Positions 1 through 64,000 of a DNA stretch of 64,000 bases are shown here, in pieces (position 1 is the first letter of the stretch; every line of letters begins with the position of its first letter). Source of the stretch: Apostichopus japonicus (lineage: Eukaryota; Echinodermata; Holothuroidea; Aspidochirotida; Stichopodidae); assembly GCF_037975245.1 (NCBI RefSeq), contig NC_092567.1, positions 787,501 to 851,500 on the forward strand, given 5' to 3'. The notes under the pieces were generated by a model. That model saw only the letters and a program-made list of their open reading frames with translations. It had not been told where the DNA came from and did not search any database. The position numbers and the translations under genes are program-made.

Positions 1-229
1 CAGTGTTGGGCGGTAATTTTTAGTGCTGGACGGGGCCGCCCACTGCCGCCCAGCATGAGCACATCCCTGCCCATGTACAAAATACATCTAGGTCAGAACT
101 TCCAGCTGTACTCCTTTTTATATATATGCTATATTTATACTGGTTTCAATAAATGAAAAATGTAAAAACAATTCAATTTCACTTTCATTTTTGTGACTAT
201 TTCCTGCCAAACTTTCCTGCCAAATCATT

Positions 230-481
230 AAAGGTACGCTGTATTGCCCCAAATATGCTAGATATTCAAACATGGTCACCTTTGGTCAAATTCCTTGAAC
301 CGTATTTATTACAACCTTCGAGGAAATTTTCCTCACTGGGACATTCAGTCATCTTGTGTGTTCCTTAAAAATGTCTGAGAACAATTTTGGGAATAAAGAC
401 CTCCAGTAAAGTAAGTTCTAAAAACTTCTAGCAATTATAAGCATGCTATAATTTGGGGGCTTATACTGACTACCTTTAAAG
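230..481. repeat. Dispersed ~250-bp repeat, copy 1
   Basis: It starts AAAGGTACGCTGTATTG and runs through GGGACATTCAGTCATCTTG to GACTACCTTTAAA. A close relative in the same orientation is at 12865-13120. The family was not identified. It lies in BLTP3 intronic sequence left of exon 4. Nothing else gene-like is seen in 1-866. Confidence 0.7.
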
Positions 482-866
482 CTTATAATACTATAGGTTG
501 GAATGCAGGAAATTGAACAGTACCAAACACAACAGAAGAGAATGTTGCTAATAAGATTATCAAGGCTGTTTCAATTATTGACACCCATGTTTTATAAGGT
601 ATTTGGCTTACGGCAATACAGTATAGTCTATGAATTATACCACATTCTGGGAATTCAGCTGAGCTTTTAAGGAAGAGGTTATAAGATACTCAAAGCATTA
701 TAATCCTTTAATATAACATAACAAATTGCTGCATGAATGTTAATATACAGTATGTAGACATCGAATGCGCCAACAGTGTATTATAAAGCATTCGTCAATT
801 GTAATGAACAGGAGACCCAATCGGAACGACCCTGGAATCGAAAACAAATTTGGTTTAGGATCTTAC

Positions 867-949
867 GCTTGTTGAGCTTTTCCAGTTGGTGTGTTCGGGC
901 TGCGTAGTTCACGGCATGTTCTCATCTCAACGACAACTTCATCGAGATA
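867..949 (-). CDS. BLTP3: BLTP3 coding exon 4
   Basis: 83 bp with a CTTGTTTCAG acceptor and a GTAAGA donor (861-866). It reads YLDEVVVEMRTCRELRSP, then NTPTGKAQQ plus two bases GC. The LD-V-EM-TC pattern matches the family segment that follows IPWTKLKTHP. The next exon is not visible between 1 and 860, so it should lie outside the window. Confidence 0.85.
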
Positions 950-3900
950 CTGAAACAAGAATAAACCATAATGAGAGGACGTCAGTTTCAATGGCCATCT
1001 ATAGTCTCAACTGTTTACAGTCTACAGATGGCATACTGTACTTCAGTTGTACAGCATGTATAACATACTGTACATATAACATACACGTATAACATACACA
1101 TACTGTACATATAACATACTTATACTGTAACATACACATACCATAATATAACATACATATAACATGTCATAACATACATATAACATATAACATGCATATA
1201 ACATACGCATAACATAACATACATATAACATTCACATAACATACATATAACATACTGTACATATAACATACGCATAACATACTGTACATATAACATACAT
1301 GTATATAACATACTTAAGTAATACAGCATACAGTATAAGATCAATGAATTTGTGTCTTAAACACAGCAAACATCCAACCCATCACTTGAAATGTTCCTGA
1401 CTCAATTTAAAGGCTCACTATGTGTAATATGAGATACTAATTTATAAACTTAATACATTTCTTTAAAATTGCATGTCCCAAAGGAGTCCTTCGGTTTAAT
1501 AGAGTATGTACAAAAGGTTCAGCAAACCATCCTCTTCCACCCTATTCTCTTCCCCTCCCTCCCTCCCCCGTCCCTCCCTGTCCCATTCCTGTCCCTATAT
1601 CTTCCACATGTAATCTGTTGTTGGAAAACCAAGTTTGCTGCTCTGAAAATGTTATTTAACTATTGTCCAGGCTCATTAAGTCTATTCAATACAAATTTCC
1701 TTTAAATAGCCCAACAGCACTCAATCATGCATTTCCAATAATGAATGATTTTAACATCTTATTTGATAATGTTTTTTAAATTCTCACTTACAATGCACAT
1801 TGGGTGAGTCTTCAATTTTGTCCACGGGATCTGAAAGAAAATAACAAAAAGACTGTAATTTTTACATATGTTTTTTTTTTCTCAATAACTACTGAGCCTA
1901 CACAATACTGTTAATACTATAAACATACTGTACAGTAGCTACTGCACATTTCGAATAGTTTTAAACAAAGTTGGTCACTTTCAATGAGCTGTCATTTGAG
2001 ATACTTTGCAAAGTACAGTAATTTCTGCAGAAAGTGAACAGTGATAGCAGCACTAGGGGGTCATATGGGGGGGGGGGAGGGGGAGGGGATGGAAGCAGGA
2101 AAGAGAAGAGGATAACAGCTGTGCAATAACTTATTCTATCCTGTACTATGTAGGACAAACCAGAAAACTTTAAACTTTAAACCAAGAAACTTTTGCCATG
2201 CACACAATTTATGAACTGGATGACAATAATAATTATGACTATTCTTGGAAATCTCTCTTTTTAATTGAATATTTAGTACTGCGTCATGCAATATTTCTAT
2301 AGAGCTTACAAAGCAATTATGACATGATGCAGGTCCTCTACCATTGTAATAAAACAATGATAGGTCAGTATGTACCTGTACATATCTGTGCATACACTGC
2401 TTCTATACTAATTGACTGAGCTATTACAGTATTGTATAAGCCCAGGTATTCAAAGTGGGGGGTCCCAAACATTGGGAAATCAAATAAAATTATAAAATGG
2501 AAAAGTCATGAACATAAGTACTTTAAAAGTTGCAAAATATATGATCACCATTTTGCAACATAGCAATACCGCCTCCCCCAGACCCGTTCCCCAAAACATC
2601 CCCCCCTCCCCGTCCCTTTTTTTCTTTTTCAATTAACCACTAATAAATTCCAAAGCTAACCGCATTTGGATTTTTACGAGCAATTAGGTAACCTGTCTAA
2701 TCACAAAATTAGCACTCTTGCAACTGGTATATATATGTATCAGGTACATGAATACGCACACCCTTCATCTGAAATCTGAATGGTTAACACTATGATGAAG
2801 ATGTAATGATAATGCAGCAACGTTAGGAATTTGACACGAGTTTCTGTTCAGTGGAACGTAGAGGCTGACTGACTACAGTACAAGTACAGTAGAGCTGGTC
2901 ATTATGGGCCATACTGTATGCTATCTGTGTACTGCACACAATGCTAGATACCAGAAATGACACTCTACAGTACTGTAAGTATGGTAAAGTCACTGTAATG
3001 TTGTGGGGAGGCATATAAGATGTTATGCTCTGTAACACCATCACTCTAAATTTCTCAGGTTTGGTCTTGGTTGTGAACAAAGATATATGCTAACTAAAAT
3101 TCTTTATTTCTTTCTGGTTTTTCTATTAAATTATTTAGTTGTACATAATGAATGCCTCTTATAATGTCAGACATCTTTATTTATCACTTACTTATATATT
3201 CACTGTTGACAAGTTTGCATGATTCACTAGTAGTCTGTCATCTTATGAGGTCAGTACAGTATGAATCACTCAGTCTTGTCATTGTCACCTTGTTATATTA
3301 CAATTCACAGAATAGCTTTCTATCTGTTTATACATGTATATACACATATTTTTATATTAATTTTCAAGCTGCGTCCATTTTATTTTTCGTATTCTTTTTT
3401 TTTTAAGGGATTTTGCCATTTTGTTACTTAAATTTACTTAAAACTAGCTTTTTTCTTTTTAGGAATTTCACTGTAAATCTATATTATTTTTAAAATTATT
3501 CCTTCGTTTAGATATATATTTTTTATATTAATATTTAAGCTGCGTCAATTTTATTCTTCATATTCATATTTTAAGGGTTTTGTCATTTTGTTGTCATTGC
3601 AAAGCGCTCTTGAACATGCTTAAGCATGAAAAGAGTGCTATATAAATTTGGTAAAATAATAATAATAATATAGACAGATATTATATTACATGTTATGTAA
3701 ATAAGGCATCACTCTTGGGCAATGGATGATTCTAATTGACTGCATAAGCTAAATACAGTACATCTGGGAGTATAACTATCACCACAAAGAACTACAGTAT
3801 GCTCATTAACCTGTCCGTTTTCTGTGTGTGTTTTTGTCCCTTCTGTTACTGTTAATTGTCATTTAGCCTTTGAAGAAGATCCTGCTAGCATCGAAACATC

Positions 3901-6900
3901 AGGTCGACTTACTTTTACACATTCTCCTACACAGGCTCTCTAGTGGATAAGCAGTTTGCTAACAGTTTTATTTTATTTTGACCAAAAAGAACTAGCGAAT
4001 GTACAATGTTCATGTAGTTTATAAGTTACATATAAACAAGGATGAACTCTCCTATAGAAGGATCTTAACCATCCATCATCACCTGTCCTCTTGAATTCTC
4101 TTTATTGATTATCGCATTCGAGCTTCATTAGGCATACATGGACACACAATCTGTCACACTAACAAGTACAGTATGACCAGATCAGGGTTCATCAAGCATG
4201 ACTGAATTATATATACTGTAATAGTGAATACTGTAAGAGATAAAGAATGCAACTTATAAATGAACTTCTACAGTAGCTCTGAGATTAAGAAAGTACCAAC
4301 CAAAAGTTAGTTTTAGAAGAGATTCTAGCTGTTGTAATGTAGTAATTATGATCTTAAGTCATAGAAAACCGTTCAATTAAACATTAAGCATGTCTTAATT
4401 CCAAATGCTCAATGGATGACAAATAAAAGGTTTTTGTTAAAAAATGTTTGACCATTATTTGACTAGTACCGTATCTAGCATATTTGAGGGCGATACTGAT
4501 GACTGTTAAATGCAGACTTTATGAATAGTTCATTTGAAGGAAGAGGTGATGGGTGGCGTCTCGGAAGTGGGTCCATTGGAGGTGCAGAACTATAATGTTA
4601 CCAGTTTATAGGCTAGCACTCTAGATGTGAAAGTAGAGTAGTACAATACATTGTACAGTATGTACATACAGTACATGTACAATAGAACCACTAGTAATAT
4701 AGTTGTATACATTGTATGTACATGTACAATAGAACCACTAGTATTATAGTTCTGGACATTTCTAGCATTTAATTAGTTCCCTGGCTTTTGCTGACAACAT
4801 TATGACCTTTGTTTCTTCAAATCGAAAGATGATCTGCCAATGTGTTAAATGGACTTCCTGAGTATACTGTACTAATAATACCAACAATCATATTCAACTT
4901 TGATAAGATTTGATTAGATCTCTCTTGAACATTGTCCACTTCTTGCATATATCCATACTGTAGGTAAGATAACAGGAAGGTTCAGCACAGAATACTTGTA
5001 CAGTACTATATACAGTACTCTATACAGGAAAAATGCACACACACACACATTATGTGTAACAAAGCATTGGCTAACCTTTACAGAACATACTTTTAAAGCT
5101 ACACTTTGCATGTATAAACTCCTGTATATATAATTTGTATTATAACTAAAGTTACTAATGCTAGAAGGGTTTATGAAGGAGACTACGGTACTCTGCCTAC
5201 TGTATGAATACAATAATGTGTTGTAACAAAGTAATCATTTTCCTAGCTAGCCTATAGTGTACTGTAGGTATAGTGTCATTAGCCATACAACCAGCAATAT
5301 CTAGTTTCACTAAGCTGGTCTGATCCCATTGAAGTTTGAACCTTACAATGTTTAGACAAATCCCGAACATTCCAACCGATTGCAACAATATGAGTGAACA
5401 CAAGTGGTGCAAGGATCATATATAGTACCTTAGGTGTAGTCTTGAAAATGATGATAGTGGCTCATGTCCACAGTAAAGTTTACATGAAAGCAGTCAATTT
5501 GGCTTGTGCGAAAACTAGTAGTCTACAGGGCTGAAAATACAACTACTAATAGTAGTACAAAACTGACCGGGTTTGGATATTAACGAGTGACAAGCTTACC
5601 TGTCTTCTCACAACCTAAGCACTCTAATTCTAGAGTGAACTGGTAACATTTTAACACTGCGCCCTCTATGACCGGACCCCTCCCTTCTCATTATACCACT
5701 TAAAGTGTCTAGAACATTTGTTTCTTGCTTGGATTTTTATAGCGTTTAATCTTACGGAAATGTTTTGCCAGTGTTTTCGGAAGAGGCAGAGGTTTGGTTG
5801 AATTGTCATACCCAGCCTGATAAGCATGGAGGGTTTTGGGGTTCTGGATCGGTCCTGTTTTAAAAGGCTTTATCGGGATTAGTGTAGTGGTTCCACGAAT
5901 AACACTAAAACAGAACTTTACATACACATTTTAACACTTGTAACAGGAATTTCAGAAGTAATAATAATGGAGCAGCATTCAGTTGCACTAAATTATTTAC
6001 ATATATTGGCTAAATAACATCACTATAATTAAAATAGTTCCACTTTATAGAGAGTTGTCCAGGCTACAGTAGCTACATGTTTCTTTACTGTATGTCCTGT
6101 AGTCAATAGACATTTTCCAACGGTTTCATCAATTGTGTAAATATACAGTAAAGTAAGTCTGCAACAAACAGTCTGATAATAGTTTAGCATTCTCTCTACT
6201 CATCTCACAAACAGCTCTTCATTGAGCTTGATCAAGTTGCCATGGTTAATTTTATTTGTGGAGACTGTGATCATTACCCGGTCATATACAAAGTCTGCGC
6301 TCATTTTGTCATGTTTTCGGGCGAAAGTACATAACGGCATTGACATACTGTATTACACCAGCAGTTGTACTTACTATCGTAGGAACTTGCATACATACAG
6401 TAAGATACAGAACATTGAATGATTGCAATTCCCTTGAATGCTATTATATACAGTAGTTTGCGCATAGCTTTTATGTCTCGTTTGGGAAATCGACATGCCA
6501 AACCTGCATTGTCTTGATTGGTATGTCAGTACATGTACAGTACAGAATGGAAACACTGCTTCCTTATTGGCATGACATTGCACAGTTAGTTTATTCAATC
6601 CAAACTTACCAACAATTCACTGTGCTTATAATTCGAACCATTTGCTTCCATTTGGAACTTTGCATACCTTCTTTCAAGGGTTCCTTTGCTAATTAAATTT
6701 CCAACATACTGTACATAAACAGGGTACAACTTGTTTGGGAGGGGGCGGGGGGGGGGGCAACTGTAAGGGGAACTGGTTGGGCAATTTTATGCAATTGATT
6801 TGTTGCAGTCCAAGTTTTCCTGTCAAGGACCGTCTCAACTCGCCTAATTTCTGTCCCTTTTCATTTGCAAACGGTTCAGTTCATTTTGGCAAGACTTTTC

Positions 6901-9900
6901 ATGGATTACACAGTTATTTCCTAGTAAAATGATTTTTCTCAGCTCTGTAATACTAACAGTACTGCAGCGCTTAAGTCACGAAATGCGATGAAAGTTAACA
7001 ACACAACCATCGCAGCAGTGGCACGTTCTGCCTGACAGTGCACTGCATGGATACATGTATACATACAGCATTTTGTCATGACTTTACTTTCAGATTTTGA
7101 AATCTCTTTATTTATGTCAGTATGAGATGACATTGAAACTTCATTAAACAACAGCCCTGCACAGTAAACAGTAAAGATGGATCATTTTAATAAACACTGT
7201 CTTTGATCAACTGACTAGTTGTACTCCATAGAAATTACATGTACATTAATTGAGACAATAACAAGGGCACATTCATCACAATTTACTATTAAAGGTATCC
7301 ATGTACACTGTACTGTTAAACCCTGCTCCTGACCATAAACTGTACTGTGTGCTAGTGACCAAAACTTCTCAGCATTACTCGCGGTTAACAAAATATTTGT
7401 AACGTTAAATGACCACTTTAATGTAGCACTGAATAAGTGTGTTAGTTGAGTACTACAATATCATTTGTCATTAAATAAAAACTGCATGTTACTGTATATG
7501 TTCAACTACTGTATCTGAGTGTATTTTTAAAAATAACTTTTATAAAATCCAGCCAATTGCCAGCTTTCAAATTAGCTTTTAGTGCTTGAATGAAATACCA
7601 GCTTCTGTGAATTCATTAAATTTTATAAGGAAGTGAATACGTAGCTTTATTTACCAAAATCAAAATTTCAGTATACTGTAGATGACAATTTATGTCAATC
7701 TTTCATATTTCAGGTGCGAGGTTCGTCATAAAAATGTACCAATTCAGCCTCTTACTGAGCCAATGGAGGAGGCGGCCTGAAATTAAAAACATCAACTAAA
7801 ATACAATATACAATGCATACTGTACAGTAGTATACAGTATAAACAGGCCGTTACTAATTAGGTTGTCAAAGGGTATAATCAATGACATGAATAATTAAAG
7901 ATCTTCAAGCTAGATATAAAGTCTGGGTGGATTTGATAGTGAAGAGCGTCATTATTAAAAGGAGACCAAACCACAGCAGAGTGTTATAGATCAGGATACA
8001 AACTGGAGGCTGGACTAACCAAATTACTGCCACAATATAATTCTCTTGAACCATAGATTTAAAAGATGCAATTTAGAAATATGCTGCATATTAAAAACTG
8101 CAAATTATCTTTTTATTTGTTATCAATGACAGCAGCAGATAACGTTCTTATTATCTCTACTGTATGTTGTACTAACATTACCATACATAGGATTTGTACT
8201 CAAGAATACTGCATATTGTTAAGTATTAAAGCTAACCTGACAACCAGCTGAATTAACTGCCTAAAGTAGCCTTTAAGTACTGTACATCTATTGTATACAT
8301 GTACTGTATCTACAGTACTAATCACACTGATCAGCAGTGTACTGTAGCTGATACACAGCTAATGTCTATATTTACAGGACATTAAAGGTGATGGTATGCT
8401 TTCTACAGTTACTGTACTCACAACTAAATGTAACACTGAACAGCCTACTGTGGATCTGTGTACTGTATGAACTAAACACACTGATCAGCAGTGTAGCTGA
8501 GAGACAAGTAATGTCTGTATTTCTAGGACAAGATAGGTGATGGTATGCTTTCTACAGTTACTGTACTCACAACTAAATGTAACACTGAACAGTGAGTGGG
8601 TCATTTGTGATGTTCATGTAAACCAAGTATTGTAATTTTTATTAGTGTTAATGTGCTATAGATATACAGTAACTTACTCTGTTACTCTCTTAAAAGTATT
8701 AGAATTGTATTCAGAACTTTACAGTATTTCAATTATTTAGTTACAATATTTAAAGGTAACTTACCAACTATCAGTAAATGATGCAAATTTTATGGATACC
8801 AATACGATTAATGCATGCACATAAACAGTGCAGCACTAAAATAGAGTAGTGTGAAGATTCCTGCGAACTGTATGGACAACAACGTCAACCATTACATAAG
8901 TTACTGTAGTACAGTATATCCCCTTCATTCATCTAACAAGCTGTAAATTAATCCATGAATTTTACTGCAGGTTGAAAATCAATACTGTCCCTACTGTATC
9001 ATGAAGTACATTAAAGTACAGCTCCCTACTCTCCCTGTATATTCCAAATATCTTGCCCAAATATAGAATTCAACTGTATAGAAATTCGTTCATATACCGT
9101 GTAGCAATGTTTATACAATTTGATAGTTTAGAACCTTTATTATAGTTCAGTAATGACTGTTTCATCATTTTATGTTTAAACCATTTAACAATCTTATTTC
9201 TTTCACTTACCATTTACCATATCATTTGTTTAATCTTAACAAGAACTGTTTTTTGATGTACACCTATTTATAAATATTTTATATTTATACTGGTTTAAAA
9301 TAAATCAAAATCGAAATATTCAAACATAACTTTAAACCTTTCGCAGCATGGATACTTCCATTAATACAGTACCTCAAATCTCTCAATTGCATATTGCTAC
9401 ACTACAGTATATTAACCTATGTGTTTTAACACAGTAAGCAGTACAGTACCTCATAACATTTGCACCTTAGGGACTTGCAAAATGTCAACCTGCTTGTATC
9501 ATCTCTTACTGTAACTATACTTAGTCTAATATTTAATTTCTTATTGGCAAACTCTCAATGACATTGCTGTGCATAGATCATGCTTTGCAGACCCTCGGCA
9601 CAAAATGCGTTGATAATAAATTCACCATATGCAGTATGTAAAGCAGCATCAGCTGTAAGACTGAAAGGTTTGTCGATATCTGCTCGTCAAATCCACTTAA
9701 AATGTACTACACATAACTGAATGTGAGCGTACAGTACAGTTTGTTATGTAGGATTCACACTTGAATGCTGAATGTTTGCTAGTACTACATAGCAGTTAGT
9801 TATCTGTATCAAGGTGGTCTTGAATCAAAGTACGGCATTAAGAATCACATGACAATAATCAGTAGCATCATGATCAACCAGTTCAAATGACTTTACAAAA

Positions 9901-12900
9901 ACTACAACTTAAAATTTTCGGATTCATATATGATGAAAATTATTACTGTGTAAAAGTAAGTTGGCCTGACGTTTCGATCCTAGCAGGATCTTCTTCAAAG
10001 GCTGAATGACAAGTAACAGTAACAGAGAGAGAGGACAAGAACACGCACAGAAGACAGACAGGTTAATGAGCATGGTCAACACAAAGAGATAGAAAATTAT
10101 TTTTGTCAAACTTGTCAATCAGATCGAATATTAAAATGTAGAATCTAGCAATGTATCTGATTACACTACCTGTATTTATATTTCGCTGTATCCACAGCTC
10201 AAAGACAATTATATTCTTGTTTATATGAAGTTCAAGATGTTTTACTACATTTGTTCTTTACAAACCACACAGATTGACAGTTATATGGTAGCTTAATAGA
10301 CTCAAGTCTCACACAAATGGTTTAAACTTTGTACATGAATGCATACATTTATGCTTGTATCATAAAGTTAAAGAGCACTGACTTTGAACACTAGGGATAC
10401 TGCAGTACTGTACATGTACAGTACAAGATACATTTATAAGTTAACACAAAAACAAACTTTGATATTTCCAGTACTTTCAATGCCTGTTCATTATTTAAAC
10501 GGCTCAGTCAAAACATACAACCAAACAAGTTGCATTATTATGGGACTTATTAATCAATTATATTACGAATTATAAAATAGCTAACATCAGTGCCAAAGAG
10601 CTCTGCTTTAAGATGGAGACAAAGCTGACCAGCCTTCACAAAGTTCACAAACTTCCAGGGATGGTTATTAACTGTAAGTTGTAAGCCTCCAATAACTTCT
10701 ATTATACCTGATTACAGACTATATGATGGAAAGCTCTTGAGAGTGACAGCTCTACTGCACTGCTAAACATTCAAGTTTGAAAGGAGGTGAATTCAACATG
10801 GTCCTTACAGCAATGACCACAAGGTTTTGTGAAGATTGAAAATGACACGTATAGCAACTTATCTTCGGTGACTTTGAATTTTAATGAACACGGCTCACCA
10901 CAAAGTCAGCTACCTGACAGTACCTACTGTACCGTACAGTAGATACTTAACTGCTGTCATAAACTGTACTCTACAACACATTCTTTGCACATCTAAATTG
11001 TGGATGTACATTTACTGGCATAGAGCAAGAGAAGTAGAGAGGAGAGATGTCACTGGTAGCCATAACCAGGGAATCATTGCACAATGGGCAAACTGCTATA
11101 CAAGTGCACGGAAGTCGTAGTTTGGGTATATACAGTACATGTTGATCTGCAGTGCACTCCAGCAATAGACCAGTGCTAACAACGACTGATTAAATCTATA
11201 CCTAAAACTGTACCTTTTCAGGGAGCTAGCTCCTAAATATTAAAACATATACAGTAAGATGAGTGCAGTATGTACAGAAGACCTACATGTACAAGGGGCA
11301 TGAGGAGCTGTCCAGTATGTAATGTTCTAAGAGCTAGATAAGGGTCGTGTTAATCTCCCAAGCCCAACAAAGACACACATAATGAACAATGCTCTCAGAC
11401 AACTAATGAAGGTAAAGTTTGTAACGATCATGAATATAAGGTGATTTAACACTAGATCTGGATCAGATCCCCTGATGTTATATATCAGGCGCTCATCTCT
11501 CCATGGGGTAAACTTATGCATTGATCCTGACGAATTAACACTTGAGTGGTACTCTGATCCTCCCACAATATTCACCAGATATTGAGACCGTAAATTGTCC
11601 TCAAAATTAGTTATTAGGAGAGTGGTCACATGTCTTCCACAATATCTGCAATATCAGACATAAAATACTTTCCATTAATGCAAAAGATGCCTCCAAACTT
11701 GAGGGAAAATTTAGGGCTCTTATAATGCAGGGTGGATTTGGTTGTTAGGCATGGCCGTATCCTAGCAACCAAATAGTTTTAAAAAGTTTTTTTAGCCCAA
11801 ATTCATCCTTTGAGACATATGGCAAGACACCATATCAATTTCAGGCGAGAGGGTCGACGTGGAGGCCTCTGTTGATTTGGCATGGTTTGACCCAATGGCC
11901 AATTTTATAGTACAGTAGTCCCAAACTGTGTACAGGCATCGTACATTGAACACTAGGCAGATGATACTGTGTATTCATGCTGCACTTTGCAGAATGACCT
12001 AACCTTATTCATTATTAATGGCAAAGATAATGAAGCTACTACAGTATATACAGGTTTTCATGGCTTGTCACATTCCAAGGTCACAATTAAAGTATTAATC
12101 AAAGTAAAGACTGGAAGAGTTGAGGTGTCATGTTTAATGATTACAGTCAGATCAGAGCTTCACTGAACTTTCAAAACTGCACAGGTTTCAGAGCTGACAG
12201 TTTTCACACATTCGCACAAACTCCTGTCAGGCAGTGACATGATACTGTAAAGTCTGCTTCTAGTGTAACTGAGGCATAATACTGTTACTGTAAGTGAGCT
12301 GCAATTGAGAAGGATATGAAATATACACAATATCCACCTACAGTGCTTGCGTTTAATAGTCATAATAACTTCTAAACCTCTTGCAAAGAAAGTTTTGTTA
12401 ATAACTAAGTGCTTATTTCAACTTTCCGATAACTATGATAAATTGATAATTTGCAAGTCCTTTATTTGGTATCTTGAAAGCATCCTTTATTTGGTATCAT
12501 CAATCCTTTAATTGGTATCATCAATGCAGACAACCGAGCATTGTTGATCTATTAACCATTCTGCACTGAAATTCCTTAATATGTACAGTACTACATATAT
12601 GTACTTGTCATACATAACAGACTTACTGCACCTGTTTAACCAGGGAGCTGCTAGTACTGTAGCAGTTCCCTGGTTAAACCAAAATAAGGATGTCCAGTAT
12701 GTTTGATGGTGTGACTGTTATGAATAGAGTACAGTACAGTAGTTGATACTGTTCATGTATCTAAACACTACATCATCCCAACCATACTGTAGCAAAGGCA
12801 AGCGCTGAATACTCAAAATTTACTCTGACATAGCATAACTATATAGTACTGTATGTCAAGTTTGAAAGGTATGCTGTATTGGACCCAAATATGCTAGATA

Positions 12901-15900
12901 TTCAAATATGGTCATCTTTGGTCAAAATTCTTAAACTTTTTTAATTACCACGTTCGAGGAAATTTTCCTCACTGGGACATTCAGTCATCTTGTGTGTTCC
13001 TTTAAAAATGTCTGAGAACAATTTGGAGAGTAAAGACCTCCAGGAAAGTACTTTTTGAAAACTTCTAGCAATTATAGCATGCTATAATTTGGGGCCTACT
13101 GTATACTGACTACCTTTAATGTCCACTAATGAAGCAGTTCACAATTTACAACCTACAGCAGGGGTGGGCAACCATTTTGAATAAATGGGCCAGATATAAG
13201 GAGTGAAAAATTGACTGGGCTGCACCTAACCAACGACCTGCTGTTAATTTCAAATCTTTGATTCTGAGGACTTTCAAGCAATAGGTGTGTGTACTTAATC
13301 TGTATTCACAAAAACATAATGTCAATACAGTACAGTTGATAATTAATGGTGATAATAGGCCTACCTGACAGCATCATTAGTGCTGATAAATTCTTAGCAG
13401 CTAGCTCGATTTTTGTGATGATTTAAACTAGATTGATTTTTTTCTTCTTTTTCTTGAGACATCTCACAGGCCGCAAAAAAATCAATGGCGGGCCACATGT
13501 GGCCCGCAGGCCGTAGGTTGCCCACCCCAGACCTACATTGCCTACATGTGTTTTTATAACTTAGTCTACTTTAAAAAGATAGATTACTGTGAAATAATTG
13601 TTTAACTTTGTTTTCCTAGAGGTGTGTACAGTATGTACATGTATGTATCGTAGATCTATTTATGTGCATATTCTCAACTGATAACATGCACAGTACAGTA
13701 CAGACCTGTACAGTATAAAGCGCATTTGAATTTTTCTACCAGGATTATGAATTGATGACTCAGTAATCGTTTCATATTTCACTAAACCTGACAGTACGAT
13801 GAAACCTGATGAATACTAACAAGTACTCACAAATGAGGCAACAATATTTCAAGAACATTGTAAATTACAAGATTATCTGTAATTGATATCGTACTGTCCA
13901 CTTCATACAGCAGTCAAGTTCTGTGTACATACAAGGACCATCACTTCCTATAGTTTATGTATATTCAATTATTCTGTGTTTCTTTGTACGCATATATACT
14001 ATCTTATCTTTGATCTTTATCTCACTGAATCAAAAATGGTTTCACACATTGTACATGTTGTGACTAGTGGATCCCTAACGTTACAGAAGCAACCTAGCTA
14101 GTATAGGCCTAGCACTACAGGATCCCTAATGATACAGAAGCCACCTAGCTAGTATAGGCCTAGCACAAAGGATCCCTAATGTTATAGTTCAGCCACCTAG
14201 CTAGTATCTGGCCTAGCACACAGGATCCCTAATGTTACAGAAGCCACCTACAGTAGCTACAGTAGTATAGGCCTAGCACTACAGGATCCCTAATGATACA
14301 GAAGCCACCTACAGTAGCTACAGTAGTATAGGCCTAGCACTACAGGATCCCTAATGATACAGAAGCCACCTAGCCACTATAGGCCTAGCACTACAGGATC
14401 CCTAATGATACAAAGCCACCTACTGTAGCTAGTATAGGCCTAGCACACAGGATCCCTAATGTTACAGAAGCCACCTACAGTAGCTACAGTGGTATAGGCC
14501 TAGCACTACAGGATCCCTAATGTTACAGAAGCCACCTACTGTACAGTAGCTAGTATAGGCCTAGCACTACAGGATCCCTAACATTACAGAAGCCACCTAC
14601 AGTAGCTACAGGTAGTATAGGCCTAGCACTACAGGATCCCTAATGTTACAGAAGCCACCTACAGTAGCTACAGTGGTATAGGCCTAGCACTACAGGATCC
14701 CTAATGTTACAGTTCTAGCCACCTACTGTACTGTACAGTAGCTAGTATAGGCCTAGCACTACAGGATCCCTAACGTTACAGAAGCCACCTACAGTAGCTA
14801 GTATATAGGCCTAGCACTACAGGATCCCTAACGTTACAGAAGCCACCAACTGTAGTATAGGCCTTGCACTACAGGATCCCTAATGATACAAAGCCACCTA
14901 GCCAGTATAGGCCTTGCACTACATGATCCCTAATGAAACAGGAAGCCACCTAGCTAGTATACAGTAGGCCTAGCACTACAGGATCCCTAATGTTACAGAA
15001 GCCACCTACAGTAGCTACAGTGGTATAGGCCTAGCACTACAGGATCCCTAATGTTACAGAAGCCACCTACTGTAAAGTAGCTAGTATAGGCCTAGCACTA
15101 CAGGATCCCTAACGTTACAGAAGCCACCAACTGTAGTATAGGCCTAGCACTACAGGATCCCTAATGATACAAAGCCACCTAGCCAGTATAGGCCTTGCAC
15201 TACATGATCCCTAATGAAACAGGAAGCCACCTAGCTAGTATAGGCCTAGCACTACAGGATCCCTAATGTTACAGAAGCCACCTAGCTAGTATCTGGCCTA
15301 GCACACAGGATCCCTAATGTTACAGAGTCCAAGCTACTTGCTTATGTAGCGATTCTTTCCTGTGGTTGCGCTGGCCGCTACGCCTTTGGACAAGCGCTGT
15401 TATGTATACACACATGAATAATCAAACCCAGCAAGGTGAATAATGTAACACTTGAAAAACCAATGACAGTGTACTGTAGGTATGTACAATCACTTTGACG
15501 TAAATGGTACTTCAATTTTTAGGGTTATCTGCTTTAAAACTACAAGTTTAATGGTCCAAAATTCACATACAGTGTGGTGACAATTCGTAATACAATTATG
15601 TTGTTAAAAATTTAAAAATTAAAGCAAATTATGCGCTTATTAAACATTAAGGTGTCAGTAACTGTGTTTAAATCAAAGTAGTTCACATACAGATATCTTG
15701 TGCTCACCTAAGAATGGTTAGTTCCAATGCAGAAATGTAAACAAAGTCGTGGTACAAAAAGTTTCATTCTTGCTGTATGTTTTGTATACCTATAATGTAC
15801 GCAATGTTCACGTATCATTATGTTAATATGTATACCAGGGCAGAGATCTATACAGCTCTGTACAAGGGATGTAACAACTCCCTAATAATACACTAATAAA

Positions 15901-18900
15901 CTTAAGCCATCTGAATATTCATGTCGTATCTATTTTAGTAGAACTCTGGTTGGTTTTCAAAATTACTACCAGATCTTTTGTAGAAATATATAGGTTTAAG
16001 ATAAGACGTGTGTGACTAATGAGAACTTCTGTCCAGAGTCTGTGAAGCGTATTTAGAAAGGGGAGGAAAATATAACAGAAATAGCAATTTCCTATTTTTA
16101 TGTCGGGAGACTCATTCGCGTCGCTGAGCAGACTCAGCAGAGACTACAAACTCACTCGTTTTGAAGATTTACGTGATAATATTTACCAGTCTTCAAACTA
16201 TATTTGCACTTTCCCATCTACCCGACGTGCGTAACTGGAGACGTTTTAGCATTGCGCCCTCTACATCCCACTTTTGGGAACGCACTTTAATAATTATCAT
16301 AATAAATAACACTTATATAGCGCTTAATACAGCATTTCAAAGCGCTTTACAAAGTAGGAAAGAGACAAAGGAAACCAAGGGAAAAAAAAAAGAAACTAGG
16401 AATCAAACTGAAATGTTTTAAGTTGTCTCTTGAAAATACAAAGGGAGGGAGAGTCACAAACGTGAAATGGGAGTTTGTTCCAAAGAGAAGGCGCAGCGAC
16501 AGAAAATGCACGATCCCCAGAACGAGTTCGGGTACATGGACCAGGAGTTAATTGCAAATGCGCATGATTGGAAGAGCGAAGCGTAGCTGTAGTTGACCGA
16601 CACAAAGGAGTAAGAAGGTTAGTGATACAGTATATTGAGGGGCAAGCCTGTTGATCGCTTTGTAGGTGAGAAGTAGGATCTTAAACTGGATGCGCTGAGA
16701 AATGGGAAGCCAATGCACTGAACGGAGTACAGTACAGGAGTGATGTGATCAAACTGTTTAGTGAGTGAGACTAGGCGCGCACTTTCTCATGTTACCCCCT
16801 AATCAGTGAAGAGCACAGGTTTTGCAAACACGTTCACAAATGTGAAGACAAACAGTGAATATAGTACCACTGTCGCAGCTAAAAGATACGTGGTTTGCAG
16901 CTCATATGTAATGCTGAACATGAATATTCATGACGTGGTAAAATACCAACAATAACAACGTCATCAACAGCCTCACCTTCACATTGACTCGGTTGCACAC
17001 TGCTTTGGTTATCACGATCCAGGACGGTAACTCCAAAACTTCCATCAAGACTTCTTCATCGAGTTCCAGATTTGTGAGGGTGCCCTCACCTTTCAGTGTG
17101 CTAAGACCAATTTTATCTTGAGACAAATTCTTAGTGAATCTAGAAATACAATCAAAAGAAATACAGTACAATCAATACAATTAAAGAGTGTTCCTTATTA
17201 TAGGTACAGGTAGTTAGAACTGTTGAATCTCACCACACTGGAGCTTAGGAGATTACGTGGGGACTTGATTCAGGTTTACAAGATTGTGTATGGTTTTGAA
17301 AATTTATCCTTTACCGACTTTTTGATGTTTTCTAATACTAGTTGTACCAGAGGTCATTGTCTTAAACTCCAAAAGTCACAAAGTAGGATTAATATTCGGC
17401 ATAACTTTTTTTCTAATAGGGTTGTGAATGAGTGGAACGGTTTGCCTAAGAGAGTTGTACTTGCAAGTAGTGTCAATGGGTTTAAGAATGCTTTGGACAA
17501 GCACTTTAAGCATTGTAATCGGGTCTGAGTGTTTGTGTCTTCAGTTTTTTTTCCTCTCCTATAGGGTCCTTGATGGGGACTTGAGTGTCCCTCCCGATCC
17601 TTTTTTTCTACTAAACTAAACTAAATTAAGTCATCCTTTCTTACTGGCTTCATAAATTACAATGTAATATAATTTACCACACTGTTCAAAGTGCTTGCTA
17701 CAGTACTGTACCAGCTGAACTAAGTCTACAATACATATTTATATTGTAACACAGAAATCTTTACATAGTGAGCTATTGATGGGAATTGAGCAACAGTTGT
17801 TATATGCAATGGTTTGATGGCAAACTGCTGCATAGTGGATGTCAAGTAAGATGTACAGTAGGACACACTGCTACTGTGTCGGTGTGCTTACAAGGCTTAC
17901 TGTACAATACAGCATGATCACACGATGAGATAAAATTATGAAGACTTCTGATCCTGGTACCAATCCTGCTAACCACTGTGCAATTACCGGTTCTTTTCTC
18001 TCCAACTACATAGACATACTGTACATTGATATTGTGAAGGGGCAACTACTGTACCAATTTATTATGCGGAGGGTAGGGGATAAGAGGGGTCTCCTTTGTT
18101 AAATAAAAACAGACAGTGCTAATGTAGATCTAGAAGCAAAAACTGGTGCTATATTTTGCAAGTTTAAATCAAGGAAATTTCAACTGTTTGGGTTGTAGCA
18201 TGGTGACTTCGAAGTTCGGACACTTAAGACTTAAAACACCCCAAAACTATATCTTCTGTTATAAATCACCAGAAAATATACTTCATATGGTGGGAGAATT
18301 GTGTTATATAGTACGATACACGGCCAAACTTTCTTTCCTGCAAACTGTTTTCACGTTGTTTTCCAAGAAGATTCCTCGTGATTGTGGAACTGGTATTTCT
18401 TTGCTAGAGTATTGCGAAGTTCGGACACGCAACCCACAGTGTGGCGCTGGTGATAAAATTGGTGGCGCAGTTGCTCTTTCAGTAACTATAACAGACTTCA
18501 TAGATCTTTGTCATTTTATTGACAAATATGTAAGTAATTTCTTGCACACGGGTCATTTTGGAGAGAAAATAACTGTAACTTCGTACTTTTTGGTGAAATT
18601 TGGCTCTTCCTATAGGTTTTCATGGTGAAATCGTGTATTTCTTAGGGTGTCCGAACTTCGCAGTATGCCGAACTTCGCAATACTGACTACACTGTACTGT
18701 ACAAAAGGAAGTTTTTGGAAAGTATATATTCTCTGTCTGGAAACCCCATTGGAATTTTCCTGAGGTCTGAAAGACCCCCCCCCTCCCTTACCTCCTCCAG
18801 AAGTATATATATACAGTATATGTGGTTGCATCCCGGAATATTGCAAATTAAAAGTCTGCATTTGTTGGAATTGACAAAACATGTGATAGTTGACTTTGGA

Positions 18901-20171
18901 TGATACAAAATGACTTAGTCTCCGAAAGTTCTAATTATTAATGCACTGTGCCATTGTTCACGTTATAATATGTTTCCGCATATTTCTGGAACCTACATAT
19001 CAATGGGATCTAACATTGAGACTACCATAAGGGCCCAGATAAACCAGAACATGCTGTGTCCAATGCAATATGTAACCATGTAGATAGATACTGTAAATGT
19101 AAAACTGTGGTACTGACGGAAGAATATAATATTCACAGTGCATATATAGCCGTCAGACGGTTCCTGATTCCAGTTTACTATTTAGCCCTCACTCCATCTG
19201 ACATGCGCAGTTATCAATCTTGCGGACTTGTGATTTTTCTGCGGTGCCAACGGTTTAGATGGACACTTTAATCCACACATTTTCCTGCATCAGTCATCTT
19301 TATTCGTCTTTATCAGTCGTCTCAAATATTTCAGAAAACGAGTCAAAACTATCACCTGCAGCTAGAGGCATGCTTAAAAATGGATCATAATCGCATCACA
19401 ACTTCACTCATTCAAAGACAACATTCAAAATGGCTGCTAATCGCAAGATTGATAACTGCGCATGTCAGACGGATGTGACGGCTAAATAGTAAACTGGAAT
19501 CCGAACCGTCTTAAGGCTATATATCCACTGCCTATAATATATCAATGTGTCTCAGGTGTAACACTACTGACAACCTGTGAAAACTTTCAGTTTAACTGCA
19601 ACTATTTCAAGTAAACAGTAACATGCATGATAGGAATCAGAACATGGCAAATTTGTCTAGACCTTGTTAGGCAAACATTAAGTTACTGAGGGGATTCAAT
19701 AACAACCAATGGAAAGCATGATGAGCAAATTCAATGACTAGGCCAAGCTGGTGACTAATACTAATAAATAAAAATATTAGCAACTTACTAGGACTAGGAT
19801 TTAGCAAGGACTAGGCCAAGGCCTACTTCAACAAGGGGTAGGCTACTCACTGCAGGCTAAACCTAGGTTACCCAGTTTCTACTAGCCTAGGCTATGTCTA
19901 GCTGCAACTCTAAGGTTGGGCATCGTTTTAGTTAAGGGTTAGGAATAGTACTAGGCTAGTACTGCCCTAAATTAACGTTAGGGCCTTAATAAACGACAAC
20001 CTACTGTAGGCCTAGCCTAGCGACTCTTATTCTTAATAAGTTAGTACTAACATTATTCTACTGTTAGTTACCGTCTGTGCAATGATAATTCACGGGTTGG
20101 TACTTGCACCTTACGTTAGTAACTTACTTGGAAATATGCTTTATGATTTGATTTTTGATGATTGAAGCCAT
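867..20171 (-). CDS. BLTP3: BLTP3 (UHRF1BP1/UHRF1BP1L-type) lipid transfer protein, 5' part of gene, four exons
   Basis: Bridge-like lipid transfer proteins of this family are long chorein-N (VPS13-like) grooves that move lipids between membranes at organelle contacts. Four minus-strand exons join in phase: 20128-20171, 16977-17139, 1792-1830 and 867-949. Together they give 109 codons plus two bases. The product starts MASIIKNQIIKHIS, then K-FTKNLSQDKIGLSTLKGEG, LELDEEVL, and after exon 3 IPWTKLKTHPMCI and YLDEVVVEMRTC. This is the diagnostic chorein N-terminus of the vertebrate BLTP3 proteins, matched from memory of the family. The start ATG is at 20169-20171 and all donors are GT. The gene is partial: the remaining exons, normally encoding well over a thousand residues, lie left of base 1. 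Intron 2 (1831-16976) is unusually long. The window does not show whether there is one invertebrate orthologue or two. Confidence 0.9.
1020..1345. repeat. ACATA/TACTGTA-rich microsatellite in intron 3
   Basis: Imperfect runs of ACATATAAC and CATACTGTACATATAAC fill most of the region between BLTP3 exons 4 and 3. Open frames here are repeat translations (Tyr/Met/Cys-rich) and not genes. Confidence 0.85.
1792..1830 (-). CDS. BLTP3: BLTP3 coding exon 3 (13 codons)
   Basis: A 39-bp exon reads IPWTKLKTHPMCI between a TTTCTTTCAG acceptor and a GTAAGT donor. The I-P-W-T-K-L-K-T-H-P run is nearly invariant in the family and follows directly on the CNRVNVK end of exon 2. Both ends are phase 0. It was found by searching for the expected next motif. 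Confidence 0.9.
1831..3590. other. BLTP3 intron 2, segment without genes
   Basis: AT-rich intron with a G-run at about 2068-2090 and many ACAGTA/TACTGTA words. No coding or transposon signature was recognised. Confidence 0.6.
3595..3672 (+). repeat. 3' end of a LINE/SINE-type retroelement
   Basis: The motif GCAAAGCGCTCTTGAAC, then GAGTGCTATATAAATTTGG, ends in a short (AAT)n tail. This arrangement of AAGCGCT, TATATAA and a simple-repeat tail is typical of 3' ends of invertebrate non-LTR elements and the SINEs that borrow them. A related sequence is on the other strand near 16288-16355. Confidence 0.55.
3835..3960 (+). ncRNA. Hammerhead-ribozyme-like repeat (degenerate)
   Basis: Around 3867-3901 the order CCT, TTGAAGA, A, GATC-stem, CATC, GAAAC, ATC, AGG is seen. 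It resembles a minimal hammerhead with helix II near GATCCTGCTAGCATC and a tiny helix III. The core C of CUGANGA is T and the cleavage triplet is ATC, so activity is doubtful. An inverse-oriented relative is at 9945-10060. Such motifs are known from terminal repeats of Penelope-like elements; this assignment is inference. Confidence 0.4.
3961..5700. other. BLTP3 intron 2, segment without genes
   Basis: AT-rich sequence. A 30-40 bp motif with CATGTACAATAGAACCACTAGTA recurs at about 4670-4695 and 4720-4745, and a short CA run is at 5035-5050. Nothing coding is supported. Confidence 0.55.
5709..5905 (-). other. Coding-like open frame of unknown origin inside BLTP3 intron 2
   Basis: After a TTCTGTTTTAG acceptor-like site (near 5905) the minus strand is open. 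It reads VIRGTTTLIPIKPFKTGP, then QNPKTLHAYQAGYDNSTK, then PLPLPKTLAKHFRKIKRY, and ends KNPSKKQMF before TAG. The stretch looks GC-richer than its surroundings and the tail is strongly basic, unlike the random frames around it. No family was recognised. It may be an exonised transposon piece, a retropseudogene or an alternative last exon. Confidence 0.3.
5928..8320. other. BLTP3 intron 2, segment without genes
   Basis: AT-rich intron with a G-run at 6740-6760 and scattered TACTGTA/ACAGTA words. The short open frames are unremarkable in composition. Confidence 0.55.
8322..8600. repeat. Two-copy tandem repeat (~154-bp unit)
   Basis: CACTGATCAGCAGTGT followed by GTGATGGTATGCTTTCTAC and ACTAAATGTAACACTGAACAG occurs twice in succession, with small indels. 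It is a local tandem duplication inside the intron with no coding content. Confidence 0.8.
8601..9944. other. BLTP3 intron 2, segment without genes
   Basis: AT-rich. Around 9285-9305 TATTTATACTGGTTTAAAATAAA resembles the sequence at 127-155 and may be a retroelement 3' end. No gene is seen. Confidence 0.5.
9945..10065 (-). ncRNA. Hammerhead-ribozyme-like repeat, second copy
   Basis: On the minus strand GCCT precedes TTGAAGA, then A, GATCC-TGCTA-GGATC (perfect 5-bp helix II), GAA, ACGTC and AGGC. Helix I is GCCT/AGGC, the cleavage triplet would be GTC, and helix III is only the self-complementary ACGT, as in hammerheads thought to work as dimers. The core C3 is T. The flank GTTACTGTTACTTGTCATT matches the copy at 3835-3960, so this is a dispersed family. 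Confidence 0.45.
10066..11325. other. BLTP3 intron 2, segment without genes
   Basis: AT-rich intron. No feature beyond frequent ACAGTA words. Confidence 0.5.
11327..11629 (-). other. 100-codon ATG open frame, unassigned
   Basis: The minus strand is open from ATG at 11629 to TAG, including VNIVGGSEYHSSVNSSG, KFTPWRDERLIYNIRGSD and a hydrophobic C-terminal part. No family was recognised, no splice-linked partner is seen, and it sits in a large intron on the gene's own strand. It may be transposon-derived or chance. Confidence 0.2.
12634..12679. repeat. 19-bp stem hairpin
   Basis: GTTTAACCAGGGAGCTGCT (12634-12652) is followed by an 8-base spacer and its reverse complement with one mismatch (12661-12679). 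Confidence 0.85.
12865..13120. repeat. Dispersed ~250-bp repeat, copy 2
   Basis: Second copy of the repeat at 230-481, with shared landmarks such as AAATATGCTAGATATTCAAA and ATTATAGCATGCTATAATTTG. The small differences suggest an old multicopy element. No terminal inverted repeat or poly(A) tail was recognised. Confidence 0.7.
13151..13538. mobile_element. hAT-type non-autonomous DNA transposon (MITE)
   Basis: Terminal inverted repeats start CAGGGGTGGGCAACC at 13159 and end GGTTGCCCACCCCAG at 13530. They are flanked by the near-perfect 8-bp duplication ACCTACAG (13151-13158) and ACCTACAT (13531-13538). CAGGG ends with an 8-bp target duplication are the hAT signature. The 372-bp body has GGCCCGCAGGCCG-type internal sequence and no transposase. 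Confidence 0.85.
14062..15324. repeat. ~60-bp minisatellite, about 23 units
   Basis: Each unit carries GGATCCCTAATGTTACAGAA, GCCACCTA, a variable TAGCTA/ACTGTACAGTA part and TATAGGCCTAGCACTACA. Unit length varies from about 50 to 70 bp because the ACAGTAGCTACAGT segment expands and contracts. Some blocks, such as 14821-14955 and 15105-15230, are nearly identical multi-unit copies, which suggests higher-order duplication. It sits in BLTP3 intron 2. Confidence 0.95.
15325..16284. other. BLTP3 intron 2, segment without genes
   Basis: AT-rich unique-looking sequence with no repeat or coding signature recognised. Confidence 0.5.
16285..16794 (-). mobile_element. LINE fragment: reverse-transcriptase C-terminus and 3' tail
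   Basis: The minus strand from about 16790 reads VSLTKQFDHITPVL, then after a one-base frame change SVHWLPISQRIQFKILLLTY and KAINRLAPQY. After another shift it reads the frame at 16605-16396 with SGDRAFSVAAPSLWNKLPFH and SLCIFKRQLKTF. The HWLPI..RI.FK..LLTYKA and RAFSVAAP.LWN.LP pattern is the conserved C-terminus of CR1/L2-like RT proteins. AAAGCGC/TATATAAG sequence and an AT-rich tail follow at 16355-16288. The element is 5'-truncated and inactive. Confidence 0.85.
16977..17139 (-). CDS. BLTP3: BLTP3 coding exon 2 (chorein N core)
   Basis: 163 bp between a TTTCTAG acceptor and a GTGAGG donor. One base completes the Lys codon of exon 1, then 54 codons follow: FTKNLSQDKIGLSTLKGEG, an LTNLELDEEVLMEVLELPSW stretch, and IVITKAVCNRVNVK. 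This is the most diagnostic part of the N-terminal chorein domain. It ends in phase 0, matching exon 3 even though that lies 15 kb away. Nothing is broken here. Confidence 0.93.
17215..17630 (+). mobile_element. LINE fragment (CR1/L2 type) with (CTAAA)n tail
   Basis: The frame at 17223-17528 reads LELRRLRGDLIQVYKIVYGF, then TRGHCLKLQKSQSRINIRHN and FFSNRVVNEWNGLPKRVVLA, ending SVNGFKNALDKHF. This is the standard C-terminus of CR1/L2-clade RT polyproteins. A C/T-rich 3'UTR containing CCTTGATGGGGACTTGAG and a short ACTAAACTAAACTAAA tail follow. It is 5'-truncated and lies in BLTP3 intron 1, opposite to the gene. Confidence 0.9.
17631..18205. other. BLTP3 intron 1, segment without genes
   Basis: AT-rich intron with no recognised feature. 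Confidence 0.5.
18205..18680. mobile_element. Inverted-repeat element with repeated CGAAGTTCGGACAC motif
   Basis: CGAAGTTCGGACAC is at 18210-18223 and 18415-18428, and its exact reverse complement is at 18647-18660; a shorter copy GCCGAACTTCGC is at 18667-18678. The arrangement suggests a MITE-like or foldback element. No clear target duplication was found. A 160-codon open frame across it (18146-18628) has no recognisable domain and a non-ATG start, so it is not called as a gene. Confidence 0.5.
18681..19135. other. BLTP3 intron 1, segment without genes
   Basis: Intron with a C-run near 18774-18785. No gene recognised. Confidence 0.5.
19136..19530. mobile_element. Foldback MITE with ~90-bp terminal inverted repeats
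   Basis: The left arm begins CAGTGCATATATAGCCGTC and contains GATTCCAGTTTACTATTTAG and TGACATGCGCAGTTATCAAT. The right arm is its reverse complement and ends GGCTATATATCCACTG. The arms are about 90 bp each with few mismatches, leaving a spacer of roughly 200 bp. No protein is encoded. The superfamily is uncertain because a clean target duplication is not visible. Confidence 0.8.
19531..20127. other. BLTP3 intron 1, CTAG/GGCCTA-rich segment
   Basis: From about 19780 to 20030 CTAG, CTAGG and GGCCTA words are strikingly frequent. There is no repeat unit and no coding frame. It adjoins the exon 1 donor. Confidence 0.5.
20128..20171 (-). CDS. BLTP3: BLTP3 coding exon 1 with start codon
   Basis: Minus-strand ATG at 20169-20171 opens 14 codons (MASIIKNQIIKHIS) plus two bases AA, followed by a consensus GTAAGT donor (20122-20127). 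The split codon becomes Lys when joined to the A that begins exon 2. The match to the MAGIIKKQILKHLS-type start of vertebrate family members decides the start codon. The exon is too short for ORF-length filters. The 5'UTR and promoter should lie just above 20171. Confidence 0.9.
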
Positions 20172-20600
20172 CTTGTATTTTGTTGACGAATCAGATGTCC
20201 GATCCCGCGTTGGAGGTCTCACAGAGTCTCCTCAGCGGTGAATATACTTCCAAATGCCGCATCTACTCATACCTTGAAGTTGAATGTTGCTGACATTATG
20301 TTTCTCATCATAACGTTGCGAGTGTAACGTTGTTTATAGTTCCGCTGAAACGAACGTGTATCCTAACAGTATGAAGGACTAGGCTGTATGATAGGCTGTT
20401 TATAACGTTACGAACAGTAAGAGCCTATGATCCGCGAAAGATGTACGATACACATAGAAATGGACGATACACAAAATCGATCAGCGTTTGAAAGTACAGT
20501 ATAGTGTATAATCATTGTAAAGTACGTATGTTGCGAATTCATGCAATAGGTCGATTTCTTCAACGAAGTTCTTCATATGACAGACGTAAGTACCGAACTA
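20172..20600 (-). promoter_or_regulatory. Probable BLTP3 5'UTR/promoter region
   Basis: The sequence directly above the BLTP3 start codon on the minus strand is less AT-rich than the intron, contains several CpGs and lacks recognisable transposon debris. No clear TATA box or initiator can be assigned, so the call rests on position alone. Confidence 0.4.
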
Positions 20601-21455
20601 CTTTGTCAGCATCGAGTAAAGTTTGGGAAAGAAGCTACCTGCAAGCATTTGGCCAGCATGGATAGAGACATCGCGCTGTTGGAGGTTGAAAGCCTCAAAC
20701 ATCGCTAGCAACGACACTGGAAGGGAACGGTTGGGAAGGGACATGAATGGGGAGTGGAAGGGTGGGGCAGCTAGGGCTGGGGAAGGGGAAGGGGAAGGGA
20801 AAAGGTATGTTTACCAGGCGCGTATACAGTGAGGGGGGGGGGCGTATTTTGGGGTGTTACTAAAACGAATGACAATATGTTGTACACAATAAAAAATTGC
20901 GTTGACTAAAAAGAATGACAGTGAATGACAGCACAGACATTTGCTTCAACCGGATATCAAAGTTCAGACTTCGTGGGTACATTAAAGCGGCACGCAAACC
21001 GAGTGGACGCGAAGTGCGTGGCTTACAGATCTAGTAAAGTACGGACAAGACACAAACGCACCTTATAGTATGCGAAATTGTAAGTCTGATTTTAAACTGA
21101 AGTCAGTTTAACGTCATTTTTCCGAGATTAATTGTTAGAAACTAACAATACTATAATCTTGAAACGGCGCTAAAAAATTCAGGACGAGTCCTGACAATTA
21201 CTTCAGTTATCTTTCTATAAAAAACTACAGAGGTATATGTCAAAAGCATGGGCAGCGATCATTGGGGGGGGGGGGGGGGGACGGGGGGACATTTTATAAT
21301 TAAATATAACCACTATTTTAGGTGGGGGATATACTAATATCCCCCCAATATTTGGTTGCATAGTTTTTTTTTAGCATATTTTTGTATTTTTTTTATGATA
21401 TCGCTAGTAATTTCAAAATAGAAAATGCCTAGATGCAACTTACAAGGCCTGGGAA
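20601..21455. other. Intergenic sequence with low-complexity G/A tract
   Basis: A GGGAAG/GGGGAA-rich stretch is at 20700-20845 and a G-run at 21265-21290. Apparent frames are low complexity. No gene is supported. Confidence 0.5.
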
Positions 21456-22110
21456 GTGCCATTCAGGGGCGTAGCGAAGGGGTTTTTGTTGGGGGGGGGG
21501 GTGTGGAGAATTTGATTTGCCGACGGATCTGGAAGTGGTGACTGAAATGGGGGAGGGGTCTAAGGGGAGGGGGTGTCCCCTCCCCTTTGGCAAATTTTTA
21601 GTTTTGAAACGTCCTTAGATGCAATCTGGTGCATATTTTAAGTCAAATTTGATTTGCCGACAGATCTGGAAGTGGTGACTGAAATGGGGGAGGGGTCTAA
21701 GGGGAGGGGGTGTCCCCCTCCCCTTTGGAAATTTTTAGTTTTGAAACGTCCTTAGATGCAATCTGGTGCATATTTTAAGTCAAATTTGACTTGCCGACGG
21801 ATCTGGAAGTGGTGACTGAAATGGGGGAGGGGTCTAAGGGTAGGGGGTCTACCCCTCCCCTTTGGAAAATGTTAGTTTTGAAACGTCCTTAGATGCAATC
21901 TGGTGCATATTTTAAGTCAAATTTGGCACGGAAGAAGCTCCCGTTCTCCTTTTCTCTATTCAGCTTTCCTTCTTTCTTCCCCTTCCGCTCTCTTCACCTT
22001 TTCTCCTTTTGCCGACAGACCCAAAATTTGCCGACAGCGACCAAATTATTGGGGGGTGTGACACCCCCCCACACCCCCCCCCCCCCGCTCGCTACGCCCC
22101 TGGTGCCATT
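21456..22110. mobile_element. hAT-type element with internal ~137-bp tandem repeats
   Basis: CAGGGGCGTAGCG starts at 21464 and CGCTACGCCCCTG ends at 22102. The exact 8-bp duplication GTGCCATT flanks it (21456-21463 and 22103-22110). This is an hAT-type insertion of 639 bp. Inside, a unit containing TTTGCCGACGGATCTGGAAG, GGGGGAGGGGTCTAAGGG and ACGTCCTTAGATGCAATCTG is repeated three times plus a partial unit, with starts near 21511, 21648 and 21786. No transposase is present. Confidence 0.93.
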
Positions 22111-22612
22111 TCCATCGATCTGAGAGGCATTTTTGGCCAAAATTTTTCTTTTGCGCTTCGCGCCAACCTATGGTGGCGCTACGCTTAGATAGTTTTTCTA
22201 CAAGCTTCGCCCCTCCTTTGGCAAATTCCTTGCAAGGCGCCTTTCTAACCGTGTCACAATTTGTTACTATATATGACCGAAAGTAGTTTTTACTTTTTTT
22301 TCGAATGAATAGCTAGACGGACCGCATCCGTAATGAAATTTGGTTTGCCGATAAAAAAGGAAAATAGGGCTGTAGCAACCATAATTATATATATAAATAT
22401 ATAAAAATATTTTAGGTCGGGATATACGGTAGTAGCCTATCTAAACCCCCCCCCCCACCCCCAACATTTGGTGGCATAATTTTTGTGTGTGGCTAAAATA
22501 ATACGTGAGATTATTTATCCAAATCATATTCGGCGGTGGCTAAAACTATATCCAACACATGCTGCATGAGGTAAATGACGGCTTCGTGGTCGTCCTGTGA
22601 CCTGTGACCGTA
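22111..22612. other. Intergenic sequence, no gene seen
   Basis: C-run at 22446-22462; otherwise unremarkable. Confidence 0.45.
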
Positions 22613-22873
22613 TACCCAGCAAACACTAATACGTTATTAAAACATTTCGTCTTTTGTTTTGATAACGTTATTTGCGGTGTAATAAATATGTCACGAAAAC
22701 GTTTTCAGGCTATTACTTCAAACATTTTTTTGTTAAAACATTGATGTAACATTAATATAACATTAATATCTCATTAAAACGTTATGCCGACGATTTTATA
22801 ACACCACATTTAACGATATAAAACATATTTTAGAGGCTCAAGTGTTATGATAACGTTTTGTGTTTGCTGGGTA
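22613..22873. mobile_element. MITE with CCCAGCAAACAC ends and TA target duplication
   Basis: CCCAGCAAACAC begins at 22615 and GTGTTTGCTGGG ends at 22871, with TA on each side. The interior is rich in ACGTTAT and ACATTAATATAAC, partly self-complementary. TA duplication and length (257 bp) fit a Tc1/mariner-mobilised MITE. Confidence 0.8.
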
Positions 22874-23340
22874 GCATGTTGTCACTCATGATTATTATCA
22901 TAATGTCTGTACATCTCTTGTGTATGAGTGTAAGTATACGTACAATCATATATATGATCCACATCGATATGGGTTCACTGGGTTTCCATTTGGCCTGTTT
23001 CCAACAATATTTTTAACCACAGGCGCGTAGCGAAGGGGGGGGGGGCAAAGGGTCAAGATCGTCCCCCTCTCGAGCATATTTTGTTTATGATATCGAAATT
23101 TTAAGAGGTTTTAATATTTGTATACCAATAAATTAACTCTGTCTGAATTTTCGAAAATTCCTTGACCAACGTATTCTCCATCATACTTCCCTCTACTCGT
23201 GCAATTTTGACCGGTCTGTTAGGGGTTGAAGGGGTTTTTCTACATTGGTTGTCCATAGATGAAATTTTGTGCAACATTATGGGTATGTTTTGAAGTGAAT
23301 TTAGTATTCAAATTCTGAACAAATAACGGGCTTAAAACCT
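22874..23340. other. Intergenic sequence, possible truncated hAT end
   Basis: CAGGCGCGTAGCGAAGG and a G-run at 23021-23045 resemble the left end of the element at 21464, but no matching right end was found. The rest is unassigned and may be decayed Penelope-like sequence. Confidence 0.4.
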
Positions 23341-23935
23341 TGAAAATTGGGGCTGACGGGTATTGTGGGGCGTTACGTAGAATTACCTAACAAACCTAGA
23401 TGCTTGGTGTGCACACACCTCGACCCCTCCCCCACTTTCCTCCACCGGGCCTCAGGCACTACTCTGAGACCTGGTAGATTTGGTTGCGACTCAGCCAATG
23501 TCATCTACCTGCTGTATTGTTGCAAGTGCCCCCAGGTCACCTATATTGGCGAAACCAGCACAAAGTTCAGACTCCGCTTCAATAACCACAAACTAAGTAT
23601 CCGCAATAATAAACTAGGTTTCCCTGTTGCCGAACATTTTAATCTCCCCAATCACAACTTATCTGACCTCAAATTTGTAATTCTATACGGCTTCATCAAA
23701 ACCGCCCATGAAAGAAACAACCGGGAACTAAAAACCATCTTACGCCTCAACACACACAACAATGGGCTCGACAGGGATCTCTCTTTTATGAGCATACATG
23801 CTAAGCTAAATACCAATAAGGTCTAGTTTCTTCCATTTCATTAGTACAACTGAAGAAGAGCCGTGTAAACGCTCGAAATATTTTGTTACCTATTTAACGT
23901 TCTAAAGTAATAAAGTTGGAAATGAAAGTATCATT
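23341..23935 (+). mobile_element. Penelope-like element 3' fragment with GIY-YIG endonuclease
   Basis: The frame at 23347-23826 encodes the C-terminal endonuclease of a Penelope-like retroelement. A C-x2-C pair (Cys19, Cys22) and Cys47 precede NVIYLLYCCKCPQVTYIGET, the GIY-YIG core (Tyr54 and Tyr66-Ile67-Gly68). Then come Arg77, His81, FPVAEHF with His97, His103 and Glu127. This Cys-His-decorated GIY-YIG is characteristic of these elements. The RT domain that should precede it is missing, so the copy is 5'-truncated. The frame ends at TAG, followed by AATAAA near 23909 and a (TA)n tract. Confidence 0.88.
23850..23883 (+). ncRNA. Hammerhead-like core after the Penelope-like ORF (partial)
   Basis: CTGAAGA fits the CUGANGA core, then A, GAGC, a 9-base loop, GCTC and GAAA. 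Helix II (GAGC/GCTC) is perfect. A helix III hairpin with a cleavage triplet could not be drawn, so it is a relic or a dimer-type half. Confidence 0.4.
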
Positions 23936-23952
23936 TTTGTCCATTTTTTTCT

Positions 23953-23954
<2 letters not shown>

Positions 23955-24030
<76 letters not shown>
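23955..24030. repeat. (TA)n microsatellite
   Basis: Uninterrupted TA for most of the interval, between the Penelope-like 3' end and the hammerhead at 24041. Confidence 0.98.
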
Positions 24031-24032
<2 letters not shown>

Positions 24033-24040
24033 TCTTGTTG

Positions 24041-24086
24041 AGTTGTCTGATGATCGCAATAAAGCGTGAAACTCCGAGTTACAACT
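24041..24086 (+). ncRNA. Type-I hammerhead ribozyme motif
   Basis: All elements occur in the right order. Helix I 3' strand is AGTTGT (24041-24046) and the core CTGATGA is 24047-24053. Helix II CGC/GCG has loop AATAAA (24055-24066) with a U-U opposition next to the core. GAA is 24068-24070. Helix III is ACT (24071-24073), loop CCG, AGT (24077-24079). The cleavage base T is 24080, completing a GTT triplet, and the helix I 5' strand ACAACT (24081-24086) is fully complementary to AGTTGT. It lies just downstream of the Penelope-like fragment, whose class is known to carry hammerheads in terminal repeats. The weak point is the U-U at the base of helix II. Confidence 0.72.
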
Positions 24087-24179
24087 ACTAGTGTTCCACT
24101 AGTCTCATCTAGTATCAACATATATTCCGCTCTGTCCAATGGACATAGAGCACTCTGCGCCAAGATAGACGCCAACCTA

Positions 24180-24224
<45 letters not shown>

Positions 24225-24225
24225 A
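24087..24225. repeat. Element remnant plus (TC)n and (TA)n microsatellites
   Basis: GTGTTCCACTAGTCTCATC and TCTGTCCAATGGACATAGAG follow the hammerhead and may be its retroelement. Pure CT and TA runs fill 24181-24223. Confidence 0.6.
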
Positions 24226-24390
24226 GATCATATCATATCTAGACAGATGAAGATATATGTATGACCAGAGTGCTATTTTGAAACGTTTACGAACTGAATG
24301 ATGTATAGTCACGATAACTTACTTTTCTTGGTACTGTTGTGGAAAACTGTGCAACAGTAACTTTTGTGACATTAGTTTTCTGGTAAACAT

Positions 24391-27300
24391 ATAGATAGTA
24401 CCGTACCATATTTCATTTTGCAGCAAATTCCCTGAACGAAATATTGCAATGTTCTTTGCATTACTCATTCTCTTTAAGTTGGCGTCAAAGGTTGAAAGAA
24501 TTATTCTTTTGACTTATTTAGTTTCAATTTGAAATGAAGTTGTTTGGAAGTTTCTGCATAATAGTTTTGTGCATGCAATCTAGTGACAACAGCCGCTTTT
24601 GTGATGCCATCGTTGTATTCATTTATAACTCAAAGAAGCCATTTATCTACTCAGGAATCTAAGTTCGATTGTACTTTCAAATGGAAACTCCAAAAGTTTA
24701 GCTTTCGCAATCGCACCACCATTACTCTGATATAATTCCTCTAACCGGTGGAGACCCTGGAGACACGTGTTGGGCGTATGTTGCATAATTCACAAAGTTA
24801 TGCAAAAATCCGTAGTCAAGCTAGCAAACAACATCAAAAATAACAAAACATACTGAATTTTGATCTTATTGGCTGAACTATTTCTTTTCATTACAATCGT
24901 CTACAATATACCAAATAAACTTTACGTAGTAGCCTTTTCAAAAAGATAGCAGTTCTCTAAACTATTACTGAAGATAAACAGATGAGAGCATTATGAAACA
25001 TTGATGATGACAACAATTTTGTAATCCTGTCAGGTTAGAAGCACAGTCGATCGTTTTTCAAAAGGCCATCGTTACCAATGCGGCGACACTTGAATGCCCT
25101 TCCACTCATGAATACAAATGCTGGTTAGGAGGACACACAAATGTTCTGTTACTAAATATATCCCCAATAAGAAGACTTCTACGTTTCAAACACTAAAGTC
25201 TGATATTAGTGAATGCCCAAGTTGAATGGAAAGTCGTCGGATGCCACATTGCCATCTCAGGCTAGATTCAAACAACTCTTACCAGGGCAGTTTATCAATT
25301 ATAGTGTCAATTGGAGTTTTCGGGATGAACATTTACCGAATATCGATAGATATGGACGGCTCCAGTCCATTGTTGGTTAGGTAAGTGATTACAGTCTCGG
25401 ATCGATTAGCAATTGTTAATGCAGAGAGATGCGATTGATACAAAGTGCAAAAATAGATATACTGCCATGCTAAAAGTATTATTTTTTGCAGTCGTTTCTG
25501 GTTCACCGATGCAATGTTGAAGTGATCTCAAATATAGCGTAATGTATTTTACCACTCAAAACAACAACACAAACTTTTCTTCAAAGGTGTACAAACAACA
25601 TTTTTCATGGGGTATATCGATTTCGACCGACGAGTTTTCTTGACCGACTACCGTGAGTCCGTGACTACCCGTAGCATTGTATTTTTATAATCATTTAAGT
25701 CATATATTCAAAGACATTTATTCACTTAATTATAAAAGTATTTTTACACAATTTCCCTACATATTAAATCACATTAACACATGTATGACTACTGGGTTTC
25801 GGGCTAATTCGGGCAGATTGTAAAAACAATATTCTAGACACCATTTTCTCTCCACCTGGGATATATTATGAAGTCGTGACAAGTAAAGTACAGCCATTAA
25901 TAGACCAACACAATATCATGCGATTGAAAAAAGATATAACTGCCATACTAAACGCGTAAATAAAAAGTAGTAAATCTTGGTTAAGGTGTAATAATATGAT
26001 AAAAACAAAACATCCACCACTACAAAAATTAAGCTTCTCCGAAACATAGTAAATGTACTGTATGGGTTAAGAGGAAGATAGTATATTTACAAACACACAT
26101 CAGTTATATGTAGCCGTGAATTGAGTAAAATGACTATTAATCAATCATCACGATATTCAATGAACAGTATTTGGCAAGGCTTTATCGCATACCACGACAG
26201 TGCTGTATTGATAGTAGTTACTATAATGTTCTATCTTGCAACCGGGCATATCTTTGAATTTTCTACATTCAACGTACGTAAAAAGGTGGTTTTTAATGAT
26301 TTTTACTTTGTTAATTTAATGTTTCTGTCACTCCAGAGTAACACTTCAAAGAATGGTTAGATCTTTCTTTACAAACCAATGAATTAACAATAAGAGTTTT
26401 GTCTCAATTGAGGAGATAATCTAATCATTTCATTCGCACTTAAATAACCATTTATTCATCCATCAATGACGCGTGAATATTGTATTAGCAATCTCTTGCA
26501 GTCAAGATATAGCGTGTTCTCAAAAGATAAATAAACATCGTACGTGTATTGTTTAAGATAATTTCAATTCAGTTAGTATATGTAAGTTATATACAGATAC
26601 ACGATATGAGACTCAATACACACATCCAGCTGAAATGATTGCTGCGTGGAATCTTTCGAGCATAACATTACTAGAGTATAGGATAACAATGGTTTTGTAT
26701 TAGACAATGCAAGTACTCAAACTGGGGGTTTATTCATTTCGTCAGCAGAAATAAACTTCCACATAAGGTATTTTAACTTATGTGTTTTTCTTTCTATACT
26801 ATTATGGATGACGCTGCTTCTTTATTCTCGCATATCAACTCTGGCAGGCATTGTTATTACGATGACTCACGAATCATTTTGCCTATGGCAAGCCAAAAGA
26901 TGATCAAGACTTGAGCAAAAACTTCAGGCGGAATATCTGCCATTTGAAACAGTTTGCCAATGCAAACTACTCTATATTGTCACCTCATATCATGCTTCAA
27001 GGAATTCGCATCGGCAATATGAATAGTTCCAAACCTTCATATGACAAAACACGATAATTCTGCTTAAACTGTCAGTTCTTGCGCTTTAAGCATCACAGTA
27101 CCTGAAAGCAAACTAACGTCCGAACTTATCAGAGAATAATATAGTGGGATGTTATAAACATGCTCGTTGAATAAAGCACAACATTTCAAATACTATTAAT
27201 TAGCAAATCCCTCCAAACAGCCAATCACGTTTTAAGACAAGATATTTTCCAAGCAAGCAATGTATAAAGTGTTATAAAACATCTACTGTAAAAAGTAACA

Positions 27301-27670
27301 TTTGATACCACGAACCAGCGAAAGAAATTATGAAGCGTTGATCTAACAAAGTTCCTCCTGTCCAACTAATTATGTTTTGTTTTACCATGATCATGAACGA
27401 TCATTGCAAAGAATGAATCAAAGCAGTTGAATAAGAATTATGAATCGTCTGTTTATTTATATGTAAGTACATTATAACAACGATATACTTCTATTGTTCG
27501 AAATTGACAGATGTTGAAAGACATGGAACTTTGTTGCGCAACGTCGATGACAAATAAATATATTAGCAACCGGTAACCAAGACGGTAGACAGAATAAATG
27601 GATTAAATTCTATAACTGAAATTTTACATAATCTCAGAGTATAAGCAAAAGGAAGCCAAAATATGTTGTC
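24391..27670. other. Non-coding downstream flank of MS4A-like gene A, with a shared 77-codon frame
   Basis: ATG at 26130 opens 76 codons with NSIWQGFIAYHDSAVL and a hydrophobic middle, ending at 26360. Copy B has the matching frame at 55356-55586. By eye the two differ at five amino-acid-changing codons and one silent codon, so there is no sign of selection for protein. A TTTATT at 27452-27457 reads as AATAAA on the minus strand, about 215 bases past the MS4A-like stop, and is a candidate poly(A) signal. Confidence 0.5.
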
Positions 27671-27841
27671 TTATTTCACATTAACGACATGTTGATTGTT
27701 CGCTGCATAGTTGTAAGATGGTGGTACACCTTGGATGTTTGAAGTATATGGTGTTGGCTGACCATTGGTTGTGATCACTGCAGGGTACGGGGCCTGGGTA
27801 TTGAATGGCTGATATGGTAGCTGGGTGGGTTGGTATGTACT
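27671..27841 (-). CDS. MS4A-like gene A, terminal exon 5
   Basis: 56 codons then TAA (27671-27673) after a TTTCTAG acceptor. The tail is rich in Pro, Gln, Tyr and Thr. IQGVPPSYNYA contains PPSY, a ligand type for WW domains such as those of Nedd4-family ubiquitin ligases (known of the motif, inferred here). Confidence 0.9.
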   Translation of the reverse strand, partial: STYQPTQLPYQPFNTQAPYPAVITTNGQPTPYTSNIQGVPPSYNYAANNQHVVNVK

Positions 27842-30800
27842 CTAGAAATTTAGAATTGATGGATATCAGATGGAGTAAACTTATACATGAACATCATATC
27901 ATACCATTAATCATATCATATTGTATCACTATATTACTATAATATTAAATCCTTAACTAACGACGTTTCGCGTACTGAAGGAATTCTAATATCATGTCAT
28001 ATTGCATATTGATAACTATATTATATAAATATATTTGGAATTTCGTTGTTTAGTGCAAATAGTTTATAAAACTGGACCTTTCTGTTAAGTAAGGACATAT
28101 TTACTGCACCTTAAAACATGATAGCAATTGCTATCCAAGCTATGTGGTGTTCAGTTTGAAACTTAAGCCGGTACTGGGTATCCATTACAATTTGTTAATT
28201 TGTAGTCACGATGTAACGAACAAATCCCAGAATGATAAACGAGGGAATAACTTCATTGTTGAGTTTTCTAAAGTAACATCTTATAGATGATCATACCGAT
28301 TAAAATGAAAATTAGTTTGTTACAAATAACAGAAATTATTTGACCACTATAATTACGTGAGTATATCGACTTTTATTTTTTTTAAATGTGGGTAGTTTTA
28401 AGCGACGTTAACTTTATTACATAAACAAATTACTTTTGCATTCACTTGTGTTATCGTCGTCATGTACATTAAGAAGGCAGTTTGTTCACATTCATTGAAT
28501 AAGTGTTGCAAAAATGAAGATCCATAAGACGTAATACAATAATGACAATCGTTATATCACTATCAATAATAACAGCATTATATGTTTGTAGCTAAACTAA
28601 ATAAATATATGTTAATATTGAAGAGATTAACTGTGTTAACACGCAGGGACGTAGCCAAAAATTTGAAATGTTGGAGTAGAATTTGAAAAGGGGCACTTCG
28701 CACAAAAAGAACATTATTACACCTAACGTAGCGCCATCATTTACAAAGAAAGTTTTGCCCGAAATGCCTCCAACGTTGCAGGAAATAAATAATAATATAC
28801 AGTAAGAGCATTGAATAATGTAGCACACGAACTTTCACAGAAAAGATTGAGAAGGGTCGCTTAGCTTACTTCAACCTGAAACGAGGGCTTTAATGATATT
28901 TCCTGTTTTTAGTTAACTTTTATTTTTTCAAGGTACTGAAAGGGAGGGGACGATATCTCCTAGTTCTCCCCTGGCTACGTCCCTGGCAGCGTAATTTTTT
29001 TCCTAGGAGGGTTAGGGGCAATTATCATATATAGGCGTATCCAGGCCCTCGCGCATGCGTGTTACTCGTAAAAAGTTTATGGCAAGTAGTAGTACATACA
29101 GAGTGTGCGACGCGATTCACGGTTTGCACACATGTATACGTATATGCGTTCATGCAACAATGGAGACCTGTTCGAGTGACAATTCTTGCGCCAATCTTCA
29201 GCTGAAATCTTGCCCTAGATTAGAGGTTTTAGTTGCCCTTCATTAGGTTTATTATTTAATTGTCATTTTGTTTTTCACATTTTGTTTACAGGGTTTTTGT
29301 GTAACGTCACGTATTGATGGTAGAAAACAGTGCTCACATTTTAAAATCATGATTTCAGTGTGGAAAATGTTACCACATTTAGTAGGTAAAACTTTACACT
29401 TTTAGACAAGATCCACAGGATTTGTACATAGGGTTAAAAATGGGACTATCCATCCTGAAAAATTTCATGAAAATAAGATGTATGTCTTACTTGATGCTTG
29501 AATAAAGATTTTTGACTTCTTAATAGAAGTTACAATGAAGCTACAAAGTGCATAAAGTTGGACCACTATGATGTTTTGTAATGCACATTGACTATATTTA
29601 AGCCTTTACCTGATATAAGTTTCCATGATATTAAATCACCAGCCGATACGCAGACTATAAGTCCCCTACATAACATAACACCTCCAGAAAATTAATTGAA
29701 GTGACGATTTGATCGCGCTTTAATTATTTGCTTTTAGTATTATGTATTTCTTTAGCCCGCGTCCCAGCACTTATTTTCTTCAATTCTCACTTGGTAATCC
29801 TTGGCCAAAAAGAAAAGTGCATTACGTGTAAAACTGTACAGCGGAGATCTATTGCTTTGTACAGCGTACACAGTGCCCACGTACACCCCACACGTGTATT
29901 ACAGCGATCGATGGGTAACGCGTGTCTATGAGTAACACGCATGCGCGAGGGTTTGCATACGCCTATAAATGATAATTACCCCTAACCCTCCTAGGAAAAA
30001 AATTACGCTCCCTGGCAGACGTCTAACTAAGACGTCTGCAATTCAAAACGTTATTATACATTGGTAGAAGATGTTGTATTTCTTGAGATATTAGGAAAAT
30101 AAAGGTTTGTCAAATTATCACCATAACGTTCTGAGCAATGTACTGTTGTACAACATTGTCAACAAATCTAAGGAAACAGTGACCACACCTACCATTTGCT
30201 GAGGCTGATTGTTACTTCCAGGACAAACTGCAACACAGGTAAAGCTTGCTCCGATGATGGCAGCCAGTGATTGGATGGCACAGGTTACAGCCAATAAGAT
30301 GTAAAACGCCAAATGAATTTTCTGCTGGTGCACGTTCACATCACTGGAGTTGTTGTAGTAGTTGTTGGAGTAGTGGTACTGTTAACAAATACGTCATGGT
30401 GACATCATAACACATGAACTTTACAATTCTTTACTACAAGTTCTTTATTTGCCCCAGAACAATGGTACGTTTGGAATGTTTTCTTAGCCTCCGATGTACT
30501 CTGAATTCAAGGTTTTGTTTTTATCAACGTATACTTCTGTGGGTAAATGATTTGTATACAAGCAACACTAAAGAAAAAGAGAATGTTTCGTTTGTTTTTA
30601 CCATGTGGATTTCTTTAAATAGTAAAATTTGAAGAAAAAAAAATAGCGGTGACTTAACGTCTGTTATTTAACTATAACGGCCTTTTGCAAACAGCTAACT
30701 AGGCAACCATAGTATTTCGTCGCGTGGAGAAAATGTGGTTTGCTGTTAATGACTGCAGGTCTTAGTAGCAGTTGCAACGAATTATTGCTCAACGCTATGG

Positions 30801-32247
30801 GATACGAATTTTGTTTCATATATTTAGTTCACACTACATCTAAACGATGGTAATACTTACGTCGTGCTCCGTTGAACCTACGCAACCTGCCGCACCTGCT
30901 GAACTGATGAGGCCGCCAACACCAATGACTGACGCAATGATGGCCAGAATCATGTAAACAATGACCTGCAATAATAAGAACAATTCGCAACAGGGATTTT
31001 TTTTTTAAATCGGGGTAACCATGTTGAAGCCAATTCCCATTAAGAGAGGTTTTTTTTTTACGCAGAATAAAACTGGATTTTTTTTAGACGTAAATTTGTA
31101 CATTTTGATGCACATGTATCATTATGTATGTGACTAGGTCTACAGGGAGGGTAGGGATAATAACTGTTTTTTATTTAGGAATTTGGTGTGATCCGTATGT
31201 TAATCGTAAGAACAACAATCTAGGCAACAAAGTAGAGATAATGTTACACGACAGTACATTGAACCGTTATGTTCCTCGATCTCAAACAAACGAATATGAG
31301 ATATCAAGTTTCGAAGTGCCCCCTTTTACCCGATTGTAACTTGTAGTACCTAGTTATATTTACCTCGACAGAAGGTAGGACTAAAAACAATAATTCCGAT
31401 CTGCAGATTTATTATACGCAGCTTCCATATGGACTAGACCTTTCCCTTGCGAAATTCTTGGAATAGGGTCACAACTCCCTTTGTGGTAAAACTGGATAAT
31501 GCTTATATTATTCATGTGTCATAGTATTATTAATGAAATTGTAAAATATTTGTACTTAACAAAAACGATGTCCCTCACCCTTGCTTTGGAAAAAGTAGCT
31601 TTGGGATATAATCTACAGGACGAACCAAGCAGAGGCTAACATATATATAATTAGATCTGTATATCGGGATATATTTGTGAGTTGGAAGAAGATTCTTCCT
31701 TATGATAACCATATTTCATTTTTGGTCAGACTCGCTGAAACTAAAAACTCATCATGTAATATAGTTTTCCACTGTCACATATAAACAGCGTTGTATTGTT
31801 GATCTGTCACAAATAACTCACTCCGAAATGTATCGGCAGAAAGCAGAATGGGATAAACGTTTGTCCTATTTTCTATGTCATAAGACGATACTAATCATTT
31901 TTGAGATGATTATTTAGGATTTCATTTAAGGTGAGAAGCCCTTTTCCCCATTGAATGCATAGCAAAAGTGCAGATTTGTCTAATATCTACTTTCGTTTAT
32001 TTGTTTATTTCGTCCAAGATATTTCTTTAAACAGGAGAAGTTGCAAATATATTACAATTTTAGGATATGTCAACAAAGACATCATATAATGCAAAAGAAA
32101 ATTGTGAAAATGTTTGGTTTGAATAGATCACATGGAATACTTCTACTACTAAAAGTACTAAAACTACTACTACTACAACTACTGCTACTACTAAAACTAC
32201 TACTACTACAACTACTGCTACTACTACTACTACTACTACTAATACTT

Positions 32248-32285
<38 letters not shown>

Positions 32286-32526
32286 GCTACTACTACCACT
32301 ACTACTACTACCACTACTTCTACTACTACTACTATTACTACTACTACTACTTTTACTACTACTACTACTGCTACTACTGCTACTACTGCTACTACTACAA
32401 CTACAAGTACTACAACTACTACTACTAATGATAATAATAGTAGTAATAATAATAATCTTCATCAACATCGTCGTCATCATCATCGTCCATCATCATCATC
32501 ATCATCGTCCATCATCATCATCATCA

Positions 32527-32576
<50 letters not shown>

Positions 32577-33430
32577 GTTAATCATAATAATCATAATCAT
32601 TATCATAATCATATTCATAATCATAATAATTATCATCGCAGACGGGAGCTTACCATGGACTTGTGTCGCATGCTTGCTATTCCAAAACTTCCTGTGACAA
32701 TGGCAAACTATGAAAAAGAGAAAACACCCGTTTATACCACATGGATTTTTAAATGTCATGGCTTTCTGATCATTTTTAGTCAAGTATAATCGTAGTTGTT
32801 CGTTTAGCTTAAAACGAGATCATATGAAACGGTCTCAGGGTTACAGTATAAACTTTATCTGCTATTGGTACAAAATGTATCGAGGTATGTCATGGTAACA
32901 ATGCTTTAATATATGTAATGCTGTTTTGCCTACAAATTATCAGAAAGCCATTGCAGGAGACGTTACAGTGCAAACGCAACTAGTTGATGCAGTAACTAAC
33001 GTTTTGCATGCTTTTTCAACTTATTTAAGGAAAGACCCTTTTGTTGAAAGGTTAAACAATTTCCCCCTCTCCTCCCCTCTGATGCTCATAATAATTAACC
33101 AGACGTTCTTTAGCTCTTCTGTGAATGAAGGTCGTGAATCCCATATAATGATGAACCACTTATTAATTAGAAAAACATGACATAGTTCCAAGCAAGACTT
33201 ACCACGCCACCCCAGATTCCCCAACCAATATTTTCGACTCTACAGTAGTAATAATCCTGTGGTACCGCTAAGAGAACAATGGCCCAGAGTATTTCGAGAA
33301 CCCCCATCACAATAATAGCACCTCCGGTAATGACGCGTACTGTCGATCCCTTCAGTGATGAGCTATTATACTGCTGTTGATTCAAGCCCGATGGTGAATT
33401 TTGCTGAAATTGTGGTTGGGGTTGAGCCAT
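27671..33430 (-). CDS. MS4A-like four-span membrane protein, gene A (five exons, 247 aa)
   Basis: MS4A (CD20-like) proteins are small tetraspanning plasma-membrane proteins that act in signalling complexes or as channel-like or chemosensory components. The ligand of this member is unknown. Exons 33203-33430, 32654-32707, 30861-30965, 30193-30378 and 27671-27841 join with phase 0 at every junction and consensus GT/AG sites. The product has a Gln-rich cytosolic N-terminus (MAQPQPQFQQ), TM1 about 32-55, a short loop with Cys63, TM2 about 68-86 (GIWGGVFAIVTGSFGIA, the family hallmark) and a basic MRHKSM turn. TM3 is about 95-117, followed by a Tyr/Asn-rich loop; TM4 is about 152-175; the Pro/Gln-rich tail carries a PPSY (PPxY) motif at 231-234. 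Length fits the family. The paralogue is at 56880-60645. Identification is by family memory. Confidence 0.9.
28644..28985. mobile_element. hAT-like MITE with CAGGGACGTAGCC ends
   Basis: CAGGGACGTAGCC starts at 28644 and GGCTACGTCCCTG ends at 28985. The element is also in copy B (about 57801-58138), so it predates the duplication. It lies in intron 4 of gene A. No target duplication is readable because a second element landed in its right end. Confidence 0.75.
28980..30017. mobile_element. 1-kb DNA transposon with ~80-bp TIRs and 9-bp target duplication
   Basis: GCGTAATTTTTTTCCTAGG begins at 28989 and its inverted copy ends at 30008. The arms match for about 80 bp, through GCGCATGCGTGTTACTC. 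TCCCTGGCA is duplicated exactly at 28980-28988 and 30009-30017. Copy B lacks the insertion. Long TIRs with a 9-bp duplication fit a Mutator-like (MULE) non-autonomous element. The interior has no recognisable transposase; the frames at 29055-29246 and 29728-29931 look like chance. Confidence 0.88.
30193..30378 (-). CDS. MS4A-like gene A, exon 4
   Basis: 62 codons. The first 20 (YHYSNNYYNN, SSDVNVHQQK) form the variable second loop. Then come TM4, HLAFYILLAVTCAIQSLAAI, and TCVAVCPGSNNQPQQM. Acceptor TTAACAG, donor GTAGGT. The TM4 part is protein-identical to gene B with only silent changes, while the loop differs strongly. Confidence 0.92.
30861..30965 (-). CDS. MS4A-like gene A, exon 3
   Basis: 35 codons beginning VIVYMILAIIASVIGVGG (TM3), then LISSAGAAGCVGSTEHD, with a TTATTGCAG acceptor and GTAAGT donor. 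The conserved glycines and small residues fit a tightly packed helix. Confidence 0.92.
30979..32140. other. Intron 2 of MS4A-like gene A, 3' half
   Basis: AT-rich intron with short T-runs. Bases about 31842-32170 have a counterpart in copy B that is inverted and relocated to 57478-57798. Confidence 0.7.
32144..32640. repeat. (CTA)n / (CAT)n trinucleotide tract in intron 2
   Basis: About 300 bp of imperfect CTA triplets is followed by CAT/AAT-rich triplets up to about 32630, ending close to the exon 2 donor. Frames that translate as poly-Leu, poly-Ser, poly-Ile or poly-Met here are repeat artefacts. Confidence 0.97.
32654..32707 (-). CDS. MS4A-like gene A, exon 2 (18 codons)
   Basis: FAIVTGSFGIASMRHKSM lies between a TTTTTCATAG acceptor and a GTAAGC donor. 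It completes TM2 and the cytosolic turn. A tract of (CAT)n-type repeats starts about 25 bases beyond the donor. Confidence 0.92.
33203..33430 (-). CDS. MS4A-like gene A, exon 1
   Basis: ATG at 33428-33430 gives 76 codons ending IGWGIWGGV before GTAAGT. It holds the cytosolic N-terminus, TM1 and the first extracellular loop (VPQDYYYCRVEN), the most divergent part relative to gene B (VPRSYCVAEF). An ATAAATA box lies about 30 bases upstream in both copies (about 33459-33465 here). The 5'UTR boundary is not resolved. Confidence 0.92.
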
Positions 33431-34962
33431 CTCGAGTAAAGGTTTGTGCTCGGCGTATTTATTGGTAAAGTGTTTATCTATTAAATGTAATCATGACAAC
33501 AGTTATATTACAGTATATCACCTTATATTATACCGTGTTCCCTTTCAAATGTTGATATTAATTTTAAAATGGGTAATTGTTTGCCCCGGGAAACATATAG
33601 TGATAAACCACGTGACTTACAATCAATATTTGGATACTATAACACAGAACCTTTCTTTGGTATGAACTATTCAACTCTTCATAATCACTCGTTACAATGA
33701 CAATTACTTTAACTCCAGTACTAGGAGTTCATGTTAACTTCTATTTATCGATTATTCACGGTAATTCTTGGTGATGCATGAAATTCAAGGAAGCATGGAT
33801 TATGCATATAACAGTGGAAGCTTTACCAGTGAGAGATAACGTGTCAATGCGAATATCTATACATGGAATTGTGTGTTGTGACGTCATCTCCCAAAATACT
33901 TCACAAATTGAATATACCAGCATTAAATAAATTATATTAGTAAAGACGCTCCCCCTCCTAACATTGTCATGGTTTTATTTCACGTTCAGAGTCTCTCATC
34001 AATTACAGTGACTTTACTTTACAATGTGCGCCTATAGTTCTGTTATCGCAAAACAGGATCCATCCAACACAATATATATCAACTTTAACTGCGTTTTCTT
34101 GTCGGAGTGAGGCACTAAAATAAAATAATGTTACTTGCCAATGGAGAATAACGTCCACGAAATTTCATGTTCTTTTTCAACTCACAACGCTCTGAATTGT
34201 TCAAAGCGAATGCAATCGCTTTGTGCAAACGGTGTACGACATATATTTTGGAAGCTTCACAACAAGTTTGTATGCTTTCTTGTGCAACGTACAATATCTT
34301 ATCAATAATGACCTCGTACGCAGGCCTACTCACAAACACACAGAACAACTCCGATGAAAACCCGTTTGCTCACAAGTTATGACAGCTCAAATAATCACTT
34401 ACCATTATACTTTACATCACACGTAAATTGTTAAATCCTAGCATAGTTAAACGAAGGGAGAAAGTAGAAAGCGACATGATAATTACCTATGAAGACAGGA
34501 AAAATAAACCTGGAGATTGAACGAAATATCTCTCTGAGTACACTATACTGAGAACTACCCGTTAGGTAGTACTTGGTTTGCTAAATAACAACTATAGACC
34601 ATTGAACGTCGAAACGCAATGAACAAAGCCAATTTAACCGTGACGTCAATAGCACAATGAATCCCGTGCGTATCTTTGTCTACCTTCATTTAAACTTCAT
34701 TTAACCCTAAACTTCATTGAACCAGTGTTCATTCAAGCAAAGTGTATCAGTCTATGTACTTTATTAAGTGAAATACAAAGCTTGATATTCCATATTCTCC
34801 CCTGTAATGTCTATTTATAGAACATTACTCAATTTGCTGTAATTTTACTGTCTGGTATCGTATGATAAAGGCTTGAAGTCTTATAGCTTCAAACAGGAAG
34901 GATTTGTTCTAATAGTAAGGAATGGCAACAGAAAAGAAAACGTACCCAGGTAGACAATAAAA
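33431..34962. other. Upstream flank of MS4A-like gene A
   Basis: Conserved with copy B up to 34961, including CCAATAAATACGCCGAGCAC just above the start codon. A possible 5'UTR splice donor (GTAAGTG on the minus strand near 34398-34404) is also GT-type in copy B. No other gene recognised. Confidence 0.5.
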
Positions 34963-35220
34963 GAAAAGAAATCGTCGTTTTCATGTTTCGATCAACAATA
35001 ATCATACTTTTAACAGTGATAAAATTATTGTGAAATTGTCCCCATGTTGTAACTGTGGACTGGGTACCGGTAAGAATTAACATTTGAAATTTAACAACGA
35101 GACCGTTGACATCGGTATATATGGCAAGCACATATTGTGATAGTATTTGACATTGCCATGATACCTGTGAAGGTTCCCTGTCACTTAAATGTTTCCCCTT
35201 GGAGTTGAAGCAACATTCGA
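34963..35220. other. Intergenic sequence beyond duplication edge, no gene seen
   Basis: Unremarkable AT-rich sequence. Confidence 0.4.
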
Positions 35221-35645
35221 TCTGCATTAAATTTCACCTTCGATCTCTGTCATTTGGTTCGATGTGCCTGAGAGACACAAAAGTTCATCCCTGGGACCTT
35301 CCCACCAAGTTTGCAGAAACCGGTCCAGCCACTTGGAGGAGCTTTGGACACAAATTGTGCATTAAGTATATAATTTGACCTTTAACCACGTGACCTGGGA
35401 CCTGCAACTTTAATTCCCATGGCAACCGCATATTTTGAAATTGCTTGATATTCCTATTATACTTGATCATTGACTTTTGTCATTTGGTTCGGAGGGTCTT
35501 CGAGACAAAAAAATTTACCCTGGGGTACCTTCCCACCAAGTTTGAAGCGAATCGCCCCAGCCGTTTATTACAAATTTTATGACACCAAAGTGGGCTAAAA
35601 AATTCATTTCACCTTTAACCACGTGACCTTTGACCTCGGTTTTCA
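35220..35645. repeat. Two-unit repeat with CACGTGACCT motifs
   Basis: Two diverged ~240-bp units share TGTCATTTGGTTCG, ACCTTCCCACCAAGTTTG, a CCAGCC core and CCTTTAACCACGTGACCT. The second unit ends in TGACCTTTGACCT (35624-35636), a direct repeat of TGACCT half-sites, overlapping an E-box CACGTG. The TACCAAGTTTG-type core belongs to a repeat widespread in invertebrates. Confidence 0.65.
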
Positions 35646-36890
35646 TGGTTTATTTTGATAGTACTTCACCGTTTTATTACATACGAAATGTCTTTTGAAA
35701 ATGATATGCTTGATGAGTCTGTTGAGCATCAACCGTTTTATGATGTACTGGACTTTATTCGTTGTTCACTGTTTGCAAAGAAGTAAAGAAGTCAAAGAAA
35801 TTCAAAAGGTACAGTAGTAGTATCATATGCTCACTCGACTTGTTTACAAATGGCTCACTAGCCATGGGTGCCAAATTCTGATTTTTTTTTAAACTCCCAT
35901 TTTACCTGTAGTGTTTATTAGTGTGTCTTTCCCGTTCTCTTTCTTAACTCCTATTCAACGATTGTCTCATATGTGGAACATGTTTTTAGAAAATCATTAC
36001 TCGAGATAGAAATACACTAGAGAGCTTCCCATAGCTTTATTTTGCCTTCATCAATAAACAACCTTTTTTTCGAGGGGGTCACATGGACCTTTTTTTTTCT
36101 TCAAAGATTTGTTAACATTAAAACAACCGGTCGTTTTGACGTTTTTTTTTACAAAAAATCGTGAGAACAGTGAAAAATTTCAATAAACTATAACTCTTTT
36201 TCGATACAACTAGCTTAGACATACAAGATATCAAATCAGGAGCCTCACGTAATTGAAAAGGTATTTAGGACATATTATCATGGCTAAATACTACAAAGAG
36301 GCGTTACCCATGAATGTATATTTTGTATTTTTAAACAGCTGTACAGTATATGTGTTATGTTTCGGGGAAGCTCAAAGTTTGTCCGAGACATTTTCCAGAG
36401 CTAATGGAACTACTGCAGACTGAAGGTGAAAAGCTAATTAGAACATGGGAAGTTGTGGTGTTCCATCCAGGATTGTAATGACTCGATAAACACTCAATTT
36501 CAACATGAGTCAGAAACCTATATTGGGGCTAAGTCCGTTTTACAGAAATGGCGGTTTCGATGACAGTACCTTAGAAACGTTTCTTTTGTTCCGTCTTCAT
36601 ATATTCTGGTGCTGAAGGTACATGGACAATGTGTCATTATTAAGAAAACTCTTCGTGGGACAAGTTTCATAACAGAAATGCCTATAAACAAGTCTCTGTT
36701 CGAATAATTTCATGCACAGTGTAGGCATCTCGAGATATTGGAAAGTACCATAGTGCTGCAGTACGGTTATGATATTATTTCAATTTCGCGTATAGCTTTT
36801 GTCTTAATTATGCATGATTACACTTTGATTAAGGTTTACTCGTTTATTATGGCACTTATACCTCTTTTCAATCACGTTAGTCTACCATAA
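35646..36890. other. Intergenic sequence, no gene seen
   Basis: AT-rich with T-runs near 36065-36155. Nothing recognised. Confidence 0.45.
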
Positions 36891-36894
36891 CCCC

Positions 36895-37540
36895 CCTACC
36901 ATAACTCTAAATTAGACCGTGAGGTGACATAGCATCAAATGAATACTGAGGACGATATTGGCAATTTTTTTTTTCACACTGGACCATTGTAAAGACTCCA
37001 GTTTGAGTGCTTTTAATAATGATCCTTTTGCAAAATAAAATACCAAGGATTTTAATTAAATAATCATATAATTGTACACAAACACACTTAGGGCGACAAA
37101 TAGATGTCGCCTTAAGTGAATCTAAGTGAATTTAACTGTGTAACAGCACTTTGGGCGACATCGCATCAAATAACACTTAGGACGACATTGGCAATTTCAT
37201 GTAATTTCATCACATTGGATGATTGTTAGGACTCCAGTATGGGTACTATTTATAGTAATCCCTTTGAAATATATATTTAGCAAGGAATTAAATTAATTAA
37301 TAAATTAATTACACATATACATGTAATACAATGCTATTTTGTCTCACTGGACCACTGTTAGGACTCCAGTGTGGTCTATTTATAGAAATCCCTTTGCAAA
37401 ACAATATAGGAAATAATTTAACTATTTAATTGCACATATACAAGTTGTCCTATGTGAATTATCTCTTTTCACAATACTTAGGGCGACATAGCATAAAAAC
37501 AACACTTAGAGCGACATTGGCAATTTAATGCAGTGGTAGT
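36895..37540. repeat. ~200-230-bp tandem repeat, about three units
   Basis: Each unit carries an ACTTAGGGCGACAT-type start, GACATTGGCAATTT, CACTGGACCATTGT, GGACTCCAGT and ATCCCTTTG followed by an AATTAAATAA stretch. The GGGCGACA word returns once near 53276, outside this array. Confidence 0.8.
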
Positions 37541-38455
37541 CCAAGATGTCTGCTTTGTTAATCATAAAAATCTCTTCTCATACCTTCTTAAAAGTAACAG
37601 TGAGGACAGTACTAATGTGACCATTTGGTGTAAGTATATACTGAGAATAAAAAGCTTTTAAGAGGTTCAATCCAAATCATAATAACAAATGAGGAAAAAG
37701 CATGTCTTAATGTTGATGTGACAAGGACTTACAGAACCAAAATGATGGCAAGTTCTTCTCCATTTCAAAAAATATTTAAAAATTTCTTGAATATGCAAAC
37801 TCCTGTCATACCCATTAAACAGTATTCAAAGAACACAATTGTTAGAGGAGATACTAGTTAGGCTTTTTGAAAATAAAAACTTGAGAACATGCTTGAGCAT
37901 AAAGTGTAAGAAAAGTAAACTGACCTTTGGATGCATGCCCAAAGGAATTTCAATGATAAAAAATGTTGAAATTCATATCGAAAATATTTCCAGGTATGTT
38001 CTTTATAAGTTGTATGAACTGGTCTTCTTAACCCACCCCTCCCCCATCCACAAGGTTTTGTTTGGGGAGGGGTGATAGTAGATCACTTTTGCATATTTTA
38101 GTGGAGCTTTGTAAGGTTTCTCAAAGAATTGCATAAAAAGTTCATGTTTTGGTCCCTACATTCACTCAAATGTCCAATGAATTCTAAAGTGGTTCTAACA
38201 CCTGACGTCACACAGTCACATTCTGGAGGCAAGGGTGTCAAGGGAGCATCACTATAGACCGGGAGCCCAGAGGGTTTGGTTAGCTGGGAAGGTAACCAAT
38301 TGCCTTGTACATCACAATACATTCCTGTATATGAAACAGACGACTGGCAAACCGGTGGTGGTGGGTGTGGCTGGGAGCGCAATTTTAAAGTCACCTAAAA
38401 GCTAACCTAGATCAGCTTTCATGGTAACCACATCAAAGTAAGTACAATGTGTCAG
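37541..38455. other. Intergenic segment with a 98-codon minus-strand frame
   Basis: The minus-strand frame 38394-38098 contains PVYSDAPLTPLPPECDCVTS and is more GC-rich than its surroundings, but it matches no family known to me and sits next to a tandem array. It is left unassigned. Nothing else is seen. Confidence 0.3.
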
Positions 38456-39412
38456 GTATGGCCCCAAGAGCAACAAATGGCCATCGCCAGTAATTATTGG
38501 TGGTGGGGTAGCCCTGCCAGTAGACCCCCAAAATGCCCATCCCCTCATTGACCTAGGTCAGCTCATGAAGTAACCAGTTAAAAACTACTGGAAAATGATT
38601 GGCAGGACTCTATATGTAAGGGATGGGCATTTCCAGTCACTTTTATTGGTGGGGTACCCCTCCCAGTAGACCCCCAAAATGCCCATCCCCTCAATGAACT
38701 AGGTCAGCTCATGAAGTAACCAGTTAACAACTACTAGAAAATGATTGGCAGGACTCTATATGTAAGGGATGGACATTTCCAGTAATTTATATTAGTGGGG
38801 AACACCTGCCAGTAGACCCCCAAAATGCCCATCCCCTCATTGACCTAGGTCAGCTCATGAGGTAACCAGTTGAAACCTACAGGAAAATGATAGGTATTCC
38901 AGTAATTTCTATTAGTGGGGAACACCTGCCAGTAGACCCCCAAAATGCCCATCCCCTCATTGACCTAGGTCAGCTCATGAGGTAACCAGTTGAAACCTAC
39001 TGGATAATGATTGGCAGTACCCTATATGTAAGGGATGGGCATTTCCAGTAATTTATATTAGTGGAGTACCCCTGCCAGTATACCCCCAAAATACCCCTCC
39101 CCTCATTGACCTAGGTCAGCTCATGAGGTAACCAGTTGAAACCTACAGGAAAATGATAGGTATCACTTCATATGTAAGGGATGGGCATTTCCAGAAATTT
39201 CTATTAGTGGGATACCCCTGCCAGTAGACCCCCAAAATGCCCATCCCCTCACTGACCTAGGTCAGCTCACGAGGTAACCAGTTGAAACCTACTGGAAAAT
39301 GATAGGTATCACTTCATATGTAAGGGATGGGCATTTTCAGAAATTTCTATTAGTGAGTTACCCCTTTCAGTAGACCCCCAAAATGCCCATCCCCAATCAT
39401 CTCCACCCAAAC
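38456..39412. repeat. ~120-150-bp tandem repeat, about six units
   Basis: Units share CCAGTAGACCCCCAAAATGC, CCATCCCCTCATTGACCTAG, GTCAGCTCATGAGGTAACCA and TATGTAAGGGATGGGCATTT. GACCTAGGTCAGCTCA recurs at roughly 38550, 38697 (as a variant), 38842, 38962, 39108 and 39257. One unit is shortened to about 120 bp. Confidence 0.93.
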
Positions 39413-41910
39413 TACTTTTCTCCCAAAATGTTATATCTATAACTATATATATATATATATACATGCAAGATGTACTAAAAGATAGGATATAACAAAGTTT
39501 TGTGCAGCTTCAACACTTTTGGAAATATATTTTTAAATTCATAACAAAGTCAATACAATATTTGAATGTTTGTTAGCCAATATATCAATATTTATGGTAT
39601 TGTATAATAATACAAGTCCAAAACCAACATAAACTTTGCTTACAAAGGAATGACCTTTAGTACAATACAACATTTGTGTAATCAGCTAGGGCTCTTATAT
39701 CACTTACTGAAATATTCAACTTGTCTCAATTTTGTAAACCAATAATTCTCCAATGGTGCAGTATCAGCCAATACTGCAATCCTTATCATTCACAAAAGTA
39801 TGACTTTGTGAGCTTTGGAATTATCATCCTGGCATGTTTTAATGTTAAAGGTATAATATCATGAAATTCAAGGCAAAATGCAGTCTAGTATTAGTTTGGT
39901 TTGTAAACACTGGTGCATACTTCAGCATCTCCTAAATACACGTGTTTGTTGTACCATTAATGTTGCATGATCATCTGCAGTGGATCAGATCATGATTGCA
40001 CGGGAGAATACTTGTCAGCTTATAGCTGGTTTACAAGCAACACTTGTTAAACGCTCATACTTGCATTACTGTTATTGAAAGAAGATGCAATATGAACCAC
40101 AGAAAATAATGCATATTTTTTTCATTAGATGCAGACAATGAAGAATTTCATTGATTTTCAATGCATATTTATATACTCTCTTCACAACATGTGAAAACAA
40201 TATTCTGTATGTATAATTTGTAAAAGTGTTGTAGAACTAGGTGTTCAGCATTAGCAGTACATCAGGTTGGAATGCATATTTATGGGCTCTGTTTTGGTGT
40301 GAACACAATAACAGACTAAAACCTGCTAAATGTAGCACTTTATCTTCAGGTTTTCTAGTGCAATTATGTGGAAATGACAACCAGCTAAAAACTTGGGTTC
40401 CAAATTAAACTGCAAAACTTTACCTTTAGTTACTTACCCTCAACCATGTACATGCCCCTATGCAGTATTGTGGGTAATGTCAAATTAAATACACATCAAC
40501 CAGTCACTAGTCAACAACTTCACACATCAACTTCCAGTTGCAGTATTATTGTACTTTCCATAACCTCATTATTGTTTTTGAAATGAGCGCCTACTCAACC
40601 ATCCACTCACCAAGTACGATAACAGTCCAACTGACATCAGAAGCAAATGCAAATACTACACTGTACATATGAGATTAACTACTGGCAGTTGTAACACACA
40701 TTTTAAGAGAAGTCAATTATAAACCACTTTGAAAATCTATCTGCTTTAGTAAAAGATTCCAATTCTGGCTTTTTTGTTCAGTGTATAGTAAAGTTTTTGT
40801 AATTATAAAAACAGTAAAAGAGCATCAATTCAGTTTTAATATGCAATACATTTTTAAATTCAAGTAAAAAATTATTTAAATTCAATACAACTCATCAAAT
40901 TTGTAATATAAACCTGAATGCAAATTGGTATAAAAGGAAGTTCCAATGCCCTAATAATGAAGTTTTGTAGATAAAAGGCAATAAGGATCATTAAATTAAT
41001 ATGATCAAATATGAAATATGACATTGTGTTTACAAGTTAGCTGTATATGGCTTATTTCTTTCTGGTGCAAACTGTTCATAAATTATTATTGAGATGATAC
41101 TGTCCACCATAAATGAAAAAGTGCAGGATATTGACATTTTATTAATTTGGAACAAGAATTTATAATGATGTGACATGGCTTAATACTCCTTAGCCAAGTA
41201 ACTCTCTTTTCTCTGCAATCACATGATATTACAGTGGTTCAGGTTCAATTCACATACACTTAATTTGGTATAGTTTGTAGTATAGGTAAGTTCTTTTTCA
41301 TTTGCAAAAGGGACATCTAGGCAGGGGTAGCATGATCTATGCAGAGGTTGCTTGATTTGTAATTTGAAGTTGTAACAACATTCCATTTGTATGCTATTGA
41401 AAATCTACAATCTAAGCAAATCAAATATCATTTTGTGTTACTATTCTGTTTTGATAGGAGACCTGTTCAATCATGGCTGGACCAAATTGCTAATAAGCTA
41501 GTTAATGGTTTTCCAAAACCACAAAGAACATGAATAAAGCTGTTCTATTTGAAAAACAAATAATGTACATGAATACAGTGGTTCAGTTTAACCCTAATTA
41601 CTTTGTGTTTGTGCTTGGGAATTTTCAATTGGTGTCGATAATATGACATACTTCTCCAGTTTCCCCCCCCCCCTCCCAAAATAGGAAGATCATCTCATTC
41701 ATTTCTTCTCTCACTAATTGGTTGTTTTTCTGAGACTATAACTTTAAATCTTTGTAATATTTTACAGGATCAACACACAGAATTAAATTAATTTACCAAC
41801 CTACTTAACATTCTTTTCTCTGCCAGCTTCTGGTATTTATAGGCAGATTTTTAATATAATTTTTGTTTTCACAATAAACCAGTTGTATGGGATATTTTCG
41901 CCCTGTGTCT
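39413..41910. other. Intergenic or 3'-flanking sequence, no gene seen
   Basis: AT-rich, with a short (TA)n at 39441-39460. It may include 3'UTR of the SET-type gene just to the right. No repeat structure or coding signature was recognised. Confidence 0.45.
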
Positions 41911-41937
41911 TCAGGAAGTCATTAATTTCTTTTCGAT
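41911..41937 (-). CDS. Possible terminal exon G
   Basis: After a GCACCTAG acceptor the phase-0 reading is IEKKLMTS then TGA. Another frame is open longer (RKEINDFLKTQGENIPYNW) but is out of phase with exon F, so the choice is uncertain. Confidence 0.3.
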   Translation of the reverse strand: MEKKLMTS

Positions 41938-42981
41938 CTAGGTGCAAAAGGAAACATCAGCAAAGTATTAGCGAATTCTTAATATACAAATAAAAACAAA
42001 AATTGTGAAAATCACCCCCTACCCCAGCCAACAAATTAAAAAAACGACTGAGGCATTCCCCCATTTTTAACATCCTAGTGAAAACACTGCACAACTCATG
42101 AATAATTGATGACATGATGTCCTTCCTCATATGATCAATTGTATATCATTATTTACATGAATATTTAACAGTTAAATTCAAGTGGTTTTCCACACTATAC
42201 TTAATTTTTACATATGTTATCAGAAAAGACTCGTAGATGACCTCGTTCTTTAACATAATAATTAAGCCACTACTTCATCGGTCATGTTAGGTAAGAAGCA
42301 TTTGGTGCAGAATAGTTTAAGCAACAACGATATTTGACCTAATATTCATGAAAATAACTCAAATAAATATTATAACTAGGCTAACCATTATGTTTCAATA
42401 CATTCCAATAATTAATATCAACAAAAATGTCCACACATCATCTGATCATGCACATTTCAGGGTAAAATAGGAATAATTTGACACATTTGTTTATCAGAAT
42501 AATAACAACATGGGTGCTAAAACATCTGATTGTGACTCATCTGACAAATCTCTCTTGCAAGTTTCCTTCTGCAGTGAGGGCGAGAGATTAAATTTTGAAA
42601 AGGAATAGGCCTGAGAAGTTAGCCTATGTTGGCAAAGGCTCTTACTATGTATATCCACACCCCCCCCCCAAAAAAAAAAACAAAATGAAACACTGACCTG
42701 TTCACAGACACAGTTGTCAACAAAGTTCTTGTTATTGAACTTGTCACTGTCTAGCTAGTGACTAATATGCCTAATATACATGATTACAAATTGAATCTCA
42801 TGGTTTTAGTATGTGGAATGCTGGAATGAACGATTACAAGTAAATGGTCCATTCCATTAATTTAGGTTCCAATTACTGACATTTTATGTGCATATAATTA
42901 ACTAATACTAAAGTCAAACATGGATCCACAATTAATGGAAGGTTTGATAAGACTTCCTGAAATTTAAGCAGATTTTTCTAC

Positions 42982-43043
42982 CTGGCATCGTTCCTGATGT
43001 ATTTTCTTCTCATGGCTCTTTTCCCATATGGTATACTTCCTTA
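42982..43043 (-). CDS. Basic exon F of the SET-type locus
   Basis: The split Val codon joins exon E. The exon reads RKYTIWEKSHEKKIHQERCQ in phase 0 to a GTAGAA donor, with a TTTCTTACAG acceptor. It is Lys/Glu-rich and probably helical. Confidence 0.55.
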
Positions 43044-43933
43044 CTGTAAGAAATAATATCATATCACATCAAATAGTAGTAGGTACTCAGTACTAGTAAA
43101 TCACAGTGAAAACTTGCAAAAAACACAAACTATCGTGAGCTGACATACAAGTGACCCTTGGTACAATATATACTCTCCTGCACTTCCATGAACAGGCATC
43201 TCTACACATGGAAGCACTTTCTATAACTAAAATGTCATGCTTACTATAATTGCCCAAATTCACGCAAAAACATTCAGCTTTGATATTATATATGATATCA
43301 CAATGCACAAGTGCTTCACTTGATCTGTCCCCACAAAAGAGAGACACTGAACAGACACGGACCCATATTTAAGTGATCTTCAGCAGACCACGGTAAGAGC
43401 TGCTGTGGAGTCTAGAGTAATATCTATTTGCTAGAATTGAATGTGTAGGAAAATTCCTCTTGACAAACCATCCCTGGTACTGTTCTACCACAACCAATTT
43501 GGGGTTGATTGGTCAAGATGCCCAAACAAACAATCATTTGGCATCGGTGGGTAAGAATGAAGTACAACTGGTAGTCTGGTACCCAGTGAGATTTGGCCAA
43601 ATCTTTATCCTTATATCACTTTTTGTAGAGAACCATATGATAGTAAACTATGTTCACAGTGTTTCAAAATAACAATTTCATAGCACCAGATTGGGATTGA
43701 ATGTCCATACAATAAACAACCACCAGTCATTGCCTATCAGGTGTTAGCAGTGGAAGACTAAAACCTGATGAGCAGCACTGCTAAAATATACTTTGCATGT
43801 GCTGAAATGATGTGTGATCGAAAAATAATTGAGTACACATAAATGGAATTAACATAAATACTTCTATCCCTCCTGTATATATTGTAGTATAAATTGTGAC
43901 TTTAATGCAATTGGTAGAGATTGCAGTCCATAC

Positions 43934-44019
43934 CTTTTTGACCCTTTGAAGTTTCACGACGGTTGCAAAACAGGGACATACTGTAATCTTCATCTCCATC
44001 ACTCTCATTAATTGTTGCG
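43934..44019 (-). pseudogene. Duplicate of exon E
   Basis: ATINESDGDEDYSMSLFCNR then RETSKGQK, with the same acceptor and donor context as 45825-45908. The similarity extends into both flanking introns (about 43870-44100 versus 45770-46000). The start phase differs by one base, so the two cannot substitute for each other. Likely a tandem exon duplication that has decayed. Confidence 0.55.
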
Positions 44020-45824
44020 CTAAAATTCAAAGCAGAAGACAGAGCTTGTTTACATCATTCTATAAAACAATATACTGGCAAGATAGTCAGAATAATGCAT
44101 GTTATTTGCTCATATATTTTTGATCAATATCAATGTTATGTTTTCATTCCAATATTTAGCAAATATGCAGCAGATCTTTGTCATGTGATTGTTTATCAAT
44201 TGATATGCCATGTCAAGACCAGCTGTTGTGTTGCACATAGGTGTAAACAGGTAAATCTTACTTTCCTTAACAATGCATTTGCTGTAACAATTGCGTGGAA
44301 TATATGGTGTAATTATAATAGCATCCATACTACCTTGATTGGCTCCACCTCTCCCCCATTTTTTTCCAACATGGGTTTGCCATATCCATAGCATAACATT
44401 CTTCATTCAATTCATTTCCAAATGAATAAAGGCATTCCAAATGCAATGATCATGTCACACGTTGAAATATTTTGATGAAAATAATATTAAAAAAGGGATA
44501 ATTCACATTGGAGCTTCATGGTGGAATGTTGACTTAAGTCAAAAGTAAAGGCAATTGATTCCGCTGGTCCAATTTAATGAATAATGATGGTACAATTGCT
44601 CATACAAATTCAACAAAGCATTACAGCATGTACCATGTACGCAGTAATAGATACATGTAGACATACACATGCAAAATGCTTCAGACAAGTGACAGCCTAC
44701 AGTATATAATAAATATCTAACAATCTGAAATGCTCTCATTTTAATAATATTCTTTCATACCTGTAAAATTGTGCTTCCCGTTCAGGAATACAAAAAGAAA
44801 TTTCACACCCTAGTGCATCTTTTTGTTTTTATCAAATCTATTGTGGCCCTTGCTCACACATCTCTGGTCGGTGTAACGTTCCACTAGGACAAGTCCAAAT
44901 TTTCGAAATCGTCATTATTAATAACTTTTTAAGTGTGTAGTGTACTTGAAATGAAGCTGTTAAAAGTTTAAAATCTGTTCAGCTACTCAATGTGTACTAG
45001 GTTGCTGCGTGAATATGGAAGAATCTCCTTTGTACTTAACCTATTCCAGCATGTCAAAAAAAGAAGGACGGACTGCCTCCAGTTGACTATTCACACCCTG
45101 CGCATGAATCTGTCTTGAATAGGTCTGTTCATTGTACAAATCAACAAAACACTAATTCCTCCAGGAATATAGAGCTCTCGAAAGTTATTGTACAAATCTC
45201 ACAGCCCCACACTGAGAAGAACCTACTGTACCACAGGTACAAGTACCATCGATAAACAGCTCTCTAAACCACCATGCAACAGCTCAAACAATTTTTTGTT
45301 TTCTTTTGACAGATGAGATCACAAACTATGTTCAGTTTTCCCCCTTAACACAACATCCCACCACACATACAGCCTCACACAGGTCTAGACCAAAAATAGA
45401 AGTTTCAGAGCACAAGTAAAGCAGGTTGGAAGTGAAAGTCCTAATAAAAACAAAACAATACTAATTATCCAGCAGGTGTTGTCGGTAGATAAAACTACAT
45501 GCCAAACCTCTGATAAGTAGTAAAGTTGTAAAGTTCTGTATTTTGTCAGGGAGTGTCACTACTCAACAAGCCCCATAAGGTTTTTAGTACACTTTCTTTC
45601 ACAAGTTTTGGTTCTTATCTCCCATGTTGTTATGTCATACTTATGTTATATAAAACAATATAAATGAAATGAAAAAATGAAAGAAGCACAGTATAAAAAT
45701 TACTACATGTGTGAAATAAGATAAGCAAGTTACAAGGTGTTAGACATATTCATCTACTTCTCTCCTGTATATGTGTACTATTAATTTTGGTTTTAATGCA
45801 AATGGCAGAGACTGCAGTCCATAC

Positions 45825-45908
45825 CTTGTCGACCCTTTGAAGTGTTGCGACGTTTGCAAACAGGGACATGATCTTCATCTCCATCACTCTCCTCATTACT
45901 TGTTACAG
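45825..45908 (-). CDS. Acidic/basic exon E of the SET-type locus
   Basis: Two bases, then VTSNEESDGDEDHVPVCKRR and NTSKGRQ plus one base, acceptor AATTTTAG, donor GTATGG. The acidic run followed by a basic run suggests a nuclear linker. Its donor phase fits exon 42982-43043. Connection to the SET exon is inferred from strand and position only. Confidence 0.55.
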
Positions 45909-46292
45909 CTAAAATTCAAAGCAGAAGACAGAGCTTGTTTACAGCATTATATAAAACAATATACTGGCAAGATAGTCAGACTAACGCATGTTACTTGCTC
46001 AAGTTCCTTCAAGACAGTTAAGTAAATATGATGGGTGAAAACAGTAATATAGGGTAGAGCAGGTAACTATAGATAATGGAATTTGATGAAAAGCAGGACT
46101 GCATTGAAAAAGCTATGAAGAAGGAGAGGGACAAACAGTTGGTGAAACTGGTTGGAAAAGGCTTTGGGGTTGAATACATTATAATAAGCACTTCACTTTC
46201 ATCATGAATAATCAATGGTATCAATCCTCAAAGGTTTCAGATATGATTTAAATACAGTATTACAATATTGGGTCTATGGCCTCAGTTACTCT

Positions 46293-46421
46293 ACCCCACC
46301 CTTTTTCCTCATGGTACATCTTTTCCCTCTTCAGAGCTTCCCTGTGGGAAATTTAAGCTCTCCATAATACTCTACTAGGAACTCCCCTTTGATGAACTTC
46401 CTATGTGCAATACTCCATAAC
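46293..46421 (-). pseudogene. SET-domain exon with frameshifts
   Basis: After a GTGGTTACAG acceptor the exon completes Gly and reads YGV. One base is then missing (near 46408) before AHRKFIKGEFLVEYYGEL. About 14 bases later, after another frame change, it reads EALKREKMYHEEKGWG. KMT5A-family SET domains have G-x-G-V-x-A...KG-F-V-EY-G-L followed by A-KRE--Y, so the order is right. The two frame breaks within about 130 bp argue for decay or sequencing error. Confidence 0.62.
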
Positions 46422-47303
46422 CTGTAACCACAAAATATGCAGTTACAGTTGTTCAAGTTAATATCATTTTCTGGCCATCATAGTACTCACCATAATCTGA
46501 GAGTTGATTATAACATGTAATTGACATTTAGGCATTTACAAGTAAGAGCCCTGTCAACCTAATAATTTGGAGACATTCTAGAATCATCTATTGTACCTCC
46601 AGGTTTAAGGTATAGTTTGTATGCAATGCAATATGACATAAACCTACATGAATGACCCATTTTCAATGATTTTTTCTAACTGTAGCTGATTTAAAATGAT
46701 CTTGTGCAACAACACTTAAATAACTAATGACATAATGTGTTGTCCTATCTAACACCATCAACTACGAGTTTGTACCAAGTAATCTATGTGATATATCAGG
46801 CTTACAAAATATTGGAAAGATAAAGTATTGGAAGACCTAACGATAGGGCTCATTTACGATTCAAGACCAACATAAATTCGAGTCTGATACTAACATAGTG
46901 CCCTTCATGTATAGTATTATCATGTTTATTAGCACACATGTAATACATAGGCTATCTGACTGATTTGAAATTGGTGGCACCACTACTATGAGATTATGCC
47001 ATGTACTTTATAAATTCTTGTTTAAATATAGCTTCATACCAAATATTATGCAGATCATTTGCATGGGACCATGCCAAATTAAATTGAAATTTTACATTAA
47101 GCCCCACATTCAAGAGAACAGCTCCACATATCTACTACCCCTGACCAACATGTATACATTTACTGGAATACAACATGTATATATAAATATAAGCATATAT
47201 TATTACCATCCACAAAACTGTTCATCAAAATACTGTTAATAATTCAAAAAGCTCAACTTACATATACACCAGTGCTGTTGTATTTGAGACAAATTAGACT
47301 CAC

Positions 47304-47421
47304 CAATAAAGTCATCAATAAACTGGACTGAAAATCCCCATTTATCAACTTTGTTAGTACTGTAGTGAATAGCCTCTTTTAATGGCCAGAAACTTCTCTT
47401 TACACGACATCTAAGTTGCAT
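47304..47421 (-). CDS. SET-type gene, exon C (pre-SET and first strand)
   Basis: MQLRCRVKRSFWPLKEAIHY then STNKVDKWGFSVQFIDDFI plus one base, between a TTCTAACAG acceptor and a GTGAGT donor. The K-W-G-x-x-V-x-FID pattern leads into G-Y-G-V of the next exon, as in KMT5A-like SET domains. Confidence 0.72.
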
Positions 47422-48765
47422 CTGTTAGAAAAATATAAAATTATAATGCTTTTGCAATAAACATTTCATGGTGCAAGAGCGGATTTAAAACAGCGGAATC
47501 ACTTTCAAAGCACTGAAACATCCACAAAGGCCCTAATTTTTAATTTCTGGAGGTATGGACCCAACCATGCACGCATCGCCTGACGTTAGGCTACCGCTAG
47601 GCTCGGTCTAGCGAAAGGAGGAACACCCGGATCGAATGTTTGGCTCATCGCTTTGATAAGGCGTCATACTGAAGACAACATACTGAAAACAAAAGTTTGA
47701 ACTTGGCATCAAGATGGCTTAACTTAGGCAATATAGGCTTGCAAGTTCAAGACATACTGACATTTAGTTGCCACCTGAGGTTTGAAGTTAGATTTGCGAA
47801 GACAATCATAGGCATATTTTCACTCCCAGAGATGACAACCCTGAGGATCAGAGACGAGACCAGAGCTGATGTGTATTTTTTTACCAGTGGTGTTTTAATA
47901 TTTGTTTAAATTTTTGATGTGCAATTGGCAATTTAACGGGTGAGTGAAACCATGCTGTCTCCATTTTTTTTACTCTCCCAAATGAGATCAAAGCATAACT
48001 GTGCCATAAAGTATTATTTTAAGCAAGTGTTGTAATAATATTGTAGGGTAAGTGTATCCTAACCCAGTAATGTTACTAAAAAATTAGGTCCCGATCGAAC
48101 AACAATTGCGTTTATTTTTACTGGGCCCCCTAATTTAGTTGCTATCGTATCACTTCCCAATCCCATACTGTGCGGATATATTCTACACTATAGGGCAGCA
48201 GGTCAAGTACCTTACTAGCTTCACTGTTCTACCTCTGTTCGCCCGTCCTGCCCCTTCAATCAATTTTAACGGCCCAGTCCCCCATTCATTATCCTTTGTA
48301 TTTTTACTTCCCTGTCGCCAACTCCATAGGTTTATTTCTCTCTCGCTAAATTCCACAGTTCACTATTTGTATGTGCATATCGTAGGCCTGTTCGAACTTC
48401 GGGGTTTAAACTGCACATGCGCAAATCATCAAAACCTGATCCAATATTTACCCTGGGCTCTTTGCAGAGTCTGTAAACAACCAGCTCCACGAAAATTACA
48501 GTAACCTAGGGATAGGCTATATCAATAACTTTTTACAAAATATGCATTAAAAAACCTTTAAATTTGACGATGCATGAAGTACAGTAATTTACCCAGGAAC
48601 CTGTTTTAAAAATTACCAACATTATTGTATGCATGGTGGACAACAAATAAGCATATTCTGAAAAGTTTAACTTGAATTGCTTCACAACTGGTCTGATTTT
48701 CATTTTGAATTGCTTCCCAATGGGTTTGATATATTCACTAGAAATGCCAGTTGTTGCATCGTTAC
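47422..48765. other. Intron with 121-codon plus-strand frame, no gene supported
   Basis: The plus frame 48139-48504 has no ATG at its head and no recognised domain. The rest is ordinary intron. Confidence 0.4.
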
Positions 48766-48912
48766 CTGTACCTGAAGTTCCTCTAATGCATCACAGGCAG
48801 AATGAGCCTCCTTTGATAATTCATGAAAAAAGGTTGGTAGATTAGAAACTAGAAAGGGAAATTTGTTGTGAACCACCTTCAGAGTTGTATATTCAACCTC
48901 AACCATTGATAA
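48766..48912 (-). CDS. SET-type gene, exon B (49 codons)
   Basis: LSMVEVEYTTLKVVHNKFPF, then LVSNLPTFFHELSKEAHSAC, then DALEELQVQ, between a CTCTAG acceptor and a GTAACG donor, phase 0 at both ends. The composition is that of a real helical protein segment. The domain was not recognised. An internal ATG at 48906 could serve as a start. Confidence 0.65.
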
Positions 48913-49718
48913 CTAGAGTGATTCAAATGAAAACTAGTCACATTTTAAAACTAGGAAAGTTGAGAGCTATGAAATTCATTCAGTTGCACACAGTGATTAA
49001 GGATTTCAACTCAAAATTGGATGTTTAGAATTGAAGCTACAGCAAGGGGCGTGTCCATTCTTTATTAATTTATAATATATGACTATTTATCTCATGATAT
49101 TCTACCAAGTAATGCAATATCTGCCAGAAGTATTTGTTCACAAGCAAAACATATTTATTGTGTAATGGATTGTTCAGGAATGTTTTGCCAAAACCTTCAA
49201 TGGATAAAGTCATGTGTATTATGTGTACAGAAGCAGTTAAATGGCATAGTTTGTTGAATTAGGTAATAATAAAGGGTTAGCCTGTCATTTTCTATGAGTT
49301 ACCGTATATGTACATTACCAAAAATGTTATTTACATGTATGCCTTTAATGCAAAAATCTGGAGTTTCATATTGTAGATACTGTAGGCATTTTCTTCATAA
49401 TAGTACCAACCATTGGCAAATGTGTTTCACCTTGTAGGAAAGAAATACTATTTTTGAGATGTTCAGATGAGTTTTTGCATCTCTCAAATGTTTTATATTG
49501 ATAGGTCAGTATATATTATACCTTTTAATAAACATGTGCAGATTTATTTTGGTGTGATGTAGCATAAAATTTGCAACTTGTGGATTTGGCCAACAATTTA
49601 CTCAGCGATTAAAGTTAAATTTATAGTGGATATTAGTGAAATTACTAGTGATTGCTCTAAAAGATTGGAGAGTTGCTAGCAAATCTGTCAAACCAGTGGT
49701 GACATGTGAATACCAGGG

Positions 49719-50148
49719 ATTGACAGCAGTGTTCGAATTAACACATGTTCACATGCACCAAAATTAATGCATGTAACTTTTGACTGCATGTTACTTAAAT
49801 AGCTTACATGTGTGCATGCACGTGCGCATGCACATTTGTAAGCTATGTGTGCGTGTGCATGCAAGTAAAATATTTCAGTATAAAATTAGTGTGGTAAATA
49901 ACATATTTGAGATCGAAAATTGCTGTTACAAAAAAAAACCCTGTTGTTTCGATTGGACAGTGACTTTTAATCATCATATCCCGAAATGGCCTACATTAAC
50001 AAAACCCAGGAGTAACTTTGAAAACACCCGTTTTGTATTTTTCACTTGTGGTGCAGGTAATGATTTGTTTGTGTATGTAATTTTTGTTTAACCTACATGC
50101 ACAGGTGCATGCACATTTTTTTTTTGTAATTGGAACACTGGTTGACAG
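49719..50148. mobile_element. hAT-type MITE in intron of the SET-type locus
   Basis: CAGTGTTCGAATTA starts at 49727 and TAATTGGAACACTG ends at 50140. Flanks ATTGACAG (49719-49726) and GTTGACAG (50141-50148) match at seven of eight bases. Inside is an imperfect palindrome AGCTTACATGTGTGCATGC ... GCATGCACATTTGTAAGCT (49801-49845) of alternating purine-pyrimidine character. Confidence 0.8.
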
Positions 50149-50350
50149 TCACCAGTTTATTACACATTCAAGAAAGAAAACAGCCTCAGGCCATACCAAT
50201 TACAGGTCACTACATCAAACCACTATACATCTGTTACATTCATTTCAATGGCATGTATGCCATAACATATTGACCAATCCCAAGACTTCTAGTCAGTAAA
50301 GTTCCAGTAAATTCATCAAATCTTTGACATGAAAATATGTGCACCTACTC

Positions 50351-51299
50351 TTAACAATGGCAGTGAGGAAAGAGCTCACCAAGAAATGTATTAATGTCCC
50401 AATGCACCAAGTCACATATCCATGAATGTAAACACCTGTTCCAACATGCATGACCATAAACATAACACCTTTTATACAATAGGTTTAGCAGATGACTCTT
50501 TAGTTCTGTTTTAGATAGACATAAATTTGGAATCCTAATATCCACATCTAAGATAACAATTATTTTACTTCTGTGTGAACGCATCGGTGACTATAAGAGC
50601 TATGTAAATTAGTGTACTGGTTTCATCTCAACATGTTCTACGTGCTGGGCAGAAGAGTATTAGAGACAGAAATTGCCCTAGAATTGATTACAGGCAGGAA
50701 ATAAACTATCCTCAACTCCAAGATAAAAGTGAATCTGTGTTAGAATGGCACTGTGTACTGTGTGGTACAGTGCAGCACAGTGTAACAGGAACTGGAATAG
50801 ATACTTACAGTTGTAGTAGTTTTACTATATGTGGTTCGAGTGAGTGTTAATATTTACTAACAGCTGTATGCCGTTCTATGCCATATACTGTGTAAGGTGG
50901 GAGAGGGAAGGGGAAAGGGTAACTACAATTTTCACTGTACATTAGCAACGAGGGTTTCTGCAGGTTGATATGTACATATGCTTTTACTTTAACCTTTGAT
51001 TTGGTCCATGACACTTGCATTTAATGATTTATGTGTAGTCGATTATGTGCAAGGACTTGATGCGTCAAGGATAGTAATGCTCACTTTACAGAGACAGCAA
51101 ATGAATATATACTGTTATCAGTGTTCTTTCTGACAAAGTAATCTTGAATTTCAAGATAATGATTCTCATGTCTGCTTTGGTAGAATACTGTACCTAGTTT
51201 TGCAGATACTTTTCTAGGACTTATATTCCGAAAGCACCATTGGTATTCATGTGAAGCCTTACCTATGAAAAATGGTGACATATTTTTAGTGTGTCTCAC
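50351..51299 (-). other. Two unassigned open frames in the first intron of the SET-type locus
   Basis: 50584-50351 contains KIIVILDVDIRIPNLCLSK and ends near a GTGAGC. 51299-51081 contains RNISPRKVSAKLGTVFYQSR. Both look less random than their surroundings, but neither phase fits the neighbouring exons. They may be exons of an unrecognised isoform or transposon pieces. Confidence 0.25.
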
Positions 51300-52758
51300 A
51301 GAACATGAGTCTTGAAAGTAGAATGCATAAATATGCTATTCTTTAAGTGTAAATACATTTTAAGGGTTGGAACAGTCATTTTCCTTTCATTCACCTCAAA
51401 CCTCTCATTGACCGAAAATGTTTCACTTCTATTCTTTTTTCATATGCTTTTTATATTCATGATGTAAGATCCTTTTATCATGAAATTTGTTTCTTTGTAA
51501 CTTTGAAGTTTACCTACTTTACAAGTTCAAGCTTGTTCAAAACTTTCTCAAGGCGAGAGGGATGTTATGAAGTGATATTCTACATCCCCCATGCACTTTA
51601 AGTTCTTATCAAACAAGGTTATTTATTCCTTTGCACTATTGACCTTCAACTTTCCCCTACTAGGGTAGGGTACTGCAGTTCCCAAATATAGATACACTTA
51701 AGAAATTGTTCTGTCCATTTCCCAGATGTATACAGTAGTGTAAGGAAGGTTCAGACAAGGAAAATCAACTAAAAATTAGGATCAAGAGTTGTTTTCATTC
51801 TCACTTTGTGATATTCATCAGTGATAAATTTGTAAATGTTCTTTCTGTTCAAGATTAGGGTATATTGAACCAGTCACTGTCGAGATGCACATCATGTGTC
51901 CGTCCAAGCTTTTACAACTTTCGGATTGTTTTTCTAGGGATATATTATTTCTGGAAAGTTAGCAGAATCAATCAGACTCACAATGATTGTTATGGGTATA
52001 ATTTAATGAATTGTTTGTAATCAGTATCTTGAAGAAATTTTACAAAGCACTTTATTGAACTTTTGTATGACAGATAAAATGAATCGTGTTGTCAATGGAA
52101 CTCTTTGATCATTTTTTTTAGTGGGAATTCTTGGAGCATTATAATAATTTTCCCCCGAGGGCAACGATAATGCCATCTTTTACCAAGCTTACAGGCGGTA
52201 TTTGCCACATAATAGTATTGCTTGTATTGTTAACAGGTGATTTGAATAAGTACTGTCAGAGAAACCCCAAGATAAATGTTTTGTTGCAATAAATGACTTT
52301 TTTTTCCATACAAAATGCAGTAGGCACTAGGCCTTTATTAATTAGGCTAGTCCAAAATCGGTAAAATAATGAAGCATTGTTTATCAATGAAGCTCAACCT
52401 AGCTCAAATATATATTCATATGAGCGCTCAGCAAAAAGAAAAACATAAAATTGTGAAAAAACCTATTCATCCTCCAAACACAGCTCTCTTCTAAGTTTCT
52501 GAATGGCCCTGACACGAAACGTTTGGAATTGCCCTAGTACTACTAAGTACTAGGCTAATACATGATAGTACCCATTAGGCCTAGGTCTAGGCCTTAGTTA
52601 CGTTTTAACTAAGTTAGGCCTACCGTTATGCATAGTCCATAGACCTAGCCTGGCGTAATTAGGAGAATAGCCATAAATAATAGCCAAGGAGAGTGTGCTT
52701 CAAAAATATAATACGGCCGCTTATGCCATGAAATGAACTACATAAATGGTTAACTTAC
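51300..52758. other. Intron of the SET-type locus, no feature
   Basis: AT-rich. The AGGCCTAGGTCTAGGCC-type composition near 52570-52640 resembles that near the BLTP3 start. Confidence 0.4.
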
Positions 52759-52794
52759 CGTTCTTCCCGCGCCGTGTGACTCGCACATCTGCAT
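52759..52794 (-). CDS. Possible first exon of the SET-type gene
   Basis: ATG at 52792-52794 gives MQMCESHGAGRT to a GTAAGT donor, ending in phase 0 like the start of the next exon at 48912. The surrounding 52740-52900 is CpG-rich, unlike the rest, which fits a promoter or first exon. It could equally be 5'UTR. Confidence 0.45.
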
Positions 52795-53370
52795 TTGGAT
52801 GGACTGTATCTAGGCATATACTCGATAGGCTAGCTAGACGCGATCGAGGTTCGCGTACGTACGGCGCGAAGAGCGTAACGTTTTCATTAGAGGGCCGGCT
52901 TCTCATCGGTGCAAAGATAACGTGCAATACAACATTGGCAATTTATATTCATTTTCGCGATTAATTGCTCAACAGAGGCTAATATATATTGTTCCTTTGG
53001 GTAATATGTTTAAAAGGGTGATTTTATAATAAAGATATACATATCGATTTTCATTTTAAAGGCCGAAATCACAATGTTTCCGAAAGTGCTGTTTTTACCA
53101 CTCGCGCATATAGTCAATATCAGAATGCCCATCTTCAGTGCTTTCTAATTTACCTAGTGTTTAATTAATTTTAATAAATCTTAATAGAAACGAACATTTT
53201 TCAACCCCCCTTGACTCGCTCCCAACAATATTTGCAGAATGTAACTCTATCGTTCCAATTTAATAGGCAGAACTTAGGGCGACAGTAAATATGTTGCCCT
53301 AAGTCAAATGTTGCCCTAAGTGCTGAAAATCGTAATAAGTTGAAAAATCAAGAACAGTGAAAAAACTTCC
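52795..53370. other. Probable promoter flank, then unassigned sequence
   Basis: 52795-52880 has many CpGs (CGCGATCGAGG, CGTACGTACGGCGCG), consistent with a promoter for the minus-strand gene. GGGCGACA and GTTGCCCTAAG words near 53276-53325 recall the array at 36.9-37.5 kb. Confidence 0.4.
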
Positions 53371-53430
53371 AGCCTCCACTGGGATACGAACCCGAGCCTC
53401 TCGCTCTGTACGCGGACACCCTAACCACTA

Positions 53431-53436
<6 letters not shown>
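53371..53436 (-). repeat. tRNA-like sequence / tRNA-derived SINE head
   Basis: On the minus strand TAGTGGTTAGG (53420-53430) matches a pol III A box and GGTTCGTATCC (53382-53392) a B box at tRNA-like spacing. The acceptor stem does not pair, so it is not a functional tRNA. A (TA)n tract adjoins it. Confidence 0.65.
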
Positions 53437-53520
<84 letters not shown>

Positions 53521-53533
53521 TTATATATATAGT
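53436..53533. repeat. (TA)n microsatellite at the edge of duplication copy B
   Basis: TA tract interrupted near 53483-53487 by TAAAT, ending just before GGTACCGTACC, the start of the duplicated segment. Confidence 0.97.
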
Positions 53534-60645
<7,112 letters not shown>

Positions 60646-62170
60646 TTCGAGTTAAGGTTTGTGCTCGGCGTATTTATTGGTAATGTTTGTATCTGTTAAA
60701 AGTAATCATGACAACAGTTATATAACAGTATATCACCTTATATTATACTGTGTTGCCTTTCAAATCTTAATATGAATTTTTGAATGGGTTATTTTTTTGC
60801 GCTGGGAAACATATAGTCATAAACCATGTGATGTACAATCAATGTTTGGATACTATAACACAGAACCTTTCTTTGATATTAACTATTCAACTCTTCATAA
60901 GCACTCGCTATCATGACAATTACTTTAACTCCAGTACTAATAGTTCATATCAACTTCTATTTATCGATGATTCACGGTAAGTCTTGGTGATGCATGAAAT
61001 TCAAGGAAGCATGGATTATGCATATAACATTAAGGGTGGAAGCTTTACAAGTGAGAGATCACGTTTCAATGCGAATATCTATACATGGAATTGTATGTTG
61101 TGACGCCATCTCTCAAAATACTACACAAATTGAATATACCAACATTAAATAAATTCTATCAGTAAAGACGCTCCTCCCCCCTAACATGATGATGGTTTAT
61201 TTCACGTTCAGAGTCTCTCATCAATTACAGCGACTATACTTTACTATGTGCATGTAGTTGTGTTATCGCAAAACAGGATCCATCCACCAACACAATATAC
61301 ATCAACTTTGTTTTGCGTTTTCTTGTCGGAGTGAGGAATTAAAATAAAATGTTACTTGCCAACTTGTCCACGAAATTTCATTATCTTGTACTTCTCACAA
61401 CGCTCTTAATTGGTCAAAGCGAATGCCATCGCTTTGCGCAAACGGTTTACAACATATATTTTGGAAGCTTCACAACATATGTATATGCTTTCTTGTGTAA
61501 CGAACAAGTCTTATTAATAATGATCTCGTAAGCAGGCCTACACACAAACACACAGAACAACTTCGATGAAAACCTATATGCTCACCAGTTATGGCGGCTG
61601 AATTTAATCACTCACCGTTATACTTTAAAACACACGTAGCTTTTTAAAATCCAAGCACAGTTAAACGTAGGTAGAAAGTAGAAAGCGACATAATAATTAT
61701 CTATGAAGACAGGAAAAATAAACCTGGAGATTGACAGAAATATCTCTCTGAGTACACTTTACTGAGAACAAACCGTTGTGTAGTACTTGATTTGCTAAAT
61801 AATAACTATGAAAAATTGCACATTGAACGTCGAAACGCAATGAACAAGGCCATTTCAACCGTGACGTCAATAGCACAATGAATCCCGTGCGTTATGTTTG
61901 TATACCTTCATTTAAACTTCATTTAACCCGTGTTCATTCAAGCAAAGTCTATGTAGTTTATTAAGTGAAATACAAAAGTCGATATTCCACATTCTCTCCT
62001 GTAATGCCTATTTATAGAACATTACTCAGTTTGCTGTCGTTTTACTGTTTGGTATCGTATTATAAAGGCGGTATATATAACTTCAAACAGGAAATTGATT
62101 TATTTATTGAAGTACGGAATGGCAATAGAAAATATCATGCAAAGAATAAAACGTACCCAGGTAGACAATA
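60646..62170. other. Upstream flank of MS4A-like gene B
   Basis: Aligned with 33431-34962. No additional gene. Confidence 0.5.
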
Positions 62171-64000
62171 TTTATTTATTTGTTTCTTTTTTCTCCACAG
62201 AAGTACAAAGCGGAGGGAAGTCTTCCATAAAGCTTAAAAAGCTTAACAAAGTGGAAGACTCCCAAACGAAAAAAGTAATTAATAAATACAAATTGAATTT
62301 TTGTTACATAATGTACAGTCACTGTTGAAGTAAATAACTCATTTACATAATTTAATATGATGATATCAATTCTTTTTTTAAACATTTCTTAAATGAATTC
62401 TTTGTAGTCTTAGATTTAACGATATTGTTTAATGAGTTCCATAACTTAGTTGCACGGTTGCGAAAGCTGCGTGTACCTAATTTCGTATGATAGAAGTTGC
62501 AATGAGCATTTTGTCTATTTCGGGTATTTTAATTGTATAATTCTACATTAATTGTAAAGACATTATGAAAGGAGCCCGGAAGTAGCCCATGCCATGCTTT
62601 ATACGTAAATACAGCAAGTTGTAGCCTTATGATATCATTTAATTTCAGCAGGTTTTGACCTTTAAACAATGGACTAGTATGCTGACGAAATGCAGCTAGT
62701 GTTATGTTACGAATTGCACCTTTTTGTAGTTTATTGAGACGGCCAAGACAAGTTATGTTAGCACCAGACCAAATAATAGAACAGTAGGACAGATGAGGTA
62801 GAATGAGCGTATTATAAATCATTCTTACAATGTGTTTCGATAGGAAATGTTTTATTTTAGCGAGTATACCAATTTTCCTTGCAACCTTTGAACATATTAC
62901 TGAAATATGTTGTTGCCAACTTAGTTTTGAATCAATATATACACCTAAAAATGTTATGTAGTCAAGGGTTGTTGGAGGAATTAAAAACAATGTAGTGTGT
63001 TTTGTTGACATTAATAGAAAGCTTGTTTGACCGAAACCAGTTACTAAACTTTTCTAGTTCATTAGATACAGTAATAGGTAGGATGCTAATATTGTCAGAG
63101 TCGAAAAAAATAGTGGTGTCATCAGCAAACAGAGTAACTTTTGCAATATTGGACACTTGACATATGTCGTTTACACAAATAATGAATAATAGAGGTCCCA
63201 GGATAGATCCCTGTGGTAAACCACAATGGACTTGGACAAGATCAGAGTTATGTGACTTATACGCAGTAAATTGGTAACGGTGAGATAGGTAGCTGTCGAA
63301 CCAATTTAGAGTAGTACGTCTTATGTGCAACTTATTCAGTAAAATAGAATGATTAATGGTATCAAACGCTTTACTTAAGTCTAGAAATACACCAATGCAA
63401 GTCTTATGTTGATCAAGTTTACTGTAGAGATTATCAATTGCATCTACCAGAGCGAGCTCAGTGGAGTGATTGTATCGAAATCCGTACTGTTGTTTATTAA
63501 GAATGTTGTGTTTATCCAAGAATCTACAAATACGATTAAACAATAGTCCTCCTGTAAGTTTCGCAAAACAAGAGAGTAACGATATTGGCCGGTAATTTTC
63601 ATATACATTGTTCTGGCCATGTTTGTAAATTGGTAAATCTTTAGCAATTTTCAACTTGTCTGGAAAGACACCTGTATTAAATGATAGGTTACAAATATGG
63701 GCTAGTGGTGTGACAATATACTTAGCGGCCTGTTTGATAATATCAGGACTGAAATCGTCATATCCTGCAGCCTTTTTTTGGTTTAATTGCAGTGTCGATA
63801 GTTTTCAGTAATTCTTCTTCCGTTACGAGGAAGATGAACACAGAGTTTGGGTTGGGATTTCTGCTTTTTCAAGGGGTTTAATCTTGCTGGCCAGTGAAGG
63901 GCCTACATTTACAAAGTAATTGTTAAAACTATTAGCAATTTCCTGGTTGTCCGTGACAACGTTTTGGTTATGGTGAAAGGCCGTAGAATATGACGATTGA
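62171..64000 (-). mobile_element. Non-LTR retrotransposon (CR1/Jockey-like LINE), broken RT ORF
   Basis: On the minus strand, fragments in several frames give EIANSFNNYFVNVGP, then AAGYDDFSPDIIKQAAKYIV. The frame at 63654-62962 follows with NVYENYRPISLLSCFAKLTG, QQYGFRYNHSTELALVDAID, VFLDLSKAFDTINHSILL, GLPQGSILGPLLFI and the catalytic FADDTTIFF. The frame at 63011-62529 continues with DYITFLGVYIDSKLSW, LPHLSYCSIIW and the C-terminal region. The same frame resumes after an in-frame TAA at 62529 with LGTRSFRNRATKLWNSLNN. Frame breaks lie near 63835, 63780 and 62970. The 3' end is AAATAAATAAATA, at the edge of the duplicated segment. The element is inactive and continues past base 64000. Confidence 0.93.

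Follow-up and report, generated by a model that had tools for sequence, protein, structure and literature searches.

Minimal type-I hammerhead ribozymes occur in the pseudo-LTRs of Penelope-like elements (PLEs) (Cervera and De la Pena 2014, as cited in the available parts of PMC6155905 and PMC7229834). In the Anolis element PAc, reverse transcription (RT) starts internally at two sites that bound a “tail”, and both target strands are cut and extended in vitro (PMC11167929). In the sections of that report available to us, the hammerhead cleaved only with protein, there were no RNA reads at the hammerhead site, and cleavage was unnecessary for insertion in vitro. For the head-to-head pseudo-LTRs of Adineta vaga Penelope, the accessible part of the original study favours self-priming on an antisense template (PMC3846280). 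The field has yet to settle whether these hammerheads are active in vivo and what keeps them in PLEs.

Here we describe a hammerhead-like motif at 24041 to 24086 of a 64,000-nucleotide stretch of Apostichopus japonicus DNA (the window). Judged by its sequence and that of its relatives, the motif is a type-I hammerhead of a PLE and not a chance likeness. It forms about the first 46 nt of a 143-nt unit (24040 to 24182) that has hundreds of matches in the genome (671.6 Mb, 35 contigs). Unit positions below are counted from 24040, and the two inverted parts of a copy are called its left and right arms.

The motif and its variation among copies

The features of the window copy and its surroundings are as follows.

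23347–23826, + strand: C-terminal GIY-YIG fragment of a different Penelope-like lineage (PF01541, E 3e-4, 21.4 bits, below the cut-off of 22.6)
23953–24031, no strand: (TA)n microsatellite, the putative target
24031–24040, + strand: 5' junction, ACTCTTGTT followed by G; the left arm is absent beyond at most 4 nt
24041–24046, + strand: 5' strand of helix I, AGUUGU, by direct reading; 24041 is the candidate transcription start, from arm ends and an untemplated G
24047–24053, + strand: core CUGAUGA; N7 is U here, A in most copies seen and C in some
24054–24067, + strand: helix II, CGC/GCG (24055–24057 with 24064–24066), with a 6-nt loop, AATAAA (24058–24063), flanked by U-U
24054/24067, + strand: the U-U pair, positions 10.1/11.1, by direct reading and comparison of copies
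24068–24070, + strand: core GAA, by direct reading and comparison of copies
24071–24079, + strand: helix III, ACU-CCG-AGU, by direct reading and comparison of copies
24080, + strand: H17 (U); predicted cleavage between 24080 and 24081, from arm ends there and from H17 variation
24081–24086, + strand: 3' strand of helix I, ACAACU, by direct reading and comparison of copies
24087–24103, + strand: perfect hairpin ACTAGTG-TTC-CACTAGT (unit 48–64), by direct reading and folding; three copies join here
24125, + strand: putative inner RT start, unit 86, within ACATATAT; inverted left arms of other copies begin here
24126–24182, + strand: 57-nt tail ending in CCAACCTACTC; putative outer RT start and insertion 3' end
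24181–24224, + strand: (TC)n then (TA)n, the 3' junction, by direct reading

Direct reading confirmed what the initial annotation had proposed for this motif: all hammerhead elements are present in order, helices I and III are perfect, and the predicted cleavage site lies between 24080 and 24081. The CUGANGA...GAA core, NUH triplet and open helix I of the type-I class are all present in the unit, though a few decayed copies break them. A permissive type-I descriptor (5-bp helix I, mismatch allowed at 10.1–11.1), run on both strands of the window, matched one place, 24041–24086; it matched nothing in 400 simulated 64-kb windows (first-order Markov), which bears out the earlier judgement that a chance origin is unlikely. 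The exact 46-mer with up to three mismatches occurs once in the window.

The lack of a covariance-model hit had been named beforehand as grounds for giving up the assignment, and Rfam returned nothing for the motif at gathering score, so that as far as Rfam is concerned the assignment formally fails. With relaxed filters the only match was Hammerhead_HH9 (RF02275), which scored 16.0 bits (E 0.36) where the gathering score is 52; in five loci with different haplotypes no hammerhead was matched up to E 1. The gathering score is a detection threshold and not a defining feature of type-I hammerheads. The minimum free energy fold of the motif differs from a hammerhead (-5.9 kcal/mol, versus -3.6 kcal/mol for the hammerhead secondary structure), and the motif folded no better than shuffled sequences (z 0.71). 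In our view the family evidence outweighs the missing Rfam match.

Constraint was counted in 55 of 73 right arms (ending at unit 1–3 or running on upstream), aligned without gaps. The loops varied at 37 of 495 bases, the core without N7 at 1 of 660, the helices at 2 of 1206 and unit 48–143 at 17 of 5280, while N7 was A in 52 copies, C in two and T in one. Variation falls mostly at places that hammerheads tolerate, namely N7, the loops and H17 (U, A or C). Because the copies are young, few ancestral events underlie the variable sites. No compensatory helix changes were found among 13 haplotypes, so the helices are conserved but not proven. A G10.1-C11.1 pair is usual in hammerheads, where it lies outside the invariant core. 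The unit lacks this pair and has U at both positions in 55 of 55 gapless copies and in 41 of 41 haplotypes listed. The U-U pair had been entered as a caveat on the motif in the window; it is indeed present, but it is not a local defect.

A non-U base at unit 41 was found in 301 pattern matches, with both arms of a copy counted. Eighteen loci were picked by hand from 100 listed of these, and 16 proved to be H17 subfamilies or decayed copies, so that reading the 301 matches as truncation ends was rejected; 13 had H17=A (two of them decayed) and three an H17=C copy. At L124 an H17=C copy has the end of an ORF upstream. The other two picked loci, with G before the site, were rejected as instances of H17=G since they are truncation ends at 42, and when H17=G was searched for exactly, in one sequence context, the genome yielded one place. 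Departures from the constraint are G at 16.1 in L111 (GGA triplet) and L123 (GGT triplet), a CCGATGA core in L120 and a helix II change in L054.

The parent element and the insertion sites

To sample copies, we searched the animal's own genome with two parts of the unit. The hammerhead query (24035–24130) gave at least 69 matches, with 40 of 976 candidates scored, and the tail query (24121–24185) at least 42, with 40 of 787 candidates scored. The genome-wide search for paired copies around a full-length element that the initial annotation had suggested was successful. One locus (L106, C1:5820700–5823500, minus strand) carries two units 2601 nt apart that differ at 1 of 149 positions and that stand in tandem around one ORF, as in a pseudo-LTR arrangement. 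This uninterrupted 797-aa ORF starts 200 nt downstream of the point at which the first hammerhead begins, and 6 nt separate the end of its stop codon from the second unit. Several other copies also run on upstream or downstream.

From the motifs NIPIP, DIVEFYPSI, YRDDG and YKAEV..TYIGLT..NHK, identified by eye, we take the 797-aa ORF to be a Penelope-like RT-endonuclease. Pfam recognised no domain in this ORF, and a PDB sequence search with it returned nothing relevant. The parent is likely an EN-containing PLE, a confidence that applies jointly to the whole explanation given below. The GIY-YIG ORF 215 bases upstream of the motif, which had been offered as its context, is of the right class, Penelope-like. 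Its similarity to the GIY-YIG part of the L106 protein (E 2e-6) is limited to 39% identity over 49 aa, and we rejected it as the parent since it belongs to another lineage. The link suggested by the neighborhood is therefore not the real one; the fragment and the unit meet in one (TA)n tract. As a separate observation, the minus strand of the window at 62962–63654 holds a 230-aa ORF with RVT_1 (E 1.4e-33).

In many copies an inverted partial unit stands head to head with the unit. The outer ends agree in almost every copy fetched: the left arm begins at unit 85–86 beside (TA)n and the right arm ends at 141–143. The exceptions are L043, in which the two ends are swapped, and L031, which stops at 113. 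A pattern running to unit 141 recovered 69 right arms. A tract of at least (TA)6 lies within 60 nt of 62 of them, versus 0.8% of window positions; of the remaining seven, three continue into the ORF and four start with TC or CTCTCCACC runs. An internal RT start, a tail and an AT-rich target are thus present, as read from insertion ends rather than from enzymology. With the same joint confidence as for the parent, the window copy is likely a solo 5'-truncated PLE terminal unit (a “pseudo-LTR plus tail”) inserted in (TA)n.

Several further features of these loci were noted. TC or CTCTCCACC runs follow the unit in L078, L083, L084 and at window 24181–24203, and they look like stuttering of the reverse transcriptase at initiation. 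By eye, L006 has a GIY-YIG-like fragment resembling that of the window, beside the same (TA)n tract and upstream of an inverted copy, and L004 has a PLE-like 3' end upstream of an inverted copy.

Inner arm ends and their explanation

Unlike the outer ends, the inner ends of the arms vary. The hammerhead-query sample, which is biased to copies that hold the hammerhead, yielded 41 arms in 38 of 40 loci, of which 7 run on upstream and 34 are truncated. Thirty of the 34 truncated right arms end at unit 1–3 (the others at 77, 80, 83 and 98), and 26 of 31 left arms at 1–4 (the others at 7, 11, 13, 22 and 65). The tail-query sample yielded 38 arms in 36 loci; 8 of the arms continue upstream and 30 are truncated, and a left arm is present for 27. 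Here 16 of 30 right arms end at 1–3 and the other 14 at 6, 8, 37, 45, 46, 48 (three), 53, 70, 74, 75, 81 and 100; 17 of 27 left arms end at 1–4, two at 42, three at 48 (at the hairpin) and one each at 7, 19, 45, 62 and 65.

The base that precedes these common ends at the start of the unit points to a transcript end. In copies that run on upstream, the base before AGTTGTC was C in 22 of 22, a few of which are perhaps counted twice where loci overlap. When the two samples were pooled and shared places counted once, G preceded 24 of the 37 truncated right arms ending at 1–2, C 11 and A two; for 33 left arms the preceding base was G in 22, C in eight, A in one, T in one and none in one. The window copy itself has G24040 where C stands in the parent. 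Copying of a cap gives an additional G. Because the extra G at arm ends fits a copied cap, we place the transcription start at 24041, although the G may instead derive from an unseen source copy with a genomic G at that place.

A second class of ends lies where cleavage is predicted. Copies with two arms, the left one extending to unit 42, were sought with a pattern (right anchor at unit 49, blind to ends at 43–47), which found 12 places, in 16 rows with four on both strands. By our reading, in which some of the next bases are possibly templated, the left arm is at 42 in 11 of these places and at 40 in one; the right arms are at 42 in five, 43 in three, 45 in one, 46 in two and 48 in one. A control pattern placed 11–12 nt upstream (anchors 30/38, one base tighter) found no place, and one place when subfamily differences were allowed. 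G precedes one of the five right arms at 42, and one other lacks filler and is uninformative; ends at 42 are mostly without G and therefore unlike a second capped start; they resemble instead the product with a 5'-OH that the hammerhead would leave, and the ribozyme probably self-cleaves weakly in vivo. In L121 the left arm is joined to the right arm at ACAACT, and some joins at 42, of which L121 looks like one, can be microhomology because the strands of helix I are reverse complements.

We consider the following explanation likely overall: a PLE terminal unit with a capped start at the hammerhead, two-strand priming and a weak self-cleaver. The PLE mRNA would start, capped, at the first base of helix I (24041). 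The reverse transcriptase would start internally on two target strands, at +85 (ACATATAT, beside the TA target) and at +142, and both cDNAs would extend to the 5' end of the RNA and then join head to head. The commonest templates would be intact RNAs ending at the cap, and a minority would have been cut first by the hammerhead, with the capped 40-nt leader removed and the 5' end at 24081. The hammerhead would be a real but weak self-cleaver, perhaps assisted by protein. For a full-length copy, RT would begin in the downstream leader, pass its hammerhead and enter the ORF. Rapid cleavage of such a tandem transcript would part the ORF from the RT start site, and it could therefore be speculated that selection would retain a ribozyme that is slow or aided by protein. 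We infer that two-strand priming on one sense RNA accounts for fixed outer and variable inner ends more simply than antisense self-priming does.

Insertions primed inside the leader would freeze the 5' end of their template, so that the end classes would give the capped start and the self-cleaved end. More tentatively, and with rather less than even confidence, the genome may record ribozyme action: its two end classes would correspond to the capped start and the self-cleaved 5' end, and the hammerhead (mRNA nt 1–46), which the fixed U-U pair would slow, would serve the retroelement as a timed switch for decapping. If this is true, the ratio of the two end classes estimates germ-line cleavage.

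Other explanations were weighed against this one. The hammerhead fold could be kept as a domain for RT binding or folding, and not as a ribozyme, with the ends at 42 due to pausing or template switching. The invariant U-U at 10.1/11.1, the dispensability of cleavage for Anolis insertion in vitro (in the available sections of PMC11167929) and the occurrence of ends at 45–48 are all consistent with such a role. However, a pause would be expected before helix I (unit 47–48) and not after its 3' strand had been copied, the left arm is by our reading at 42 in 11 of 12 places, and the H17 bases of the copies seen conform to NUH, a restriction that a site used for binding alone would not require; we regard a binding domain as unlikely. 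The joins at 42 could also be microhomology deletions, since the helix I strands (unit 2–7 and 42–47) are reverse complements and the arms are inverted copies, and the join at ACAACT in L121 looks to be of this kind. This origin would predict 42 joined to 2, and not both arms near 42 with filler (GT, TG, TGTGA), and the pattern anchored 11–12 nt upstream found at most one place, so we think it quite improbable for the class as a whole.

A chance likeness to a hammerhead within a repeat, for which the scores below the Rfam cut-offs and the unremarkable fold could be cited, is very improbable given the empty simulated windows, the variation mostly at tolerated sites and the location in the leader of a PLE, a known setting of hammerheads. 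We give still less credence to an inverted-repeat DNA transposon or MITE with a TA target: it would account for inverted arms with TA on both sides, but the center is copy-specific, the arms are unequal, the outer ends are fixed while the inner ends vary, and an intact ORF-bearing element (L106) carries the unit. A delta-like ribozyme cutting at unit 1 was rejected by eye, as the order of segments does not fit.

Comparison with known systems

The same genome contains other hammerheads. At least 50 Hammerhead_1 motifs score over the Rfam cut-off (at least 70 matches, with 74 of 66307 candidates scored). Inspection by eye of the 20 at L009–L028 placed 19 immediately downstream of a B-box-like sequence (such as GGTTCGATTCC) in a SINE-like repeat; this repeat mostly has (TA)n at its end, and helix III is a palindrome in most. 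L012 begins with helix I, adjoining (TA)n. A unit of some 565 nt in L062 (8846–9411), present also in L061, L063 and L065, opens with a B-box-like head (GGTTCAAACC) and carries at its end the hammerhead and tail of the unit described here, as if a tRNA-type head had been fused to the PLE 3' end. ARAGORN found no tRNA in L062, L061, L011 or L106 and made two tRNA calls in L009, downstream of its hammerhead. Beside the SINE-like unit of L062 is a LINE (5532–8414), with a 961-aa open frame containing endonuclease (PF14529, PF03372) and RVT_1. Model R1, applied to 7 of the 20 Hammerhead_1 loci, gave no match up to E 5. The unit described here is like the Hammerhead_1 copies (RF00163) in that its hammerhead belongs to a repeat mostly ending in (TA)n, and unlike them in that theirs have a canonical G-C helix II.

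Solo insertions with readable 5' ends can be counted as a direct test wherever a genome holds an active PLE, and those reported here favor two-strand priming over antisense self-priming for the PLE head-to-head structure. In the literature that we covered in part, we found no report of a fixed U-U pair or of arm ends at the cleavage site.

As far as the available parts of the cited reports allow comparison, the unit resembles PLE pseudo-LTR hammerheads and PAc in its place in a pseudo-LTR and ORF leader, its minimal form, its tandem units and its AT-rich target, and it resembles PAc in having an internal RT start with an optional tail. The distance from the start of the core to the insertion 3' end is about 135 nt here and, by our arithmetic, about 115–122 nt in PAc. 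In contrast to those systems, as these sources describe them, the unit has a short but complete helix III (ACU-CCG-AGU) and a (TA)n target; the U-U pair at 10.1/11.1 is a candidate difference from other PLE hammerheads. The start codon lies outside the core, whereas the ORF of PAc, in the same partial account, begins at stem II. The hammerhead would here start at nucleotide 1 of the transcript, with genomic ends at the cleavage site, unlike in PAc as there described, and the two arms use different start sites, while in PAc no such difference between the strands was apparent.

With metazoan retrozymes, in the available text of PMC7229834, the unit shares a type-I hammerhead in a dispersed retroelement, but its parent has an ORF and there is no tandem array of repeats of about 300 bp. 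Like Adineta vaga Penelope, so far as the accessible portion of PMC3846280 describes it, the unit has an inverted shorter 5' pseudo-LTR, a tail on one inverted pseudo-LTR and an Inr-like sequence; compared with that element, the fixed outer starts and RNA-end-like inner ends seen here fit two-strand priming on sense RNA.
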